DNA of 64,000 nucleotides from Pseudobdellovibrionaceae bacterium (GCA_030158485.1 JAOASS010000009.1:62001-126000), one strand, 5' to 3'. Positions 1-64,000 are shown, counted from the first letter of the stretch. The notes: generated by a model from the letters alone, not told the origin. Numbers and translations: made by a program.

Positions 1-1578
1 AAAGTCTCCAACGGGCTTAAAATCCCCAATCACCGATTCCGGAGAAGCGGTTGTATAAGCTTCAATCCCGCCATTTGTTTCGATCAAATCGGCCACTTTC
101 ATCATGATTTTCACATCAGCTAAGGGCTGACCTGTTTTTTTACAATAATAAAGAGGGATTGGGACACCCCAAATTCTTTGACGGCTCAGGCACCAATCAG
201 GGCGTCCTTCCATCATGGCGACAAAACGTGCGCGCCCCCATTCTGGAAAGAATCCGACTTTTTCAAGGCTTTTGAGTGTTGATTTACGAAGATTATTTTT
301 TTCTAAATCCAAACCTAAAAACCACTGCGGAGTTGTTCTAAAAATAAGTGGAGTTTTGCTTCTCCAGCAATGAGGATAAGAGTGTTCGATTTGTTTTACT
401 GAAATTAACGACCCTAAAGTCTGTAGTTTTTCAACGATTAGGGGATTAGCTTTGAAAATATTCATTCCAGCCCATTCAGGGACTTCATCTGTAAAAGTTC
501 CTGATTCGCTAACGGGACAGAGAACTGGTAATTGATATTTAAGCCCTACTTTGAAATCGTCAGCACCATGCCCCGGAGCTGTATGAACGGCTCCAGTTCC
601 AGCTTCTTGAGTCACATGGTCCCCTAAGACAACAATCGAATCACGATCAATCCAAGGATGACGAGCTTTGCCAAGTTCCAGAGCTTGGCCTTTAAATTCA
701 GATTTTATTGTGAGCTGAAGATTCACATCTTTTTCAAAAGCGTCTTTTAAGTTCTTTGCGATGATCAAATTTTCTTCGCCAGTTTCATAAACGCCATAAT
801 CAAATTCAGGATGCAGACAAATTCCAACATTGGCCGGAATTGTCCAAGGAGTCGTTGTCCAAATCACAAGAGAAGTTGGCTTTTGAGGTTGACCTAATTT
901 TTTTAAGGTAGCCGGATCTTCAATTTTAAATCTGACGTAAATCGCAGGACTTTTATGGTTGTGATACTCAATTTCAGCATCTGCTAATGCTGTTTTTAAG
1001 GTCCAATTCCAATAAACAGGTTTGACTCCTTGGTAAACCAATCCCTTTTCATACATACGAGCAAATTCACGAACACATTCCGCTTCATAATCAGCTGACA
1101 TAGTCATATAAGGGTGACCCCAGTCGGCGACAACACCTAGGCGTCGAAACTGCCCCATCTGATTTTCAATCCACTGGGAAGCCTCGGCCCTGCAAAGAGC
1201 TAGAATTTCATGATCAGTTTTAGTTTGTTTTTTTTCTTGAAGGTTTTTGAGAACTTTATGCTCGATGGGAAGTCCGTGACAATCCCAACCTGGAATAAAG
1301 GGAGCGTGATATCCACGCATATTTTTATACTTGATTACAAAATCTTTAAGGCATTTATTGAGTGTGTGCCCCATATGAATGGAACCGTTTGCGTAAGGAG
1401 GGCCGTCAGGAAGAGAAAATTTTTTCTTTCCTTTATTTTTTTCCATCACTTTTTGATAAATATTTTTTTCTTGCCAGTTTTTGATGATTTCTGGTTCTTT
1501 GATATGAAGGTTTCCCTTCATAGGAAATTCTGTTTGCGGTAAGCGAAGTGTTGATTTGTAATCAGGTTTTTCAGTCAT
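1..1578 (-). CDS. ileS: Isoleucyl-tRNA synthetase, N-terminal part (cut by window edge)
   Basis: Class I aminoacyl-tRNA synthetase that charges tRNA-Ile in the cytoplasm. The reverse frame is open from an ATG at 1576-1578 to base 1, giving 526 codons, roughly the first half of a protein of about 920-1,000 residues. The class I signature is seen as PPYANGSIHMGHT near residues 60-72, and CP1 editing-domain stretches (VIWTTTPWTIPANVG, then GTGAVHTAPGHGADDF) follow in the expected order. The KMSKS loop and anticodon-binding domain lie outside the window. It starts 5 nt after the stop of the 205-aa hypothetical gene, so the two are probably co-transcribed. Assignment is secure; only the 3' end is missing. 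Confidence 0.97.
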   Translation of the reverse strand, partial: MTEKPDYKSTLRLPQTEFPMKGNLHIKEPEIIKNWQEKNIYQKVMEKNKGKKKFSLPDGPPYANGSIHMGHTLNKCLKDFVIKYKNMRGYHAPFIPGWDCHGLPIEHKVLKNLQEKKQTKTDHEILALCRAEASQWIENQMGQFRRLGVVADWGHPYMTMSADYEAECVREFARMYEKGLVYQGVKPVYWNWTLKTALADAEIEYHNHKSPAIYVRFKIEDPATLKKLGQPQKPTSLVIWTTTPWTIPANVGICLHPEFDYGVYETGEENLIIAKNLKDAFEKDVNLQLTIKSEFKGQALELGKARHPWIDRDSIVVLGDHVTQEAGTGAVHTAPGHGADDFKVGLKYQLPVLCPVSESGTFTDEVPEWAGMNIFKANPLIVEKLQTLGSLISVKQIEHSYPHCWRSKTPLIFRTTPQWFLGLDLEKNNLRKSTLKSLEKVGFFPEWGRARFVAMMEGRPDWCLSRQRIWGVPIPLYYCKKTGQPLADVKIMMKVADLIETNGGIEAYTTASPESVIGDFKPVGDF

Positions 1579-1583
1579 TCTCT

Positions 1584-2201
1584 TTATTTATAGAGGGATC
1601 GGACTTTTTGGTAGCCAATTTTCACAAGCATCCGAAGAGCTTCTGAATCTGAAGACAAATTGAGCTCACTTTTGACTTCTCGAATCAAAATTTGAGTCAT
1701 TTCGTCGTAGCTAGGCGACTGAGTTGAAACATTCAGTTCTTTCGGAACAGGTTGAGACGAATTTCCATGTGTCGTTGTGGGGCCTTGATAAGGAGGTAGG
1801 GGCGCTTGATAGTGAGCAGTGGTTGAGCTCATTCCCGAGTTTGAAGTCATACTAGGAGCGTTCTGTTGTGGAGTTGGAGGTTTTTCTAAGTCACCCATAA
1901 TTCCAGCGAGATTTTTAAGTTCCGACTTAAAGCTTTGAAGACTTGGGCGGTCATTTTGTTCGGCAAACGGGGGAATGCTTGGCCCGGCAGAGCCCGTATT
2001 TGCAAAAGTGCTGATTGTCGAATTCGTATAACGCTGCAAAGATTCTTGACCCAATCGTGTCGATTTTAAAAATAAACTGACAAGTTGATCAGGAGTAGTT
2101 GCTAATTCTTTGACTTGATCAGACTGGGATTGAAGCCAATTATAGGCTTTCAAGAGAGTCTCTTTTGTGTAAGCTTGAGGCGGTAAAAAATCAAATGTCA
2201 T
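1584..2201 (-). CDS. Hypothetical protein, 205 aa, upstream of ileS
   Basis: No family was recognised. There is no signal peptide or membrane segment. The first 70 residues and the last 40 look helical, and the middle (about residues 75-155) is a low-complexity Pro/Ser/Thr/Gln-rich linker. The C-terminal block has spaced hydrophobic residues and a charged end (SEALRMLVKIGYQKVRSLYK), which could be a small interaction domain. It starts 62 nt downstream of the sigma-54 regulator gene and ends 5 nt before ileS, so it may belong to either transcript. Likely cytoplasmic; function unknown. Confidence 0.7.
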   Translation of the reverse strand: MTFDFLPPQAYTKETLLKAYNWLQSQSDQVKELATTPDQLVSLFLKSTRLGQESLQRYTNSTISTFANTGSAGPSIPPFAEQNDRPSLQSFKSELKNLAGIMGDLEKPPTPQQNAPSMTSNSGMSSTTAHYQAPLPPYQGPTTTHGNSSQPVPKELNVSTQSPSYDEMTQILIREVKSELNLSSDSEALRMLVKIGYQKVRSLYK

Positions 2202-2263
2202 GGGACAATGAGGCTAAAGGGAAAGGCTCATCTCTGTCAACGATGAGTCACCCAATATTTTTT

Positions 2264-3772
2264 TTATTGAAAATCTTTAGCAACGATTCCGTATTTTTCA
2301 ATTTTCCTTAAAAGTGTTTTTTTAGGGATATTTGCGTGAAGTGCAGTCTGATTGATTCGGCCTCGAAAAGCTTTAAGCGCTTTAATGATAAATTCTTTTT
2401 CAAAAGCTTCTTTCTGTGCGTTGAAATCAAAATTTTCATTGACAGAGCTAGAGTCGCTTTCAATCGCAAGCCCTTCAGAAGAGTTGTCATCATCCCCATC
2501 TAAATCCATGACGTCAATACCAGGATCAACCGCCACAGATGCCGTTTGCGAAGGTTTAAAAAACTGAAGTGTTTCTGGCTTTAAAAGATCAACACCAACC
2601 GCTTCTAGTAATGATTCAGGTAAGGAAATAGGCGTGATCACTTGCGAGCTTTCAAGTACAAAAGCATGTTCAATGACATTTTCAAGCTCACGAATATTAC
2701 CTGGCCAGTTATGCTTTTTAAGAATATTAAGGGCATCGTGACTGATGCCTCGGATTGTTTTTCGATGTGTTTCATTAAATTTTTTAATAAAATTTTGAAT
2801 CATGCGATCAATATCATCTTTGCGTTCCGCCAGCGCTGGCAAAATCACGGGTACAACATTTAAGCGATAGAAAAGATCTTCTCTAAAAGTCCCTTTTTGA
2901 ATCATTTCTTCAAGGGGTCGATTGGTGGCCGCGATGATTCTGACGTTCGTTGGAAATTCACGATTAGAACCAACTGGAGTAAACATTTTTTCTTGGAGCA
3001 CGCGAAGAATTTTAACTTGCATGAGAGCCGGCATATCGCCCACTTCATCTAGAAATAAAGTTCCACCTTCAGCGAATTGAAACTTTCCAACTTTTCTTTG
3101 ATCAGCGCCCGTAAAAGAACCTTTTTCGTGGCCAAAAAGTTCAGACTCAAAAAGATTTTCAGGAATAGCAGAACAGTTGATGGCCACAAATTTTCCATCT
3201 TTGCGAGACGAATTGAAGTGAATGGCACGTGCTACAAGTTCTTTACCCGTTCCAGAGGCGCCACGAATTAAAACAGGAGTTTCAACTTGGGCGAGTTTAT
3301 GAATAATGTTGAAAACTTTCTGCATATGAGAGTTAGAGCCAATAATTTTTCGACCTTCTTCTAAAAGAACAGGTGAGCTCGCAGCGATTGATGAAATCAG
3401 TCTATGAGCTTCAACAGCCTTTTCAATAAGGACCAAAAGTTCATCAGCGGAAACGGGCTTCGATAAATAATTATATGCGCCATCTTTCACAGCTTGAACT
3501 GCATCTTGTACTGTCGCATTCGCAGTCAACATAATGACGATCAAGCCAACATCTTTTTCTTTTAATTTTTTAAGGGTTTCTAAGCCATTGAGTCGTGGCA
3601 TGTCGACATCCAAAATAACGATGTCATATTTGGGGTTTGAAGCTTCATATTTTTCGAGGGCATTAATCCCATCAAAAGCTTCATCAACTGCGAATCGATT
3701 TGAAGAAACTAATGCAGATTTAACAGACAGACGCAGACCTTGATCGTCATCAACAACAAGTACTTTCAGCAT
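2264..3772 (-). CDS. NtrC-family sigma-54-dependent response regulator
   Basis: Two-component transcription activator that couples phosphorylation to ATP-driven opening of sigma-54 RNA polymerase complexes. Domain order: receiver (about 1-120, acidic pocket VVDDD near residue 8, predicted phospho-Asp55 in ILDVDMP, conserved Lys in YLSKP), AAA+ (about 145-385, Walker A GASGTGKE, Walker B FLDEVGD), and a C-terminal Fis-type helix-turn-helix (about 460-500). The sigma-54 contact loop reads GSFTGA instead of the usual GAFTGA. The linker before the HTH is acidic. A strong GGGGGAG ribosome site precedes ATG 3772. It lies 85 nt downstream of the CHASE2 kinase gene, which is its likely partner. The operon promoter candidate near 9,540 is of sigma-54 type, so autoregulation is plausible. 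Confidence 0.95.
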   Translation of the reverse strand: MLKVLVVDDDQGLRLSVKSALVSSNRFAVDEAFDGINALEKYEASNPKYDIVILDVDMPRLNGLETLKKLKEKDVGLIVIMLTANATVQDAVQAVKDGAYNYLSKPVSADELLVLIEKAVEAHRLISSIAASSPVLLEEGRKIIGSNSHMQKVFNIIHKLAQVETPVLIRGASGTGKELVARAIHFNSSRKDGKFVAINCSAIPENLFESELFGHEKGSFTGADQRKVGKFQFAEGGTLFLDEVGDMPALMQVKILRVLQEKMFTPVGSNREFPTNVRIIAATNRPLEEMIQKGTFREDLFYRLNVVPVILPALAERKDDIDRMIQNFIKKFNETHRKTIRGISHDALNILKKHNWPGNIRELENVIEHAFVLESSQVITPISLPESLLEAVGVDLLKPETLQFFKPSQTASVAVDPGIDVMDLDGDDDNSSEGLAIESDSSSVNENFDFNAQKEAFEKEFIIKALKAFRGRINQTALHANIPKKTLLRKIEKYGIVAKDFQ

Positions 3773-3815
3773 AAATAACTCCCCCTGGAGGTAGACCTGA
3801 CTTCTTGCGCTAAGC

Positions 3816-3836
3816 TTTTGTAAGGGCTTTACAAAA
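3816..3836. promoter_or_regulatory. Perfect 8-bp inverted repeat between kinase and regulator genes
   Basis: TTTTGTAA (3816-3823) and TTACAAAA (3829-3836) flank a 5-nt centre in the 85-bp gap between the CHASE2 kinase stop and the response-regulator start. No T-run follows on the leftward transcript, so it does not look like a standard terminator. It could be an operator, an mRNA stem that tunes regulator expression, or chance in AT-rich DNA. Confidence 0.4.
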
Positions 3837-3857
3837 TTGTAACACCATAAGCTTCAT

Positions 3858-5699
3858 CTAGCTTGTGGGAAGTTTTATCGTAAATGTTGTGCCCTGACCA
3901 TATGTAGATTCTACAAATATTTCGCCGCCGTGCAGTTCCGTGAAATACTGAGCCAAATAAAGACCTAAGCCAGAGCCTTTTATCGGTGAACTTTTGGCGT
4001 TCTTACTTCGAAAAAACTTAGAGAAAACATGGGGTAACTCATCTTCTGGAATTCCAGGTCCCTGATCTTTGAAGTGAACCCATATAAGACCTTCTTTTTC
4101 TTCTGATAAGATTTGAAGAGATGTTTCATCGGGGCTGTACTTGATAGCATTTTCAATCAGATTTGAAAAAATCTGCCTGACAAGGTCGGGATCGATCAAA
4201 ACTGGAAACAGCGGTTCCAAGTGAAGCTTTATTTGAATTTTTTTAATTTTTGCTAAGAACTCATGCTTTTTAATCACGTCTTCTAATATTTGATTTATAT
4301 CTTTTGAAGTTTTGTGAAGTTCAACACCTTCGGATTCAATTTTTGCGTAATTTAGAATCGAGTTTATAAATTTAAGTAAGTCATTGCTGGATTGCTTGAT
4401 CGTATCAACAGCGTCACGTTGCGAATGGCTTAATAAAGTGGCGTCTTTTAAAATCATATCCAGCATTCCCTGGATTCGGGCAATAGGAGTTTTGAGATCA
4501 TGCGACATCATAGAAATAAAATTAGTTTTGAGTTCTTCAACTTGTTTAAGAAGTTGGTTCTTCTGGTAGTATTCCCAGCTTCTTCTGTTTTCAATAATCA
4601 GTCGGTAGGGAATAAAAAAGTAATAACAAAGAAACACAGCCAGAAGCTGGTGGGACAAAGGCCACCACCATCTAAAAGCGGCATAAAGGGCCCACGTCCA
4701 TAAAGTGTAGCCGACCATCAGCCCACCCAATAACATCAAGCCCCGTAAAGGGCGAAGAACCAGTACTCCATGAATTGTGATAAGCGAAATTAAAAATGTT
4801 AAAATAAAATTGAGAATTTCAGAATATCGGACAGGCCATGTTCCTTGAATCAGAGTGTCGATCATATTGGCCTGCATTTCAGGCAAATTCATATAAGTTG
4901 CGTCTCGTGAATGGGGCGTCATGATGTAATCATCAAATTTTCTTTGTGAATCAAATCCAACAATCACGATTTTGTTTTCCCAATCTGCTGATGGGGCCGA
5001 CATGATTTTATTGAAATCGACTGAGGGATATGTTTGAGCAGGTCTAAAATCAACATAAACTTGATTGGCACCATAGAAATCAAACAATCCTCGAATTTGA
5101 TTTTCGTCAGCCAAGCTCGGGTTCCAATCAAGAGCTAAATCTTTTTGCAGCATCGTTTTGCCTTGATAACTTAAAATAAGACGTCTGGTAACACCATCTT
5201 GTGCAAAAGATTTCCGGTCATGAGTTTTAGGTGCATAGGAAACTTGTAAAACATCGAAAGGTTTTGGAAAAGGATTTGATTCGTAATCATTTTCAGGACG
5301 CAATTCATCTCGTGTAAAATGAACTCTTTTTTCATTTTTAAAAGTTTCTGCAAAGTCAGTTTTTTCAGCTGAAGTACCCTCTAAGTCATTTGGTGGAAAA
5401 GTGATCAGAACAGTGCGTGGATTTGAATCAATTATTTTTATTAAAGAATTTTTGAGATCAGAAATTCTGGGCACAATTTGATTTTTTTTGATGGTGTCAT
5501 TTGTGATCAGAACAAGCTTAAAATAAGTTGATACAGAAGTCTTTGGGGATAAGCGAACTCTTGTATCGTAAAGCCATGATTCAATAGAATCTAGTTTAAA
5601 GTAACTGAGTCCTGCGGCTGAAATAGCAGCCAGGCAGGCTTTTAAAAGCCAAAATTTCCAAGATAATTGAGATGAAGAAAAATCAGAACGTGAAGCCAA
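3858..5699 (-). CDS. CHASE2-domain membrane histidine kinase
   Basis: Sensor kinase of 613 residues. An N-terminal hydrophobic segment (about 14-35) is followed by a large extracytoplasmic CHASE2-type sensor (to about 290; IDSNPRTVLITFPPND early, ENKIVIVGFDSQRKFDDYIMT late). Three closely spaced membrane segments (about 292-365) precede a HisKA domain with phospho-acceptor His in MMSHDLKTPIAR and a HATPase domain (NLIENAIKYSP, DQGPGIP, GSGLGLYLAQYF). This is the usual CHASE2 topology. The start is uncertain: 5699 is a TTG without a clear ribosome site, 25 nt after the stop of the 49-aa peptide gene. Sitting between that peptide and an NtrC-type regulator, the kinase is a natural candidate for sensing the peptide or an envelope signal linked to it; the ligand is inferred, not shown. 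Confidence 0.93.
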   Translation of the reverse strand: MASRSDFSSSQLSWKFWLLKACLAAISAAGLSYFKLDSIESWLYDTRVRLSPKTSVSTYFKLVLITNDTIKKNQIVPRISDLKNSLIKIIDSNPRTVLITFPPNDLEGTSAEKTDFAETFKNEKRVHFTRDELRPENDYESNPFPKPFDVLQVSYAPKTHDRKSFAQDGVTRRLILSYQGKTMLQKDLALDWNPSLADENQIRGLFDFYGANQVYVDFRPAQTYPSVDFNKIMSAPSADWENKIVIVGFDSQRKFDDYIMTPHSRDATYMNLPEMQANMIDTLIQGTWPVRYSEILNFILTFLISLITIHGVLVLRPLRGLMLLGGLMVGYTLWTWALYAAFRWWWPLSHQLLAVFLCYYFFIPYRLIIENRRSWEYYQKNQLLKQVEELKTNFISMMSHDLKTPIARIQGMLDMILKDATLLSHSQRDAVDTIKQSSNDLLKFINSILNYAKIESEGVELHKTSKDINQILEDVIKKHEFLAKIKKIQIKLHLEPLFPVLIDPDLVRQIFSNLIENAIKYSPDETSLQILSEEKEGLIWVHFKDQGPGIPEDELPHVFSKFFRSKNAKSSPIKGSGLGLYLAQYFTELHGGEIFVESTYGQGTTFTIKLPTS

Positions 5700-5724
5700 T
5701 CAATAATCAATTTCAAGACTGCGC

Positions 5725-5874
5725 TTAACCTAATGGAAAGCAGTCGCGTGGTCCTTGAGTTCCAGCTTCGGTTCCACTGGGACGAGGCTTTACCAGCTTG
5801 ATATGAGTGGCTGTGTTTTTATTCGCTGAAGCTGACTGAGAAGTTTGTTTTTTTGCAGTATTCGTATTTTTCAT
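5725..5874 (-). CDS. Putative radical SAM-modified peptide precursor (49 aa)
   Basis: Short gene read from the sequence by hand. ATG 5874 lies 3 nt after the stop of the radical SAM gene, with a GGAG ribosome site whose bases fall at the end of that gene, so translation is probably coupled. The product starts MKNTNTAKKQTSQSASANK, continues through a charged stretch (HIKLVKPRPSG) and ends GTQGPRDCFPLG, with its single Cys five residues from the C-terminus. There is no hydrophobic signal sequence. A polar leader with a short Gly/Pro/Cys-containing tail, encoded directly beside a SPASM-type radical SAM enzyme, is the usual layout of ribosomally made, modified peptides. I do not recognise the family. 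No dedicated peptidase or exporter gene is seen nearby. That the ORF is translated is likely; precursor function is inference. Confidence 0.72.
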   Translation of the reverse strand: MKNTNTAKKQTSQSASANKNTATHIKLVKPRPSGTEAGTQGPRDCFPLG

Positions 5875-5877
5875 AAA

Positions 5878-7257
5878 CTACTCCGATTCTCTGCTGTTCT
5901 TATAATACATAAAGACCTCGCTCAGCAAGTGGCGAGTTCGATAGCAATAAGTAATGTGTTTTGTATGTTTATCCCCTGTTAAACTTTCATGATTGAACAA
6001 ACATCCACCGCCACACATATGGCGGGCCCAACAAGTTTGGCAATGATTCAGTTCAATTAAGGGCTGTTGTAGTGGTTTAAGGCGATTCCAGTTCACTTCT
6101 GCGCCTTGACCGATCATTCGATCTTTGAAGCTCACTTCTAAGGGGCACTGGTAAACGTTATTACGAGAATCAATACTTAATAGAGATTTACCAGTGCCGC
6201 AGTAATTTTCTTTTTGATAGGGGTTGTCGAGTTGAGAAAAGTAGATATCAAAAAAGCGAATTCGGCGCAGTTCTGTTTCACGGCCTTTTGCAAAAGCGAG
6301 TTCCGCCGTTTTTTTCATGCTTTCGACAAACTTTTGATTGGCCACTTCATCTTTTTCTGTAATGTCAAAAGTGAATTCCATTTGATCTATATTCAATTTT
6401 TGAAAGAAGTTCCAAGTTTGAACGACGTCTAAATGATCTCGATTGAAAACAGCATGCATTAAAATCATGCCAAATTCATTTTTACGCGCCAACAAAGTAT
6501 CAAGACCTTGAAGCGCCTGCACCGTTGAGCTCTTTCCATTTTTTTGGGGTCGGCGGGAATCATTGATTTCGGGTGGTCCATCTAAACTAAAAGTGATGGT
6601 GGGCTTCAGTGGTGCTAATAAATCAAGGACTTGATCATTAATTAAAGTGCCATTTGTAATGATTTGGAACTCAGTGCGGATATTATTTTGTGTTCCAAGA
6701 TCTCGAGCGTATTTGCCGATCAACTGAATTGCTTGAGGATACATCAAAGGTTCGCCACCTAAGAATGTGATATTAAATTGACCGCGTAATTCAGGGTCCC
6801 TTTTTTTTGTGTTTATGTGATCCGAAATTTTGGATCTTAAACGATCCATAAAAATTTTTATTTGGGGTAGAGTTTTTTCAACCGAAATTTGTCCTACGGG
6901 GTCACCGTAAGTGCCATCTCCACCGGCTGCGCAGTAGTGGCAATGCAAATTACAAAGCTGAGTTACATTCAGGGTCAAATTGAACTGATTATGATCTTTA
7001 TTTTCAGGCATGACCAAAACAGAAGATTGTTCCCAAGCTTTGATCAGGGCCGTGATATCAGAATCCTGACTCATTGATAACTCTGATGGAACGGCTGAAG
7101 AGAAATCACTTATCGGCATTAAAGACCATAATTCGTCAGAAATTTCAGCGACTTGAATATTTTTTGAATGAAAAGAAAATGGTGCAGAGTCTGCTTTTTT
7201 GAAAGCGACAAAGTCTTTGTGGCGTCTGATTTCTGTAGTTTTCATATCAAGTGTCAT
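5878..7257 (-). CDS. Radical SAM/SPASM peptide-maturase-like enzyme
   Basis: Cytoplasmic iron-sulfur enzyme of 459 residues. The radical SAM cluster motif CX3CX2C is seen as TQLCNLHCHYC (about 102-109), followed by FLGGEPLMYPQAIQLI (the GGE motif). A C-terminal SPASM region carries a Cys-rich block (YCGTGKSLLSID, YQCPLEV, NHCQTCWARHMCGGGCLFN, YCYRTR) fitting two auxiliary clusters. The N-terminal 100 residues (FSFHSKNIQVAEISDELWSL) resemble the peptide-handling front domain seen in other peptide-modifying members. I chose ATG 7257 because GGGGA precedes it with good spacing; an upstream ATG at 7278 lacks one. It sits between a secreted 726-aa protein and the 49-aa peptide, which is its likely substrate. 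An anaerobic sulfatase-maturase role is possible but less likely, because no canonical sulfatase is adjacent. Confidence 0.92.
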   Translation of the reverse strand: MTLDMKTTEIRRHKDFVAFKKADSAPFSFHSKNIQVAEISDELWSLMPISDFSSAVPSELSMSQDSDITALIKAWEQSSVLVMPENKDHNQFNLTLNVTQLCNLHCHYCAAGGDGTYGDPVGQISVEKTLPQIKIFMDRLRSKISDHINTKKRDPELRGQFNITFLGGEPLMYPQAIQLIGKYARDLGTQNNIRTEFQIITNGTLINDQVLDLLAPLKPTITFSLDGPPEINDSRRPQKNGKSSTVQALQGLDTLLARKNEFGMILMHAVFNRDHLDVVQTWNFFQKLNIDQMEFTFDITEKDEVANQKFVESMKKTAELAFAKGRETELRRIRFFDIYFSQLDNPYQKENYCGTGKSLLSIDSRNNVYQCPLEVSFKDRMIGQGAEVNWNRLKPLQQPLIELNHCQTCWARHMCGGGCLFNHESLTGDKHTKHITYCYRTRHLLSEVFMYYKNSRESE

Positions 7258-7310
7258 TTTGTCCCCGGCTTGCACCATCGTTTAGATATTTGCAAACCAG
7301 GGGCCGTTAA

Positions 7311-9491
7311 TTAGGGTTTAATACGAGTTGGCAAGGCTTTTAATTTGAGAGCATGAGCTTTGCTAGAAGGGACTAAAACTTCTTCGGGACTTTCGTTATC
7401 TGTACCCAGTTGTAAATCAAAAGATCGATCACTCAGCACATTTTTTAGGAATGCAACAGCCGTGTAAACGGGAGATATCTTTTGATCGCCTAAGTTGAGA
7501 TCCGGAATTGAACCTGATTCAACACTTGAAAATTTCACATTCAAGCCAAATAATTCTTGAGCATTTTTTTTAGGCAAAATACTAGGGAAAAATTCGCTTA
7601 CAATGTATTGATCAAAAATAGGATCTCGCTTTGCGATTTCAAAAGCTCTAATTTTATCTTTGCTGTCAGCGCTTGTGTTCACAATACTTGAAGCTTCAAA
7701 AGCTTTTTCATAAGCAAAAGTACCAAGACCACCAGATTGCTCTTGGTCGGCCAATACTAAATTCATTTGTGATTTTTCTGGGTGGTTGTTCAAGTATTCA
7801 TAAATCATTTGTCCTAAGTTTTCTTTTGGAATCAGGCTGACCGCTTCAAGTGCTTTTTTACCGAAGACATACTGGTGGCTTAAGAAAGCATTTGTTTGAT
7901 TTGTTTTTGGAAAGAAACGATTAAAAGAATCATTGTTTTTAAAATTTTCAGGAAGTGATCGTGCCAAGTTATTTTTGATACGATTGATTTCTTCTGCACT
8001 TAAATCTGTATCACGATATTCAGTTTTTAGAACAAGGTCAGCAACAGCTCCAACATTGCGATTTTTATCTGAGTTAACAACTAAATCTAAATCATGTGAA
8101 TAATTGTATGATACACGGCCTAAGTATTTTCTTGTTCGAGATTTTTGAAAAGTATTATTGAGATAGTAGTAGTTAGGACTCATGTTTTCATCATATGAAG
8201 TGACAAAGCTATCTAAGTTTCCAGTGATTCCTTTTTTAGACACAATTTCACTAAACCAGATTTTGCCTTCACCAGCAAAAAGGTTAGATTGCATTCGCCC
8301 TTTAAAAAGACTGCGAACTCTCATATCTTTCGCTGCAAGATCACCACGTCGGTAGCGGTTTAGGTCTTCTCTTGCTAAGTCTTCTGCAATTTTGACGTTT
8401 TCAAGAAGTTTATTCCCAAGATCTAAATCAACGTCATCACTTTCACCGATAGGACTAAAAAATAAACTGGCGAATCCAGCTTTGTTGATATTGCTGGCGA
8501 GCTCTTCATAAGCTGCTTCTGCTAGATCTGTTCGTCCTTTGATTTGATCTAAATTAATAAGATCAGGAGTTGAAAAATTAAATAAGTAATCAACCATCAT
8601 CGTATCAAGTGGATATTTTTCTGTAGGCGAAAGAAGCGAAATATTTTTTCGAATAAGTCCACCAATTCCAGTTGTTAACAAATCACCCAGGATTCCAGCT
8701 GGTGAATCAGTCTTTAATTTAAGTCCAACTGATACTTCACCTTTGTTTTTAACACCTAGCAAGCGCATACGAGCCAGTTGATTATTAAGTTTGTAAAGAT
8801 CTAACAAAAATAAAGCCTCAGTTTTAATTCCTGCTTTAATATCTTGGTCGACACCTAATTCAGTATTTCCAATAATTTCAACTCGGAAACCGTCGCCGTT
8901 GCTTAATTTAGATTTGACGTCATTTGAATCCATCGGAGTATGAAGAACTGTATAAGGACAGGCTTTCATAGCATCCCATTTTGCATTTGAACCACTGTAG
9001 AATCGACTAAATGTGATCCGAATTTTTGTATTCACGCTGGCAACTTGATCGGAATCAAGTCCGGCCCCTAAGCCAAATGTCCAAATATCTTTTCTCAGCT
9101 GTTCATTATTTCTAAAAGCAGGTTCGACAACGTACTTGTAACTGACTCCGGTTCTAAAAATTTTAGTATCAATTAAATTATTGAGCTCTCCTAATGAAAA
9201 TTGAATTCGATATCTTGCCGCTTCTTTTTTCAAAAAACTCAAAGTTTTCTTATTTGTAATTTGTCTGTCTTGTTCATCTACTGACCGGTTGGCGGGGGCA
9301 CAAATACTGGTTGTCGCTTCTTGTATTTTGTGAAGTAAACTTTTTTTGTTGTTTGCATGCTGTTTTATTTGTTCAAATGTGATCAGGGCAGGGTCTAGCT
9401 CAAAGTTTTTGGCCTTGTCGTTCGTCCAGCCGGTTGATGACAGCATTAAGCTTGATGCGATTAGTACTTTTAAAGAGACTTTGTTTTTCAA
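7311..9491 (-). CDS. Secreted protein of unknown function, 726 aa, first gene of the radical SAM operon
   Basis: No family was recognised. The N-terminus (MKNKVSLKVLIASSLMLSS) is a plausible Sec signal peptide, predicting a periplasmic or outer-membrane location. The mature part alternates polar segments with stretches that look beta-rich (for example SVGLKLKTDSPAGILG and YVVEPAF), and a hydrophobic Gly-rich stretch (ILGDLLTTGIGGLIRK) lies near residue 270. There is no CXXCH or obvious catalytic motif. The start is TTG 9491 with a GAGG site 6 nt upstream. The radical SAM start follows 53 nt after its stop, so it is the promoter-proximal gene of the operon. It could be a target, receptor or export partner of the modified peptide, or an envelope protein that shares only the regulation. 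Function unknown. Confidence 0.8.
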   Translation of the reverse strand: MKNKVSLKVLIASSLMLSSTGWTNDKAKNFELDPALITFEQIKQHANNKKSLLHKIQEATTSICAPANRSVDEQDRQITNKKTLSFLKKEAARYRIQFSLGELNNLIDTKIFRTGVSYKYVVEPAFRNNEQLRKDIWTFGLGAGLDSDQVASVNTKIRITFSRFYSGSNAKWDAMKACPYTVLHTPMDSNDVKSKLSNGDGFRVEIIGNTELGVDQDIKAGIKTEALFLLDLYKLNNQLARMRLLGVKNKGEVSVGLKLKTDSPAGILGDLLTTGIGGLIRKNISLLSPTEKYPLDTMMVDYLFNFSTPDLINLDQIKGRTDLAEAAYEELASNINKAGFASLFFSPIGESDDVDLDLGNKLLENVKIAEDLAREDLNRYRRGDLAAKDMRVRSLFKGRMQSNLFAGEGKIWFSEIVSKKGITGNLDSFVTSYDENMSPNYYYLNNTFQKSRTRKYLGRVSYNYSHDLDLVVNSDKNRNVGAVADLVLKTEYRDTDLSAEEINRIKNNLARSLPENFKNNDSFNRFFPKTNQTNAFLSHQYVFGKKALEAVSLIPKENLGQMIYEYLNNHPEKSQMNLVLADQEQSGGLGTFAYEKAFEASSIVNTSADSKDKIRAFEIAKRDPIFDQYIVSEFFPSILPKKNAQELFGLNVKFSSVESGSIPDLNLGDQKISPVYTAVAFLKNVLSDRSFDLQLGTDNESPEEVLVPSSKAHALKLKALPTRIKP

Positions 9492-9530
9492 TTGCGACCT
9501 CGTTTTTAAAATTGATAACGACCAACAAGG

Positions 9531-9546
9531 AGCAAATCAAAGGCCT
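9531..9546 (-). promoter_or_regulatory. Candidate sigma-54 promoter for the radical SAM operon
   Basis: On the reverse strand AGGCCTTTGATTTGCT has GG, 10 intervening bases, then GC, the spacing of a -24/-12 promoter, with a good TTTGCT at -12 and a partial match (GGC) at -24. Predicted transcription would begin about 12 nt further on, near 9520, giving a leader of roughly 30 nt before the TTG start at 9491. An NtrC-type activator is encoded in the same operon, which adds support. No enhancer site was identified. Confidence 0.45.
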
Positions 9547-9715
9547 TGTGTAAATACGATAATACGGACTTAAGGCTTGAAATTGAGCTCAAAGACAATC
9601 TACGGCAACTCTTTATCATCACTGTCAAAAATATAAACAGCTGTTCGCTGGATTTTAGTTGTGAATTGAATCTATCTTGCTTGAGCGTATGTGATCCATT
9701 CGTCACTATAGAGAT

Positions 9716-10696
9716 ATGTCGATGATGGTAAAATATTGGGGAGTGCGAGGATCTCTTCCTTCTGCGAATCAGCCAGAAGGTTGGATGCTTCATTTCGAAG
9801 GCCTGATGAGAAATTTTTTTTCTATGGGATATCGAGACCCTTCACAGATTCAAAAGTTTCTCTCGTCAATGCCACTTCCTTATATAGGAGGTCATGGTAC
9901 GGCTACGACTTGTGTAGAAGTATTAAATGGGAGCTCCACTATTATTATAGATGGTGGAAGTGGAATTCGGAATTTGAGTGAAAGAATTATGAGTGGATCT
10001 TACGGTAGACCGCGTGGCCCATATCATATTTTTATGACGCATTTTCATTGGGACCATGTGATTGGTTTGCCATTTTTTACTCCACATTTTTTGCCCGGAA
10101 GCCAAGTGCATTATTATGCTGTCCAACCTGAATTGGAAAAACTGATCCGTGGTGTTTTTATGAAACCCTATTTTCCGGTGGCATTTGAAGCTCTTCAAGC
10201 TAAAGTTCACTTCCACACCATGGAGCCTCGCAAAACGATTGAAGTCGATGGATTTAAAGTGACTCCTTACAAGCTTGACCATCCGGACCCATGTTGGGGA
10301 TTTAAAGTTCAAAGTGGTGAAAAGACTTATTCCCATTGTGTAGACACGGAAGCCACTCGAGTTAGCAGAGAAGAAATGGGAGAAGATTTGCCGCTCTATC
10401 AAAATACGAATTTAATGTATTTTGATGCTCAGTATACATTTCCAGAATTAGCTGAAAAAGCAAATTGGGGACATAGTGCTGCACAAATCGGACTTGATAT
10501 CGCTTTTCGTGAAAAAGTTGAAAGAGTGATATTTGCGCATCATGATCCAGGTGCAACGATTATGACTTTGCAAGACCTGCAAAAACAAACAGAGACTTAC
10601 TACAATTACCGATTGCTGAAAGCACAAGAAAAACAAGAAGAACTTCCCCGAGTCCAATGGGAATTTGCTCATGAAGGCATGGAAATAAAAGTTTAA
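9716..10696 (+). CDS. MBL-fold metallo-hydrolase (phosphodiesterase-like)
   Basis: Metallo-beta-lactamase-fold protein of 326 residues without a signal peptide, so probably cytoplasmic. The metal-binding signature HFHWDH (HXHXDH) is followed by IGLPFFTPHF; a later His is in KLDHPDP, an Asp in HCVDTEATR, and a C-terminal His pair in FAHHDPGAT, the order expected of an MBL fold. The acidic TTCVEV and GSGIRNL front part resembles PhnP/cyclic-phosphodiesterase-like members more than RNase Z. The substrate is unknown. It is divergent from the 726-aa secreted gene across a 224-bp gap that holds a candidate sigma-54 promoter for the opposite strand. ATG 9716 is the first of two possible starts (also 9722). 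Confidence 0.85.
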   Translation: MSMMVKYWGVRGSLPSANQPEGWMLHFEGLMRNFFSMGYRDPSQIQKFLSSMPLPYIGGHGTATTCVEVLNGSSTIIIDGGSGIRNLSERIMSGSYGRPRGPYHIFMTHFHWDHVIGLPFFTPHFLPGSQVHYYAVQPELEKLIRGVFMKPYFPVAFEALQAKVHFHTMEPRKTIEVDGFKVTPYKLDHPDPCWGFKVQSGEKTYSHCVDTEATRVSREEMGEDLPLYQNTNLMYFDAQYTFPELAEKANWGHSAAQIGLDIAFREKVERVIFAHHDPGATIMTLQDLQKQTETYYNYRLLKAQEKQEELPRVQWEFAHEGMEIKV

Positions 10697-10718
10697 ATCT
10701 GGTTTACGTAGAGTCTAT

Positions 10719-13019
10719 TCAAAAACCAAACAAAGTTTTTTTAAAAATAAGTTTTATTTCAGGCTGTTTCTCAAGCGTGAAGCCTTTATTGATCAGGTCT
10801 TGATTCGTTATAACTTTTTCCTCAACGCCATCTGGCCAAGAAAAGTCAGTTAATGGGTGGCGATGTTGAGACCATAAAGTATAATCTGTCCAGATTGGAA
10901 CTGCTCCTGAAGATCCTGTTAGCTTTGTGGGTGTATTGTCATCATAGCCCACCCATACAATCGTGGTTTCGAAAGGGCTAAATCCAGCAAACCACGTGTC
11001 TTTGTAATCGCTGGTTGTTCCGGTTTTACCGGCCCATAAATTGCGAAGACCTTTTGATCCGGCATAAGCAGCTGAACCAGAAATTAAAGTCTGCTTCATC
11101 ATGCCGATTGTAATTGCAGTAGATGAAGGACTTAAGTATTCAGCTAAATTGGGAAACTCTTTCTGATAAAGTTGGTTTTGATTGGCGTCCCACATGCTTT
11201 CAATAAAAGTTGTTTCTGGACTTTTACCGATTTGAGAAATTGTCAGATAAGCTTGTAAGACTTCTAACGGAGATAGCTCTAAAGCGCCTAAAGTAATAGA
11301 CGGCAAACTGGGAATTTCAGATTTTATTCCAGCTGACTTAAGTGTATCAATCAAAGGGTCTAATCCAATTTCTAAGCCCATTTTTGCTGTGGATGCGTTC
11401 AAACTATTCTTCAGTGCAAAATAAAGAGGAACTGGTCCCAGAAATTTTTTATCATAGTTTTCTGGTGACCAAGTTTTTTTTGTGGGCAGCTTAATTTCAA
11501 ATTTTTCATCGAGAATAAAATCAAGGGGTTTGTAGCCCTTTTCGACTGCCGTTAAGTAGACAAATGGTTTTACAAGAGATCCAATTTGACGACGGCTTCT
11601 TGTGATACGGTTAAATTGGCTTTGCTTAAAATTCCGACCGCCAACTGCGACAATAATTCTTCCATCTGCATCTGAAGATAGAATAAGACCTTCTAAGTTT
11701 TTTTTCTGATTGTCTTTATTTTTTTTAATAAATGAATTTTCTTTTTCTAAACTATTCAAATGATTTTGCAAAGCTTTTTGGGCTTCACTTTGTGCCTCTA
11801 AGTCTAAAGTCAGTAGAATTCTTTTATTTTCTAATGTGTAACCTAATGTTTCAAGTTGTTGTCTGGCCGAATCTAAAAAATAAGGAGAAGTTTCACTTGC
11901 TTGGGCAGGAGCTCGATTAGGCAAAGCACTTGTCTTGGCTATATTGAGCTGTTTTTCAGTGATAAATTTTTGAGAAGACATTTTTTCAAGTACTAAGTTT
12001 CTTCTAGCCAGAGATTTATCCGGATTCTTAAAGGGATTGTAAAGACCGGGTCCGTTTAGAACAGCAGCCAATAAAGCGCACTCGTGAATATCTAAAGACT
12101 CTATTGATTTGCCAAAATAATACTCAGCAGCAGCTGGAAATCCCAAGACTTGATAGGGGCCATTTTGTGCCATGTAGATGATATTAAGGTAAGTTTCTAG
12201 GATTTGATCTTTTGTATACTTTGTTTCAAGTAAAACAGAAATGATTATTTCTTGTGCTTTTCTTTTGTAGGTCCTTTCTGATGTTAAAAAATAGTTTTTA
12301 ACAAGTTGTTGAGTGATTGTGCTGCCACCTTGTGCTTTTCTGCCTGACGAAATATTTTTTAAAAAAGCTCTGAATGTGCCTGTTACTGAAACTCCAGAGT
12401 GCTCAAGAAAAGCTGTATCTTCAATTGAAAGCACAGCATGCAGGCATGAAGCTGGAATTTCAGAAAGAGTTGTTCGCTTTTGCATAATGGGTTGAGATCC
12501 AACTGTTTGGGCCAGTAAAACCGGTTTAAGAGCCCAATTTTTAATTTCTTGAGAAGTGTTTTCGTTCAATAAAAATAAAACTAAATCTGAAGATAAGGGA
12601 TCATTCGAATTTTGAAGAGCCGTTAGGATAACGGGAGTCTGCGCAGAGCCCCTATCGGAAAAGTCTCGAAAGCGAATGCAAGAAGAGGGGGGCGTCCGGA
12701 GCGACATTCTTTCTTGGCAAAAGCTGGGTTCCGTCATTTGAAACTCGCCGGCTCTTAGGTTTTCATGATTTTTTTCTTGAAATTTAAGTTCTAAAAGTCT
12801 GCTGCGAAGTTGCTTTGCAACAATAACGCCTTCTTTTCTAAGCCATTCTGAGGCAATAAAAAACTCTGTGGTCGGCAGAAATTGCTTTTCGTTTAATTTT
12901 TTATCCAAATCAGCAGATAGAGAAAAGGGGTTAAAGCCTTTTGCAGCAGGGCTCACGACGAGGAGCGCCATAAAGATTGTAAACCCATAGGAAAGCGTGT
13001 TTAATCGGGACGAAAACAT
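10719..13019 (-). CDS. mrcB: Class A penicillin-binding protein, PBP1B-like
   Basis: Bifunctional murein synthase of 766 residues anchored by an N-terminal hydrophobic segment. After a UB2H-like region (about 55-110) comes the GT51 glycosyltransferase with catalytic Glu in IEDTAFLEHSGVS and the motifs GGSTITQQLVKN and ETKYTKDQILETYLN. The transpeptidase domain follows with SXXK (GSLVKPF), SXN (KNSLNAST) and KTG (AGKTGTTSDYKDTWF). All key residues are present. It polymerises lipid II glycan and cross-links peptides in the periplasm. The gene stands alone, convergent with the MBL-fold gene and divergent from the DUF507 pair. The symbol is by homology class; assignment to PBP1B rather than PBP1A rests on the UB2H-like region. 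Confidence 0.92.
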   Translation of the reverse strand: MFSSRLNTLSYGFTIFMALLVVSPAAKGFNPFSLSADLDKKLNEKQFLPTTEFFIASEWLRKEGVIVAKQLRSRLLELKFQEKNHENLRAGEFQMTEPSFCQERMSLRTPPSSCIRFRDFSDRGSAQTPVILTALQNSNDPLSSDLVLFLLNENTSQEIKNWALKPVLLAQTVGSQPIMQKRTTLSEIPASCLHAVLSIEDTAFLEHSGVSVTGTFRAFLKNISSGRKAQGGSTITQQLVKNYFLTSERTYKRKAQEIIISVLLETKYTKDQILETYLNIIYMAQNGPYQVLGFPAAAEYYFGKSIESLDIHECALLAAVLNGPGLYNPFKNPDKSLARRNLVLEKMSSQKFITEKQLNIAKTSALPNRAPAQASETSPYFLDSARQQLETLGYTLENKRILLTLDLEAQSEAQKALQNHLNSLEKENSFIKKNKDNQKKNLEGLILSSDADGRIIVAVGGRNFKQSQFNRITRSRRQIGSLVKPFVYLTAVEKGYKPLDFILDEKFEIKLPTKKTWSPENYDKKFLGPVPLYFALKNSLNASTAKMGLEIGLDPLIDTLKSAGIKSEIPSLPSITLGALELSPLEVLQAYLTISQIGKSPETTFIESMWDANQNQLYQKEFPNLAEYLSPSSTAITIGMMKQTLISGSAAYAGSKGLRNLWAGKTGTTSDYKDTWFAGFSPFETTIVWVGYDDNTPTKLTGSSGAVPIWTDYTLWSQHRHPLTDFSWPDGVEEKVITNQDLINKGFTLEKQPEIKLIFKKTLFGF

Positions 13020-13042
13020 AACATCAAAGTTGGCATGTAATT

Positions 13043-13321
13043 ATGAAATTATCAACTACGCAACTTCAAATGATTGCTTCAAAAGTTTTAGAAAACTGGA
13101 AGCAGCAAAATATTGTTATTTTTAAAAAAGATGAAAATGTCGTTCTAGCTAGAATGAATGATATTTTAAAAGCAGAAGTTCAAAAAGAACTGGATTTAGA
13201 TCGTGATGTGAATAAAAAACTCGATGAGCTTGAGCGTACGAATGCAGGCCAATTCGAAAGATATAAAATGTATCCTCTTTTGCGAAAGCAAATGGCGAAA
13301 GAAAGAAAATTAATTTTATGA
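13043..13321 (+). CDS. DUF507 family protein, first copy
   Basis: A 92-residue, highly charged and helical protein (MKLSTTQLQMIASKVLENWK, ending RKQMAKERKLIL) matching the DUF507 pattern of small proteins known from deltaproteobacteria-like lineages. No biochemical role is established. There is no signal peptide or metal motif. Its stop overlaps the start of a second DUF507 gene by 4 nt (ATGA), so the pair is translationally coupled and may form a heterodimer. It starts 23 nt from the divergent PBP gene. Confidence 0.82.
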   Translation: MKLSTTQLQMIASKVLENWKQQNIVIFKKDENVVLARMNDILKAEVQKELDLDRDVNKKLDELERTNAGQFERYKMYPLLRKQMAKERKLIL

Positions 13322-13593
13322 TCATTTCAGAAGACAGATTAACACATTGGGCTCACCTTCTGACTGATGGCATCTGGCATGACGATTTGGTTGATTATTC
13401 TGACGAAGATCAAGCTTTACGTTTAGCAAAAAAAGCGATTATGGAATTCGTTAAAGAACATGAGGATATTGATCAGAAAGCCAAAGCTAAAGTGGCAAGT
13501 CTCAAGCGAGGCGTCATGGAAGGCACTCCTGAATGGGACATTATGTATAAAAAATATTACGAAGAAGAAAGAGGCAAACGTGGCCAAGGCTAA
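13318..13593 (+). CDS. DUF507 family protein, second copy
   Basis: A 91-residue helical protein (MIISEDRLTHWAHLLTDGIW at the start, KRGVMEGTPEWDIMYKKYYEEE at the end), divergent in sequence from the preceding DUF507 protein but of the same length and layout. ATG 13318 overlaps the upstream stop by 4 nt. Its 3' end overlaps the likely GTG start (13580) of the GroES-like gene by 14 nt. All three genes therefore form one coupled unit. Function unknown; a partner of the first copy is a reasonable guess. Confidence 0.8.
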   Translation: MIISEDRLTHWAHLLTDGIWHDDLVDYSDEDQALRLAKKAIMEFVKEHEDIDQKAKAKVASLKRGVMEGTPEWDIMYKKYYEEERGKRGQG

Positions 13594-14068
13594 AGCAAAA
13601 AGTAAGAAAAAAATAATGACGAAGAGCAAACCTGAAAAAGCTCAACCGAAAAAAAATAAAAAGTTGAAAGCGAAACCGGGTAAAACAGTAAAGCCTTTAA
13701 CAAAGGCTAAAGTTCAAGTTGCGAAACCGTCAAAATCAATTGCGAAAACAAAAACAAAATTAGTCGATCTTTCTGAATTTGTAACTCCACTTGACGATCG
13801 AATCATTGTTCAAGCAAGTGAAAGTGAAAAAGTGACACCGGGTGGAATTATTATTCCTGATACGATTTCGACTGCCGCGGGAAACCGTAAAGGTGTGGTT
13901 CTGGCTGTTGGACGTGGACACTGTGATAAAAAAGGGCGGGTTCGTCCGATGGATGTTAAAGCGGGTGATAAAATTATTTTTCCAGACTTCACGGGTTCAA
14001 AATTAATTTATCTAGGTCAGGATCTTATTATTTTGCGCGAAACAGATGTCATGGGCGTTTTGGATTAA
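13580..14068 (+). CDS. GroES-like co-chaperonin with basic Lys/Ala-rich N-terminal tail
   Basis: The last 95 residues or so are a Cpn10 fold: VTPLDDRIIVQASESEKVTPGG, a mobile-loop region (IIIPDTISTAAGN), KGVVLAVGRG, VKAGDKIIFPDFTGSK and a C-terminal YLGQDLIILRETDVMGVL. In front is an unusual extension of about 65 residues made of Lys/Ala/Pro repeats (AKAKAKSKKK, KAQPKKNKKLKAKPGK), reminiscent of histone H1-like tails. I chose GTG 13580 for its AGAGG site; ATG 13616 would still leave a basic tail of about 55 residues. Canonical GroES is about 95 residues and sits beside groEL, which is absent here. This may be a specialised second co-chaperonin; the tail suggests nucleic-acid or acidic-surface binding (inference). 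Confidence 0.85.
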   Translation: MAKAKAKSKKKIMTKSKPEKAQPKKNKKLKAKPGKTVKPLTKAKVQVAKPSKSIAKTKTKLVDLSEFVTPLDDRIIVQASESEKVTPGGIIIPDTISTAAGNRKGVVLAVGRGHCDKKGRVRPMDVKAGDKIIFPDFTGSKLIYLGQDLIILRETDVMGVLD

Positions 14069-14077
14069 GGAAAAAAA

Positions 14078-15532
14078 ATGAAAAAAATCTTATTTCTTAT
14101 TTTAGCTTCTGCTGTGGCACAGTCGGCCAGTATTGATTGGTCAGGCACATATCGTTTTGAATGGTTTGATATCACAAAGCCTGCTTTAGGCAAAGATCCC
14201 AACACTTTGAATAGCGGAAGTAAAAGTTATGGACTTCATTTTTTAACACTAAGACCTCGAGTATTAGCATCTGATGGAATAAGCATTTACAGTCGATTTG
14301 ATCTTTTAACGAATCAAGATCCATATTATGCAAATTCACAGATGGGTCAGTTGTGGGGAGGCTCTGGTTACGGGACTGCCAACGCAAATAATGCAGGGGT
14401 TAACAACACAAGTCGCGAAAACCAAGTGAATTCAGACCTCACAATCAGGGAGCTTTTTTTAAAAGTTGAACAAGAAAACGGAGCGCTTTTAGTAGGACGG
14501 TCTCCTTATCAATTTGGTTTAGGTATTTCTCATAATGCAGGTTTGGGTCTTTTTGATCATTGGTATGATACAAAAGATATGCTGGCTTATAAGTTTTTTG
14601 TTGGAAATGTCAGCTTTACTCCTATGCTAGCACGCTCTTACGATGCTAGCCCAAAAAATGGAAAAACGAATCAGCAGCAACTTTTTGAAATCATGTATGA
14701 CAATGTAGACGCCGGAGCCAAGCTAGGTGTTTTATTTGAAAGAGGAAACGCTGACGTGGGCGTTGTTGGCGATGCCGTAAATGCTGAATGGTCAGACGTT
14801 CTTTGTAAGACAGGTGCTACAAATGGGGCCACTACTTGTAATCGCACAGGAGCCTATAAAGAAGAGCGGACAAGTTTTTTCTTAGGTCGCCAATGGACTG
14901 AATTTGGATTTGAGCTTGAAGGAAGTTTTCTGAAAACAAAAACAGGTGTTATTGCGGACGGAACCGAAGTTGAAGTGGATAGCTATGGGATTGCAGCTGA
15001 ATTGAAATATAAAAAACCAGAATCAAAATGGGGTTATAATTTTAATTTCGGTGTTGCTTCTGGTGATAATGCAAGTTCTATCAAGTATGAAAGTTTTCAA
15101 TTTGATCGCAACTATGATGTAGCAATGCTTTTATTTAATCAGAGATTGGGACAACGAGATTTTCTGAAAACAGATTTAATCAAAGACAGCAGTTTGACTC
15201 CTGCGACTTCTTTTGATGATGAAGCTATTGGCAATGCTGGTTATATCAGTTTCAAAATAAATCATGATTGGAAAGAACGTTGGAAATTAGGCTATACTCT
15301 AACTTACGCTCAACTCATGGCTAAATTTGACTCTCCAAGCGACATGAAGAAAGATTTAGGCGTAGAGCTCGATGTGGAACTCGTTTATTTTCCACGTGAA
15401 AAAGTACAGTGGATTAATCAAATCGGTGTCTTAGCTCCGGGTGAAGCTTTTAAGAATGGTACCGGTGCAAGTGGTGATTTGGGTACAACAAGCGCAGTTG
15501 GATTTGCATCAAAAGCGGCTATTAGCTTTTGA
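14078..15532 (+). CDS. Porin-like outer-membrane beta-barrel protein
   Basis: Secreted protein of 484 residues with a clear signal peptide (MKKILFLILASAVAQSAS). The mature part is rich in alternating aromatic and polar residues typical of transmembrane strands (DWSGTYRFEWFD, FLTLRPRVLASDGISIYSRF, GAALLVGRSPYQFG-like segments, WGYNFNFGVASGDN). It resembles the alginate-export/porin type of barrel in layout; the substrate is not evident. The start ATG 14078 follows AAGGAAAAAA at good spacing, 9 nt after the GroES-like stop. The C-terminus ends ...FASKAAISF with a terminal Phe, as in many outer-membrane proteins assembled by BAM. Confidence 0.78.
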   Translation: MKKILFLILASAVAQSASIDWSGTYRFEWFDITKPALGKDPNTLNSGSKSYGLHFLTLRPRVLASDGISIYSRFDLLTNQDPYYANSQMGQLWGGSGYGTANANNAGVNNTSRENQVNSDLTIRELFLKVEQENGALLVGRSPYQFGLGISHNAGLGLFDHWYDTKDMLAYKFFVGNVSFTPMLARSYDASPKNGKTNQQQLFEIMYDNVDAGAKLGVLFERGNADVGVVGDAVNAEWSDVLCKTGATNGATTCNRTGAYKEERTSFFLGRQWTEFGFELEGSFLKTKTGVIADGTEVEVDSYGIAAELKYKKPESKWGYNFNFGVASGDNASSIKYESFQFDRNYDVAMLLFNQRLGQRDFLKTDLIKDSSLTPATSFDDEAIGNAGYISFKINHDWKERWKLGYTLTYAQLMAKFDSPSDMKKDLGVELDVELVYFPREKVQWINQIGVLAPGEAFKNGTGASGDLGTTSAVGFASKAAISF

Positions 15533-15534
15533 TG

Positions 15535-16524
15535 CTATTGCAATTCAGTTTTTATGAAATAAGGTAGATGGTATTTGTTCACCATGATTTCTCCGGCAAT
15601 GGCGGCTCCGTGGCTAAAAGAACTTCGATCAATATGAAATTTTGATACACCAATCGATTCTTTTATTTCGTATTGACCGTCGGTGGGTGCCGTTTTGTCA
15701 TTTTCAATGAGGACTTGGTAAATGTTCCTTTTTTTTAATAAAGAAAAAAGTTCTACCGGAGAAGACTTTACCAATGTCCGTAAATAAAACTCGTAGTCTT
15801 CTTGGTTTTTAAAATCCTGATATTTCATTTGAAAATTTCTCAAACTTTTAATTTTTCTTTGCTCGCTGTACGCTAAAGCGAAAGGCACGTTTCCAATTGC
15901 ACCCATGATAAAAAGACTTTTGAATCGATCGTCAACAGCCATTGCAAGCAAAGATGAAACGCTACCCACGCTTAGCCCAACAAGTCCAATTCGGTTTTTA
16001 TCGATCAAGACATTCTGAATCCGAGGATGATTTTCAACTCGAGGAAGTTGTTCAAGAACATTAACTAAACTTCTAAGGGCGACCGCTCCTTTTATCAATT
16101 GTTGATCAGCTAAAAGAACACCGTGTTCACTTGTATCAACTCCTTCATTGTTCACATGGGCAATGATGGTTGCAATGTTCATTTTACACATTTGTTGTAC
16201 GATAGATTTTTCGACAGCAGAAACACCTTCAATAGTAGGAACTGTTAAGACAACCGGAATCGGATTCGTGGATTGCGGCCAAGAAAATTTGAGTTCATAA
16301 GTTAGAACTTTTTCTGAAAAAGGATCTTTGACTGGATACGATAGCTCGAATAGGGCACAGTTAGCTTCGTCTTTCAGATATTTTAGTTTTGCTCCGCCTG
16401 TATAAGGCGACGGCTTCAACAGAGCAATTCTTGATTCAAGTTCTATTTCACTAATAGGTGAAAGAGGTTTTGCGCCGATAAAGAGGGGAAAAATTGAAAC
16501 AATAAAGAGAATAGATCTTTTCAT
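15535..16524 (-). CDS. Secreted alpha/beta hydrolase-like protein
   Basis: About 329 residues from ATG 16524, which directly yields a signal peptide (MKRSILFIVSIFPLFIGAK); an in-frame ATG at 16587 would add 21 residues with no ribosome site. The serine nucleophile elbow is seen as GLVGLSVGSVSS (GXSXG). A strand-loop before it (IIAHVNNEGVDTSEHG) and a late Asp/His region (ENDKTAPTDGQ, SSFSHGAAIA) fit a Ser-Asp-His triad. Probably a periplasmic esterase or peptidase; the substrate is unknown. The gene converges with the porin-like gene only 2 nt away. Confidence 0.75.
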   Translation of the reverse strand: MKRSILFIVSIFPLFIGAKPLSPISEIELESRIALLKPSPYTGGAKLKYLKDEANCALFELSYPVKDPFSEKVLTYELKFSWPQSTNPIPVVLTVPTIEGVSAVEKSIVQQMCKMNIATIIAHVNNEGVDTSEHGVLLADQQLIKGAVALRSLVNVLEQLPRVENHPRIQNVLIDKNRIGLVGLSVGSVSSLLAMAVDDRFKSLFIMGAIGNVPFALAYSEQRKIKSLRNFQMKYQDFKNQEDYEFYLRTLVKSSPVELFSLLKKRNIYQVLIENDKTAPTDGQYEIKESIGVSKFHIDRSSFSHGAAIAGEIMVNKYHLPYFIKTELQ

Positions 16525-16649
16525 GGAATCGAGTACTTTCTTTGTTAAAGAATTCATTCTAAAATAGCTATTTTGAATAGGGATCAATAGAAAATAAAAT
16601 GATTTTAATCAAAGAATGAAATCTTTACTATGAGGATCTCTTAAATTTG

Positions 16650-17153
16650 TTATAAATCGTTTTCGAAGTTTACATTTTGTTGTGATTGCATAGGCGGATT
16701 CTGAACAATTTTGTTATGTTGTTGAATCATTTCTAAATGGGACTGAATCACAGCTTTAATCTGGGCTTCGAATTGTATTTTTATTTTTTTAAGATTTGTC
16801 ATTTCTTCATAAGTGCGACCTATTGAGTCTCTTGCGTCACGAGTGATGAACTCTGCTTTTGTTCGAGCTTCATTTATAATCATTTTTGATTCTCGTTCTG
16901 CATCGACTCTCATCTTTTCAGCCATTTGTCCTGCTGTTGCGATTGTATCTTTTAAGATTTTATCGCGCTCTTTATATTCAAAAAGTTGATATTCTTTTTC
17001 TTTAAGTGATTCGCGAAGCTTGTTACGTTCTTGAATTACTTCTTCTAATTGCGATGAAATAATATATAGAAAATCGGTGACCTCTTGGAGGTCGTAACCC
17101 ATCATCCGCTTTGTAAAAAGCTTTTGTGATATTTCGAGAGGGGAAAGGTGCAT
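16650..17153 (-). CDS. divIVA: DivIVA-domain cell-shape/division protein
   Basis: Cytoplasmic coiled-coil protein of 167 residues. The N-terminal DivIVA signature (MHLSPLEISQKLFTKRMMGYD, then EVTDFLYIIS) is followed by two long coiled-coil blocks (about 30-60 and 70-140) and a Gln/Asn-rich tail. ATG 17153 has an excellent AAGGAGGA site. DivIVA family proteins bind negatively curved membrane and organise poles or septa; in Bdellovibrio a DivIVA homologue has been linked to progeny cell shape. It is the last gene of the maf-yggS-proC-divIVA block, a neighbourhood in which proC/yggS and divIVA cluster in many bacteria. Confidence 0.9.
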   Translation of the reverse strand: MHLSPLEISQKLFTKRMMGYDLQEVTDFLYIISSQLEEVIQERNKLRESLKEKEYQLFEYKERDKILKDTIATAGQMAEKMRVDAERESKMIINEARTKAEFITRDARDSIGRTYEEMTNLKKIKIQFEAQIKAVIQSHLEMIQQHNKIVQNPPMQSQQNVNFENDL

Positions 17154-17221
17154 AGATTCCTCCTTGAATCGGTGACCCAAACCTAATTCTAGTCTGGGCG
17201 AGGTTCAGCAAGCAAGGGCAA

Positions 17222-18061
17222 TCAAGAAGATTTCATCTGTCGATTAATTTCTTTATTACGAAGAGCCGCTTTTTCGAAGCTAATTCGTAAGGCTCTTTCC
17301 ATTTCAAGCTCTCGCATGGAATCTAATCCAGCGGATGTGACACCTTTTTTAGATGTCACTTTTCCTTGAAGCTCTTCTAGACTTTGGTCGATGTTTTGTT
17401 TTGCCATTAAGGCAGCACCTAAGAAAACCTCTTGAGTCATTCTTCTTGCGGCAGCGGAATCAAATCCGTGTTCTTCAAGCCAATCTTGCCAGTAAACCAT
17501 TAATTCATAAACAAATCCGGTACCAGCGCTACAGGCGATCATAAAAGATTCGAATTGATCTTCAGTATCCATACGGTGAACAGTTCCAAGACAAGAAAAC
17601 ATATCTTCCATCAAGTCTGGCAAACTTTCATCCGTGTCATCATTAACTAAGCAGCCGATGGATCCTTTTTGAATTAGCGATGGCGTATTAGGCATCAATC
17701 TAACTAAGCGGCATTGGGGTAAAATCTTTTCTAAAGTTTCGAGTCTTAATCCTGCGGCAAGGCTGACTACGATTTGTTTTTCATCAAAAAGTTTAGCAAT
17801 GGGCTCGATGGCGGGTGACAAGTCTTGAGGTTTCATAGCAAGAATGACGACATCACAGGTTTCCACTAAATCTTCATTGTTTGCACAAATTTGAATATTA
17901 TAAAGATCTCTGACTTTTTGTGGTTTTTGACTGGTCCGAGAGCTCACAAAAATTCGTGCAGGAGATACATTTCCAGATTGAAGCATGCCTTTAATCATGG
18001 CCTGTGCCATGTTGCCTGCTCCGATAAAACCAATTTTTAATCGAGTTTGAAGAAAAACCAT
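17222..18061 (-). CDS. proC: Pyrroline-5-carboxylate reductase
   Basis: Cytoplasmic enzyme for the last step of proline synthesis, reducing pyrroline-5-carboxylate with NAD(P)H. The Rossmann motif GFIGAGNMAQAMIKG lies at the N-terminus, and the C-terminal helical dimerisation domain carries the family block VTSKKGVTSAGLDSMRE (usually V.SPGGTT..G). The SKKG in place of SPGG is a small deviation near the substrate site. Length 279 is normal. The start ATG overlaps the yggS stop by one base (TAATG), so the two are coupled. Confidence 0.93.
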   Translation of the reverse strand: MVFLQTRLKIGFIGAGNMAQAMIKGMLQSGNVSPARIFVSSRTSQKPQKVRDLYNIQICANNEDLVETCDVVILAMKPQDLSPAIEPIAKLFDEKQIVVSLAAGLRLETLEKILPQCRLVRLMPNTPSLIQKGSIGCLVNDDTDESLPDLMEDMFSCLGTVHRMDTEDQFESFMIACSAGTGFVYELMVYWQDWLEEHGFDSAAARRMTQEVFLGAALMAKQNIDQSLEELQGKVTSKKGVTSAGLDSMRELEMERALRISFEKAALRNKEINRQMKSS

Positions 18062-18723
18062 TATGAGCTCCTATCGCCGAATACCGCAGTTCCTATTCTA
18101 ATGAGTGTCGCGCCTTCTTCAACTGCTACTTTCCAGTCTGAACTTGTTCCCATCGAGAGTTCTTTGAGTTTTAATTTTGTTGCCAAGAGTTTAAGCTCTT
18201 TGAAATACGTTCTAGAACTTTCAGGATTGTTCGATAGGGGAGGCATAGTCATCAAGCCTTTGATTTCAAGATATTTTAATTTTTGATAATCTTCCCATTT
18301 CTTTAAAAGTTCTTCTTTTGACTGCCCTGATTTTGTTTCTTCGTTCGCCAAGTTGATTTGTAATAAAATGGAAATTTTTAAATTATTTTTTTCAGCTCTT
18401 TTATTGAATTCAACTGCGGTTTCATAAGAATCTATCGAATGAATCAGAAAAAAGTGTCCTATTACCTTATTGATTTTATTAGTTTGAACTGGACCAATCA
18501 GATGCCAGCGAATTTGAGTAATTTTCAAACTTTGCTGTTTTTCCAGAGCTTCTTGGACGTAATTTTCTCCAAAATCCATTTGATTTTGTCGATAGGCTTC
18601 GTGAATTTTAGTGAGAGATTGTTTTTTGGATACGGCCACCAAGGTCACGGTTTCAGGGTCACGATTGCAATTTTGGCAAACTGAAATCAGTTTTTGGCGA
18701 AAATCTTCTAGTGGAGTTGTCAT
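18061..18723 (-). CDS. yggS: YggS/PLPBP family pyridoxal-phosphate homeostasis protein
   Basis: Single-domain PLP-binding TIM-barrel protein of 220 residues. The lysine region VTLVAVSKKQSLTKIHEAY, the block DFGENYVQEALEK, HLIGPVQTNK (usually HFIG.LQ.NK), GLMTMPP and the late LSMGTSSDWKVAVEEGATLIRIGTAVFG are all in canonical order. The family has no enzymatic activity but buffers PLP and affects amino-acid metabolism. It overlaps maf by 4 nt upstream and proC by 1 nt downstream. Confidence 0.94.
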   Translation of the reverse strand: MTTPLEDFRQKLISVCQNCNRDPETVTLVAVSKKQSLTKIHEAYRQNQMDFGENYVQEALEKQQSLKITQIRWHLIGPVQTNKINKVIGHFFLIHSIDSYETAVEFNKRAEKNNLKISILLQINLANEETKSGQSKEELLKKWEDYQKLKYLEIKGLMTMPPLSNNPESSRTYFKELKLLATKLKLKELSMGTSSDWKVAVEEGATLIRIGTAVFGDRSS

Positions 18724-19313
18724 TTATGAAGGGCCCAATTTTTTTTATTTAAAATATCCACAATAATTTCCACAGGCAGGCCCACGACATTTGTCCAGGA
18801 TCCCACAGTTTTTTTAATGAAGTTTCCACCCAAACCTTGAATGGCATATCCTCCTGCTTTATCGAAAGGCTCCTTTGTTTGGACGTAATCATAGATTTCT
18901 TGGTCACTCAGTTCTTTAAATTCAATTAAAGTCGTTTCAAGATGAGATACAAAGTCTCCTGTGACTGATTCTTTTAGAAAAAGTGCTGTTTTAACTTCAT
19001 GAAAAGAACCAGACAGAAGTTTTAGAAAAGCAATCGCTTGACGTTCGTCCTGTGGTTTTCCCAGAGCTTTTCCGTGGATGACAACCTCAGTATCTGCCGC
19101 AAGGACTAAAAAAGGGTCTTTATGAATTTGAAGATAATCTTGAAAAACTGTTTCAGCCTTTCGTCTAGATAGATCACGAAGTTGATCATCTAGAGTCATG
19201 TTTTCATCAAAAGTTTCCGATATTTGAGAGGGATGGACCAGAAAATAAAAACCAGCATCTTGAAGGAGTTGGCGACGGCGAGGTGAAGCTGAAGCGAGCA
19301 CCAGTTGGAACAT
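18720..19313 (-). CDS. maf: Maf-like nucleotide pyrophosphatase
   Basis: Cytoplasmic house-cleaning nucleotide pyrophosphatase of 197 residues. The signature LVLASASPRRRQLL lies at the very start, with ETFDEN, VLAADTEVV, GKPQDERQA and a late FDKAGGYAIQG in family order. ATG 19313 is chosen because it puts the conserved motif at residue 3; an upstream TTG at 19331 is less likely. Its stop overlaps yggS by 4 nt. It is divergent from the TadC-like gene across only 28 bp, so both promoters are compressed into that gap or the adjacent coding sequence. Confidence 0.93.
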   Translation of the reverse strand: MFQLVLASASPRRRQLLQDAGFYFLVHPSQISETFDENMTLDDQLRDLSRRKAETVFQDYLQIHKDPFLVLAADTEVVIHGKALGKPQDERQAIAFLKLLSGSFHEVKTALFLKESVTGDFVSHLETTLIEFKELSDQEIYDYVQTKEPFDKAGGYAIQGLGGNFIKKTVGSWTNVVGLPVEIIVDILNKKNWALHK

Positions 19314-19341
19314 ACTTACACTTGAACACAAAGAGGATGAT

Positions 19342-20250
19342 ATGGGAAGTGCTGAATGGATTCTAATTTTAGGTTTGATCTTTGCGGGTCTTGCCGTTTA
19401 TTTATTCATGAGCGCTATTCTTGGAAATCAAACTGACAAGCAGCAATTGAGTTGGGCAAATAACTCTGAACCTGTAAAATCAAAAAGTGGAATTATTAAT
19501 TTATCGAGGCCCTTGATTCACCAATTTACTTTGCAACATGCTTTGAGAATACAAAGCGTGGGTTATCGTAAGCGTGTTGCCCAAAAAATTAAAACAGCTG
19601 GTTTGGGACGGGAACTCAACGTAGATGAGTTTATTGGGATGCAAATTCTTTGGGCATTTTTCTTTCCAGGATTTTGTGCTGTTATGAATTTTGCTCTTGA
19701 GATGGGCTTTTCGAATATGATGATCGGTATCCTTGTTCCATTCGGTTTTTATTTACCCATGCTACATGCTGGCGGAATGAAAAAGCAGCGGGAGCTGAAT
19801 GTTAGAATGGATATGCCGTTTTATATTGATTTATTGGCGCTTTCTGTTGAAGCGGGTCTTGATCTTTTTCAAGCGATTCAAAAAATAGTCGATAAAGCTC
19901 AAGGAACAGAAAGTGTCTTGGCTGATGAGTTGGCAATTGTTTTACGAGACATACAAATCGGTTCTTCCAAAGAACAAGCGCTAAAAGAATTGGGTGAACG
20001 TCTTGACATGCCAGAAATGACCAGTTTCGTAGCCGTTTTAATTGACGCCGGAAGATCAGGCGCACCAATCGGAAGTGTTTTAAAAGATCAAAGTAATCAA
20101 ATGAGAATGGAAAGATTTGTCAGAGCTGAAAAGTTAGGAGCAAAAGCATCTCAATCAATGCTTATTCCGATGATGCTCTTTATTGTTCCAGCTGTTTTTA
20201 TTATGGTTTTAGGGCCGGTGGCTTTAAGTTTTATTTATGGGAAAAAATGA
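19342..20250 (+). CDS. TadC-like type II/IV secretion inner-membrane platform protein
   Basis: Inner-membrane protein of 302 residues with a T2SSF/GspF-type domain. It has an N-terminal membrane segment (about 5-25), paired helices near 100-140 (ILWAFFFPGFCAVMNFAL, IGILVPFGFYLPML), the cytoplasmic T2SSF core (MPFYIDLLALSVEAGLDLFQAIQ, then LRDIQIGSSKEQALKELGERL) and a C-terminal hydrophobic segment (MLFIVPAVFIMVLGPV). This is the usual TadC layout in Flp/Tad pilus or related secretion machines. No TadA ATPase or TadB is in the window, so the gene may be a displaced part of such a system. It overlaps the DUF192 gene by 4 nt. Confidence 0.85.
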   Translation: MGSAEWILILGLIFAGLAVYLFMSAILGNQTDKQQLSWANNSEPVKSKSGIINLSRPLIHQFTLQHALRIQSVGYRKRVAQKIKTAGLGRELNVDEFIGMQILWAFFFPGFCAVMNFALEMGFSNMMIGILVPFGFYLPMLHAGGMKKQRELNVRMDMPFYIDLLALSVEAGLDLFQAIQKIVDKAQGTESVLADELAIVLRDIQIGSSKEQALKELGERLDMPEMTSFVAVLIDAGRSGAPIGSVLKDQSNQMRMERFVRAEKLGAKASQSMLIPMMLFIVPAVFIMVLGPVALSFIYGKK

Positions 20251-20594
20251 TGAAGTTGAAAAATGCAATAAACTCACAAGTTATATTTGAAAATCTTGTT
20301 TATGCGGAATCTTATGTGACGCGTACAGTGGGCTTATTAGGTAAATCAGGTTTACCTGCAGAAGAAGCGCTTTACTTTCCTCGTTGTAATGCGATTCATA
20401 CTTTTTTTATGAAATTTTCAATTGATTGTGTGTTTGTTGATAAAAAAGGCGCAGTTCAAAAAATATATCACGAATTAAAGCCATGGCGTTTTGCTGGTCC
20501 CGTATGGGGGGCAACTGCAGTGATTGAAATGGCGGCAGGAATGGCAAAAAGTAAAAATTTAAAAATCGGAGACATCTTAGAATGTGGGCCTTGA
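20247..20594 (+). CDS. DUF192 family protein
   Basis: A 115-residue protein matching DUF192: the Leu-Gly start (RTVGLLGKSGLPAEEALYFPRC), NAIHTFFMKFSIDCVFVDKKG, and a late VIEMAAGMAKSKNLKIGDI. The family core is a small beta-barrel of unknown function. Unlike many members it has no signal peptide, so it should be cytoplasmic. It sits between a TadC-like gene and an FHA gene with overlaps of 4 nt upstream and 13 nt downstream, suggesting it is co-translated with the secretion operon. Confidence 0.85.
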   Translation: MMKLKNAINSQVIFENLVYAESYVTRTVGLLGKSGLPAEEALYFPRCNAIHTFFMKFSIDCVFVDKKGAVQKIYHELKPWRFAGPVWGATAVIEMAAGMAKSKNLKIGDILECGP

Positions 20595-22192
20595 GACTGC
20601 TCAACGGAGCCTCAGCTGGAAAAGTTTATAACCTGAAGAGTGGAAAAAATCTTTTAGGCAGAGCTGCGTCTTGTGATATTCACATTCCAAGTAATGGTAT
20701 TTCTAAAGAACATTGCGAAGTAAATGTCTATCCAGATAAAATTGTAGTGGCCGATTTAAAGTCTTCAAATGGAACTTTTCTAAATGGCATTCGAGTTCAA
20801 AGTGCGACCATGAGACTTGGTGATAAAATGGGCGTACATGATGTCATTTTTGATATCGTTCCGTCCCAAGAACCTCAAATTCGAGCCCCAGCAAGAATCA
20901 AGTCACAAAAAAAACTACAAGCCCTTCAAACTGCACAAAATAAAATTTCACAAGGACAACTTTCTGCTAATTTGAATTCGCAAAGTTTAGATACTCCGAC
21001 GGCAGCGGCAACGCCTCAATATCGAAATATATTTGAGCAAGGTGGGGCACAAGCTGAAGAGTTTTTAGAAAAAGTGGCACTGCCAGGAATTTATAAACTT
21101 CCACAGTGGTTTGAGTTTCGTTGGGTTGTTGGTGGCTTTGTTATCATTTTTATATTCGCAGTGACCCTTTTATCAATGATTCCAACATTCAGAAGCGCAA
21201 AAGAAAGTGGTATTGGTGAAAGTTTACGGCGGGCTATGTCTGTTGCCAGACACTTAGCAGAAATTAACCAAAAAGCATTATTGGATGGCCAGTATGGCAA
21301 TCTCAGCACTCATAGTGCAGAACTTGAAGAAGGTGTTAAAGACGTCTTTATTGTGCAAAAATCAGATGGAATGATTCTGGCTCCTGCATCACGTGCTGGG
21401 CGTACTTCAAGTGCTCCATTTGTACACAAAGCTCGAGCTGAAGATAGGCCTTTGGCCGAAGAAATCAGTCAGACTGAAATCGGGGCAAGCGCACCCATTG
21501 GGCAATTTGATCCAGCAACAGGTCTACCCAGTATTAAAGGTTATGCTATTATTATTTATGATGTTAGTGGAATGGCATTGGATCAAAGTCGCGCCATCAG
21601 TTTGTTTATGCAGATTCTTTTGATTGCTTCTGCGTTGGGTGGTGTTTTATTTTTCTTTCTGTCCAAATTAGTTGAGAAACCTGTTCGAGAGCTTAATATT
21701 CAATTAGACCATGCAATGAGAGAGCGTCGGGATAATATTCAGATTCCGTACTTATACCCTGAATTTCAAGCATTAATCGGAAACGTCAATTCTCTTTTAT
21801 CAAGAGCTTTACATTCTGACCCACAAGCTTCGGCTCAGCAGCAAACAACCAGCGCAGACCACCAACAAGAAGCTTATAATTTAGTTTCAATATGTGGTGT
21901 TCCTGCAATTGTTGTCGGTCCCGATGAGATCGTTTGGTGTCATAACGAAAAATTTGTACAACTTGTCGGATGGAGCGGGGTCGGTACAAGTTATAAGTCT
22001 ATTCCAGATTCGGCACTTCAGCAGAATTTTGAAGGATTAATTCGAAAGTGCCAAGAATTGCCACTGACTCCGCACTCAGATACGCTGGATTTCTCTGGAC
22101 ACAGTTGTCAAATTCAAATGACTGTTTTCATGAATTACGGTCAACCGCAATTCTATGTCACAACAATTGTTCCAGCTGGAGGCGATGCATGA
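20582..22192 (+). CDS. Membrane FHA-domain sensor-like protein
   Basis: Protein of 536 residues. An N-terminal FHA domain (about 5-95; LLGRAASCDIHIPSNGISKEHCEV, SSNGTFLNGIRV) predicts cytoplasmic phospho-threonine binding. After a Gln/Ala-rich linker there is a membrane segment (about 182-205), an extracytoplasmic loop (about 206-340), a second membrane segment (about 342-362), a short HAMP-like helix and a PAS-like C-terminal domain (ICGVPAIVVGPDEIVWCHNEKF). It has no kinase or output domain. The layout suggests a transmembrane adaptor for Ser/Thr-phosphorylation signalling. It overlaps the next FHA gene by 4 nt. Confidence 0.85.
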   Translation: MWALRLLNGASAGKVYNLKSGKNLLGRAASCDIHIPSNGISKEHCEVNVYPDKIVVADLKSSNGTFLNGIRVQSATMRLGDKMGVHDVIFDIVPSQEPQIRAPARIKSQKKLQALQTAQNKISQGQLSANLNSQSLDTPTAAATPQYRNIFEQGGAQAEEFLEKVALPGIYKLPQWFEFRWVVGGFVIIFIFAVTLLSMIPTFRSAKESGIGESLRRAMSVARHLAEINQKALLDGQYGNLSTHSAELEEGVKDVFIVQKSDGMILAPASRAGRTSSAPFVHKARAEDRPLAEEISQTEIGASAPIGQFDPATGLPSIKGYAIIIYDVSGMALDQSRAISLFMQILLIASALGGVLFFFLSKLVEKPVRELNIQLDHAMRERRDNIQIPYLYPEFQALIGNVNSLLSRALHSDPQASAQQQTTSADHQQEAYNLVSICGVPAIVVGPDEIVWCHNEKFVQLVGWSGVGTSYKSIPDSALQQNFEGLIRKCQELPLTPHSDTLDFSGHSCQIQMTVFMNYGQPQFYVTTIVPAGGDA

Positions 22193-23268
22193 GTGCAGCA
22201 CCAGCCATAAAATCAAGACCAAAATTCAGACTCAAAATTATTTCAGGACCACATCAAAATGAGGTTCATGCACTTGATCAAGATCTGATTAAAATTGGTC
22301 GTGGTGATGATAATACTATTCAGTTGCCTCGAGATGCTAGAATCAGCCGTCATCATATCGAAATATTTTGGACGGGATTTGGTTTTAAAGTTAAAAATTT
22401 ATCTCAAAAAAACTTTGTTATGGTGAATGAAAAAGTTGTTCACGAAGAGTCTTTGAATCCAGGAACTAAAATTCAGTTAGGAGAGACTCTGATTGAAGTA
22501 TTTGAGGAAGGTCCCATTTTAGTTTCGACAAATATCGAGCAGAATCCATCCCAATCTATTCAAAAAAATCAATCTCTGTCTATTGCGCAAGTTAGGGCTG
22601 CGGCAGCTGCAGTGTCTGTTTCTATTGGGACTTCGTCTACGATGCAATCTGTTCAGACAAAACCAATGGAGCCTTTCGCATATTCGGCACCACGCAAGCA
22701 AAAAGAAAAACAGCAGAATTACAAACCAATTCAGTCAAATTCAAGATCCACATTTTACTTAATTGTAGCAGCTGTTGTGGGTCTGGTTATATGGCTTGCT
22801 AGCCAAGATACGAAGCCAAAAGAAAAACTCACTTTTAGATCATCTCAACAAGTAGAATATGATCGCTTACAAGTTGAAGCTGAAAAGCTGAAGCTTGAAG
22901 AAAGGCTCAGCTCTCAAAACAATCAGCTCGTCAGGCAGTCTCAAGAAAATTTAGTTAAAGGTTTTCGAGATTTTCAACAAGGTAATTACATCAGAGCAAA
23001 AGAAAATTTCGCTTCAGTTCTAATCAAAGATCCAGAAAATGATTTAGCAAAAAGATATTATCATCTATCGGGCATTAAATTTGATGAATTATTACAGTTT
23101 AATATTCTACAAGGTCTTCGTTATCGCGAAAAAAAGAACTATCGACTTTGTCGTTCAAGTTTTCAGTCAGCACTCGTAATGATTCAGAATAACAATAGGC
23201 ACCCCAAATACAGAGAAATTAAAGACTATTTTGATGAATGCAATTTAGGCCTCGAAGGAAGATTCTAA
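22189..23268 (+). CDS. FHA-domain membrane protein with TPR-like C-terminus
   Basis: 359 residues from ATG 22189, which overlaps the preceding stop (ATGA). The FHA domain (about 15-105) shows KIGRGDDNTIQLPRDARISRHHIEI, with KNFVMVNEKVV replacing the usual SxNGTxVNG loop. A Ser/Gln/Ala-rich linker leads to one membrane segment (STFYLIVAAVVGLVIWLAS, near 192). The rest is helical with TPR-like spacing (GFRDFQQGNYIRAKENFASVL, then ILQGLRYREKKNYRLCRSSF), predicted outside the cytoplasm. Its stop and the next start share a base (TAATG). Likely a structural or scaffolding part of the same membrane complex as the two other FHA proteins. Confidence 0.82.
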   Translation: MSAAPAIKSRPKFRLKIISGPHQNEVHALDQDLIKIGRGDDNTIQLPRDARISRHHIEIFWTGFGFKVKNLSQKNFVMVNEKVVHEESLNPGTKIQLGETLIEVFEEGPILVSTNIEQNPSQSIQKNQSLSIAQVRAAAAAVSVSIGTSSTMQSVQTKPMEPFAYSAPRKQKEKQQNYKPIQSNSRSTFYLIVAAVVGLVIWLASQDTKPKEKLTFRSSQQVEYDRLQVEAEKLKLEERLSSQNNQLVRQSQENLVKGFRDFQQGNYIRAKENFASVLIKDPENDLAKRYYHLSGIKFDELLQFNILQGLRYREKKNYRLCRSSFQSALVMIQNNNRHPKYREIKDYFDECNLGLEGRF

Positions 23269-25190
23269 TGACGAAATTCATCATCAGGCAAAAAGGCCAG
23301 GTTCTAAATGAAGTAATACTCGACTCTTCACAATCTTGGGTTGCGGGACGAAAGCATGATGCCGATATTTATCTTGATAGCGAAAAAGGAATATCACGAG
23401 AACATTTTAGAATATTCCAAGAAAATGGTGTATGGAAAATCGAAGTTCTGTCTAAGCTCAGTACCATGACGTCTAACGGAGAAGTCATCACGGCAGTCAA
23501 TTTAAGTTCAGGTATGATGTTTTCATTGCCACCATATGAATTTGAATTTGTTGTGACCGAAGAAAACTCTGAAGCACACTCAGTCAGTGAAGTAATCCCA
23601 GAGTCCATTAGTTTTTCAGATCGAACAGTCGTTCATAAAGTCAACTTATCAGCATATATTAAAATTATTAATGATGAAGGCGATATTCAGCAAAAAATAA
23701 AATTAGAAGGCGGAGACACTTGGGTCGCAGGACGTGATGTGAATGCTCAAATTATGATTTCAGATCATAAAGTAAGTCGACGACAATTTGAAATACGAAA
23801 AACAACATTAGGTTATGAAATAGTCGACTTGGGCAGTGTGAATGGTACTTTTATAAATGAAAAAGTGCTTGAAGCAGATGATACAGTTATTCTGAAGAGC
23901 GGGGATATAATTCGTGTTTTGGATCATCAGTTAGTATTCGAAATTTTAGATCCTAATTTTTTTGATAAAATTGAAAATTTGCCAGCATTAAATGAACCCA
24001 TAGAGGAAGAAGAATCGGATTTTTTACCGATGAATATTTCGGAGGAAATTCAGCCGCCGCCATCTGATCTCTATGGAACAGCTCAACCTCAAATCGAGCC
24101 AATTCAAGATCCGGCAGCAGTTCGAACTAAAAGAATGAGAATTGGTTTAATCGCAGTCATTTTGCTTGGGGTCATTTTTTACTTATCACAGAATACTTCA
24201 GACACAGATGAACTATCGAATGTTGCCCCTGCTGGAGCGGATCCTTTATCCGCCCTGACTTCTCAACAAAAAAGTGAGTACAAACAGTCTTTAGAGCTCG
24301 CAAAGCGGTATCATATGGAAGGAAATTATAATCTCTCTTTATCTGAAACAGAAGAACTCGCAAAAAAGTTTAGTGTGAAAGATCCAGAACTTGAAAGGGT
24401 TAGAAATACGGCTCAAGCTGCAATTGAATCGCAAAAGCTTTTAATCAAACAAGAAAAAGAAATAAAAGAACGCGAACAAATGGAAGCTCGGATCATGTCT
24501 GTTGTTGATTCTTGTGGAAAAGACTTAAGTCGATTTAATCGAGAAGAAGACCTTGATAATTGCTTAGTTGAAGCCCTTCAATTAAATCCGACTCATTCCA
24601 AAATTTCTGATCTCAAAATCAAAATGCAAGCGTTGATGGTTGAAAAAGAAGCTCGCTTGAGACAAAAAGCAGACTACAATAGAAGAGTCAGTCAGCTTGA
24701 AAATATGTACCAATTAGCTCGTAAAATTGAAAACGAAGATGATTACATTAAAACAATTGCGACTTACAGAAAAGTAATTGGGTCAACTCTTCCAGATCCT
24801 AAGGGTCTTAAAAACTTGTCGGAAAAAAGACTCGCACAATTAAAAATTAAAATGGATAAAAAAATAAAAGATTACGAATCCCAGTCGGTAGATTTCAGAA
24901 AAAAGCAAGAATTAAAGCAAGCTATTATGGTTTTAAGAGCTGCAGTGAAAATTGATCCAACTCGTGAAGATTTAAAAGATAAAGCAGATGAAATTAAGAA
25001 TGAACTTCGGAAAGTGATGATGGTTTATTATCAAGAAGGTGTTTTGGAAGAAAGCTTCGGAAACGTTGAGGGCGGGGACAACCGTATTGGCGCGAAAGAA
25101 AAATGGAAAAAAATTCTGGAATTGGATGTGACGGACGGAGAATACTACCAAAAAGCCTATATCAAATTAAAAAAATACGGGGCTACATAA
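23268..25190 (+). CDS. Double FHA-domain membrane protein with coiled-coil C-terminus
   Basis: 640 residues from ATG 23268. Two FHA domains: the first is weak (WVAGRKHDADIYLDSEKGISREHFRI), the second classic (WVAGRDVNAQIMISDHKVSRRQFEI, GSVNGTFINEKVL). An acidic linker precedes one membrane segment (IGLIAVILLGVIFYLSQ, near residue 290). The remaining 330 residues are helical, with TPR-like pairs and Lys/Glu-rich coiled coil. Topology matches the neighbouring FHA protein. Its stop overlaps the next start by one base. Three consecutive FHA proteins with TadC and a PP2C-like protein suggest a phosphorylation-controlled envelope machine (inference). Confidence 0.85.
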   Translation: MTKFIIRQKGQVLNEVILDSSQSWVAGRKHDADIYLDSEKGISREHFRIFQENGVWKIEVLSKLSTMTSNGEVITAVNLSSGMMFSLPPYEFEFVVTEENSEAHSVSEVIPESISFSDRTVVHKVNLSAYIKIINDEGDIQQKIKLEGGDTWVAGRDVNAQIMISDHKVSRRQFEIRKTTLGYEIVDLGSVNGTFINEKVLEADDTVILKSGDIIRVLDHQLVFEILDPNFFDKIENLPALNEPIEEEESDFLPMNISEEIQPPPSDLYGTAQPQIEPIQDPAAVRTKRMRIGLIAVILLGVIFYLSQNTSDTDELSNVAPAGADPLSALTSQQKSEYKQSLELAKRYHMEGNYNLSLSETEELAKKFSVKDPELERVRNTAQAAIESQKLLIKQEKEIKEREQMEARIMSVVDSCGKDLSRFNREEDLDNCLVEALQLNPTHSKISDLKIKMQALMVEKEARLRQKADYNRRVSQLENMYQLARKIENEDDYIKTIATYRKVIGSTLPDPKGLKNLSEKRLAQLKIKMDKKIKDYESQSVDFRKKQELKQAIMVLRAAVKIDPTREDLKDKADEIKNELRKVMMVYYQEGVLEESFGNVEGGDNRIGAKEKWKKILELDVTDGEYYQKAYIKLKKYGAT

Positions 25191-25855
25191 TGAAATTTGA
25201 AGAACGCTCATACAGTTCTCATTTGATACGTCCAAGACCCTTAATTTATATCGATCCTGCTGAAAACTTTATTATTTTATTAACAGCCTGGGGATCTTCA
25301 GAAGCTTTGAGCCGTATTCTTGAAAATATTAAGCAGCATTTGCAAACCGTCAGACAGGATGATGAATTAACAACACCTTTTCAAAATATTTTAAGCTTGT
25401 CAGATCAGGCGAATGACTTACGGGTTGCAACTTTGATAACAAATGATTTAGTTTTTAGAGTTCTCAATCAAGAAAAGTATCAAGTTATAATTGAATCTTG
25501 TTTTATTAATTTGAAACAACGGCATGTGGCTTGGAGCCAAATGGGGAGCCCGCATCTTCTTCTTAAGAAAAAAAATGAAAAGCCGCAGCCTTTATCTTGT
25601 TTTCCTGAATCACGTACTGATTTACAAAAAGTTCCACTGCCAGTTCATTTTTTGGGTGCAGAACCAACAATATCTCCCCGTTGTGGAGACCTGTATTTAG
25701 AAAATGGAGACGAAATTATCTTTTTATCTTCAGCAATTGTACCATCCGAAATTTGGTCATTACAAAATGAACTTTCTTTGGATGACTGGACTCAAGCGCT
25801 TGCGAAGAAAGATGAAGCTCAGCCTTTTTGGTTAGGGCGACTCAAGCTGGATTAG
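25190..25855 (+). CDS. PP2C-like protein, degenerate or divergent
   Basis: 221 residues from ATG 25190 (TAATG with the previous stop). No family signature is strong, but the order of elements resembles a PP2C/SpoIIE-type phosphatase: ATLITNDLVFRVLNQEKYQVIIESCF, then HVAWSQMGSPHLLLKKK (like the vaNvGDSrayl strand), then ENGDEIIFLSSAIVPSEIW (like the D.lLLcSDGL strand). The metal-binding Asp residues expected in the central strands are largely missing, so it may be a pseudo-phosphatase. Its position next to three phospho-binding FHA proteins is what makes the guess reasonable. The last 24 nt overlap the convergent sulfatase-like gene. Confidence 0.55.
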   Translation: MKFEERSYSSHLIRPRPLIYIDPAENFIILLTAWGSSEALSRILENIKQHLQTVRQDDELTTPFQNILSLSDQANDLRVATLITNDLVFRVLNQEKYQVIIESCFINLKQRHVAWSQMGSPHLLLKKKNEKPQPLSCFPESRTDLQKVPLPVHFLGAEPTISPRCGDLYLENGDEIIFLSSAIVPSEIWSLQNELSLDDWTQALAKKDEAQPFWLGRLKLD

Positions 25856-27616
25856 TTTAATTTTTTTCTGAACAGGTCTAATCAAATGACGATACTCAGG
25901 AGACCAGAAAAGAATTTCAACCAACGAAAGTATATTTTCATGAGACTCGGTCACATCCCATATCGATCCAAGTGCCCTATTTGTTTTTAGAATCTGAACT
26001 AATATGAATTTATCTTCCAGAATTTTTTCCCATTTTTTAGATTTCCTTTCGCCTTCTAAGCTTTCAAGTGCTTCTAAAAATTGTGAATCAGGGCAGTTTT
26101 TAATATCGGCGCTGGATATGGAAGGGGCATTCACAAGATCTAAACAAGGTAATGATTTTTTTGATCTGGGTAAATTTAAATTTTTAGCAGCTAGCCAGCT
26201 AAACGCGGGGTTTTGCCAAACTTCGGCAACAATTTTGAGCTTCTTCCAGTTATTATTTTCAATTAATGATCGCGCGTACCAGCTTCTTGCATCTAAAGGT
26301 ACTTCTTGAGGGCTAATAGATTCGTAAAGCTTGAGAATTGATTGCAAACGAGGAGAAAGCCAGTCTTCATAAGTTAAATTCCAAAGAGAAAGAGCCTTTT
26401 TTCTAAAAACAGAATGTGGATTTGAAAAGGGCACAAGTTCTAATTCGATAGCAGCTTGTTGATAAAACGCAAAATAATCTTGAGTCTCTTCTTTTTCGAT
26501 CAAGGGATTTATTTCAAGTCGATCAGATAGTGTTCTGTAAAGAGTTGCTGGTTTGGTGTGAAAATAAAGTTCCTCTTCACTTAGGAGTGCTGAAAAAATG
26601 GGGGTTCCAAGTTTCCATTGTCCCCAAGCAGATTCAATCAAATGAAGTCTTGATGTTTGAAAAGAAGATTTTGGTTGAGTGAGAGTGATCGTAAGTGAAG
26701 ATGTTTCGGGACGGGAAAATGATTCTGGATTTTCATTAAAAAGATCAAAAAGTGTGTGACCGACATCTGCTAAAGAAATATTTTTATCCATCGTCCAAGA
26801 GACTGGAGCGTCTCTTCTTTTCTGCGCGGGCTTCCAGAGCAGTGCCACTTGTGAGTTTTCGCTATGAAGATTAAGGCTAGGGTGTGCGCCTTGGCGATCA
26901 TAAAGATTTCGACCTTGAAGTCCGACTAGAATAACGTGGGTTTTGTCCCAACGGTTAATTTTTTTAAGTTTTATAATTAACTCATACAAAGCCGTATCAA
27001 ACTCTTCAAGCTGACTTTCAAAGCTTTTATTCCGAGTTTCCCCGCTTGGGGCTACTGTTGTTCTTGTTGAATAACGCAGGTCAGGAACATAAAAGGCTGC
27101 AAAAAAAGGAGACCCTCCAATTTCTGATACCCATTCGAAAAAATTTTTTATAGAGCTTTTAAAGGGTTTTAAGAAAAAACTTTCATTTAAATTCAATGAA
27201 TCATCAAAAAGTTCAAACCCTGCATCTAAACCAGATTTTCTAAAAAGAGGCGGGCCACCTGAAAAAAAAGCTGTGCGGTATTTTTTTTGAAGTGCTATTT
27301 GTGCGATATTTTTATGTTGAGGTTCAAGATATTGCCCGTGGTGGCGAAATCCAGTTTGTCTGGGGTGTAGTCCGGTCAGAAGGCTTGCCATAGCCGGGCC
27401 GCTCAACAAGCTTGTCGTAAAGGCGTGAGTCCAACGTACTGATTCTCGACAAAGCAATGAAATTCCAGAATTTTGCTCAGCCCAATCACGACTACAATTA
27501 GAGTCTTGGAAACTGAGGTGATCAGTTGCAATAATGAGATAAGAGTCACGAGAGGAGTTTTGACATCCAGAAAGAAGTCCGATTATGATAAAAAACACGG
27601 CAAGGGGCTTATACAT
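25832..27616 (-). CDS. Sulfatase/alkaline-phosphatase-superfamily lipoprotein
   Basis: A 594-residue lipoprotein: signal MYKPLAVFFIIIGLLSGC with lipobox LSGC. The sulfatase-like fold is seen in IIATDHLSFQDS (metal-site strand), the segment TTSLLSGPAMASLLTGLHPRQTG and AFFSGGPPLF. The catalytic motif normally reads C/S-x-P-S-R with LTG following; here it is S-G-P-A-M, so the conserved Arg is Met. Activity may be altered or lost. The last 200 residues are helical and unlike sulfatases. ATG 27616 abuts the ATG of exbB on the other strand with no base between them. Confidence 0.78.
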   Translation of the reverse strand: MYKPLAVFFIIIGLLSGCQNSSRDSYLIIATDHLSFQDSNCSRDWAEQNSGISLLCRESVRWTHAFTTSLLSGPAMASLLTGLHPRQTGFRHHGQYLEPQHKNIAQIALQKKYRTAFFSGGPPLFRKSGLDAGFELFDDSLNLNESFFLKPFKSSIKNFFEWVSEIGGSPFFAAFYVPDLRYSTRTTVAPSGETRNKSFESQLEEFDTALYELIIKLKKINRWDKTHVILVGLQGRNLYDRQGAHPSLNLHSENSQVALLWKPAQKRRDAPVSWTMDKNISLADVGHTLFDLFNENPESFSRPETSSLTITLTQPKSSFQTSRLHLIESAWGQWKLGTPIFSALLSEEELYFHTKPATLYRTLSDRLEINPLIEKEETQDYFAFYQQAAIELELVPFSNPHSVFRKKALSLWNLTYEDWLSPRLQSILKLYESISPQEVPLDARSWYARSLIENNNWKKLKIVAEVWQNPAFSWLAAKNLNLPRSKKSLPCLDLVNAPSISSADIKNCPDSQFLEALESLEGERKSKKWEKILEDKFILVQILKTNRALGSIWDVTESHENILSLVEILFWSPEYRHLIRPVQKKIKLIQLESP

Positions 27617-28246
27617 ATGTTAACTGAAAAGATTATCTCGGTTGCTCATTATTTGGATCAAGTTGTTTTATGGATTTTAGTTATTTTAAGTATATTAAGC
27701 GTTGGAATGATCTTGGAACGCTTTTTCACACTTCGAAAAGTAGCAGCGCAATCAGCGAAAATTCGAGCCAAAATGAGAATGGCCTTGCAAGCAAACTCAG
27801 TTGATGATTTTGAACAGATTGCTCGTGACACGGATTCATTGGAAGGCCGGGCGGCAAGTTACGCGCTCAGGCACATAAAAGAATCCGGGACTAAAGGCTT
27901 GGAAGAAGTTTTTAATACTTATTCTTTAACTGAAAGACCTGAGCTTGAAAAGTATCTAGGGTTTTTGGCCACTATTGGTTCGAATGCTCCGTATATCGGT
28001 TTATTTGGTACAGTGTTGGGAATTATGAAAGCTTTTAACGATTTAGCTCAATCAACCGATGCTGGTCAGCAAACGGTTATGGCGGGTATTGCCTTAGCCT
28101 TGATTGCAACTGCTGCAGGCCTTTTTGTCGCGATTCCCGCCGTTATTTTTTATAACCACTTTAATAAAAAAGTGAAAACTATTTTCCAAAGTTTAGAAGC
28201 TGTTAAAGAGCTCGGCCTTGCTTATGCGAAGAAAAAAGGATTGTAA
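27617..28246 (+). CDS. exbB: MotA/TolQ/ExbB proton-channel family protein
   Basis: Inner-membrane proton-channel subunit of 209 residues. It has an N-terminal membrane segment (about 14-38; LDQVVLWILVILSILSVGMILE), a cytoplasmic helical region, and two C-terminal segments bearing the family motif (YLGFLATIGSNAPYIGLFGTVLGIMKAF, then GIALALIATAAGLFVAIPAVIFYNHF). The Thr/Gly packing residues are conserved. ATG 27617 has AAGGGG upstream and touches the divergent sulfatase start. It is followed 2 nt later by the exbD partner. Whether the pair energises TonB, Tol or a motility-like machine cannot be told from sequence. Confidence 0.9.
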   Translation: MLTEKIISVAHYLDQVVLWILVILSILSVGMILERFFTLRKVAAQSAKIRAKMRMALQANSVDDFEQIARDTDSLEGRAASYALRHIKESGTKGLEEVFNTYSLTERPELEKYLGFLATIGSNAPYIGLFGTVLGIMKAFNDLAQSTDAGQQTVMAGIALALIATAAGLFVAIPAVIFYNHFNKKVKTIFQSLEAVKELGLAYAKKKGL

Positions 28247-28248
28247 TC

Positions 28249-28653
28249 GTGGCCATTCGGATGGATCAAGACAGTGCCGATATTTCTGAAATTAACGTAG
28301 TTCCGTTAGTCGATATTATACTTGTGGTCTTGATTATTTTTATGCTCACAGCTCCGATGATTATGAAGCCTTCAATTAAAGTTAATTTACCCAAAGCTGC
28401 AACCGGAGAACAAACTGTTCAAACTCAGCTCAGTGTTACAATCGCAGCAAATGGAAATTTGACTTTAAATGGAAAGGCCGCAGACGCAGCTGCAGTTTCG
28501 GCAGAAGCTGCGGAAGCGCTTCAAAAAAATCCTGATGTTCAAGCTGTGATCGCGGCGGATAAAGATGTGCCCCATGGAACCGTTGTTCAAATCTTAGATT
28601 TGATCAAAAGCGTGGGTGTTAAAAAATTTGCAATCAGCATCGATAAAAAATAA
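28249..28653 (+). CDS. exbD: ExbD/TolR family protein
   Basis: A 134-residue inner-membrane protein with GTG start 2 nt after exbB. One membrane segment (INVVPLVDIILVVLIIFMLTAP) carries the conserved Asp (VDI) that is part of the proton path. The periplasmic domain (SVTIAANGNLTLNGKAAD, PDVQAVIAADKDVPHGTVVQILDLIK) matches ExbD/TolR. It works with ExbB as an energy-transducing stator complex. No tonB or tolA is adjacent. Confidence 0.92.
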   Translation: MAIRMDQDSADISEINVVPLVDIILVVLIIFMLTAPMIMKPSIKVNLPKAATGEQTVQTQLSVTIAANGNLTLNGKAADAAAVSAEAAEALQKNPDVQAVIAADKDVPHGTVVQILDLIKSVGVKKFAISIDKK

Positions 28654-28729
28654 AATTGTCTATCTAGTTCTCACTTTGAGACAATGAAACACTACAATAT
28701 CAAAGCTCGACATCCGATAAGTCAGATGG

Positions 28730-29200
28730 ATGACAGTACGTTTGATCGTTTTTACTTTTGCGGCGTTAAGTTTAGTGAATGCGTATTCTTTTATTAAGCT
28801 TTATAGCTCAACGGATGTTTCAAGAAATCGAGTTATCGCAGGCGGAGTGCGTAGGCCCGCAGCTATTGGCCCTCAGTCTGAAGATTCTTTTTCCCAGTTT
28901 AAAACTCATTTAGAAATGGATTTGAATTGTGGCGTGAATAAAAAATCACATGATCTTAAAGTGAAAGGGCAGTGGGCTCAGCTAAAAGGACGAATATGTA
29001 GCGGTCGTAAAATTAAAACAGTTGAAATCACAAATCTTAAAAATGGATTTACGGCTTCTGTGTTTAATCTTGGAACTCAAAACTACCAAACTGATTTGAT
29101 TCAGCTTGATTTTGGGGCTAATAAAATAAGAGTCAAAATCATACCCGCAAAGGGTCCTGCAGAAGAGCAAACAATTGTTATCGAAAGCAATACTATCTAG
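28730..29200 (+). CDS. Small membrane-anchored or secreted hypothetical protein, 156 aa
   Basis: No family was recognised. The N-terminus (MTVRLIVFTFAALSLVNAYSF) is a single hydrophobic helix that could be a signal peptide or an anchor. The remainder is basic and probably beta-rich (VKGQWAQLKGRICSGRKIKTVEITNLKNG, QTDLIQLDFGANKIRVKIIPAKG), with two Cys. It lies 76 nt after exbD and could be a periplasmic accessory in the same transcript, though the gap allows a separate promoter. Confidence 0.65.
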   Translation: MTVRLIVFTFAALSLVNAYSFIKLYSSTDVSRNRVIAGGVRRPAAIGPQSEDSFSQFKTHLEMDLNCGVNKKSHDLKVKGQWAQLKGRICSGRKIKTVEITNLKNGFTASVFNLGTQNYQTDLIQLDFGANKIRVKIIPAKGPAEEQTIVIESNTI

Positions 29201-29293
29201 CTAGAACCATTCAGTATATTTTGAACCTTATACGTTGCGAAATGCAGTTTGATAAGGCTTGCTCTTGTGGGGTGCTTTCTGTAGTTTCGGTCC

Positions 29294-29965
29294 ATGGCGG
29301 AACCAGCGTTGGAATGGCAGGACTTTAAAAACCGTAGCGATGTTCATTGGGCACGAAAAATTTGGCACATAGTCACAGTTTTTGCCATGTTCTTGGTTTA
29401 TCAGTTAGCTCCACTCCCAGTTTCTTTGACGATTTTGCTTGTGGCATGCGCAGTTTTGATTCCTTTTGATTTTTTTCGATTAAAATATCCAAAACTAAAT
29501 GATGTGGCCCTTATTTTTATGGGTCCTTTGATGCGAAAGTCAGAAATTAAGTCGACTGCAGGTACCACTTATCTTCTGGCTGGCGTTGCTGTGATTGTTT
29601 TGTTTTTTCCTAAACCAATTGTTGGGCTTTCACTTCTTTTTCTGGCATTTGCTGATCCTCTTGCTAGTTATGCAGGTATTCGTTTTGGAAAAGACAAAAT
29701 TATGGGTAATAAAAGTATGCAAGGCTTTTTGATGGCTTTCGCTGTTTGTTTTATACTCACTTTTTTATTTTTAGCTGGTTATGATTTGATGCTCAGTCGT
29801 CGACTTGTTATTTCTGTCTTGTGTGGAATTGTGGGGGCCTTCGCGGAACTGATTCCTATTGCAAAATTAGACGACAATTTAACGATGCCAATTATGTCTG
29901 CTATGGGAACATGGGCCGTTTTTCAATTATTTGGTCTCAGTTATTCGACCGCACTCATGGAGTAA
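29294..29965 (+). CDS. Diacylglycerol/polyprenol (dolichol) kinase-family membrane protein
   Basis: A 223-residue polytopic membrane protein with about seven hydrophobic helices. The motif RKIWHIV early, and LAFADPLASYAGIRFGKDKIMGNKSMQGFLMAF in the middle (given as FADPLASYAG and KSMQG), match the CTP-dependent lipid kinase family related to Dgk1/SEC59 and phosphatidate cytidylyltransferase-like proteins. It probably phosphorylates a lipid alcohol at the inner membrane. The adjacent pssA supports a phospholipid-metabolism role. Substrate unknown. Confidence 0.8.
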   Translation: MAEPALEWQDFKNRSDVHWARKIWHIVTVFAMFLVYQLAPLPVSLTILLVACAVLIPFDFFRLKYPKLNDVALIFMGPLMRKSEIKSTAGTTYLLAGVAVIVLFFPKPIVGLSLLFLAFADPLASYAGIRFGKDKIMGNKSMQGFLMAFAVCFILTFLFLAGYDLMLSRRLVISVLCGIVGAFAELIPIAKLDDNLTMPIMSAMGTWAVFQLFGLSYSTALME

Positions 29966-29969
29966 AAAA

Positions 29970-30797
29970 ATGATAGACTCATCAAATAGCTTAGAAATTC
30001 GCCAACGAAAATTGGCAATGTATATTTATGTGCTTCCCAATCTGGTCACAACTTGTAATTTATTTGCTGGATTTTTTGCTATTATCCAAGCTTTAAAAGG
30101 TCACTTTCTATGGGCTGCTTATGCAATTGTCGTGGCTGCCATTTTTGACACTTTGGATGGCCGACTGGCTCGGCTAACTCGATCAACTTCTAAATTTGGC
30201 GCAGAATACGATTCAATTTGTGATGTTGTCAGTTTCGGAGTTGCGCCAGCACTTCTTTTGTTTCAATGGGCCTTAGAGCCTTTCGGCCGGGTCGGCTGGG
30301 TTGCGTGTTTTTTATTTGTTGCATGTGGTGCCCTGAGACTCGCTCGTTTCAATGTTCAAGTCGGAGTCGTTGAAAAAAGTTACTTTCAAGGCCTCCCAAT
30401 TCCGATGGCCGCAGGTATTGTGGCTTCAAGTGTTTTAGCTTTTTCAGATTTAGAGTGGGAAGCAACAGGCAGCAGGCTCTTACTTTTCATGACAATTCTA
30501 TTAGCTTTTGTAATGGTAAGCACTTTTCGTTATAGAAGCTTTAAAGATTTAGATTTAAAAGAAAGAATGCCATTCCAGTATTTAATTTTGGGAGTCGGTG
30601 TTCTTGTTGTCGTGGCTCTTCACCCTGAAGTTATGTTGTTTATCCTTTTTATGACTTATGCTGTTTTGGGTGCTGTTTTTGGGATTTTTAGACTGGGTAA
30701 AAGTGTTAAAAAAATTCGAAGCAGTGTATACGCTCCTGCCAACACCGATGAGCATGACTTAGTTGAAGAGAACGACGATGAATCAGAAAAATTATAA
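29970..30797 (+). CDS. pssA: CDP-diacylglycerol-serine O-phosphatidyltransferase
   Basis: Makes phosphatidylserine, the precursor of phosphatidylethanolamine, at the inner membrane. 275 residues from ATG 29970, 4 nt after the previous stop. The CDP-alcohol phosphotransferase signature is seen as FDTLDGRLARLT followed by SKFGAEYDSICDVVSFG (DGxxAR...G...D...D). Several membrane helices follow, and the acidic C-terminal tail (EHDLVEENDDESEKL) is cytoplasmic. Its last 20 nt overlap asd. Confidence 0.93.
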   Translation: MIDSSNSLEIRQRKLAMYIYVLPNLVTTCNLFAGFFAIIQALKGHFLWAAYAIVVAAIFDTLDGRLARLTRSTSKFGAEYDSICDVVSFGVAPALLLFQWALEPFGRVGWVACFLFVACGALRLARFNVQVGVVEKSYFQGLPIPMAAGIVASSVLAFSDLEWEATGSRLLLFMTILLAFVMVSTFRYRSFKDLDLKERMPFQYLILGVGVLVVVALHPEVMLFILFMTYAVLGAVFGIFRLGKSVKKIRSSVYAPANTDEHDLVEENDDESEKL

Positions 30798-31800
30798 AGT
30801 TGGTATCGTCGGGGCTACCGGAATGGTGGGCCAAACTTTCCTTCGTTTAATGGAAGAAAGAAATTTTCCACTCAGTGAACTTCGTCCTTTTGCAAGTGAA
30901 AGTTCCGTGGGTAAATCACTCAAATGTCAAAACATCATGTGGGAAGTAAAACCCTTAGGTCCTGAGTGTTTTAATGGACTGGATCTAGTGTTTATTGCGA
31001 CTGGTGATGAACTTAGTCTTGAATGGTCCCCGATTGCAGTTAAAGCAGGGGCTTTTGTTATTGATAATTCGGCGGCATTTAGAATGAAACCAAATTTCGA
31101 GCTTATTGTTCCTGAAATAAATTTAAATAAAATTGATCGCAAAAAACCGCAAATTATTGCCAATCCAAATTGCACAACAATTCAATTAGTGATGGCACTC
31201 AGGCCTTTGCAGTTAGCATTTGGTTTAGAAGACGTAAAAGTGAGTTCTTATCAGTCCGTAAGTGGCGCCGGGGCGCCAGGTTACGATGAGCTTATGGGTC
31301 AGATCACGAATTTTAAAACAAGTAAGCCAATAGCAAAAGTTTTCCCGCATGTGATACTTCATAATGTGATTCCTCAAATTGGCTCGTTTGATGATAACGG
31401 ATTTTGCAGTGAAGAAATTAAAGTCATGAAAGAAACGCGTAAAATTCTAGACCAAAAAGACTTGAAAGTATCTGCTTTTACTGTTCGTGTCCCAGTCCCT
31501 GTTTCTCATTCGGAAGCGGTTTGGGTGACACTGAAAAAGCCAACAGATCGAGCTTCAATTGTTGCTGCTCTCGAAAAATTTCCTGGAATTAAAGTGGTTG
31601 ATGATCCCAAAAAATCTGAATATCCGCTGGCTCAAAATGCAACGGGAAAAGACGATGTTTTTGTAGGTCGAATTCACCATGATCCAGAAAATCCACTAGT
31701 TTGGATGATGTGGATCGTTTCTGACAACCTCAAAAAAGGTGCAGCTTTAAATGGTATTCAAATAGCCGAAGGAATTTTTGACATTCGTCCTTCACTATGA
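30778..31800 (+). CDS. asd: Aspartate-semialdehyde dehydrogenase
   Basis: Cytoplasmic enzyme that reduces aspartyl-4-phosphate to the semialdehyde for lysine, threonine, methionine and diaminopimelate synthesis. 340 residues from ATG 30778. NADP-binding motif VGIVGATGMVGQTFLRLM at the start, catalytic Cys in IANPNCTTIQLV, substrate-binding SYQSVSGAGAPG, and the His/Arg region FTVRVPVPVSHSEAVWV are all present. It overlaps pssA by 20 nt. The pathway partner lysC is in the same window at 58-59 kb. Confidence 0.96.
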   Translation: MNQKNYKVGIVGATGMVGQTFLRLMEERNFPLSELRPFASESSVGKSLKCQNIMWEVKPLGPECFNGLDLVFIATGDELSLEWSPIAVKAGAFVIDNSAAFRMKPNFELIVPEINLNKIDRKKPQIIANPNCTTIQLVMALRPLQLAFGLEDVKVSSYQSVSGAGAPGYDELMGQITNFKTSKPIAKVFPHVILHNVIPQIGSFDDNGFCSEEIKVMKETRKILDQKDLKVSAFTVRVPVPVSHSEAVWVTLKKPTDRASIVAALEKFPGIKVVDDPKKSEYPLAQNATGKDDVFVGRIHHDPENPLVWMMWIVSDNLKKGAALNGIQIAEGIFDIRPSL

Positions 31801-31813
31801 TCGGCTTATAAGA

Positions 31814-33154
31814 GTGAAGATTATCAGTGTTCTTATATTCATACTAAACTTTTCGTCAGTTTCGTTTTCAGTTACGACTTTAAGTAGTGTCACGGGCGCA
31901 TCAAACACTATTATTTCCTCAACAGACGGTTCGTGGCAGGTATTTGGTGGAATCCAAGGCCCTAATTATGCTGCTTATTGCACGGGCGGTGTGACGGGGC
32001 CTTGCAATACATGTACGGGAGCAAATGGTGTTGATGATGGGGCTTGTAATCCAGCGGGTGTTTTCGCAGATACTCCACTTACATTTAGCGGTACATCTGA
32101 TGTGGCAACTGTAGGTGCGAAATGGAACTTATGTACAACTGGCGGTGCTGAAGTTGTAACTCCTTCTGCAAATAAAGATACAATGCTGACAACAACCTGG
32201 GGAGAAATTTGTTCAGAACTTAATTCTGGCGATAGCGACTGTTCAGATGCTTTATCGACATCAACTTTGTATCTCGGTGTGGGCACGGATTGTTCCAATT
32301 TAGGTACTGAAAAAATAAGTATTAAATTTTTATCCCGGGCAGTCGATCCAACCGTTCAAAGTAATTACGTGGATTGTCCTTCAACCCCATCGGGCCAGTA
32401 CGGAGCTTGTCACTTCAGTTTGTTTCCGGGAGATTCAAAAGTTTATTTAGAAGACTCGACTTTTTCAGTGAATACCAGTTTTCCAGCGGTTGATGGTGGA
32501 CCTTCGGGCATTACGACGAATCAAATTTTCTTTTTCTTTGTTGAAGTGGGTCCAACCGAAGCTGACAATGATGCCTACCTGCGAATTACAAATGATTCTG
32601 CTAACAGTATCAGTACAAGCTTTCTACCTGTTGCCAATGATTCAAGTTTAGGTGGATCTTTTATTGATGATCTCACGAATGATGTCCGATACTGCTTCCG
32701 TATGGCAAGCCAAGATACTGCTAAAAATATTGAATATTTTACTCCGCTTAGTGTTTGTGCGGCAGATCCTTGCGACGATGTCTGCATGACTCCGTCAGAA
32801 GTAGTTGGAATATTAAGTGATAAAAAATGTTTTATTGCGACAGCTGCATTTGGCAGTGAAATGGATCAGCATGTGCAAATGCTCAGAAAGTTTCGTAATG
32901 AATTTATGGCTCCTTATTGGTTGGGCCGAAAAATAGTAAAAGCCTATTATTACGTGAGCCCAACGCTTGCGAAGTGGATTTCAGAAAATGACCAAGCTAA
33001 AAAATGGGCGCGGTGGATGCTTTGGCCAATTTTAGGTTGGGCTGAATTAGCGCTGAAGTTGGGTGGGTTTATTTTGTTGGCACCTTTCGTAGTTTTAATT
33101 TCATGTTTTTTTATATTCCGACTTTTTCAAACTTGGAGATTTAGAAAAGCATGA
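31814..33154 (+). CDS. Secreted Cys-rich protein with C-terminal CFI-box membrane domain
   Basis: About 446 residues from GTG 31814, giving a signal peptide (VKIISVLIFILNFSSVSFSV). The mature part to about residue 330 has many Cys pairs and Gly/Thr-rich loops, so it is likely disulfide-stabilised outside the cytoplasm. The C-terminus holds KKCFIATAAFGSEMDQHVQM, then LRKFRNEF, GRKIVKAYYYVSP, and ends in hydrophobic helices and WRFRKA. This is the CFI-box type C-terminal domain described for proteins of Bdellovibrio and other lineages. Its role is not settled; sorting or membrane tethering is proposed by analogy. The stop overlaps the next gene by 4 nt. Confidence 0.78.
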   Translation: MKIISVLIFILNFSSVSFSVTTLSSVTGASNTIISSTDGSWQVFGGIQGPNYAAYCTGGVTGPCNTCTGANGVDDGACNPAGVFADTPLTFSGTSDVATVGAKWNLCTTGGAEVVTPSANKDTMLTTTWGEICSELNSGDSDCSDALSTSTLYLGVGTDCSNLGTEKISIKFLSRAVDPTVQSNYVDCPSTPSGQYGACHFSLFPGDSKVYLEDSTFSVNTSFPAVDGGPSGITTNQIFFFFVEVGPTEADNDAYLRITNDSANSISTSFLPVANDSSLGGSFIDDLTNDVRYCFRMASQDTAKNIEYFTPLSVCAADPCDDVCMTPSEVVGILSDKKCFIATAAFGSEMDQHVQMLRKFRNEFMAPYWLGRKIVKAYYYVSPTLAKWISENDQAKKWARWMLWPILGWAELALKLGGFILLAPFVVLISCFFIFRLFQTWRFRKA

Positions 33155-34041
33155 AAATTATTTTCGTTTTGATGCTTATCATATCCGCTATCAAGTCTCA
33201 GGCTGTTTTTGCGCAATCTAAAATCAGTCCAGTGCCAATTGAAAAAGAGCAAACTTTAAAAAAACGAACAGTTGCCAAACTAGAACAGCAGGACGCTCAA
33301 TCAAGTATTTCTCAAGCTGATGGTAAATCAAGAATCAAAACAAAAAGAATTAAACATCCAGGTGCTAAAGAGGGTTTATATTTAATTGATGAAGAGGGTG
33401 TTTATCATTACCGAGTTGATACAATTTCAAAAAAAGATAATGCGATGTTTTTTAGAATTATTTCTCAAACGGCTCCTGCCATCGAAGGTAGCACTGATGG
33501 TGGAACGTTTACTTTTGAAGATATGTATGAAGTCAGTAGTCTAACGGGAATTGATCTTGTTTACGAATGGCAGCCTTTCAAAAATTTCGGAAAATCTGGA
33601 GTGCAAGTCGGTATTGGTTTCGCAACAGCAAGTGGCAAGGGATATTTTAGAAGCAATGATGCTAGCTTGGCAGATAAAGTTCCGCGGGAATCTTATACGT
33701 TCTTTTCGATTCCGTTATCGGCGGGATTAGTTTATCGGTTTGAATATTTTGAGCAACAATGGGCTGCGCCCTATGTTGCGGGCGGTGGTATTTATAATGG
33801 CCTGATAGAATATAGAAATGATAGTAAACTTAAAACAGTTGGAACGGCTGCAGTCTACGGAAGCGGTGGTATATTGATCAGCCTGACGGCCTTTAATAAG
33901 GAACTGGCTTTTAAAATGGATCGCGAGTATGGTTTTAGCCAGCTATGGATCAACGCAGAATACAGAAGAGTTCAAGCTTTCAACGACGAACTCGATATAA
34001 CATCGAATCAAATCGGCGTTGGTATTGGGGCAGATTACTAG
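33151..34041 (+). CDS. Outer-membrane-type beta-barrel protein, 296 aa
   Basis: Signal peptide MKIIFVLMLIISAIKSQAVFA, a basic Lys/Gln-rich linker (about 25-85), then a region with the alternating pattern of a small beta barrel (GIDLVYEWQPFKNF, VQVGIGFATASGKGYF, IPLSAGLVYRFEYF, AAPYVAGGGIYNGL-like). The C-terminal segment NQIGVGIGADY ends in an aromatic residue, as in BAM substrates. It overlaps the CFI-box gene by 4 nt and is overlapped by the phosphonate-binding-protein-like gene, so the three are probably one transcript. Confidence 0.72.
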   Translation: MKIIFVLMLIISAIKSQAVFAQSKISPVPIEKEQTLKKRTVAKLEQQDAQSSISQADGKSRIKTKRIKHPGAKEGLYLIDEEGVYHYRVDTISKKDNAMFFRIISQTAPAIEGSTDGGTFTFEDMYEVSSLTGIDLVYEWQPFKNFGKSGVQVGIGFATASGKGYFRSNDASLADKVPRESYTFFSIPLSAGLVYRFEYFEQQWAAPYVAGGGIYNGLIEYRNDSKLKTVGTAAVYGSGGILISLTAFNKELAFKMDREYGFSQLWINAEYRRVQAFNDELDITSNQIGVGIGADY

Positions 34042-34919
34042 CTGTTCTAGTATTTTTTTTAACAAGTTCATGTACTCGAAATGAAGAACTGGGCTCCAAA
34101 AATAATCCTATTAAATTTTACCTCGTTCCAGGACAAGAAATTGAAATTCTGAAACATACTTCAATTAAATTAGAAGAATATTTGAATCAAAAATTGAATC
34201 TTCATTTCAAAGTCGATGTCCCTGTTAGTTATATTGCACTTGTGGAAGCTTTTGGAACAAAGCGGGCCGATGTGGGTATTGTGAATACTTTTGGTTATAT
34301 TTTAGCTCACGAAAAATATGGAGTTAAAGCCAAACTTCGAATCGTTAGCTTTGGTCGGGACCAGTACTTCGGACAAATTATTGCTCGAAAAGATGGAATC
34401 AAAAGTGTGGCTGATATTAAAGGTAAGAAATTCGCTTTCGTTGATCCAGCTTCAACTTCTGGATATTTGCTGCCTGCAAAAATTTTTAAAGAAAGAAATA
34501 TTAAGCCTCAAGAGTATGTCTTTGCAGGTCGCCATGATTCAGTTGTCAGCATGGTGTATCAGAAGCAAGTGGATGCGGGGGCAACTTTTCATGTTCCTGA
34601 ATTCAACGAAAAAGGTCAGCCAATGGATGCGCGCAGATTAGTGCGCACTCAATATCCTGATGTGGATGATAAAGTCGTTATTTTGGAAAAGACGGGACCC
34701 ATTCCCAATGATCCTGTTATTTTTAGAAAAGATTTTCCACCGGAAATGGAATTAAAAATCGTACAAGCATTGCAAGAGTATGTGAAGTCAGAAGAAGGCG
34801 TAAAAGTTTTTAAGGCCCTATTTAATGTGACAGATTTCAAGCCAACAACAGATTCCGACTACGATAGTGTTCGCAGCATGCTCAAAGAACTAGGCAAATC
34901 CGCCCAAGAATTTATGTAG
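33945..34919 (+). CDS. PhnD-like phosphate/phosphonate-binding lipoprotein
   Basis: Periplasmic solute-binding protein of the PhnD type. After VLVFFLTSSC (lipobox TSSC) come KFYLVPGQEIEILKHTSI, the strand-loop VEAFGTKRADVGIVNTFGYIL, GKKFAFVDPASTSGYLLPAKI and the late DPVIFRKDFPPEME, in family order. No phnC/phnE permease is adjacent. The only in-frame ATG is 33945, 97 nt inside the preceding gene, which gives an unusually long Arg-rich n-region of about 30 residues before the hydrophobic stretch. The start may instead be a non-ATG codon closer to the lipobox. Confidence 0.82.
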   Translation: MDQRRIQKSSSFQRRTRYNIESNRRWYWGRLLAVLVFFLTSSCTRNEELGSKNNPIKFYLVPGQEIEILKHTSIKLEEYLNQKLNLHFKVDVPVSYIALVEAFGTKRADVGIVNTFGYILAHEKYGVKAKLRIVSFGRDQYFGQIIARKDGIKSVADIKGKKFAFVDPASTSGYLLPAKIFKERNIKPQEYVFAGRHDSVVSMVYQKQVDAGATFHVPEFNEKGQPMDARRLVRTQYPDVDDKVVILEKTGPIPNDPVIFRKDFPPEMELKIVQALQEYVKSEEGVKVFKALFNVTDFKPTTDSDYDSVRSMLKELGKSAQEFM

Positions 34920-34962
34920 GTGCTCACTTATCAGTAGGCGCTGCGTTAAATTAGATTGGCGT

Positions 34963-35361
34963 CTATTCAACTTTTTTAATTTTCAATTCGGCAAATCCAG
35001 TTTGAGAATCATTTTCTCGATTGAAATGATAATCAGACAATTCTGCTATTAAAATTTCCGCTGTTGTGTAAACTTCACAACCATCGACTAAGTGACCGCC
35101 CCAAACTTTTCCTTCGGAGTCGGCTGCGCAAATGTGCAAGTGCGCTCCATTTTCAGAAATTGTTCCCTGCAAACTTAAAATTTCAAACTTTTCAGTTCGT
35201 TCAAAAACTGAACTTGAATCCGCTAATCTGATTTTAAGTTTTTTTAAACTTCCACAGCAGCTTATAACAAATGCTGCTTTTAAATTCATTTTGTGAAAGT
35301 AAAAATTAAGTTCTTTTTTCAAGTCTTGGTCTGGATATAAGCGAATTGGGTAAGCTTTCAT
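34963..35361 (-). CDS. PPC/DUF296 domain protein
   Basis: A 132-residue single-domain protein matching the plants-and-prokaryotes-conserved (PPC, DUF296) fold: AAFVISCCGSLKKLKIRLAD, EILSLQGTISENGAHLHICAAD (the conserved GxHLHxxxAD), GKVWGGHLVDGCEVYTTAEILI. Archaeal and bacterial members are small trimers of unclear function, sometimes with DNA-binding N-terminal additions that are missing here. The gene is a single leftward unit, convergent with the PhnD-like gene and divergent from truA. Likely cytoplasmic; function unknown. Confidence 0.88.
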   Translation of the reverse strand: MKAYPIRLYPDQDLKKELNFYFHKMNLKAAFVISCCGSLKKLKIRLADSSSVFERTEKFEILSLQGTISENGAHLHICAADSEGKVWGGHLVDGCEVYTTAEILIAELSDYHFNRENDSQTGFAELKIKKVE

Positions 35362-35520
35362 AAAGTTGAGCTTTTCAAAAAATAGAGCATCATTAAATAA
35401 CCTCGAGTGATCATTTATCTTCTAAAAATTATGCATCTTAAGACAAACTCTATTTACTTAAAATGAAGCTTTCCCAACCCATTTCTTGACGCGGCGTCAC
35501 GCCTCATGTACCTGTCACTT

Positions 35521-36300
35521 ATGAAGATTCGGATGCTGGTTTCTTATGATGGGACTGATTTTTGTGGGTGGCAAAGGCAAAAACACGGTCCATTAAAAAG
35601 CGTTGCACATTCAATAGAAGATGCCTTAGAGCGTATTTTTCGAAAAAAAATAGCTCTCTCTGGTTCCGGTAGAACAGACGCTGGTGTTCACGCAATGGGA
35701 CAAGTTTGCCATTTTGAGATCGACCGCGATGAAAAAAATTTCAAAATGGACCTGCCATGGGCGTTAAAAGGACACATCCCGAGTTCAATTACAATTCGTC
35801 AAGTCTGGCAGGCTCCCGACGAGTTTCATGCGACTCTTTCGGCTACTCATAAGACATATAAGTATATGATTTATAATAGTAATCGTCGAAACCCATTCAT
35901 ATGCCGTTTTGCAGCATGGATACGTAAGCCTCTTAATATCGATCATCTTAATCAATCCACTCAGTACATTATTGGTAAGCAAGACTTTAAGTCATTTCAA
36001 TCAGTTGGAACAGTTGTCCATCATACTGTGCGAGAAATTTTGAGTGCAAAATGGGTCCGCAAAAATGATAAGGTATTAGAGTTCACAGTGACAGGTACTG
36101 GTTTTTTGAAGCAGATGGTCAGAAATCTAGTGGGAACAATGCTTATGCTCGAACAGCGCGGTCTTCCCCCCGAAGAAATGAAAAGAATCCTGAAAGCTCT
36201 AGATCGCCAGATCGCCGGACCGCCAGCGCCGCCCGAGGGTTTGTTCTTATGGAAAGTTTATTATCCAGGAGAACTTGACAACAAGTGCCGCGAACTTTAA
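35521..36300 (+). CDS. truA: tRNA pseudouridine synthase A
   Basis: Modifies U38-U40 of the tRNA anticodon arm. 259 residues from ATG 35521 (MKIRMLVSYDGTDFCGWQRQ). The catalytic Asp lies in LSGSGRTDAGVHAMGQVCHFE, followed by SATHKTYKYMIYNS, the late VTGTGFLKQMVRNLVGTML and the C-terminal APPEGLFLWKVYY, all canonical. ATG 35506 would add five residues. Neither start has a clear ribosome site, so 35521 is chosen on homology. The 35,362-35,520 gap contains a GGCGTCACGCC palindrome at about 35,493-35,503. Confidence 0.95.
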   Translation: MKIRMLVSYDGTDFCGWQRQKHGPLKSVAHSIEDALERIFRKKIALSGSGRTDAGVHAMGQVCHFEIDRDEKNFKMDLPWALKGHIPSSITIRQVWQAPDEFHATLSATHKTYKYMIYNSNRRNPFICRFAAWIRKPLNIDHLNQSTQYIIGKQDFKSFQSVGTVVHHTVREILSAKWVRKNDKVLEFTVTGTGFLKQMVRNLVGTMLMLEQRGLPPEEMKRILKALDRQIAGPPAPPEGLFLWKVYYPGELDNKCREL

Positions 36301-36331
36301 AAAGTCAGATCTCGTACTGGAGTCAATAATT

Positions 36332-36799
36332 ATGAAAACGATGAAAACTTGGCAAGCCAAGAATGAAGAACAGTCCCCTAAGTGGTTTGTAATCGATGCC
36401 GCTGGACACCGTGTTGGTCGTATAGCAACTCATGTTGCAAATATTCTAAGAGGTAAAAACAGGCCTCAATATACACCTCACGTAGATACTGGTGATTTTG
36501 TTGTTGTGATTAACACAGACAAAATGGAACTTACTGGTAACAAATTAAATTCTAAGAAATACTTTACGCACACGCGATTCTTCGGTTCTTTGAAAGAAAA
36601 GACTGCAGGACAAATGATGGGTGAAGATTCTACTTTTGTTTTAAGCGAAGCTGTTCGTGGAATGCTTCCTACAAATAAAATGTCTCGCCACACTATTTTA
36701 AAATTGAATGCTTACACAGGTGCTGCACACCCTCACGCCCCTCAGAAGCCTGAAGCTTACGTGATTCCTGCACACACTGGTTTAAAGGGAAGGTCGTAA
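36332..36799 (+). CDS. rplM: Large ribosomal subunit protein L13
   Basis: 155 residues from ATG 36332. The family blocks WFVIDAAGHRVGRIATHVANILRGKNRPQYTPHVDTGD, MELTGNKL and MLPTNKMSRHTILKLNAYTG are seen. The start ATG rather than upstream in-frame codons is chosen because L13 begins with a short segment before WYVIDA. It is followed directly by rpsI with no intergenic base, the universal L13-S9 pair. Confidence 0.97.
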   Translation: MKTMKTWQAKNEEQSPKWFVIDAAGHRVGRIATHVANILRGKNRPQYTPHVDTGDFVVVINTDKMELTGNKLNSKKYFTHTRFFGSLKEKTAGQMMGEDSTFVLSEAVRGMLPTNKMSRHTILKLNAYTGAAHPHAPQKPEAYVIPAHTGLKGRS

Positions 36800-37204
36800 A
36801 TGGCAGCAAAAGCTAAAGAACAATTCATCTTGGCAACAGGCAGACGTAAAACAAGTGCTGCCCGTGTATTTATGAAACCTGGAAAAGGCACAATCACTAT
36901 TAATGGCAAAAAGCCAGATGATTACTTACGTCGTATGCAATCTCAAATGGTGATCATGCAACCGATGGAACTTTTAAGCCAAACTGGAAAGTTTGATTTA
37001 AAAGTAACTGTAAAAGGTGGCGGTGAATCAGGACAAGCCGGAGCTATTCGACACGCTGTCACTCGTGCGCTTGTTGCTTTCAATCCTGAATGGAAACTTC
37101 AGTTGAAAAAAGCTGGCTATGTTATGCGTGATCCACGCATGGTTGAACGTAAAAAATACGGTCAAGCTGGTGCACGTCGTAGATACCAATACTCTAAGAG
37201 ATAA
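36800..37204 (+). CDS. rpsI: Small ribosomal subunit protein S9
   Basis: 134 residues. It shows ATGRRKTSAARVFMKPGKGTI, ESGQAGAIRHAVTRALV and the basic tail DPRMVERKKYGQAGARRRYQYSKR that reaches the decoding site. It starts at the base after the rplM stop. A strong intrinsic terminator follows at 37281. Confidence 0.98.
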   Translation: MAAKAKEQFILATGRRKTSAARVFMKPGKGTITINGKKPDDYLRRMQSQMVIMQPMELLSQTGKFDLKVTVKGGGESGQAGAIRHAVTRALVAFNPEWKLQLKKAGYVMRDPRMVERKKYGQAGARRRYQYSKR

Positions 37205-37280
37205 TTTTCAGAATCAATTTTTTTCAGAACAACAGTTCTGGATTAAAATCGGTCAAAGAATTCATCTGTATTTTCAAAAA

Positions 37281-37310
37281 AGTCCTTTGGGAAACCAAAG
37301 GACTTTTTTT
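37281..37310 (+). terminator. Rho-independent terminator of rplM-rpsI
   Basis: A 10-bp perfect stem (AGTCCTTTGG and CCAAAGGACT) with a GAAA tetraloop, followed by a run of seven T. It lies 77 nt after the rpsI stop and closes the ribosomal-protein transcript. Confidence 0.93.
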
Positions 37311-37386
37311 ATGTGATTAATCAATCAGATTTCTATTTATTTTTAGATTAGGACTCGGCTAAGCTTGGCTTTGAGCAAAGGGGTTT

Positions 37387-37923
37387 ATGAAAAAAATTAA
37401 TTTCAATCAGATTATTTGGGTGATCTTTATGGTTTTTTTAACAGGATGTTCAAATTTATCCGTGAAAGATTATAAAACAGAAAAGCCCGCATTAATTTTG
37501 GAAGATTTTTTTAAAGGTCAAGTGCATGGCTACGGAATGCTTCAAAATCGCTCTGGTAAGGTAACTCGAAGATTCCAAGTTGTAATCGATGGCCGAATAG
37601 AAGGTGACAACCTAATACTCGATGAATCTTTTGATTGGTCTGATGGAGAAAAACAAAAACGTATTTGGACAATAAAAATAAAGGGTCAGGGTCTATACGA
37701 AGGAACAGCGATTGACGTTGTGGGTACAGCTTTGGGTCAAGTCGCAGGCAATGCTGTGAATTGGGCTTATTCATTAGCAGTACCAGTCAAGGGCTCTACG
37801 TACCATATTAAGATGGATGATTGGATGTATCTTATATCGGATAAAGTTCTTTTGAACGTCACTCAAATGTCTAAGTTTGGCTTAAGAGTTGGGACTTTGA
37901 CGATCAGCATGACGAAAAGATAA
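37387..37923 (+). CDS. DUF3833 family lipoprotein
   Basis: 178 residues with lipoprotein signal (MKKINFNQIIWVIFMVFLTGC). The mature part matches DUF3833: YKTEKPALILEDFFKGQVHGYGMLQNRSGKVTRRFQV, then a beta-rich series with WTIKIKGQGLYEGTA and a late VKGSTYHIKMDDWMYL. The family is thought to be an envelope beta-barrel-like domain of unknown function. It probably starts its own transcript after the rpsI terminator. Confidence 0.85.
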   Translation: MKKINFNQIIWVIFMVFLTGCSNLSVKDYKTEKPALILEDFFKGQVHGYGMLQNRSGKVTRRFQVVIDGRIEGDNLILDESFDWSDGEKQKRIWTIKIKGQGLYEGTAIDVVGTALGQVAGNAVNWAYSLAVPVKGSTYHIKMDDWMYLISDKVLLNVTQMSKFGLRVGTLTISMTKR

Positions 37924-38019
37924 ATTTCAATTCAATTGACCCAATTAAAGTGGCTCGATAGATCTGCGGTGCAAGTTAACTCTAAACAACGCCCCAATCG
38001 GGCCCTACGAGGTTTAAAA

Positions 38020-38397
38020 ATGAAAAATGTATTATTCGTTCTTTTAGCGTCAGTTGTCGCACAAGCAACAACTCTTAATTGTGTTGTTCCCCAAGAGGGC
38101 GAAGCTCCTGCGATCACAGCAGTAGTTGAATCTGTTGAAGAATCTCAAGGTGACTTTGTGACTTTGACAATTACTCAACCTGAAGGCGCTTTGGTTTATT
38201 TCAATCAAATGGAAAAAGGAGCTTTCAACAAAGGAATCGCAGCAGGTTCTGTTGTAACGCTTGTTGTTTCTGAAACTGCTAAAATGGTTAACGGCGCTTT
38301 GAAGGGTGCTGGATTTCTAGTTTTAGAAAAAAACGGTGTTGAATTTGGTGGTTTTGCATCTTTAAATGATACTTTCTATCCATTAGTTTGTAAGTAA
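38020..38397 (+). CDS. Small secreted protein of unknown function, 125 aa
   Basis: From ATG 38020 the product begins with a signal peptide (MKNVLFVLLASVVAQAT). The mature domain of about 105 residues is beta-rich (AITAVVESVEESQGDFVTLTI, AAGSVVTLVVSETAKMVNGAL) with two Cys, one near each end (LNCVVP and PLVCK), likely a disulfide. An upstream in-frame ATG at 37936 would remove the signal peptide from the N-terminus, so it is not preferred. An intrinsic terminator follows. Unknown family; periplasmic or surface. Confidence 0.72.
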   Translation: MKNVLFVLLASVVAQATTLNCVVPQEGEAPAITAVVESVEESQGDFVTLTITQPEGALVYFNQMEKGAFNKGIAAGSVVTLVVSETAKMVNGALKGAGFLVLEKNGVEFGGFASLNDTFYPLVCK

Positions 38398-38430
38398 TTT
38401 GAATATAACTCAATCAGGTATAGTTTGTAA

Positions 38431-38459
38431 AAAGCCAGCTTCAATTGCTGGCTTTTTAT
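38431..38459 (+). terminator. Rho-independent terminator after the 125-aa secreted protein
   Basis: Stem AAAGCCAGC (38431-38439) with GCTGGCTTT (38447-38455), 7-nt loop, then a T-rich tail. It lies 33 nt after the upstream stop. Confidence 0.9.
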
Positions 38460-38672
38460 TTTGTAAATCAGTTTCATTTAAGCCGAATTGTATTTATTAA
38501 GTTAGCTCAAGATTTCGTCTCATTTTGAGTCACAAGACTGTGGCAGTTCTAAACCACCTTCAATAAGAAGTCCTATTACTGAGTATCTTGCGCGTGTTTC
38601 AACCTGAGAACTCAAGTCTTATTTCTAGAGATTTTATGATATTTCATATTAAATATTAAGAGGGGGAAATCT

Positions 38673-39203
38673 GTGAAGAAATATATACCCGTGATGATTG
38701 CATCTGGTGTGCTTCTTTTGAGTTTTCAAAACTGCGCTCAAAATCAAGCTGAAATATTATCTCCTTCAAGCGGAATTTCTCAAAATAAAATTGAAGATCC
38801 AGTTTTGTCCCAAGCTCAGTCAATTGATATCTTAACTCAAAATGATCAAAAAATTTCTCTTAGTTTGGAAACAGGTGAATTAGTTCAGGATGAGCGGGGT
38901 AATATTGTAAAAAAATGCTTACCAGATTCTATTCGTGCAGAAATTTTAGATTTGCTTGCGAATTCAAATCTTTGTGAAACGCCAGAGCCTGGACCCGAAG
39001 TCGCTTGTGCTCAAGTGTATTCGGCGCCTTACAGTGAAATTCATTGGTCTGATAAAAGTATAAAAGTAGGTGAAGCTGTTTCAAGTTGTCATAAAGATTT
39101 AGATCTTTGTGGTCAAGATGGAATGCTCTTGCGTGGACTTCTCAAAGATGTTGTCGCGCGCTGGAGCGAATGGTCTTGTGATTTTAAAGTTGTCTCACGG
39201 TAG
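38673..39203 (+). CDS. Lipoprotein, 176 aa, Bdellovibrio-type FQNC lipobox
   Basis: GTG 38673 follows an AGGGGG site. The signal MKKYIPVMIASGVLLLSFQNC ends in a lipobox with FQNC, a form common among exported lipoproteins of Bdellovibrio. The mature part begins with a Ser/Gln-rich linker and has six further Cys after residue 85 (KCLPDS, NLCETP, VACAQV, SSCHK, DLCGQ, WSCDF), suggesting a disulfide-bonded domain. No family was recognised. The 38,460-38,672 upstream gap shows no further gene. Confidence 0.72.
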   Translation: MKKYIPVMIASGVLLLSFQNCAQNQAEILSPSSGISQNKIEDPVLSQAQSIDILTQNDQKISLSLETGELVQDERGNIVKKCLPDSIRAEILDLLANSNLCETPEPGPEVACAQVYSAPYSEIHWSDKSIKVGEAVSSCHKDLDLCGQDGMLLRGLLKDVVARWSEWSCDFKVVSR

Positions 39204-39250
39204 AGCCGCCCACGCGCACGGCCGCTTACAAAAGTCTACAATCGATACTG

Positions 39251-41953
39251 TCACTTTACCATATTTAGAAGCTTTGCTTTTGCTTGATCCCAGGCTTTCG
39301 CGTTTGGAACGGCTCCTTGAGCAAAATCAGGTCTACCACCACCTTTGCCACCCATCACAGCAGCTAACTCTTTTAAGATATCACCGGCTTTTACTTTAAC
39401 CGACAGGTCCTTTGAAACACTAACTAAAAGCGGCGTTGACGTATCACCTTTCCCTAATAGAATAACAATTCCACTTTGGAGTTTATTTTTAACTTGGTCT
39501 GAAATTTGGGCTAAGACGTCGCGATCTTCTAGATCAACTTGTTCTGCTACGACATTCGTAGAGCCCATTTTTTGAGCTTTACTGACAAGATCTTCAATTG
39601 AAATTGAAGATCCTTTCAGTTTTTTAATTTCTTTTTCTTTTTCTACAATTTGAGTTTTTAAATAAACAATATGCTGAGAAGCCGACAAAGTTGCTTCAGC
39701 TTTATTGGTAATATAGGCATAAATTTTCGGAAGATTTTCAACTTCTAATACTTCCTCGAATTCTTTAATCGCTGTCATTGCGAAATTGACAGCGACATCG
39801 GCGGTGATGGCTTCGATACGTCGGACTCCAGCGCTAACCCCGCTTTCAGAAACAATTTTAAATATCCTTATTTCAGAAGTGTTTTTAACGTGAGTTCCAC
39901 CGCAAAGTTCGCAAGAAAAATCACCCATTTTGAGAACTCGAACTTCATCTCCGTATTTTTCACCAAACAAAGCTAGAGCGCCGGACTTCATAGCTTCGTC
40001 ATGTTTCATGGTTTGGGGGTTGAGCTCATGTGCTTTGCTAATTTCTTCATTCACAAGCGATTCAATTTGAATCACTTCAGCTGCTGTTACGGGTTGGTGA
40101 TGTGTAAAGTCAAAGCGAAGGCGATCTGGTTCAACCAAAGAGCCAGCTTGCGTGACATGTGCGCCTAGAACTTGTCTTAGTGCTGCGTGCATTAAATGTG
40201 TTGCGGAATGATGAGCTTGAGTATTTCTTCGCGTCTTCACATCAACAGAAGCTGTGACAACGTCACCTGTTTTAATTGATCCACTTGGAATTTGAATAAA
40301 GTGTAAATGGACATCATTTTTTTTTGTACAATTTTTAACATTTGCAATGCCGCCTTGTTTTTTAAACTCACCGACGTCGCCTACTTGGCCTCCACCTTCT
40401 GCATAAAAAGGCGAGGAATCAAGTATTGCAATTCCCATCTGACCTTCTACAAGTTCAGAAACAACTTTTTGCCCATCCGATAGTCCTAAAACTTTTGATG
40501 TAGACTGAAGTGTGTCGTAGCCAACAAATTTTGTAGGCTTATTTGATTTCATGACCTCTTGTGACCATGTAATTAAATGAGCTTCAGAAGCTTCGATACT
40601 TTTGCCTTTCCATGAAGCTTGTGACCTGACTCGTGCTTTTTCCATTTCCGTATCAAATGATTTTTCATCAACTGAAAAGTTTTTTTCTTCCGCCATCAAT
40701 CGTGTTAAATCTAAGGGAAATCCGTAGGTATCATAAAGCTTAAAAAGCACTTCGCCCGGAACAACTTTTTGTCCCTTATCAGATAAGCGTTTGAGTTCTG
40801 ATTCAAGAATATCTGTTCCTTGATCAAGAGTAGAAAGAAAGCGATTTTCTTCTTCATGAATTGTTTTAATCACATGGGCTTCGCGCTGTTTCAATTCTGG
40901 GTAAGCAGGAGTCATTTCTCGGATCAAGGCTTCAACCATACTCGGCATGATTGATTTGTCTTGAGATAACTTTCGACCGAAACGAATAGCACGTCTCATG
41001 ATTCGTCTTAAAACATAACCACGACCCTCATTAGACGGCAACGCGCCATCTGCAATAAGAAAAGCAGCAGCTCGAGAATGATCAGCTAACACTCGAAGAG
41101 CCGCTGTCACTTTTGCGGCGTCTTGATTGAGTTCAAGTTTTTTTGAATCTGTGACGTAGTCTGCTCCTGAAATTTTACAAGCTGTTTCAATCATGCCTGC
41201 AAAAAGATCGGTGTTGTAATTGTTATGTTTTCCTTGAAGGGCTGCAACCATTCTTTCGAATCCTGCACCCGTATCAACGGATGGTTTTGGAAGAGGGACC
41301 ATCTGACCCGGAGCTTTTTCATCGAATTGCATGAAAACTAAGTTCCAGATTTCGATAAATCGATCTTCTCCGGCTACAATTCCTTTAAATGGATCTGATT
41401 CTTTTCCGTATTGGGCACCATGATCGTAAAAAATTTCTGTGCAAGGACCACAAGGACCCACATCGCCCATACGCCAGAAATTATCTTTTTCACCCAATCT
41501 AAAAATGCGATTGGTCGGAACTCCCTCTTGCTTGTGCCAGATATCAGCCGCTTCGTCGTCTGTTTGAAAAACAGTGACATAAAGTTTATCTTTTGGAATT
41601 TGATAAACTTTTGTTAGGATTTCCCAAGCAAAATGGATGGCGTCTTTTTTAAAATAATCGCCAAAAGAAAAGTTTCCTAGCATTTCGAAAAAAGTATGAT
41701 GTCGAGCGGTGAAACCAACGTTTTCAAGATCATTATGTTTTCCACCTGCGCGGACACACTTTTGAACAGAAACAGCTCGATTGTAATCTCTTTTTTCAAG
41801 TCCTAAAAATGTATTTTTAAACTGATTCATTCCTGCGTTTGCAAATAGGAGCGTCGGATCGTTTTCAGGTATGAGAAGGCTGGAAGGAACACTTGTGTGA
41901 CCTTGTTTTTTAAAATAATCAACGAATTGATTGCGAACTTCAGAATTTTTCAT
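39251..41953 (-). CDS. alaS: Alanyl-tRNA synthetase
   Basis: 900 residues from ATG 41953. The class II catalytic domain (LLFANAGMNQFKNTFLG, AGGKHNDLENVG, TARHHTFFEMLGNFSFGDYF, FWRMGDVGPCGPCTEIFYD) is followed by the editing domain with HHSATHLMHAALRQVLG and CELCGGTHVKNTSEI (zinc/editing Cys-His set), then the C-Ala region (GKGGGRPDFAQGA). All parts are present and full length. An upstream ATG (41992) has no conservation. Confidence 0.98.
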   Translation of the reverse strand: MKNSEVRNQFVDYFKKQGHTSVPSSLLIPENDPTLLFANAGMNQFKNTFLGLEKRDYNRAVSVQKCVRAGGKHNDLENVGFTARHHTFFEMLGNFSFGDYFKKDAIHFAWEILTKVYQIPKDKLYVTVFQTDDEAADIWHKQEGVPTNRIFRLGEKDNFWRMGDVGPCGPCTEIFYDHGAQYGKESDPFKGIVAGEDRFIEIWNLVFMQFDEKAPGQMVPLPKPSVDTGAGFERMVAALQGKHNNYNTDLFAGMIETACKISGADYVTDSKKLELNQDAAKVTAALRVLADHSRAAAFLIADGALPSNEGRGYVLRRIMRRAIRFGRKLSQDKSIMPSMVEALIREMTPAYPELKQREAHVIKTIHEEENRFLSTLDQGTDILESELKRLSDKGQKVVPGEVLFKLYDTYGFPLDLTRLMAEEKNFSVDEKSFDTEMEKARVRSQASWKGKSIEASEAHLITWSQEVMKSNKPTKFVGYDTLQSTSKVLGLSDGQKVVSELVEGQMGIAILDSSPFYAEGGGQVGDVGEFKKQGGIANVKNCTKKNDVHLHFIQIPSGSIKTGDVVTASVDVKTRRNTQAHHSATHLMHAALRQVLGAHVTQAGSLVEPDRLRFDFTHHQPVTAAEVIQIESLVNEEISKAHELNPQTMKHDEAMKSGALALFGEKYGDEVRVLKMGDFSCELCGGTHVKNTSEIRIFKIVSESGVSAGVRRIEAITADVAVNFAMTAIKEFEEVLEVENLPKIYAYITNKAEATLSASQHIVYLKTQIVEKEKEIKKLKGSSISIEDLVSKAQKMGSTNVVAEQVDLEDRDVLAQISDQVKNKLQSGIVILLGKGDTSTPLLVSVSKDLSVKVKAGDILKELAAVMGGKGGGRPDFAQGAVPNAKAWDQAKAKLLNMVK

Positions 41954-42105
41954 GACGTCACACTTTCTCTTAATCCTACTTGCGGGATTCAAATCATCAT
42001 TCTAGAAAATTAACCTGAAATGAGCGAGCTGTCTTTTTTTACAGCTCTCATTTTTGCATCGCAATACTCAATGACATGGCTTGAAGAGTCCTGGAGAACT
42101 CTCAT

Positions 42106-42597
42106 ATGCAGTCAATCAGTTCAAAAATGGCCTTACAAGTTGCTACTTTTTTTGGCATTGGGCGTCTTCCAAAAGCTCCGGGAACTTGGGCTACTCTTGC
42201 AGCTTTGCCCCTGGCTTTTTTATTTTTGCATTTGGGCCCTCTGCTTTATATGACTTTTACTTTTTTCTTACTGTTAGTCGGTATTTTCGCTTGTGATATA
42301 ACTGAAAAATCGCGTCATTCTCATGATGATGGTGATCTTGTGATTGATGAAGTGGTAGGGCTGTTGATCACAATGACGTGGCTTCCCATAACCTGGCAGA
42401 GCTTCGTTCTGAGCTTCATTTTATTCAGAGCACTAGACATCGTAAAGCCTTTCCCCATAAACTTATTAGATAAACGGATCAAAGGTGGACTTGGCGTTAT
42501 GTTAGACGATGTTGCTGCCGGAATGATAGCCAACGTAGTTTTGCAGATTGTGTATAGCAAAACAAATTGGCTTGGTTCTCAAGTGGTGACTCTTTGA
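42106..42597 (+). CDS. pgpA: Phosphatidylglycerophosphatase A
   Basis: Membrane phosphatase that makes phosphatidylglycerol. 163 residues: FFGIGRLPKAPGTWATLAALPLAFL at the start, the metal-binding HDDGDLVIDEVVGLLITM block, RALDIVKPFPINLLD, and the late GGLGVMLDDVAAGM, all as in PgpA. Four hydrophobic segments are predicted. A GGAG site lies 9 nt upstream of ATG 42106. Its TGA overlaps a TTG start of the next gene. Confidence 0.92.
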   Translation: MQSISSKMALQVATFFGIGRLPKAPGTWATLAALPLAFLFLHLGPLLYMTFTFFLLLVGIFACDITEKSRHSHDDGDLVIDEVVGLLITMTWLPITWQSFVLSFILFRALDIVKPFPINLLDKRIKGGLGVMLDDVAAGMIANVVLQIVYSKTNWLGSQVVTL

Positions 42598-43232
42598 ATA
42601 ACAAGCGTAGTTTTTCTCAAGACAGTTCCGGAGCGAACTCGATTGAAGAACTTGTTCAGCAAGTGATCCAAACTCTACTTAAGAGTAGGCAGACGTTGAG
42701 TTTCGCCGAAAGTTGTACTGGAGGTATGCTTTCGGCTCGGATAGCAGAAGTACCTGGAGTCTCTGCGATCTATAAGGGCTCAGTGGTCAGTTACTCGAAT
42801 GAAGCCAAAGTAGAGATTCTTGGGGTTGGTCAAAGTAGTTTGCAGTTGCAAGGTGCTGTAAGCCAAGTCGTCGCACAAGAGATGGCTCAAGGAGTGCGCC
42901 ATCGTTTTCACACGGATTGGGGAGTTTCGATTACCGGAATAGCAGGTCCGACAGGTGGCTCAAAAGAGAAACCAGTTGGCACTGTTTGGATTGCCGTGAG
43001 TGGTGCTTCTTTTGCAAATGGTATGGATGGCAAATTCACTTCAGAGTTTGCTCAAAACATAAATCAAACCATGAGCAAGGGGCAGAACCCGGGCAATCAC
43101 AACTCCTCAAAACTTTCGGAATCTTTTGTTGAAGCACGTCAGTATTTCTTCAAGGGGGATCGAAAGCAGATTCAAGAACAGTCAGTACAGGCTGGATTTG
43201 AATTGCTCATGGAAGCATTAGAAAATTCGTAG
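42594..43232 (+). CDS. pncC: CinA C-terminal family nicotinamide-nucleotide amidase
   Basis: Deamidates nicotinamide mononucleotide in the NAD salvage cycle. Core motifs: LSFAESCTGGMLSARIAEVPGVS, YKGSVVSYSNEAKVEILGV, WGVSITGIAGPTGGSKEKPVGTVWIA and a late YFFKGDRKQIQEQSVQAGFELL. The 212-residue length exceeds the usual 160 because of an N-terminal tail of about 25 residues and an insertion of about 35 residues (ANGMDGKFTSEFAQNINQTM region) before the RxxI helix. The start is taken as TTG 42594 overlapping the pgpA stop; a TTG at 42567 is also possible. It precedes recA, the same cinA-recA order seen in many bacteria. Confidence 0.88.
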   Translation: MNNKRSFSQDSSGANSIEELVQQVIQTLLKSRQTLSFAESCTGGMLSARIAEVPGVSAIYKGSVVSYSNEAKVEILGVGQSSLQLQGAVSQVVAQEMAQGVRHRFHTDWGVSITGIAGPTGGSKEKPVGTVWIAVSGASFANGMDGKFTSEFAQNINQTMSKGQNPGNHNSSKLSESFVEARQYFFKGDRKQIQEQSVQAGFELLMEALENS

Positions 43233-43313
43233 CTGAATCTAAGTAGCGAAATAAATAATGTTTTCAACGGAAACGATAAAAAACGATAAACACCCATAAC
43301 AAAGAGGTTATAA

Positions 43314-44447
43314 ATGGCATCTGCCAATACAGAAAAAGCACAAAACGAAAAAATGAAAGCTCTTGAATTAGCTGTGAGCACAATTGAAAAACAATTTGGC
43401 AAAGGCTCGATCATGAAGCTTGGATCGAACGAAAAACTTCAGAAAGATGTCGAAGCAATTAGCACGGGCTCCCTTTCTTTAGATATTGCTCTTGGTATCG
43501 GCGGTCTTCCGAAAGGGCGTATTGTCGAAATCTACGGGCCAGAATCTTCAGGTAAGACAACTCTTGCATTGTCAGTGATTGCTCAAGCTCAGAAAAAGGG
43601 CGGAGTCGTAGCTTACGTAGATGCAGAACATGCTCTTGATATAGCCTACGCTCGTCGATTAGGTGTTAATTCAGAAGATCTTTTACTTTCTCAACCAGAC
43701 ACTGGAGAGCAAGCTTTAGAAATAACTGAAACTTTAGTTAGATCAGGCGCTATTGACGTTCTTGTGGTAGACTCAGTTGCAGCTTTAGTTCCGCGCGCTG
43801 AAATCGAAGGTGAAATGGGCGATAGTCACATGGGGCTTCAAGCTCGTTTGATGTCACAAGCTCTTCGAAAACTAACAGCTGCGATTAACAGATCAAATAC
43901 ACTAGTCATTTTTATTAATCAGATTCGTATGAAAATTGGTGTGATGTTCGGTAACCCTGAAACAACAACAGGTGGTAACGCTTTAAAATTTTATGCGTCA
44001 GTTCGTCTTGATGTCCGTCGTGTGGGCGCACTCAAAAATGGAGAAGACGTTGTGGGTAACAGAACAGCAGTAAAAGTTGTTAAAAATAAAATGGCTCCGC
44101 CATTTACAAAAACCGAATTTGACTTGATGTACAATCAGGGAATCAGCGAAGAAGGTGACATTTTAGATTTAGCAGTGACTGCAAACTTAATTGAAAAAGC
44201 TGGCGCATGGTTCAGTTACAATGGCGAGCGCATGGGTCAGGGGCGTGATCAAGCGAAGGAATTTTTAAAAGAAAATCCTCAGTATAAGGCAACTCTTCGT
44301 GAAAAACTTTTGGCAGCGAATGGAATTGGTCAACTTTTGATGACTCAGCCAACGCCAGCCGAATTAGAAGATGCTAAAGAAGTAAAAGCGATTGAAGCTG
44401 ATACTGAAGTCACAGAGTCAACAAAGAAAAAAGGTCGTAAACACTAA
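43314..44447 (+). CDS. recA: RecA recombinase
   Basis: 377 residues. Walker [14 protein letters not shown], the block [37 protein letters not shown] with [15 protein letters not shown] (L1) and [30 protein letters not shown] (L2) are present, with a C-terminal acidic/basic tail ending KKKGRKH. It drives homologous recombination and the SOS response. ATG 43314 follows AAAGAGG. A LexA box was not recognised upstream. A strong terminator follows. Confidence 0.99.
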
Positions 44448-44473
44448 AATTTTTTAATAACAAAGATTTTTAA

Positions 44474-44507
44474 AAAGGCTCAAGTTCATAACTTGGGCCT
44501 TTTTTTA
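44474..44507 (+). terminator. Rho-independent terminator of recA
   Basis: Stem AAGGCTCAAGTT pairs with AACTTGGGCCTT (one T-G wobble) around a short CAT loop, then seven or more T. It starts 27 nt after the recA stop. Confidence 0.92.
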
Positions 44508-44551
44508 TTTCGTATTGCAAAAGCTTAAAGGTGGTGGAAAACTTTTAGGAA

Positions 44552-46219
44552 GTGAATAGGATTTTAATTTTGATTCTTTGCGCTTTGACTTCGATTGCTT
44601 GGGGGCAAGTGAATCCTGATTGGTCAGAAGGTGCGTTTGTTCCTATCAGTGGCCGAAATAATCCTTTTCAAATTCCACAGCCAGAGCATCAAAAAATAAT
44701 TCATGCAGGCCTACTTCATACATTAGTTTATCCAGTCAGTGTGACAGGGCTATTGCTTCCGGAAAAACCTTTTAAAAATATTTTTGATAATAAAACTTAT
44801 AATCCCATCAAAAGATTACTCAATTCTATTTTTAAAGGTCTTGTCGAAGTTAAAAATTATCGGGATTTATTTCGTTGGGTGGGTCTACATGATTACCCTC
44901 AAGAGAGTTCTGAATCACAAATCCCTTTTCCAGAAAATCGAAGACCTGATTATTTAATGGGATATTCTCAGCTGGAAAAAGATGGAATAAAAGTTTTCAC
45001 CATGAGCTGTGCAGGCTGTCACTCGGCCAATCTTTTCGGTGATAAAATAATGGGAATGACAAATCGATTTCCAAGGGCGAATCATTTTTTCATTCGTGGC
45101 CAAAAAGTAGGAAAGCTTTATAATCCTCATTGGTTTAGGGCTTTTTCAGGAGCGACAAGGGCAGAAACTCGAATTGCAAATCGATCGATTGCTCGACTGA
45201 ATTCGATTGGTTTTAAAATGCCTGTGCAATTGGGGCTTGATACTTCTTTAGCGCAAGTGGCGTTGTCTTTAAATAAGAGAAAACTGACCCCTTGGGCTGA
45301 ACGAAGTGAATATTTTGAAAAACATCCGCGACCTGATATTTTGGATCAAACAGCAGCTGACTCGAAGCCTGCGGTTTGGTGGAATCTTCAATATAAAAAT
45401 CGCTGGTTATCGGATGGTTCCGTTGTTTCAGGAAACCCGATTTACACTAATATTTTGTGGAATGAAATTGGGCGCGGAACGGATTTGGAAGAACTTGATC
45501 AATGGTTTCAGAGTAATGAAAAGATCATTCAGGAATTAACAACGGCAACTTTTGCTACAGAGGCACCACGAATTGAAAAATACTTTTCAGAATATCAAAT
45601 TCAACCTGAGCGGGCGTTGAAAGGCGAAGTCTTATTCAACCAAATGTGTTCAAAGTGTCACGGTACTTACGTAAAAGCTTGGAGTTTGCCAAACGCTCAA
45701 AATTTAACCTGGAAAGAACAGATTCAAACTATCGAAGTGAGATATCCGCGAAATACAAAAGTTATTGATGTGGGGACAGATCCGAATCGTCATCTCATGA
45801 TGAAGAGTTTAGAAAAGCTGAATCAACTGGAGATTTCTCGCAAAATTGGAGTTTTAATTCGTGCACAAAAGGGTTATGTACCACCGCCACTTGTCGGGAT
45901 TTGGGCAAGGTGGCCGTACTTTCATAATAACTCGGTCGCAAGTTTGTGTGATGTTTTAACTGCGTCGTCTAAAAGAGCTTCATTTTACTATGCGGGTGAG
46001 GCTTTAGATAAAAAAACTGATTTTGATTTTGAATGTAACGGTTATCCGCTTTCATCACGAGCTCCGAAGAAGTGGAAGAAACCACTGTTTAAATATGATA
46101 CAAAGCGTGCGGCCATGTCGAATCGTGGTCATGATGAAAATATATTTATATTCCAAGGGAATGAGATTCTAAGCCTTGAAAACAAAAAAGATATGATTCA
46201 ATTCTTACAAACCCTTTAA
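44552..46219 (+). CDS. Secreted di-haem cytochrome c protein
   Basis: 555 residues from GTG 44552 with signal peptide (MNRILILILCALTSIAWGQ). Two haem c attachment sites are seen: FTMSCAGCHSAN near residue 150 and FNQMCSKCHGTY near 370. A late block, PPPLVGIWARWPYFHNNSVASL, matches the Met/His-rich lid region of MauG/di-haem oxidoreductase-like cytochromes (canonical PLRGIWARAPYLHNGSV). Probably a periplasmic electron-transfer or peroxidase-like protein; partner and substrate are not visible. It is monocistronic after the recA terminator. Confidence 0.85.
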   Translation: MNRILILILCALTSIAWGQVNPDWSEGAFVPISGRNNPFQIPQPEHQKIIHAGLLHTLVYPVSVTGLLLPEKPFKNIFDNKTYNPIKRLLNSIFKGLVEVKNYRDLFRWVGLHDYPQESSESQIPFPENRRPDYLMGYSQLEKDGIKVFTMSCAGCHSANLFGDKIMGMTNRFPRANHFFIRGQKVGKLYNPHWFRAFSGATRAETRIANRSIARLNSIGFKMPVQLGLDTSLAQVALSLNKRKLTPWAERSEYFEKHPRPDILDQTAADSKPAVWWNLQYKNRWLSDGSVVSGNPIYTNILWNEIGRGTDLEELDQWFQSNEKIIQELTTATFATEAPRIEKYFSEYQIQPERALKGEVLFNQMCSKCHGTYVKAWSLPNAQNLTWKEQIQTIEVRYPRNTKVIDVGTDPNRHLMMKSLEKLNQLEISRKIGVLIRAQKGYVPPPLVGIWARWPYFHNNSVASLCDVLTASSKRASFYYAGEALDKKTDFDFECNGYPLSSRAPKKWKKPLFKYDTKRAAMSNRGHDENIFIFQGNEILSLENKKDMIQFLQTL

Positions 46220-46392
46220 AAAGCTGGATTAGCTAATGTTACTTTTAAGTTCCCTTTGGAGAGTTCTGTGTATTGGGACTCAATTTGTGTCTTATTATGT
46301 AAGGCTTTCAAAAATTTTGATCTTATATGAAATGAGAGCGTTGGAATTAATGGAATGAAGCTTGTAAGGCAATGGGCCTAAGGGAGGTTCTT

Positions 46393-47232
46393 GTGATTCT
46401 ACTTATAACAGATTCTTTTATGAAATTACAGAACATCAAAAAATGCGATTATTTTTTGCCTCAATTGAACGTTTTGAATTCTGAAAAAATTCATGACTTT
46501 GAAATTATGTGGAGCCAGGACAAGCCGCTTGCTGAATCAGCAAAAAGTATTAAAGAAAAAATTTTACAGTCTCGAAATCCAGTTACGGTTTTGGCTCACG
46601 GAAAAGCTGGTTTAGATGCAATTGAATGTTTAATTCAGTACCCAGAACTACAGGAAAAAGTTGAAAAGATTGTAACTTTGCAAACCCCCTTCTGGGGAAC
46701 TCCAATTGCTGATTTTTTGACCGGCCATCCAGTATTTGGAACTATTACGATGGGTGTTTGTAAAGTAATAGGTTGTAGCTTGAAAGCGATTGAAGAAATG
46801 AGCGAGCTCAATCGACAAGTGTATATGATTTTAAATAAAGAAAAAATCAGAAAACTGATTCTGAATGTATCAGTTATTACTGTCGGCTCAAGCTTTGAAG
46901 CTCCAATGCCAGCCTTCACATATTTTGAAAAAATAATGAAGCACATTCATGGGTTTATCGGAAAATATGCAGGCTTAAACGATGGTATCATGCCGTTACT
47001 ATCAACCCGAATTTTTGATGAGACCCACATGCGATTGCAGAATGTAACCCATATGACAATGGTCACACCTTCTCTTGCCGCTTCAGTTGAAGTTGAAAAT
47101 ATGATTCGAAATATTTTAAAATCGACTAAGCTTTTAAAGCCTTTTGAATATCCGACGAAATTTCCTTGGGATCGGTCTGGGGAGAATAGCGATTCAAAAC
47201 TTGGCCATTCTTACCAACAAGAAATTTCGTAA
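46393..47232 (+). CDS. Alpha/beta-hydrolase (lipase)-like protein lacking the nucleophile Ser
   Basis: 279 residues from GTG 46393, which has an AGGGAGG site 6 nt upstream (in-frame ATG 46372 lies before that site). The sequence aligns in outline with bacterial triacylglycerol lipases: ILLITDSF early, the nucleophile elbow PVTVLAHGKAGLDAIECL where lipases read AHSKGGLDA, then VTLQTPFWGTPIADF and a late GLNDGIMPLLST (Asp strand) and TMVTPS region. At the elbow the Ser is Gly and the Gly is Ala, so classical Ser hydrolysis is unlikely. No signal peptide. Its last 107 nt overlap the convergent glutathione peroxidase gene. Confidence 0.72.
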   Translation: MILLITDSFMKLQNIKKCDYFLPQLNVLNSEKIHDFEIMWSQDKPLAESAKSIKEKILQSRNPVTVLAHGKAGLDAIECLIQYPELQEKVEKIVTLQTPFWGTPIADFLTGHPVFGTITMGVCKVIGCSLKAIEEMSELNRQVYMILNKEKIRKLILNVSVITVGSSFEAPMPAFTYFEKIMKHIHGFIGKYAGLNDGIMPLLSTRIFDETHMRLQNVTHMTMVTPSLAASVEVENMIRNILKSTKLLKPFEYPTKFPWDRSGENSDSKLGHSYQQEIS

Positions 47233-47629
47233 AATTCCACTTGATAGCTTCAGTTCCTAAAATTCCCGGAGCTGAAGCTTTCAGCCATTTATAAACAGGT
47301 GCTGAGTTATCACCATTTACTTCAACTTTTGACATAATCGGAAAACTGACTTCGTATTGAAGGCTACAAAACTGTTGAATTTCATCATTTGAGCCAGGCT
47401 CTTGCCCACCAAACTGATTGCATGGAAAACCAAGGATTGTAAACCCTTGCGCTTTATATTCACGGTAGATTGATTCTAGCCCTGCGTACTGAGAAGTAAA
47501 TCCACACTTGCTGGCAACGTTCACAACTAACACGACTTGGTTCCTAAGATCCGCGAGTGCAAGTGTGGAATCAGCTGCGGTTTTAACGCTAAAATCATAG
47601 AAGCTAGTGGAAGTGTTGGGTGATGTCAT
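47126..47629 (-). CDS. Glutathione peroxidase (thiol peroxidase of the GPx family)
   Basis: 167 residues from ATG 47629 with an excellent AAGGAG site. Family blocks: FSVKTAADSTLALADLRNQVVLVVNVASKCGFTSQYAGLE with peroxidatic Cys, ILGFPCNQFGGQEPGSNDEIQQFC with Gln and resolving Cys, and IKWNFTKFLVGKNG with Trp-Asn-Phe. Reduces hydroperoxides in the cytoplasm, probably with thioredoxin. The 3' end overlaps the lipase-like gene by 107 nt on the opposite strand. The 18-bp region around its ribosome site and ATG is exactly repeated at 50508. Confidence 0.95.
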   Translation of the reverse strand: MTSPNTSTSFYDFSVKTAADSTLALADLRNQVVLVVNVASKCGFTSQYAGLESIYREYKAQGFTILGFPCNQFGGQEPGSNDEIQQFCSLQYEVSFPIMSKVEVNGDNSAPVYKWLKASAPGILGTEAIKWNFTKFLVGKNGQVLNRYSPQTDPKEISSDIQKALKA

Positions 47630-47644
47630 TTTGGCTCCTTGGAG
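47627..47644. repeat. 18-bp direct repeat, copy 1 (gpx ribosome site and start codon)
   Basis: CATTTTGGCTCCTTGGAG occurs here and again in the same orientation at 50508-50525. On the reverse strand it is the AAGGAG site and ATG of the glutathione peroxidase gene. The two copies bracket the HK1-SBP1 gene pair. Confidence 0.9.
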
Positions 47645-47731
47645 GAAGGATAATAATATCGTTAGTACGTTAAAGTGACTAAAAATACAATGGGACAATA
47701 GTGTTATTAGTTTATAGATCTACAATTTATT

Positions 47732-48994
47732 CTAACTAATTGGAAAATAAAGGTTTACCTGAGCTCCAGAAGTCATATTTAAAATTTCAAATCGACCACC
47801 AGCCTTTTTCATAAAGTCAAAAGCGGACATAAGCCCCAGGCCATTTCCATCAGACTTTCCTTTGCTGATAGATCTTTTTCCAAAATTTACGAGAACTTCG
47901 TTGTCGAAACCATGGCCCTTATCCGAAATGCTAATTTTAAAAAATTCAGATATAAATTCTAAATCGATATTAATTTCAGATTGGACATCCTGACTAGTGG
48001 CTTCAATAGAATTTTGGAATATATTTGCTAATACACGTTCAAAATCAGACTTCTTAACTTTTAAAAACATGTCAATTTTACGACTATAATTAAAATGAAC
48101 TCGATACTTAATTTGAAACTCTCGAATCAGAAGATCAATTGAGTCGATTACATTGAAATCTGAAACCTCTACCAAATGAGTCGCTTTACGACTTTCACTG
48201 AGTAAGTCATTTGCGATTTCACTAATTCTTTTGGTGGACTCAATAATGAGTTGAGTTTTAGGATCTTCTAGGTTTTCAAGTTTTGAAATAACAAAATTTA
48301 ATGCAGTCACAGGACCTCGGATATCATGACTGACTTGCTTTGCAAGATTTGAAATAATTTTTTCATTTTCTAAATTAATTTTTGCAATCAACTCATTTTT
48401 ATTTGCAGTTTCTCGACTTTCGAAAAGTTCAGTGAGCTTTAATAAAACCTGAGAATTTTCCTTAAAAATTAACTGGCCCTCTTTATTTCGCAAGGCTGTA
48501 TTCTCGAGATAATAAATTAAATTAATAAGATTATCTTCACCTGTAGTTTTGGCAATAAGAAGGTAAAAAAATCCAAAAAACTGAATAAGCGAAAAAGCGA
48601 GAAAGAAAAATTTACTTGTGATAGATCGATAAATTAATGAGGTTATTTTTACGCAAGATTTCATATTGGCGACGGAAATCCCCATATGAATAATATCAGC
48701 ATTAAAGTTTGCTAAGCATAATTCAGAAGAAATGATTGAAGCACTTAAAGATCGATTGTCGAATGTATTGATGATTAAATTTCGATCATGGTCTGAGTAT
48801 ATTTTTTCCAACTGAACCTGAATAGCAAGGTCATCACTATCTATAATAGCTATGGCAAGGGTAGGCGAGATGCTTTTAATGTAATTTCTAAAACTTATTA
48901 TGTCGACGGCCGCAGCGGTTAAAACCGATAGTATAATAGCTGAAGAAAATATTAAAAATGTTTTTTTATTAAAAAAATAATTCAAAAAATTCAT
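47732..48994 (-). CDS. Orphan membrane histidine kinase (HK1)
   Basis: 420 residues. Two membrane segments (about 9-30 and 130-150) enclose a small periplasmic domain of about 95 residues. The cytoplasmic part has a HisKA phospho-acceptor in AKQVSHDIRGPVTALN (near residue 222) and HATPase blocks NIFQNSIEAT, SDKGHGFDNEV and DGNGLGLMSAFDFM. No response-regulator gene is adjacent. Its start overlaps the SBP1 stop by 4 nt (ATGA), so the binding protein and kinase are made together; ligand-loaded SBP1 is a possible input. AT-rich composition contrasts with the flanking gpx gene. Confidence 0.88.
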   Translation of the reverse strand: MNFLNYFFNKKTFLIFSSAIILSVLTAAAVDIISFRNYIKSISPTLAIAIIDSDDLAIQVQLEKIYSDHDRNLIINTFDNRSLSASIISSELCLANFNADIIHMGISVANMKSCVKITSLIYRSITSKFFFLAFSLIQFFGFFYLLIAKTTGEDNLINLIYYLENTALRNKEGQLIFKENSQVLLKLTELFESRETANKNELIAKINLENEKIISNLAKQVSHDIRGPVTALNFVISKLENLEDPKTQLIIESTKRISEIANDLLSESRKATHLVEVSDFNVIDSIDLLIREFQIKYRVHFNYSRKIDMFLKVKKSDFERVLANIFQNSIEATSQDVQSEINIDLEFISEFFKISISDKGHGFDNEVLVNFGKRSISKGKSDGNGLGLMSAFDFMKKAGGRFEILNMTSGAQVNLYFPIS

Positions 48995-50376
48995 TTAATT
49001 TTATCTATGTGTAAATACCCACTTATCGGGTCTGCAGTGACAACTTCGACTAATCTTTCAGGAAAAATTCTTTTAACTGTACTTTCGCCGAGGGGAATGA
49101 CGTATCTAGAATCAAGTGTGATTTGATGGGCTTTTTTAAAAACTAAAGCGCGTTGTTCCTTAGAAAAAACGTCACTAATTTTTGATACTTCGCTCTCAAG
49201 ACCAGTAATCGGATCGGAAAGAAGTCTATTCTCACGAAAAAAAGATTCAAAGTATATTGAGGCTTCAGATGAAGTTGCAATATTGCTGCTTGAGCTATCA
49301 AAACCAATCACAGAAACATAAGGCTTACCCGAAAAAACTATTTTTGCCATCTGTGAGGGATCTACTAATTCAGGAGATATGAAACGCGCCATTTTCCCAA
49401 AAATAGCTAGTTTATTCAAAACAATATTTTCGTATTGATTTTTTAATGGAATTATCATTTTTACGGGCTTAAAATGAGAAGAAATTTTGCAGTTTTCTGA
49501 TTTTACATATTTGACGTTAAACCCTGATATTCCGATAGGAAGAAAGCCTGGAGTGGGTCTTAATGATAGATTATAAAATTGAATTAAATTTGAAATATTA
49601 AGAGAATTAGATATGCAGCTTCTGTATGAGGAGTCTTTAATATTTACAACCAAGGCATAAGATTTATAATTCTTAGCCTCCACTTCTTTAAAGCCAGTCA
49701 AGTTTGCAATTTTTAAATTTGAAAAGACAGGGTTAATGTCGTCGTAAAGGTTGGGATTAAAATTAGCTTCAGATATTTTTTCAAAAATGACTTTTGTGAA
49801 TCTTTCTACTTTGTAATCTTTATGGTTCACTAGCTCAACTTTTGATTGGTTGAAGGACTTGATTTTATAAGGACCCAGCCCAATTGGAGTTATATCATTT
49901 TCTGTTGATGATTTGAGAATAGTACTTGCTGTGCCTTGAAGACTCAAAAAGTATCGCGGAGATTTTTTCTTCAAGTTTATGACTACGCAGGAGTCGCCGT
50001 CTAGAATGATAGATTCTAATGGAGGAGCTTGCTCAATCAACGAATGGAATCTTTCTAATGAAGTCTTCAAATCAAGGGATTTAATATAAGTTTTATCAGA
50101 AAAAGTGAGCTTACTTTTAAGGCACATTCTAAAAACATTAAAATTAATATTCAAAGCTTTTGATTGGGACATGTCTAAAAAGTGACTTTGCCAGATACCG
50201 TCTGATTCCTCTATTAAAAGGGGGAAATAGATTTGTAAGGATAAGTACTGGCCAATATTCAATTGGCCATCTCTTGGTTGAACAGATGCGGGAATAAAAG
50301 GAACTGCGATTCGGAAAGTTTCTCCAGAGAACGCAATTGAGCTTGCAAAGAGTAGAGTCAAAATATTTTTAGTCAC
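48991..50376 (-). CDS. Oligopeptide-binding-like extracellular protein (SBP1, SBP_bac_5 type)
   Basis: 461 residues with signal peptide (MTKNILTLLFASSIAFSGE). The SBP_bac_5 layout is seen in outline: QIYFPLLIEESDGIW, KLTFSDKTYIKSLDLKTSLERF (F.dG.p.ta.Dv..sl.r.), TPIGLGPYKIKSFNQSKVELVNHKDY (the GTGPY.v..... motif with IGLGPY) and an acidic end. No lipobox. No Opp permease or ATPase genes are nearby, so it may act as a sensor subunit of HK1 instead of a transporter part. A -35/-10 candidate lies at 50410-50437. Confidence 0.8.
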   Translation of the reverse strand: MTKNILTLLFASSIAFSGETFRIAVPFIPASVQPRDGQLNIGQYLSLQIYFPLLIEESDGIWQSHFLDMSQSKALNINFNVFRMCLKSKLTFSDKTYIKSLDLKTSLERFHSLIEQAPPLESIILDGDSCVVINLKKKSPRYFLSLQGTASTILKSSTENDITPIGLGPYKIKSFNQSKVELVNHKDYKVERFTKVIFEKISEANFNPNLYDDINPVFSNLKIANLTGFKEVEAKNYKSYALVVNIKDSSYRSCISNSLNISNLIQFYNLSLRPTPGFLPIGISGFNVKYVKSENCKISSHFKPVKMIIPLKNQYENIVLNKLAIFGKMARFISPELVDPSQMAKIVFSGKPYVSVIGFDSSSSNIATSSEASIYFESFFRENRLLSDPITGLESEVSKISDVFSKEQRALVFKKAHQITLDSRYVIPLGESTVKRIFPERLVEVVTADPISGYLHIDKIK

Positions 50377-50409
50377 GTGCGCTTGTCCAAACGTAATGCG
50401 TGAAGTTTG

Positions 50410-50437
50410 AGAATACTATAAATCTGAGTTTCGTCAA
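50410..50437 (-). promoter_or_regulatory. Candidate sigma-70-type promoter for SBP1-HK1
   Basis: On the reverse strand TTGACG (50437-50432) and TATTCT (50415-50410) are separated by 16 nt, 33 nt from the SBP1 ATG at 50376. Moderate match only. Confidence 0.4.
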
Positions 50438-50507
50438 AATACTTTGATATGAGCTTAGAGGTTCCGGAATGTTATTATTAGAAACTTGGTAGAATTTGTA
50501 GTGAGGC

Positions 50508-50525
50508 CATTTTGGCTCCTTGGAG
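50508..50525. repeat. 18-bp direct repeat, copy 2 (relic of the gpx start)
   Basis: Exact second copy of the gpx ribosome-site/ATG segment. On the reverse strand it still reads AAGGAG and ATG, then MASLQILPSF and stop, against MTSPNTSTSFYDF of real gpx. Nucleotide similarity seems to persist for about 30 more bases (ATG.C.TCAC...AGTTTC), which looks like a decayed 5' end of a gpx copy. Confidence 0.8.
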
Positions 50526-50675
50526 TGTCTAGATTATACTAAATAATGTAAAAATGTTATTAATTAAAAATTTAACATGAGCTTTAACTATAAAATTTAA
50601 ATCAAAAATAGGCTTCATTTTATTTGTATTCGCTTTGAGTTAAGAAAGTTTAATTTTTAGGTATTTAAATACTGA

Positions 50676-50692
50676 TGGAACGGTACTTGCTT
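50676..50692 (+). promoter_or_regulatory. Sigma-54 (-24/-12) promoter for the YcaO operon
   Basis: TGGAACGGTACTTGCTT: GG (50677-50678), 10 nt, GC (50689-50690), with TTGCTT at -12; the -24 element differs from TGGCACG by one base. Transcription would begin near 50702, about 28 nt before the GTG at 50730. Confidence 0.72.
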
Positions 50693-50729
50693 TGCCATAC
50701 TGCAGCTATGATGCAAAGGGGAGTTTAAT

Positions 50730-50978
50730 GTGGAAATAAATCAACAGAATGATCTTGTTATAGAAGTCAGAAATTTAGAAAGAATTGGTATCAATCATCT
50801 TCAAGTTGTTGAGTTATACCAAGAAAACAAGGGAATTAAATTAAATTTAAACGATTTGGTTAAAGTGAGTGCAAAAAATGAAGGTCAGAGCATATCTTTC
50901 GAAACTTGGGACCAAATTAGTATTGTTATTCCTGTTAATATGGCAGCTGGCAATTATAATAAAATCGCTAAATACTAA
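50730..50978 (+). CDS. 82-aa leading protein of the YcaO operon, possible precursor or partner
   Basis: GTG 50730 lies 7 nt after GGGGAG and about 28 nt after the predicted sigma-54 start site. The product is acidic to neutral, without signal peptide or Cys (MEINQQNDLVIEVRNLERIG at the start; SIVIPVNMAAGNYNKIAKY at the end). The first 50 residues alternate hydrophobic and polar residues like a small beta/alpha domain. The C-terminus could be a modified core (MAAG followed by NYNKIAKY), because the operon encodes a YcaO protein, but no known leader motif was recognised. It may equally be a small partner protein. The last 101 nt overlap an alternative, hydrophobic N-terminus of the next gene in another frame. 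Confidence 0.6.
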   Translation: MEINQQNDLVIEVRNLERIGINHLQVVELYQENKGIKLNLNDLVKVSAKNEGQSISFETWDQISIVIPVNMAAGNYNKIAKY

Positions 50979-50997
50979 AATTCGAAATCAATCAAGT

Positions 50998-52446
50998 ATG
51001 AAAAAAGAGCTTACTTATGTAATTTTTAATCCACGTAGTGTAATAAACTTGAATTTATTCGAAGCAGAAAAATATGAATCAGCTGTTGTTGTTCAGCAGC
51101 TCATAGGAAATTTAATCTATTTTTCTAACAAAGGTAGATACGAACCAAGAATAGCAGAACGTTGGGAGCGCGTTGCTCCTCATATTTGGACATTTTTTCT
51201 AAAAGAAAATTTCAAAACCGAAAATGGTGAGCTAATAAACTCTAGATCATTTAAAAAAAGTATCGAAAGGGCAATTTATATTTATTCTAAACTTGGTGAG
51301 GTGCCGGTTTTAGGTCATTTAAAAGGCTATAAGCGTTTTCTGAGTGATAATAGTCAAGTTTTAAAATTAGATGAAATTAGTGAAATTAGCGGTATTAAAG
51401 TTTTTAATAATGAAATAACATTTGAATTTGATTTGCCAATCAAGTCAGGACTGTTACAAATTCTGTCATTTTCGCCATTTGGTTATATAAGTATTGAAAA
51501 CTATAATCAAAATGGATCATGGAAAAATGATAGTCAGTTCGTCTCATCGGGTCCTTACAAAGTAAAAAAAATTGATATAGGAAAAGAATACGAACTAGAA
51601 AAAAATCCATTTTGGCTTGAATATGCAGATCAAGCGCCTGATACAGTTTATATAAAACATGAAGTTCCAGACAAGTCATTTTCAAGACCATTAATTGTTG
51701 ATGCATTCACGCATAATTATGAAAACTCTTATCTTCACAAGTATTCTCTAGTTCCAGAATATATAAATAGTGTTTTACTAGGAAATCTTAGAGATGGATA
51801 TTTTTCATCCGTAGAAAATAGAAACGCGTTTAAAGCATTTTTTGGACAAGAAAGAGACAGTCTCTTGCCAGACTCATTTGGCTCTAATGTTAGATCTTCA
51901 AGTTTTTATCCAGGACAAGATGTGAATTCTGTAAGAAGAAATACGGTTAGTGTGATTTCTAAAAATTCTGTTCCACTAATTATTGAGGGGCGAATGCCAG
52001 ATGTAGGTACTCCACGTTTTGCCGCATGGCAGATTCTAAAAAACACGCTAGAGAAAAATAATCTTTCATATAAATTTTCGGATACAGAAGCAAAATTTGA
52101 AGAGATGGTTAATCCAAAATATGATATTAGAATTCGTGGATCCTCAATTGGCGGCGGCGTAGAGGCCTGGGGAATATTTGTTATATTTTGTTCTCCTTTT
52201 GGAATTAATTTTCCAGACCCTTCTGGGCGAGTTTGTAAATTAATTGAAGAATATGATAAAGATATTATAGACGAAAACCAGTTGACTCAAGATTTTCTAA
52301 AAACAGTAGATGAAGATTCTGCAATACTGCCAGTTAGTCACTATGGCATACAAATGTATTTTTCTAATGAAATATATTTAGATTCTGTGAGCCCAATTAT
52401 GTCAATAATGCGGTTTGATCAAGTTGAAATTAAGTATGCAAATTAA
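50998..52446 (+). CDS. Oligopeptide-binding-like protein (SBP2) of the YcaO operon
   Basis: 482 residues from ATG 50998. It shows SBP_bac_5 features: RWERVAPHIWTFFLKENFKTENGELI, SRSFKKSIERAIY, ITFEFDLPIKSGLLQIL, VSSGPYKVKKIDIGKEYELEKNPFWLE, and a late FPDPSGRVCKLIEEYD. The frame extends upstream to ATG 50878, which would add a charged n-region and a long hydrophobic helix (LVLLFLLIWQLAIII) acting as an uncleaved anchor; that stretch overlaps the 82-aa gene in another frame. Neither start has a good ribosome site. If cytoplasmic, it may handle the peptide substrate of YcaO; if anchored outside, it may feed HK2. No permease genes are adjacent. Confidence 0.78.
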   Translation: MKKELTYVIFNPRSVINLNLFEAEKYESAVVVQQLIGNLIYFSNKGRYEPRIAERWERVAPHIWTFFLKENFKTENGELINSRSFKKSIERAIYIYSKLGEVPVLGHLKGYKRFLSDNSQVLKLDEISEISGIKVFNNEITFEFDLPIKSGLLQILSFSPFGYISIENYNQNGSWKNDSQFVSSGPYKVKKIDIGKEYELEKNPFWLEYADQAPDTVYIKHEVPDKSFSRPLIVDAFTHNYENSYLHKYSLVPEYINSVLLGNLRDGYFSSVENRNAFKAFFGQERDSLLPDSFGSNVRSSSFYPGQDVNSVRRNTVSVISKNSVPLIIEGRMPDVGTPRFAAWQILKNTLEKNNLSYKFSDTEAKFEEMVNPKYDIRIRGSSIGGGVEAWGIFVIFCSPFGINFPDPSGRVCKLIEEYDKDIIDENQLTQDFLKTVDEDSAILPVSHYGIQMYFSNEIYLDSVSPIMSIMRFDQVEIKYAN

Positions 52447-53299
52447 TACTGAATATATTATTCAAAAAAATTGTTTGAAATTGCAAGAGTATAGTCTTAA
52501 CTCGCAGACCGGCTTTGATTACTGGCACAGCTGCTTAATGGATATAAACAATTTGCCTGTATCGGGTGGATTTGGCTGCGATAAGCACACATCAAGAAAA
52601 ATCGCATTAGCAGAATTTCTTGAAAGAGATGCATATAAGTCTATTTCAAGCTCTGACTATCAAATACAGAAGAAATGGGGCTTAGATTTAATGCCAACCG
52701 GATGTGGATTTGCGGCAGGTTTCAATCATAATAATACTATTATAAGATCAGTTGGCGAGGCAGTTGAAAGATGGGTCATCAGTAAATGGATTGATGAAGG
52801 TCATCTCATGGATTCTGTGACTGATGTACATGCTCTAAGCGTTCTTGATCCTATAAGTAATTGGTTTTACCGACAATTTGACAAGGTTTATTTTTATAAG
52901 AAAGAAATTATAGTAATGTTACATAATGAGTTTTATAAATTTCAAATCGGCGCAACTATTGGTCGAAAAAATAGTGGCGTATATGTTGGATATTCAGCGC
53001 AGATTAACGATAATAATTTATGGCAACACGCTCTATTGGAAAGTTTTAGACATTTTTTGATCGAAAAAAACAACAATCCAATAAATATTTTTCCTGATAA
53101 CAGAATTAGATTTTTTGGTAAAAATGCAGATTACGCATTAAGTAAAATTCCCCAAAATAGTCAGTCATTATGGCCGATACCTAAAATTATTCATTTCGAA
53201 TGTGAAGAGAATAGTCAAATTGGATTTTTTTTAGCACGTACAATTATTGATGGATGGAAAAGTTGGCATTTGGGCGGTGACGATAGGTTTTTATACTAA
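52436..53299 (+). CDS. Compact YcaO-family protein
   Basis: 287 residues from ATG 52436, 11 nt inside the SBP2 end. YcaO-type signatures are seen in order: GGFGCDKHTSRKIALAEFLERDAY (S..E..ER, about 57-64), TGCGFAAGFNHNNTIIRSVGEAVERW (A...GEA.ER, about 89-112) and YVGYSAQINDNNLWQHALLESFRHF (about 183-207). These form the ATP/Mg site in the family, which activates peptide amides to make azolines, amidines or thioamides. It is much shorter than typical YcaO proteins, lacks the Pro-rich C-terminus and has no E1-like partner next to it. The substrate could be the 82-aa protein; this is inference. Its stop is 2 nt before HK2. Confidence 0.78.
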   Translation: MQINTEYIIQKNCLKLQEYSLNSQTGFDYWHSCLMDINNLPVSGGFGCDKHTSRKIALAEFLERDAYKSISSSDYQIQKKWGLDLMPTGCGFAAGFNHNNTIIRSVGEAVERWVISKWIDEGHLMDSVTDVHALSVLDPISNWFYRQFDKVYFYKKEIIVMLHNEFYKFQIGATIGRKNSGVYVGYSAQINDNNLWQHALLESFRHFLIEKNNNPINIFPDNRIRFFGKNADYALSKIPQNSQSLWPIPKIIHFECEENSQIGFFLARTIIDGWKSWHLGGDDRFLY

Positions 53300-53301
53300 T
53301 C

Positions 53302-54537
53302 ATGAATTACAAATATTTTTTTCGGCGTAAGTCTCTTTTTAAATTTAAAGTAACAACTAGTTTATTTAAATATACACTCAATTTTATAATTTTTATTTTT
53401 ATATTGCTTAATTTTTTTGGTTTTAGAAAATTTGACCGAAATGATAGTCAAAAAGTAAATAAAAATATTGAAACTCTACTAAGGAATGAAACTAATATTT
53501 CAAACTTTTATGCAATTTCAAAAACTCTGGTAGATTTGGAAAGTTTAGAAGTATTTAAATGTGCCTTTTTAAGGGAAGAAAATAAGCCTCGAAATATATA
53601 CTATAACTCAATTGAAACAAAGTGCAGAAGTAGTATATTTTCAAATTTAAGAACTCAAAATATTATATTAAAAGCGCTTAATGGAAATAAATACGAGTTG
53701 AAATACATAAAAAATATTGATGCCTTTGCCATAATTACAGAGTTATTAATTTATTTAATTTTGGTTTCGATTAGCTTGGTCTTCCAAAAGTATTTAAAAA
53801 ATCTTGAATATGATAATAATCTCAAAATTAAGGCGCTTGAAGTTGAAAAAAACATGATGTTAGATCATAATAAACAAATTAAACATGATGTGGCTTCACC
53901 TATTTCAGCTTTAAATTCAATAGTATCTTTACTAAAGAATATAGATCCAGAAATTAAAAGTGTATTAATTAGTGCAATAAAACGAACTGAGATGATATTT
54001 GAGGATCTTAATTTATCGCCTGGAGAACCCGTTATGTTAAGCTTGAAGCCTATTATCCAAGAAATCGTAAATGAAAAAAAAATCTTATGGAGTAATACTG
54101 TTAATTTCGAATTGGAATCATTTCTGATAGGAGATGATATTTATATTTTATCTGAAGAAAAAATCTTAAAAAGAATTATTTCAAATATTTTTAACAATTC
54201 ATATGAAGCGTATTTTTTTAATCAAATCTCAAGAGATAATAAAATTAAGAATAGTTTAATAATTAGTATCGGAATCGAAGTAAATTTAAAAAATAAAATC
54301 TGTTCAGTAAAAATTTGTGATAACGGTCCTGGAATTCCAGTTTCTATTTTAAAAAAAGTTGGCCAAAATGGTTTTTCTTATGGAAAAGAAAATATTCAGA
54401 GCGCTGGAGCTGGTTTAGGCATATACAATGCAAAAAAATCTTTATTAAATTGGGGTGGTGATTTTGAGATCACTAATTGCGAAACAAATGGTGCTTTGGT
54501 TAGATGTGATTTCAAAATGCATTCTTTAGTATGTTAA
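53302..54537 (+). CDS. Orphan membrane histidine kinase (HK2)
   Basis: 411 residues. Membrane segments near 24-41 and 150-170 bracket a small Lys/Asn-rich periplasmic domain of about 105 residues. The phospho-acceptor region is KQIKHDVASPISALNSIV (near residue 195), and the HATPase blocks are NIFNNSYEAY, CDNGPGIPVSILKKVG and AGAGLGIYNAKKSLL. No response regulator is adjacent. It is the last intact gene of the YcaO operon, 2 nt after it. HK1 and HK2 share topology and arrangement with a neighbouring SBP, suggesting an ancient duplicated module. Composition is very AT-rich. Confidence 0.88.
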   Translation: MNYKYFFRRKSLFKFKVTTSLFKYTLNFIIFIFILLNFFGFRKFDRNDSQKVNKNIETLLRNETNISNFYAISKTLVDLESLEVFKCAFLREENKPRNIYYNSIETKCRSSIFSNLRTQNIILKALNGNKYELKYIKNIDAFAIITELLIYLILVSISLVFQKYLKNLEYDNNLKIKALEVEKNMMLDHNKQIKHDVASPISALNSIVSLLKNIDPEIKSVLISAIKRTEMIFEDLNLSPGEPVMLSLKPIIQEIVNEKKILWSNTVNFELESFLIGDDIYILSEEKILKRIISNIFNNSYEAYFFNQISRDNKIKNSLIISIGIEVNLKNKICSVKICDNGPGIPVSILKKVGQNGFSYGKENIQSAGAGLGIYNAKKSLLNWGGDFEITNCETNGALVRCDFKMHSLVC

Positions 54538-54539
54538 TA

Positions 54540-54770
54540 GGTGGCGATCATAAATTTCTTGCTACAAATAGTAAGGGAATATCAGAGACTGTTTTAGATA
54601 AAGTTTGAGTCATGTGCTTTTAATTTCATAAAAAAGACGACAGCAGATTTGGATTTTTTAATTTTCGCGATACTATTAGCTCTTGGCATGAAGAATTTAA
54701 AATTACCTCAAAAGAAGGTGAAGGCGCTATATTTCATGTCAATCTTGACCTGGTGCAAATTCTCGAATAG
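54540..54770 (+). pseudogene. Decayed C-terminal end of a histidine kinase
   Basis: A 77-codon frame with two internal stops (TGA, TAA) reads NSKGISETVLDKV-stop-VMCF-stop-FHKKDDSRFGFFNF, then RDTISSWHEEFKITSKEGEG and AIFHVNLDL. This matches the HATPase pattern of the adjacent HK2 (CDNGPGIPVSILKKVGQNGF, AGAGLGIYN, LLNWGGDFEI) but with damaged catalytic residues (DNG to TNS, GLGL to RFGF). It is not an extension of HK2, which ends 2 nt earlier. A relic of a second kinase copy is the simplest reading. Confidence 0.68.
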
Positions 54771-54852
54771 TTTTAGTCACTCAAGCAAAGCGCTTGCATA
54801 AATTTATATTCAATTTAATTTATGTATATATTATAGTATTATGTTGCTAATG
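54771..54852. other. AT-rich spacer after the kinase relic
   Basis: Contains no recognisable gene or hairpin; T/A-rich throughout. It separates the rightward YcaO module from the leftward genes that follow. Confidence 0.5.
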
Positions 54853-55269
54853 CTATTTTTTCGAACGACGTGGTTTGGTTGTAAGGCCATCATTTCTATC
54901 GGCATAGTAACCAATAGTTGCCACATCCAAGTATGATAGATCTTTAAGCTGACAGAATGACGTCTCATTATTGTTTTTATCAATCCCAATATATACTTTT
55001 CCACCAATAATTTCAGAGCAAATTGTGGAGGCTATATTCTGTTCGTTAGGATGTTTCATTCTTGTTTTATTAGAACTAATTTTGTTTAAGAAAGATAAAT
55101 TTTTGCAAATTTTATTTTGTAACGCCAAGTTGCATTTTTTTGAGATCGTTAATCTTAAATTAGGGTAGTTATAAAATTTTATATTTTCTTCTCGAATTTT
55201 AAAAAACGTAGAATCTTCCGCATAAACAGCACAAGATGCAGTTATTAACATAATATAAAATATTTTCAT
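54853..55269 (-). CDS. Small secreted protein of unknown function, 138 aa
   Basis: Signal peptide MKIFYIMLITASCAVYA. The mature part is Lys/Asn-rich with four Cys (KKCNLAL, NKICKN, STICSE, SFCQLK), suggesting two disulfides, and a basic tail (TTKPRRSKK). No family was recognised. ATG 55269 lies 2 nt downstream of the preceding protease-like gene stop, so the two form an operon. Highly AT-biased codon use suggests the accessory region. Confidence 0.65.
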   Translation of the reverse strand: MKIFYIMLITASCAVYAEDSTFFKIREENIKFYNYPNLRLTISKKCNLALQNKICKNLSFLNKISSNKTRMKHPNEQNIASTICSEIIGGKVYIGIDKNNNETSFCQLKDLSYLDVATIGYYADRNDGLTTKPRRSKK

Positions 55270-55271
55270 TT

Positions 55272-56360
55272 CTACTTATCCTTCAAATGGAAAACTTCTG
55301 ATGTATTCATCATGAGCGAATTTTCATCAACCCAAACTTGACCATTTTCACATATTTTTGGTCTATCTTCACCCGTATTCATAGGTATTGAGTCAGGTTC
55401 ATATAAATCATATCCATTACACGAGCTACCAAACGAATCTCTTACTAAAAATTGGCAAATAGTTTCTATTTTATTTCCATATTTATATTTAAGTAATCGT
55501 CGTCCTACTATAACAGATGCGTGTACTTGGTTATTGCAGGTGCTATTGTTCAATAGTCCTGCGGGACTCACGCCATTTGATTCTTTATCTTTTAGTACCT
55601 TCTTGCAGTAGCTAATTCCGATAGGTTGTGCATTTTTTTGATCTAATCGGTTATTGATATTTTTTTTAAATGAGTTCATCGCGGATGTTTTATTTTTGTA
55701 TGTATGTGCTTTAAGTTCAGTTACACCTGGTAGAAAAGATAAAGATTTTTTATGATTACTGCAAATTTCTTCAATAATCTTATTAGAATATTGCACCCAT
55801 GTTTTTTCATTCATATATTTTTTTATTTTTTCTATATCGATTGTATTGCTAGTTCCTGAAGCTAGAACACAATTCAGAATTGACTTCGCTGATTTCTCAA
55901 ATTGCGAAGAGTCATTTTTTGCATCCTGATAGTTTTTTACAAGTTCATAAATAAAATCCGCTGATTTCTTCGAATTAAATTCGTCTCTGATTACGTTATA
56001 TGAACATGTATCTAATTTTTTTGCATATCCAATCACTTCTAAAACAGGATTAAAATTTATTCCAGATTGATTTGTGACTGCCGCATATTGCACGCCGAAT
56101 GCAATTGGTGATGTTAGTGCATCTACAGGTGGGTTGTTAGCGATTCGCCATGCATCTATAAGTTGTGCACTGGCATAAGCACTACATAAATTTGTACCGT
56201 CTTGATCTTGAACTGGAATTGTAGATAATACTTCGGGAGGTAAGTCTAGTCGTTTTGTTCCACAGGCTTGATCTGTTGTGAACTCAAAATCTGGTGATGA
56301 TAAAGCCATTGAGGGTAATATTAACAAAATAATAGCTTTGCGATAGTACACTTTATTCAT
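55272..56360 (-). CDS. Papain-fold (C1-like) secreted cysteine protease-like protein
   Basis: About 362 residues from ATG 56360, which gives a signal peptide (MNKVYYRKAIILLILPSMALS). The C1 layout is seen as IPVQDQDGTNLCSAYASAQLIDA (catalytic Cys), QVHASVIVGRRLLKYKYG (His region) and CQFLVRDSFGSSCNGYDL, where papains read an N-S-W-G block; here the Asn is Asp. The insertion between is helical. It may be an active or altered exported protease. It faces the Cys/Gly-rich secreted protein at 56541 across about 180 bp and is followed by the 138-aa secreted gene. Confidence 0.72.
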   Translation of the reverse strand: MNKVYYRKAIILLILPSMALSSPDFEFTTDQACGTKRLDLPPEVLSTIPVQDQDGTNLCSAYASAQLIDAWRIANNPPVDALTSPIAFGVQYAAVTNQSGINFNPVLEVIGYAKKLDTCSYNVIRDEFNSKKSADFIYELVKNYQDAKNDSSQFEKSAKSILNCVLASGTSNTIDIEKIKKYMNEKTWVQYSNKIIEEICSNHKKSLSFLPGVTELKAHTYKNKTSAMNSFKKNINNRLDQKNAQPIGISYCKKVLKDKESNGVSPAGLLNNSTCNNQVHASVIVGRRLLKYKYGNKIETICQFLVRDSFGSSCNGYDLYEPDSIPMNTGEDRPKICENGQVWVDENSLMMNTSEVFHLKDK

Positions 56361-56540
56361 AATTGAATTGTCGTACTTCAGATACATTTAAGTTAACATG
56401 ATAAAAATAAAACTGATCTATCGTCTAGCTAATGATTCTCAATTTGGGACAATTGTTTATCAAAATAGAACAGTTACTACAAACATGTATGTATACGACT
56501 GACTCCGTTCTACAATTTAAAAAGGTAATCGGGGGATTTT

Positions 56541-58031
56541 GTGTATTTAAAAATAATATTTATGTTATTGTTTACGGCATTTTCTCTCGTCTCAATTTCT
56601 AGTAACGCTAATCCCTCTGGCAATAAACGAGGCAAAAACTTATCAAATAATACTTTGAATCGTAATCCTAGTAGCAGCATGCCATCGATAACTTTGGAGG
56701 AATCCATGAGGGATTGTTATGTTGTTGAAGGCGGAAATTTAATATGTGATGATAGAAAGATTTTGCCAAATTCAGATTATGCAACAGACGAATACGAACA
56801 AAAACCTAGTTCTTCGCCAATGGGAGAGTGGGTTGCTAGTTGCACACTTTATCAAGACAAAGATTTTAATGAATGCATGGATGATTGGAAGAATAGGACA
56901 GCCACGGGTGGTGGTAGTTGTAATGACACTAATCAACAGTTCGATCCCACGACTCAATCTTGTATCACTAAGAAAACCGAACCATCTCTTACCCAACCTT
57001 CCCCCGACGAGCCCTCCCCGGTCGATTTGTGCATAGCAGCTCATGAGAGTGCGATGTCTTCTTGTGATTCTGAAAAAGGGAATTGGATGAGTGGTATTAA
57101 CGACGTTACGCAAAAATTGGGGTCTGTTGTTAATCAAGTTAATCCGAGTACCTGTGGTGGAATCGCGGCTGCTTCTTCCGGTGCGGCGGCGTCGCTCGCA
57201 ACATTTGAACTGATGTGCAATTCTGCAACATCTGAGTGCGTGGAGAAGTGTACAGATCCAACGCAGTTAAAATTAGCTGATCAATGTAAAACTAACGGAA
57301 CAAAAGCTTCGGAAGCTCGGCAGAGTGTTTCTTCTGCTATGTTGACTTTGCGGGGCTCAGTTACTGCATGTAAAAATGCTTTTGGTGATCTTAACACTCA
57401 AGCCCAAGCGCATTGTGCGACTAATCCTGCGGCTTGCCAGTTTGAATTGCCTGGAGCCATACAAGCTAAAGCTTTTCAGTCTGATCAGGCTGGTGGTGGT
57501 GTTACGTCAGGCTTGAGCGGTGATGGTGCGAAGAGTGCTCAGAATGATCGCAATGGTGGATTTAACTTAAGTGACCTTGGTGATGACGAAGATCGTGGCA
57601 TTGGTGATATCAAGCCGTCTCGGCCCGGTGAAGAAATCGGTGGAGGAAAAGGTGGCGGTAGTGTAGCCGGTGGTTCTGCTGGGCAAGGTGATGGCGGTAG
57701 CGGACGAGGTGGAGGCAAAAGAGAAGGCGGTTTGCTTTCTAATATTCTTTCCGGTTTTTTTGGTAGCGGTGGTGGTTCTGGCGGTGGTGGATGGAAAAGT
57801 TTTTTTGGTGGAAATAAGAGTAATGATAGTTACGACGGCAATCGCTCCAGTAATGTTCAAGGCGGACCAGACTTGCGTAAATTTTTACCGGGCGCAGTTA
57901 ATGATCCTGCCAGAAATCGCGGGATTGCCGGGCAATTTATTGGCCGTGACGGAATGACTGGACCGCATTCTAATATTTGGCTAAATATAAAAAATCGATA
58001 TCAGAGTAAGCGCGCTAGCTTAATTCCGTAA
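56541..58031 (+). CDS. Secreted Cys-rich protein with Gly-rich C-terminal half
   Basis: GTG 56541 has GGGGG 9 nt upstream. The 496-residue product has a signal peptide (MYLKIIFMLLFTAFSLVSISSNA), a Ser/Asn-rich start, a central domain with about 14 Cys (SCTLYQDKDFNECMDDW, LCIAAHESAMSSCDSEKGNW, MCNSATSECVEKC, HCATNPAACQ) and, from about residue 325, a Gly/Asp/Ser-rich disordered half (SGRGGGKREGGLLSNIL, FGSGGGSGGGGWKSFFGG). No family was recognised. GC content is higher than in the neighbouring accessory genes. A surface, adhesin-like or structural role is possible; the divergent protease-like gene may process it (inference). Confidence 0.75.
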   Translation: MYLKIIFMLLFTAFSLVSISSNANPSGNKRGKNLSNNTLNRNPSSSMPSITLEESMRDCYVVEGGNLICDDRKILPNSDYATDEYEQKPSSSPMGEWVASCTLYQDKDFNECMDDWKNRTATGGGSCNDTNQQFDPTTQSCITKKTEPSLTQPSPDEPSPVDLCIAAHESAMSSCDSEKGNWMSGINDVTQKLGSVVNQVNPSTCGGIAAASSGAAASLATFELMCNSATSECVEKCTDPTQLKLADQCKTNGTKASEARQSVSSAMLTLRGSVTACKNAFGDLNTQAQAHCATNPAACQFELPGAIQAKAFQSDQAGGGVTSGLSGDGAKSAQNDRNGGFNLSDLGDDEDRGIGDIKPSRPGEEIGGGKGGGSVAGGSAGQGDGGSGRGGGKREGGLLSNILSGFFGSGGGSGGGGWKSFFGGNKSNDSYDGNRSSNVQGGPDLRKFLPGAVNDPARNRGIAGQFIGRDGMTGPHSNIWLNIKNRYQSKRASLIP

Positions 58032-58038
58032 ATCAATT

Positions 58039-58060
58039 TTAAGATCTCGATCTTTTTAAA
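58039..58060. terminator. Weak bidirectional terminator between convergent genes
   Basis: AAGAT, CTCG loop, ATCTT flanked by T runs on both sides, in the 30-bp gap between two convergent genes. Only a 5-bp stem, so low confidence. Confidence 0.35.
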
Positions 58061-58061
58061 A

Positions 58062-59273
58062 TTACATCATTCCGTGAATGACTTGCACGACTTTGTCACG
58101 GTGTTCTTGTTCAATCACTAAGGTAACGCTCATTCCCGACACGAGAAGTTCGTGGAACATGATTTGGTTTTTATCAAGGTTTTTAAGTAATTGATCGTAC
58201 AGTTGTGATGAAGTTGAGCCCGAGCTGGTCATCGTGACTGTAGAATACCTTTTTAAATTTATTTTAACTGAAGCGTGGCCAACTTCTTTTTCGATTGCTC
58301 GCATGACTTCGAGTGGGCCTGTCACTAATAAGTGTGTCCCTTCTGATGTTGGCATTGCTTTTAGGATTTGTGGGAAAGCGATTTGTTTTTCATTAAAAAG
58401 CCACTGCAATGTTTCCATGGCTTTGATCGGCTTAACCCCTTCTAAGATTAATTCTAAAACAGTTTCATGAGAATTGACTGAAAGTGGTTTCGAAGATTCA
58501 AACATATTCACACCTTTCAAGGGCTTTTGAACTAAGGTACCCGCAGATAAAGAATCACTGGCCGGGCCAATATAGAGTACAACTTCGCGGTTGCGTGCTA
58601 ATTCGACAGATCGGTAATGTAAAACTTTGGCTCCCCAAAACGTCATTTCTAATAACTGATCATAATTCAAATGATGAACTGGTTTTGCGTTGGCCACTAA
58701 TTTGGGGTCAGCTGAAAAAACTCCAGCGACGTCTTTTAAAATTTCACATCGTTCGGCTTTAAAATAAGCCGCCATTGCAACGGCAGTGGTATCGGTTCCG
58801 CCTCGACCCAAAGTTGTAATTTCTTTGGTCACAGGAGAAACGCCTTGAAAGCCAGCAATTACAGCAACTTTTTTTTCTCTAAGAGATTGTTCGACTCGTT
58901 GTGGTTTTAAATCTTGAATAAAAGCGTTGACGTGTGAATCATCTGTTAAAATTCCGGCCTGACTTCCCGTGAAACTAATTGCTGGGCAGTTGAGATCATT
59001 CAGTGCCATGCTTAAAAGTGCCATGCTGATGCGCTCGCCCGTTGTGAGTAGCATATCTAATTCGCGACGACTGGGATTATTTGAAACTTGCTGAGCTAAA
59101 TCGATTAGTTGATTTGTGGTTTGTCCCATCGCGCTGACTGCAATAATTAGATGGTGAGTTTGAGATTTTTCACAAATCCTATGTGCGACTGCGCGGATTT
59201 TTTGAGGGTCAGCCAGAGTCGCTCCGCCATACTTTTGAACAATAAGAGGTCTTTGAGTTCCAAGAATATTCAT
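58062..59273 (-). CDS. lysC: Aspartate kinase
   Basis: Phosphorylates aspartate, first step to lysine, methionine and threonine. 403 residues: VQKYGGATLADPQKIRAVA, VSAMGQTTNQLIDLAQ, LTTGERISMALLSMAL, TTLGRGGTDTTAVAMAA, EILKDVAGVFSADPK and a late pair of ACT regulatory domains (ESGTHLLVTG-type and SGMSVTLVIEQEH). Feedback regulation by lysine or threonine is possible but not read from sequence. The start ATG 59273 is 62 nt from the adjacent transglycosylase stop. The partner enzyme asd lies at 30.8-31.8 kb. Confidence 0.95.
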   Translation of the reverse strand: MNILGTQRPLIVQKYGGATLADPQKIRAVAHRICEKSQTHHLIIAVSAMGQTTNQLIDLAQQVSNNPSRRELDMLLTTGERISMALLSMALNDLNCPAISFTGSQAGILTDDSHVNAFIQDLKPQRVEQSLREKKVAVIAGFQGVSPVTKEITTLGRGGTDTTAVAMAAYFKAERCEILKDVAGVFSADPKLVANAKPVHHLNYDQLLEMTFWGAKVLHYRSVELARNREVVLYIGPASDSLSAGTLVQKPLKGVNMFESSKPLSVNSHETVLELILEGVKPIKAMETLQWLFNEKQIAFPQILKAMPTSEGTHLLVTGPLEVMRAIEKEVGHASVKINLKRYSTVTMTSSGSTSSQLYDQLLKNLDKNQIMFHELLVSGMSVTLVIEQEHRDKVVQVIHGMM

Positions 59274-59335
59274 CGACTCCAGTTATACTTTGGCTCACAG
59301 GGCGAAAAAAGGTTTTTGATGTATGAAAGGCTTAG

Positions 59336-60265
59336 TTAACGCGCTGTCGACAAAGAAAGTGGGGTGCTGGTATTTCGGTAAAGTGTCTGCGCTGCTAATT
59401 TTGACGAGCCATAGGGTACTCGAATGTAATGATTATCAATTGCTTTCGGAATATACCCAAGTAGTAGTTCTGCATTCAGATCTCGGATTGATTTTCGTGT
59501 TACGCCTAAATTATCAGCTAGCTTATCTAAGTCAGTTCCACCAGGTGCCGCGATAACATCGTACTTAAGGGGCTCAAATCTTTCAAGATCACGAAATCCA
59601 TAAAGACTGGGAGCTTTTGAGATTAACATTGCGGCTAGAATTTTCGGAACATATTCACGAGTTTCCTTAGGAATCGCATTTTTTTTAACGAGTTCCCAGT
59701 AGTCTCGAGTTCCATGCTTTTTTATAATCCGTCTGAGGCCATTTTCGCCCATATTGTAAGCGGCCGCCACCAAGTACCAAGATTTGAATTCTCCGTGTAA
59801 ATCTTTAATGTACCGAATCGCGGCAAGCGTTGCTTTGCGAATATCTTTTCTTTCATCGAGCCACCAGTTTTTTCCTAAACCATAACGGCTACCAGTTGCT
59901 TCTATAAACTGCCAAGGTCCCACGGCTTCCGCTGTACTTCTTGCATGTGCCGAAAATCCGCTTTCAATCATGACCATATAAGCTAAATCCGAAGGCAAAT
60001 TAGCTTTTCGTAATTCGTCTTGGATAAAGGGAAGGTAACGACTGGCTTTGCTCAACCAATCGCGAAACCATCTTTGGCCTCGAATTTGAAAATTGTTAAC
60101 CCAGAATGAAACTTGATGATTGTATGTGACTGGCAGATCAAAAATGAGTGGAGATTGTCCTGAGTTTTTTGTTTGAATTGCAGCTTCAGCATTGAAGCTC
60201 TTCAAGATTGAAAAAATAAAAAAAACAGAAGATAAATGAAAACCAAAGCTTTTTACCAAACGCAT
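59336..60265 (-). CDS. MltD-type lytic transglycosylase
   Basis: 309 residues with an N-terminal hydrophobic signal (SSVFFIFSILKSFNAEA). The SLT domain has catalytic Glu in YMVMIESGFSAHARSTAEAVGPWQFIEATGSRYGL (shown as VMIESGFSAHARSTAEA, VGPWQF), then AAIRYIKDLHGEF and AAAYNMGENGLRR, the MltD-type order. The C-terminal part (YDVIAAPGGTDLDKLADNLG and LNAELLLGYIPKAI) looks like one LysM-type murein-binding module. It cuts glycan strands in the periplasm. The gene is divergent from the flagellar operon. Confidence 0.88.
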   Translation of the reverse strand: MRLVKSFGFHLSSVFFIFSILKSFNAEAAIQTKNSGQSPLIFDLPVTYNHQVSFWVNNFQIRGQRWFRDWLSKASRYLPFIQDELRKANLPSDLAYMVMIESGFSAHARSTAEAVGPWQFIEATGSRYGLGKNWWLDERKDIRKATLAAIRYIKDLHGEFKSWYLVAAAYNMGENGLRRIIKKHGTRDYWELVKKNAIPKETREYVPKILAAMLISKAPSLYGFRDLERFEPLKYDVIAAPGGTDLDKLADNLGVTRKSIRDLNAELLLGYIPKAIDNHYIRVPYGSSKLAAQTLYRNTSTPLSLSTAR

Positions 60266-60303
60266 TCTTTTATTTTGTCAGGCATTTCTAAGGAGTGGGA
60301 GTT

Positions 60304-60447
60304 TTGGCGTATACAACTAGACCTGACAAAATTCCAACACTCATCCAAAGTCGCGACATCTCACCAAATATGGATTTTTTGAGTCTCATGATGGAAAGCT
60401 CGACTTTTTACAGACTCAAGTCAGAGCCCTTCGACCAGTCAAGTTGA
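60304..60447 (+). CDS. Small ORF of 47 codons before the flgF operon
   Basis: TTG 60304 follows AAGGAG with an 8-nt gap. The product begins MAYTTRPDKIPTLIQSRDIS and ends FYRLKSEPFDQSS, with balanced amino-acid use. Its TGA ends one base before the sigma-54 promoter, so it would be on a different, upstream transcript. No homologue is recognised. It could be a real small protein or chance. Confidence 0.35.
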   Translation: MAYTTRPDKIPTLIQSRDISPNMDFLSLMMESSTFYRLKSEPFDQSS

Positions 60448-60464
60448 TGGCACAAGCGTTGCTT
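60448..60464 (+). promoter_or_regulatory. Sigma-54 promoter of the flgF-flgI operon
   Basis: TGGCACAAGCGTTGCTT: TGGCAC at -24, exact 10-nt GG to GC spacing, TTGCTT at -12, matching the consensus TGGCAC-N5-TTGC. Predicted start near 60474, 27 nt before the flgF ATG at 60501, which has AAAGGAG upstream. Sigma-54 control of basal-body genes is well known in several flagellated bacteria. Confidence 0.85.
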
Positions 60465-60500
60465 CATAAAAAGATAAGTCAGTTATTTAAAGGAGTTTCA

Positions 60501-61319
60501 ATGTCCCTCAAAGGTGTTTATACGGCCTTATCAGGCGCGATAGCACAAAGTACTAAGTTGGATACTATCGCGAATAATATTGCGAATGTGAATACTCCTG
60601 GCTTCAAACGTGATCAGCAAGTCTTTTCAGAATATTTAACAGCTAACGAAAAAGATCCAACGACTATACCGATTCCACGAGATGTTGCAGCCATCGAAAG
60701 TTTTTATGATATGCAAGGTGGAGATAAATCTTACGTTCATGAAAAGGGAACTTATACTGATTTTTCTCAAGGAAGTTTAAAACGTACAGGTGGCAATCTT
60801 GATTTGGCGATTGATGGTCCTGGTTTTTTTGAAGTCTCATCACCAGCGGGAACTCGATATACTCGCTCCGGAAACTTTACAATCGATGGGAACGGACGTC
60901 TCGTAACGAAAGAAGGTTACCCCGTTTTGAGAGGGGCAGAGCCGGGCACTCCTGAAAATGAAAGAGTCATACAATTTAATGCGCAAGGAAATGTTTCAAT
61001 CAGCGATAATGGACAAGTGACTCAAGGTGAAAATCTTTTAGGCCAGCTATCATTAGTTAACGTCGCAAATCCTGATTCGTTGACTAAGATTGGAAACAAT
61101 CTATACGGCCCTAGGCCGACGATGGTCCCGCAACTGAATCCGATTCCTTCTCCAGCTTTAAAGCAAGGCTTTATCGAGACAAGTAATGTCAATGTCGTAC
61201 AAGAAATGACGGATATGATCACAACACATCGTGTTTTTGAGAGTACACAAAAAGCTATTAGTGCTTATGACGGAATGTCGGAAAAACTAGTCAACGTTGT
61301 TGGAAAAACAACACCTTAA
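60501..61319 (+). CDS. flgF: Flagellar proximal-rod protein FlgF
   Basis: 272 residues from ATG 60501 (AAAGGAG site). The flagellar rod signature is seen as YTALSGAIAQSTKLDTIANNIANVNTPGFKRDQQVF, then the D1 part (GNLDLAIDGPGFFEV, RSGNFTIDGNGRLVT) and the C-terminal helix SNVNVVQEMTDMITTHRVFESTQ. It forms the proximal rod and is exported by the flagellar type III system, so it has no signal peptide. Called flgF because it sits directly before flgG. Confidence 0.9.
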   Translation: MSLKGVYTALSGAIAQSTKLDTIANNIANVNTPGFKRDQQVFSEYLTANEKDPTTIPIPRDVAAIESFYDMQGGDKSYVHEKGTYTDFSQGSLKRTGGNLDLAIDGPGFFEVSSPAGTRYTRSGNFTIDGNGRLVTKEGYPVLRGAEPGTPENERVIQFNAQGNVSISDNGQVTQGENLLGQLSLVNVANPDSLTKIGNNLYGPRPTMVPQLNPIPSPALKQGFIETSNVNVVQEMTDMITTHRVFESTQKAISAYDGMSEKLVNVVGKTTP

Positions 61320-61351
61320 ATTTGAATGAAGATGAAAGTAGAAGGTAGATC

Positions 61352-62137
61352 ATGCTCAGAAGTCTGAATACAGCATCGACAGGAATGGCAGCACAACAAG
61401 AAAACATGGATGTCATTTCTAATAATATTGCGAATTCACAAACTACAGGATTTAAAAAATCTCGAGCTGAGTTTGAAGATTTAATTTATCACACGAAGCG
61501 TGAGCCCGGAGCTGTTGCTGGAAACAATTCTTATTCACCCAATGGAGTTCAGATTGGTCTGGGAACCCGAACAGCATCAGTTCAGAAAAATTTTGATGAA
61601 GGTAGTGCTATCACAACAAAAGGTCCTCTTGATCTACATATTGAAGGTCCCGGCTTTTTCCAGGTTTTAACTCCAGACGGTCAAGCTGCCTATACGCGTG
61701 ACGGTGCATTTCGGAAAGATCCACAAGGCCGAGTCGTTGATAAAAACGGAAATTTTTTGATTCCTGAAATTACGATTCCACCGGATGCTTCAGGAATGGA
61801 AGTCAGATCAACTGGGGAAGTTGTCGTTTATCAAGGACCGAATGCAACACCTTCTACCATTGCACAGCTTGATATTGTTAATTTTGTAAACCCAGCAGGA
61901 CTCAAAGCAATGGGAAAAAATCTTTTTTCCCAAACTTCGGCAAGTGGACAAGCCGTTACTAACCGACCTGGATTAAACGGTGTTGGGTATTTAGCGCAAG
62001 GTCAGCTTGAAGCATCGAATGTTAATATTGTAGATGAAATGGTGGATCTTATTAAAGCTCAAAGAGCTTTTGAAACTAATAGTAAAGTCATTCAAACATC
62101 AGATCAAATGCTTCAATCAATTAACAGCATGAGGTAA
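61352..62137 (+). CDS. flgG: Flagellar distal-rod protein FlgG
   Basis: 261 residues, the standard length. N-terminal SLNTASTGMAAQQENMDVISNNIANSQTTGFKKSRAEFEDL, central GPLDLHIEGPGFFQVL and YTRDGAFRKDPQGRVV, C-terminal EASNVNIVDEMVDLIKAQRAFETNSKVIQTSDQMLQ. It starts 32 nt after flgF with an AAGTAGAAGG ribosome site. Forms the drive-shaft of the basal body. Confidence 0.96.
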   Translation: MLRSLNTASTGMAAQQENMDVISNNIANSQTTGFKKSRAEFEDLIYHTKREPGAVAGNNSYSPNGVQIGLGTRTASVQKNFDEGSAITTKGPLDLHIEGPGFFQVLTPDGQAAYTRDGAFRKDPQGRVVDKNGNFLIPEITIPPDASGMEVRSTGEVVVYQGPNATPSTIAQLDIVNFVNPAGLKAMGKNLFSQTSASGQAVTNRPGLNGVGYLAQGQLEASNVNIVDEMVDLIKAQRAFETNSKVIQTSDQMLQSINSMR

Positions 62138-62145
62138 GAAATAAA

Positions 62146-63054
62146 ATGAATAAAGTTTTTATTTTTTTCTATTCTATTTTTATTTTCATCTCAGCTTCTG
62201 CAAAAACAGAAATGAAGATTAAAGAATCTGTCGAAGTTGGAACGGCTTTGAGTTTTCATCTCGAAGATCTTGTAACAATTAAAAATCAAAACGCTGAAAT
62301 AATACGATCTCTTATCGACATGGAAATTCCTTTCCAAGGAAATGTCATTTCAAACGAAGAGATGTTAAAATGGTTAAAAGTAGCTTCTCAAGAGCGTCCA
62401 GACTTAAAACAGATATCTTTTAAAATACCTCAGCAAATTCAAATTAAGAAACTCAGTGGCTTAGTTAAGTCGCAAATCAGTCAAAGAATTCAGAATAGAC
62501 TTTCTGTTAAGTGTTCAGATTGCGTATTTCAAGTACAAATTTCCAATATGCCATTAGTTAATTCGAAATTTATTTTATTGGATTGGAAAGATATTCCTTT
62601 TTCTGGTGCATTCATGTTGCCGGTGACATCTGCAGATGGACATAATTTAAGTTGGATTAGTGGACAAATAAAAGCTCAACGAAAAGTTGTTAAAGCCCTT
62701 CGGGTTGTTAAGTCTGGAGAAACGCTGCAAGAGCCTGACTTGATGATTGATTACTCAGATATTACTTTTGCCAAAGATTACTATCTTAATAAATCTGATT
62801 TAATCGGGAAAAAAACATCTCGGCTTATTACGTTTGGAAGCCTGCTGACTTCAAACGAAATTCAAAGAGACTATGATGTTAGACAAGGACAAACTGTTAA
62901 AACCGTAACCGGTAATGAAACATATGAAATCACTCTTCAGACAGTGGCGCAGGAATCGGGTGTATCCGGTGATACGATTCGAGTTCGAAATTTGGTAAAT
63001 CAAAAAATTATTTCTGCCCGAATCATGGATAAAGGAATGGTGAGAATCGAATGA
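62146..63054 (+). CDS. flgA: Flagellar P-ring assembly chaperone FlgA
   Basis: 302 residues with signal peptide (MNKVFIFFYSIFIFISASAKT). The C-terminal SAF-type part shows VVKSGETLQEPDLMIDYSD, LITFGSLLTSNEIQRDY, VRQGQTVKTVTGNETYEITL and VRNLVNQKIISARIMDKGMVR, as in FlgA. It helps FlgI form the P ring in the periplasm. Overlaps flgH by 4 nt. The first part is less conserved, as usual for the family. Confidence 0.9.
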   Translation: MNKVFIFFYSIFIFISASAKTEMKIKESVEVGTALSFHLEDLVTIKNQNAEIIRSLIDMEIPFQGNVISNEEMLKWLKVASQERPDLKQISFKIPQQIQIKKLSGLVKSQISQRIQNRLSVKCSDCVFQVQISNMPLVNSKFILLDWKDIPFSGAFMLPVTSADGHNLSWISGQIKAQRKVVKALRVVKSGETLQEPDLMIDYSDITFAKDYYLNKSDLIGKKTSRLITFGSLLTSNEIQRDYDVRQGQTVKTVTGNETYEITLQTVAQESGVSGDTIRVRNLVNQKIISARIMDKGMVRIE

Positions 63055-63845
63055 AAAACTTAATGAAGTCTTTTTTGCCAGTACTTTATTTAAGCAGCCT
63101 TTCTTTTTTGTTAATTGGATGTGCATCTTTTCAAAATTGGTTTGGTCAAAATATCACTGAAAATCTTCCTTTTGTCAGCGCAGAGCCCGGGTTGAAGTAT
63201 TCTGAAACGCCGCAAGCTGGAAGTGTTCAAGATCGACAGTATAAGAAAATGACTAAATCAAGAATGGAAGAAGAGTCCGATCTTAATTCAAACGCAGGAA
63301 GTCTTTGGCAAATGGAAGGTCAAACTTCATATCTATTTGCACAAAATAAATCACGTCGCGAAGGTGATGCGATTGCTGTGAAAGTCGAAGGTCCTGCAAT
63401 GAAACAAGTTGAGACAAAAGTAAAAAATATCAGAACTCTTTTAAAAGAATTAGAAGAAGAAGAAAATAGAAGAAAAAATCAAAATCTTAATCCGGCACTT
63501 GCAGTTGCGCCTGCGACATCAGTCGATTCAAAAGAAGGGGCACCCGCAGCTGCTGCTGCAACAAGGGCGCCTGCTAATGCTGAAAAACCGAAAGAAGACA
63601 AAATCGATTTAAGTGAATTGGCCAGTGTCCAATCTAAAATAATTGAGAAAATGCCTGATGGAAATTATCGAATTAAAGGTTCTCAGCCGTTTATGATAGA
63701 TAAAAAAGAATACAAAGTGATTCTTTCCGGCGTGATTAAGCCCGAAGACTATAATGATGCTGGAATCAGTTCAAATATTCTTATCGATCCGCAATATGAT
63801 GTTGTCAGTATCAGAAGGGCTAAAATAGATGAAATTAGCAATTAA
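63051..63845 (+). CDS. flgH: Flagellar L-ring lipoprotein FlgH
   Basis: 264 residues. The signal ends in a lipobox (SFLLIGC). The FlgH blocks are [33 protein letters not shown], then the late [39 protein letters not shown] Glu/Lys- and Ala/Pro-rich linker of about 60 residues (about 125-190) is inserted compared with the compact enterobacterial form. It forms the outer-membrane L ring. ATG 63051 overlaps flgA. Confidence 0.93.
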
Positions 63846-64000
63846 AATCTTTATTATCATTTTTGCAGCGATTCATGCAGATGCGGCACGCTTAAAAGAT
63901 GTAGCAAGTATTCGTGGTGTCCGAGAAAATCAGTTAATTGGTTATGGAATTGTTGTCGGACTCAAAGGCACCGGAGATGGTAAAAGCGAGTTTACAACTA
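63829..64000 (+). CDS. flgI: Flagellar P-ring protein FlgI, N-terminal part (cut by window edge)
   Basis: ATG 63829 lies 17 nt inside flgH. The 57 codons present encode a signal peptide ([19 protein letters not shown]) and the conserved FlgI start [20 protein letters not shown] and [16 protein letters not shown]. It forms the periplasmic P ring with help from FlgA. The rest lies outside the window. Confidence 0.96.

Follow-up and report, generated by a model that had tools for sequence, protein, structure and literature searches.

What does a YcaO enzyme do when its gene lies between those of an oligopeptide-binding protein and a membrane sensor kinase? YcaO proteins have known roles in antibiotics, methanogen enzymes and the ribosome. 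The question was raised by a stretch of 64,000 nucleotides from a Pseudobdellovibrionaceae bacterium (GCA_030158485.1 JAOASS010000009.1:62001-126000), hereafter called the window. An earlier note on this DNA had described an AT-rich island whose genes read like a set for producing and sensing a modified peptide. The island is indeed AT-rich, with a G+C content of 0.31 at 47.7-54.8 kb versus 0.39 for the remaining window. The two SBP_bac_5-like proteins, two histidine kinases and small leading protein assigned to it were all recovered in their places by Pfam searches and ORF calls. The features are as follows.

47732..48994, minus strand: HK2, second sensor histidine kinase, overlapping SBP2 (Pfam HATPase_c E=5e-10, HisKA E=4e-6)
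48991..50376, minus strand: SBP2, second SBP_bac_5 protein, in the divergent module (Pfam E=5.6e-10)
50676..50691, plus strand: possible sigma54-like -24/-12 promoter, TGGAACGGTACTTGCT, ending 38 bp upstream of the start of the 82-aa ORF
50730..50978, plus strand: P82, small protein of 82 aa and candidate precursor peptide, with the C-terminal motif ...NMAAGNYNKIAKY
50878..52446, plus strand: SBP1, peptide-binding protein of the OppA type that has a membrane helix at its N-terminus (Pfam SBP_bac_5 E=3.4e-13)
52436..53299, plus strand: compact YcaO enzyme of 287 aa, assigned by profile and fold; its start overlaps the SBP1 stop
53302..54537, plus strand: HK1, membrane sensor histidine kinase with two TM segments (Pfam HATPase_c E=4e-13)
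54540..54773, plus strand: apparent decayed remnant of another histidine-kinase C-terminus (frame 1 = FGFFNFRDTISSWHEEFKITSKEGEGAIFHVNLDL, two stops upstream; assigned by eye)

The genes of the right-hand module run in the order P82, SBP1, YcaO and HK1 on the plus strand, with ends that overlap or almost touch, and HK2 and SBP2 form a divergent left-hand module on the minus strand. Both gene sets of the plan ascribed to the two modules exist, but a BLAST comparison of SBP2 with SBP1 was not significant (E=0.1). The kinase regions of HK2 and HK1 were 28% identical (E=3e-17), and the best match of SBP2 among the relatives was marginal (E=4e-4). The leftward SBP2-HK2 pair is treated here as a putative cassette member only. 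Opp-type permease or ATPase genes were absent from the window cassette and did not recur beside other cassettes of the family. Within the cassette itself we saw neither an E1-like partner nor a dedicated protease or exporter, and no E1-like or RRE partner, dehydrogenase or exporter was found among its annotated neighbours or as a recurrent flanking family. Two other origins were discarded: PADLOC gave no match to a defence system for six proteins, and the window YcaO had no tblastn match in phage and plasmid collections.

The 287-aa ORF gave no match to the Pfam or NCBIfam YcaO models, even at E=1, and the only find of a Pfam YcaO scan of its own genome was a second copy on contig C12 (35.1 bits). 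Profile comparison was more informative. A profile of nine relatives searched against the PDB matched TruD, MJ1094, MusD, LynD and E. coli YcaO; with 44 homologues in the profile, McbD was matched as well. The AlphaFold model had a pLDDT of 93, and all 38 PDB fold matches at E<0.001 were YcaO proteins. The TM-scores on the query were modest (about 0.42-0.58) because even the compact YcaO proteins of known structure exceed the window protein by ~70-100 residues. The ATP-binding Glu/Arg residues, proposed beforehand as a check, are present. Specifically, E108, E111 and R112 align with E199, E202 and R203 of E. coli YcaO, and E60 and E63 align with E75 and E78 in a stretch that is weak (5 bits) but in register; E60, E63, E108, E111, R112, E202 and R205 are invariant in the 44 homologues. 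Judged from profiles and the predicted fold, the ORF is a genuine compact YcaO with intact ATP/Mg-site residues, as originally called despite the missing Pfam model, and a false YcaO call was ruled out. The Pfam miss reflects divergence rather than exclusion, because the cut-off is a detection threshold and both profile and fold point to YcaO.

A scan of a genome contig collection with the single sequence returned no relatives, and the first family alignment proved too heterogeneous for pattern searching. A scan with the alignment of one clade (A5) returned 27 loci, mostly labelled Bdellovibrionota. Within the phylum, the nine-sequence profile matched in 149 of 369 genomes, many of the surveyed genomes being metagenome-assembled, and in 87 of 182 genera. 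About 90 loci were taken, SBPs, kinases and regulators were called with purpose-built profiles, and removal of near-duplicates left 88 non-redundant YcaO family members; L085, a YcaO with other neighbours, was left out of the tree and the statistics. An OppA-type SBP was encoded on the same strand within 500 nt of 84 of the 88 members and a histidine kinase within 2 kb of 81. Both were linked in 77, several of the exceptions lying at contig ends, which answers the co-occurrence check suggested in the earlier note and rules out chance juxtaposition. Moreover, the distance matrices of YcaO and SBP were correlated at r=0.89 and those of YcaO and kinase at 0.59 (shuffled maximum 0.13), indicating that the genes travel together. 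Bdellovibrio-like bacteria thus carry a conserved, apparently undescribed cassette.

This linkage bears on a rival reading, in which the enzyme serves a housekeeping target and its operon position is incidental. There is a precedent in E. coli YcaO, which needs neither TfuA nor a nearby precursor gene to thioamidate uL16 (PMC13063428). We give a housekeeping role next to no credence, given the linkage to the SBP (84/88) and to SBP plus kinase (77/88), the several copies per genome, the patchy presence (149/369 genomes) and the occurrence on a conjugative-element-like contig.

If the enzyme has a partner in the cassette, the small protein is the candidate. At most loci a short ORF lies upstream of the SBP gene, and one clade has it between the YcaO and SBP genes; it usually encodes a signal peptide. 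Start sites followed a hydrophobicity rule, some calls are heuristic, and ten questionable ORFs were removed manually. As expected of RiPP precursors, the small proteins differ in their bodies, which are mostly unrelated, and the short C-terminal motifs (TQD, NK, Cys) form classes that follow the YcaO tree, with 10 changes on it versus a shuffled mean of 33.8 and minimum of 26. In one clade, a [TS]Q[DE] tail was found in 19 proteins versus 0.29 expected from residue shuffling, and the bodies of 18 of these form nine clusters without detectable similarity between clusters. Tail motifs that track the YcaO clade are what an enzyme-substrate pair would leave, although shared cassette ancestry would also contribute.

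The last 14 residues were richer in Gly/Ser/Thr/Cys (0.34 versus 0.20; random maximum 0.25), and Ser, Thr or Cys was present in 60 of 64 tails. Some clades have Gly/Ser/Thr/Cys-rich tails, e.g., ...GGGGGASCG, and others have Cys-containing tails. Together with a YcaO, a short precursor and two-component genes, such rich tails would also suit an antimicrobial RiPP with self-sensing, in the manner of nisin-type autoinduction, whose product kills competitors while the kinase regulates production. We regard this as improbable: clustering of the flanking genes revealed no recurrent exporter, immunity gene or further tailoring enzyme, conjugation genes being the sole widespread neighbour family, and a dedicated SBP is foreign to known autoinduction circuits.

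P82 matched the small protein of locus L010 (phmmer E=1e-5), aligned with the mature parts of those at L048 and L049, and carries the motif [FYP]N[KR] in which the small proteins of the window clade end. Its GTG start is preceded by an AGGGGAG ribosome-binding site and falls at about the position where the mature part of the relatives begins. Unlike the relatives, P82 has no signal peptide, and none could be accommodated because of an in-frame stop at 50709; the window copy may therefore be altered. Additionally, Ser, Thr and Cys are all missing from the last 16 residues of P82. This makes an azoline impossible there, and the tail would require thioamide or amidine chemistry. Both have precedents: YcaO can thioamidate in the absence of TfuA (PMC13063428), and ItfB, discussed in PMC10352776, forms an amidine at the final residues of its precursor.

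On the sensing side, SBP1 was modelled by AlphaFold with a pLDDT of 91.6 and an N-terminal helix at residues 2-40. Its top Foldseek matches were OppA and MppA, and the profile of the SBP family likewise matched OppA and MppA best and also hit the pheromone binder PrgZ. NikA- and CntA-type models are among the secondary matches of SBP1. No obvious cleavage site was seen in SBP1, and a simple pattern search found a lipobox or AxA site in only 15 of 78 SBPs; SBP1 and many other SBPs of the family look membrane-anchored. The HK1 translation contains the H, N, G1 and G2 boxes (H-box KHDVASP, N-box NIFNNSYEA, DNGPGIP and GAGLGI).

The likeness to OppA and to MppA, a binder of murein peptides, could mean that the SBP samples murein or prey peptides and reports them via the kinase; the small periplasmic protein would then be an accessory, the YcaO would modify this accessory or the sensor to make it functional, and no cell-to-cell signal would be involved. 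A largely predatory host phylum, extra SBPs adjoining the cassette at L056, L060 and L087, and the missing signal peptide of the window copy, which makes pheromone secretion doubtful here, all speak for such an environmental sensor. We nevertheless consider it rather unlikely, since it leaves unexplained why only the C-terminus of the small protein is conserved and why this end changes with the YcaO clade. The secondary NikA- and CntA-type matches allow for another ligand, a metal complex: the modified peptide would chelate metal and a NikA/CntA-like SBP would sense the complex, a reading that the metal efflux genes beside the second cassette of the same genome might favour. The full SBP family profile prefers OppA/MppA, however, and metal genes are not a recurrent neighbour family (threshold of 4 or more loci), which makes metal sensing very unlikely.

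We favour, with moderate confidence, the view that the right-hand module represents a conserved cassette whose products both generate a modified peptide and detect that same peptide. Its possible output is seen at other loci. The earlier note had remarked on the lack of a permease, exporter and response regulator; this applies to the window copy, but 34 of the 88 family loci encode a linked, same-strand sigma54 response regulator (its domain make-up was confirmed with Pfam in two). The linked regulator is missing from more than half of the cassettes, including that of the window. At the heads of regulator-bearing operons, sigma54 -24/-12 sites were found in 18 of 33 cases versus 7 of 104 control gene starts (p=1e-8, a value that ignores shared ancestry), which is consistent with autoregulation by positive feedback. 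Cassettes lacking the regulator showed no enrichment (8/47 versus 18/146, p=0.46); a sigma54 promoter as a general feature of the cassette was thus rejected in favour of one confined to regulator-bearing copies. The window site at 50676-50691 has one mismatch, agrees with 11 of 12 consensus positions and shares the best score in the window. As a sigma54 promoter upstream of P82 it is only suggestive, given that cassettes of its class, those with no regulator, show no such excess.

The regulator-bearing cassettes also stand out by their surroundings: conjugation genes occurred in the examined flanks of 16 of these 34 versus 1 of the 54 other cassettes (p=2e-7, again ignoring shared ancestry). 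The second cassette of the host, on C12, comprises YcaO, small protein, SBP, kinase and regulator and is accompanied by an integrase, T4SS genes (coupling protein, TrbI, CagX and VirB4-like) and metal-resistance/efflux genes, a context most simply read as an integrative conjugative element. In another member of the genus (L134), the genes that flank the window cassette enclose a different cassette, also AT-rich and with its own small protein, whose YcaO has no BLAST similarity to that of the window. Neither the company of conjugation genes nor the mutual replacement of unrelated cassettes at one site would be explained by a sensor of prey peptides. Such an exchange of cassettes at a fixed location is in line with a signal that comes in many dialects. 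Each YcaO clade might mature its own peptide for its own SBP and kinase, as a replaceable pheromone dialect by which the mobile elements of these predators time conjugation; we advance this extension tentatively, as a possibility less probable than the self-sensing cassette itself. As sigma54 sites upstream of the conjugation operons showed no consistent pattern, control of conjugation is put forward as a proposal.

The circuit could work as follows. The small precursor protein would be made, and the stand-alone YcaO, using ATP, would activate and modify its backbone near the C-terminal motif. In most family members, a Sec or lipoprotein signal would then export the precursor, followed by trimming. 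The resulting C-terminal peptide would be bound by the membrane-anchored OppA-like protein, which would switch the neighbouring histidine kinase. The kinase would phosphorylate the sigma54-dependent response regulator, turning on the promoter of the cassette itself, and in the copies on mobile elements the regulator would probably also activate conjugation functions. The window copy has neither a signal peptide for the export step nor a regulator gene for the last step. Of the modified-peptide production and sensing originally suggested, the precursor-like small proteins with clade-specific tails stand as observations; the modification, the ligand, export and trimming, the SBP-kinase contact and the transcriptional output are parts of the self-sensing circuit that we infer, and P82 departs from it in lacking a signal peptide.

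A dedicated signalling role, if true, would be a new biological function for the YcaO enzyme family. It would also give the Bdellovibrionota a testable peptide-based communication system and provide a handle on how conjugative elements move in this phylum; the dialect reading, if true, would mean a YcaO-made pheromone in Gram-negative bacteria. With the genes for the putative substrate, enzyme, receptor and kinase all adjacent, every component lends itself to a direct test.

The cassette YcaO has the same fold and conserved ATP-site residues as E. coli YcaO (PMC13063428) and ItfB (discussed in PMC10352776). It differs from these stand-alone enzymes in its far smaller size (about 290 aa) and in its permanent linkage to an SBP and a sensor kinase. 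In keeping with the earlier note, which knew of no described family of this composition, our literature search found no paper joining YcaO with an SBP and a sensor kinase, or placing YcaO in a two-component signalling operon. Other close parallels are in peptide signalling. In pCF10 (PrgZ) and ICEBs1 (PhrI/RapI), unmodified peptides enter through a permease and are recognised by cytoplasmic RRNPP receptors (PMC6540685). The cassette shares with these systems the SBP_bac_5-type binder (PrgZ), presumably a short peptide from a longer secreted precursor and, in some copies, a conjugative context, but it differs in having a YcaO, in lacking a permease and in its linked sensor, a membrane histidine kinase. 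The agr and nisin NisRK systems of Gram-positive bacteria are autoinducing and keep the genes for precursor, modifying enzyme, sensor kinase and regulator at a single locus; they use a membrane protease or an ABC exporter and no SBP co-receptor. The proposed circuit resembles this plan, although its precursor and modifying enzyme are not homologous. In LuxP-LuxQ, a periplasmic binding protein works with a membrane kinase rather than an ABC importer, much as proposed here for the SBP and sensor kinase; the cassette SBP is of another class, the presumed signal is a ribosomal peptide, and LuxP-LuxQ has no linked YcaO-type synthase. The newness of the cassette thus rests on its gene composition, whereas its proposed working principle resembles known peptide-pheromone circuits.

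The region between 46372 and 59000 of the window and the segment 1180-10864 of L134, a locus from a genome of the same genus, share their flanking genes and enclose unrelated YcaO cassettes; this shared site is a cassette replacement site. Other features in the window are as follows:

54540-54773, decayed histidine-kinase C-terminus, directly after the cassette kinase HK1
55272-56387, protein of 371 aa that weakly matches phytochelatin synthase (E=0.003)
60448-60463, another strong sigma54-like site, TGGCACAAGCGTTGCT, at a distance from the YcaO cassette

The decayed kinase end points to duplication followed by loss at the cassette site. The 371-aa protein, whose Cys/His motifs resemble those of papain-like peptidases, is kept beside the site in the congener too.

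A 39-kb contig of the same genome (C12; L155/L156) is likely an integrative conjugative element and carries:

a second YcaO cassette, with a sigma54 regulator
a tyrosine integrase and an HTH_17 protein
conjugation genes (VirD4/TraG-type coupling protein, TrbI, CagX and VirB4-like)
metal RND pumps and a P-type ATPase

At L056, L060 and L087, two or three adjacent SBP_bac_5 genes surround a single YcaO cassette. Some of the longer kinases (for example, L066 5734-7509) have a C-terminal extension that weakly matches a receiver domain (E=0.003), and these are possibly hybrid kinases. The contig of L107 (CALQIT020000077.1) is labelled as a Streptomyces griseus MAG; its cassette is the same as that in L073, from a genome of the window's family, and the bin is probably mislabelled.

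At L085 (7415-8614), YcaO has different neighbours, with a small carrier-like ORF close by and neither SBP nor kinase, and this locus probably represents a conventional RiPP or mixed cluster.
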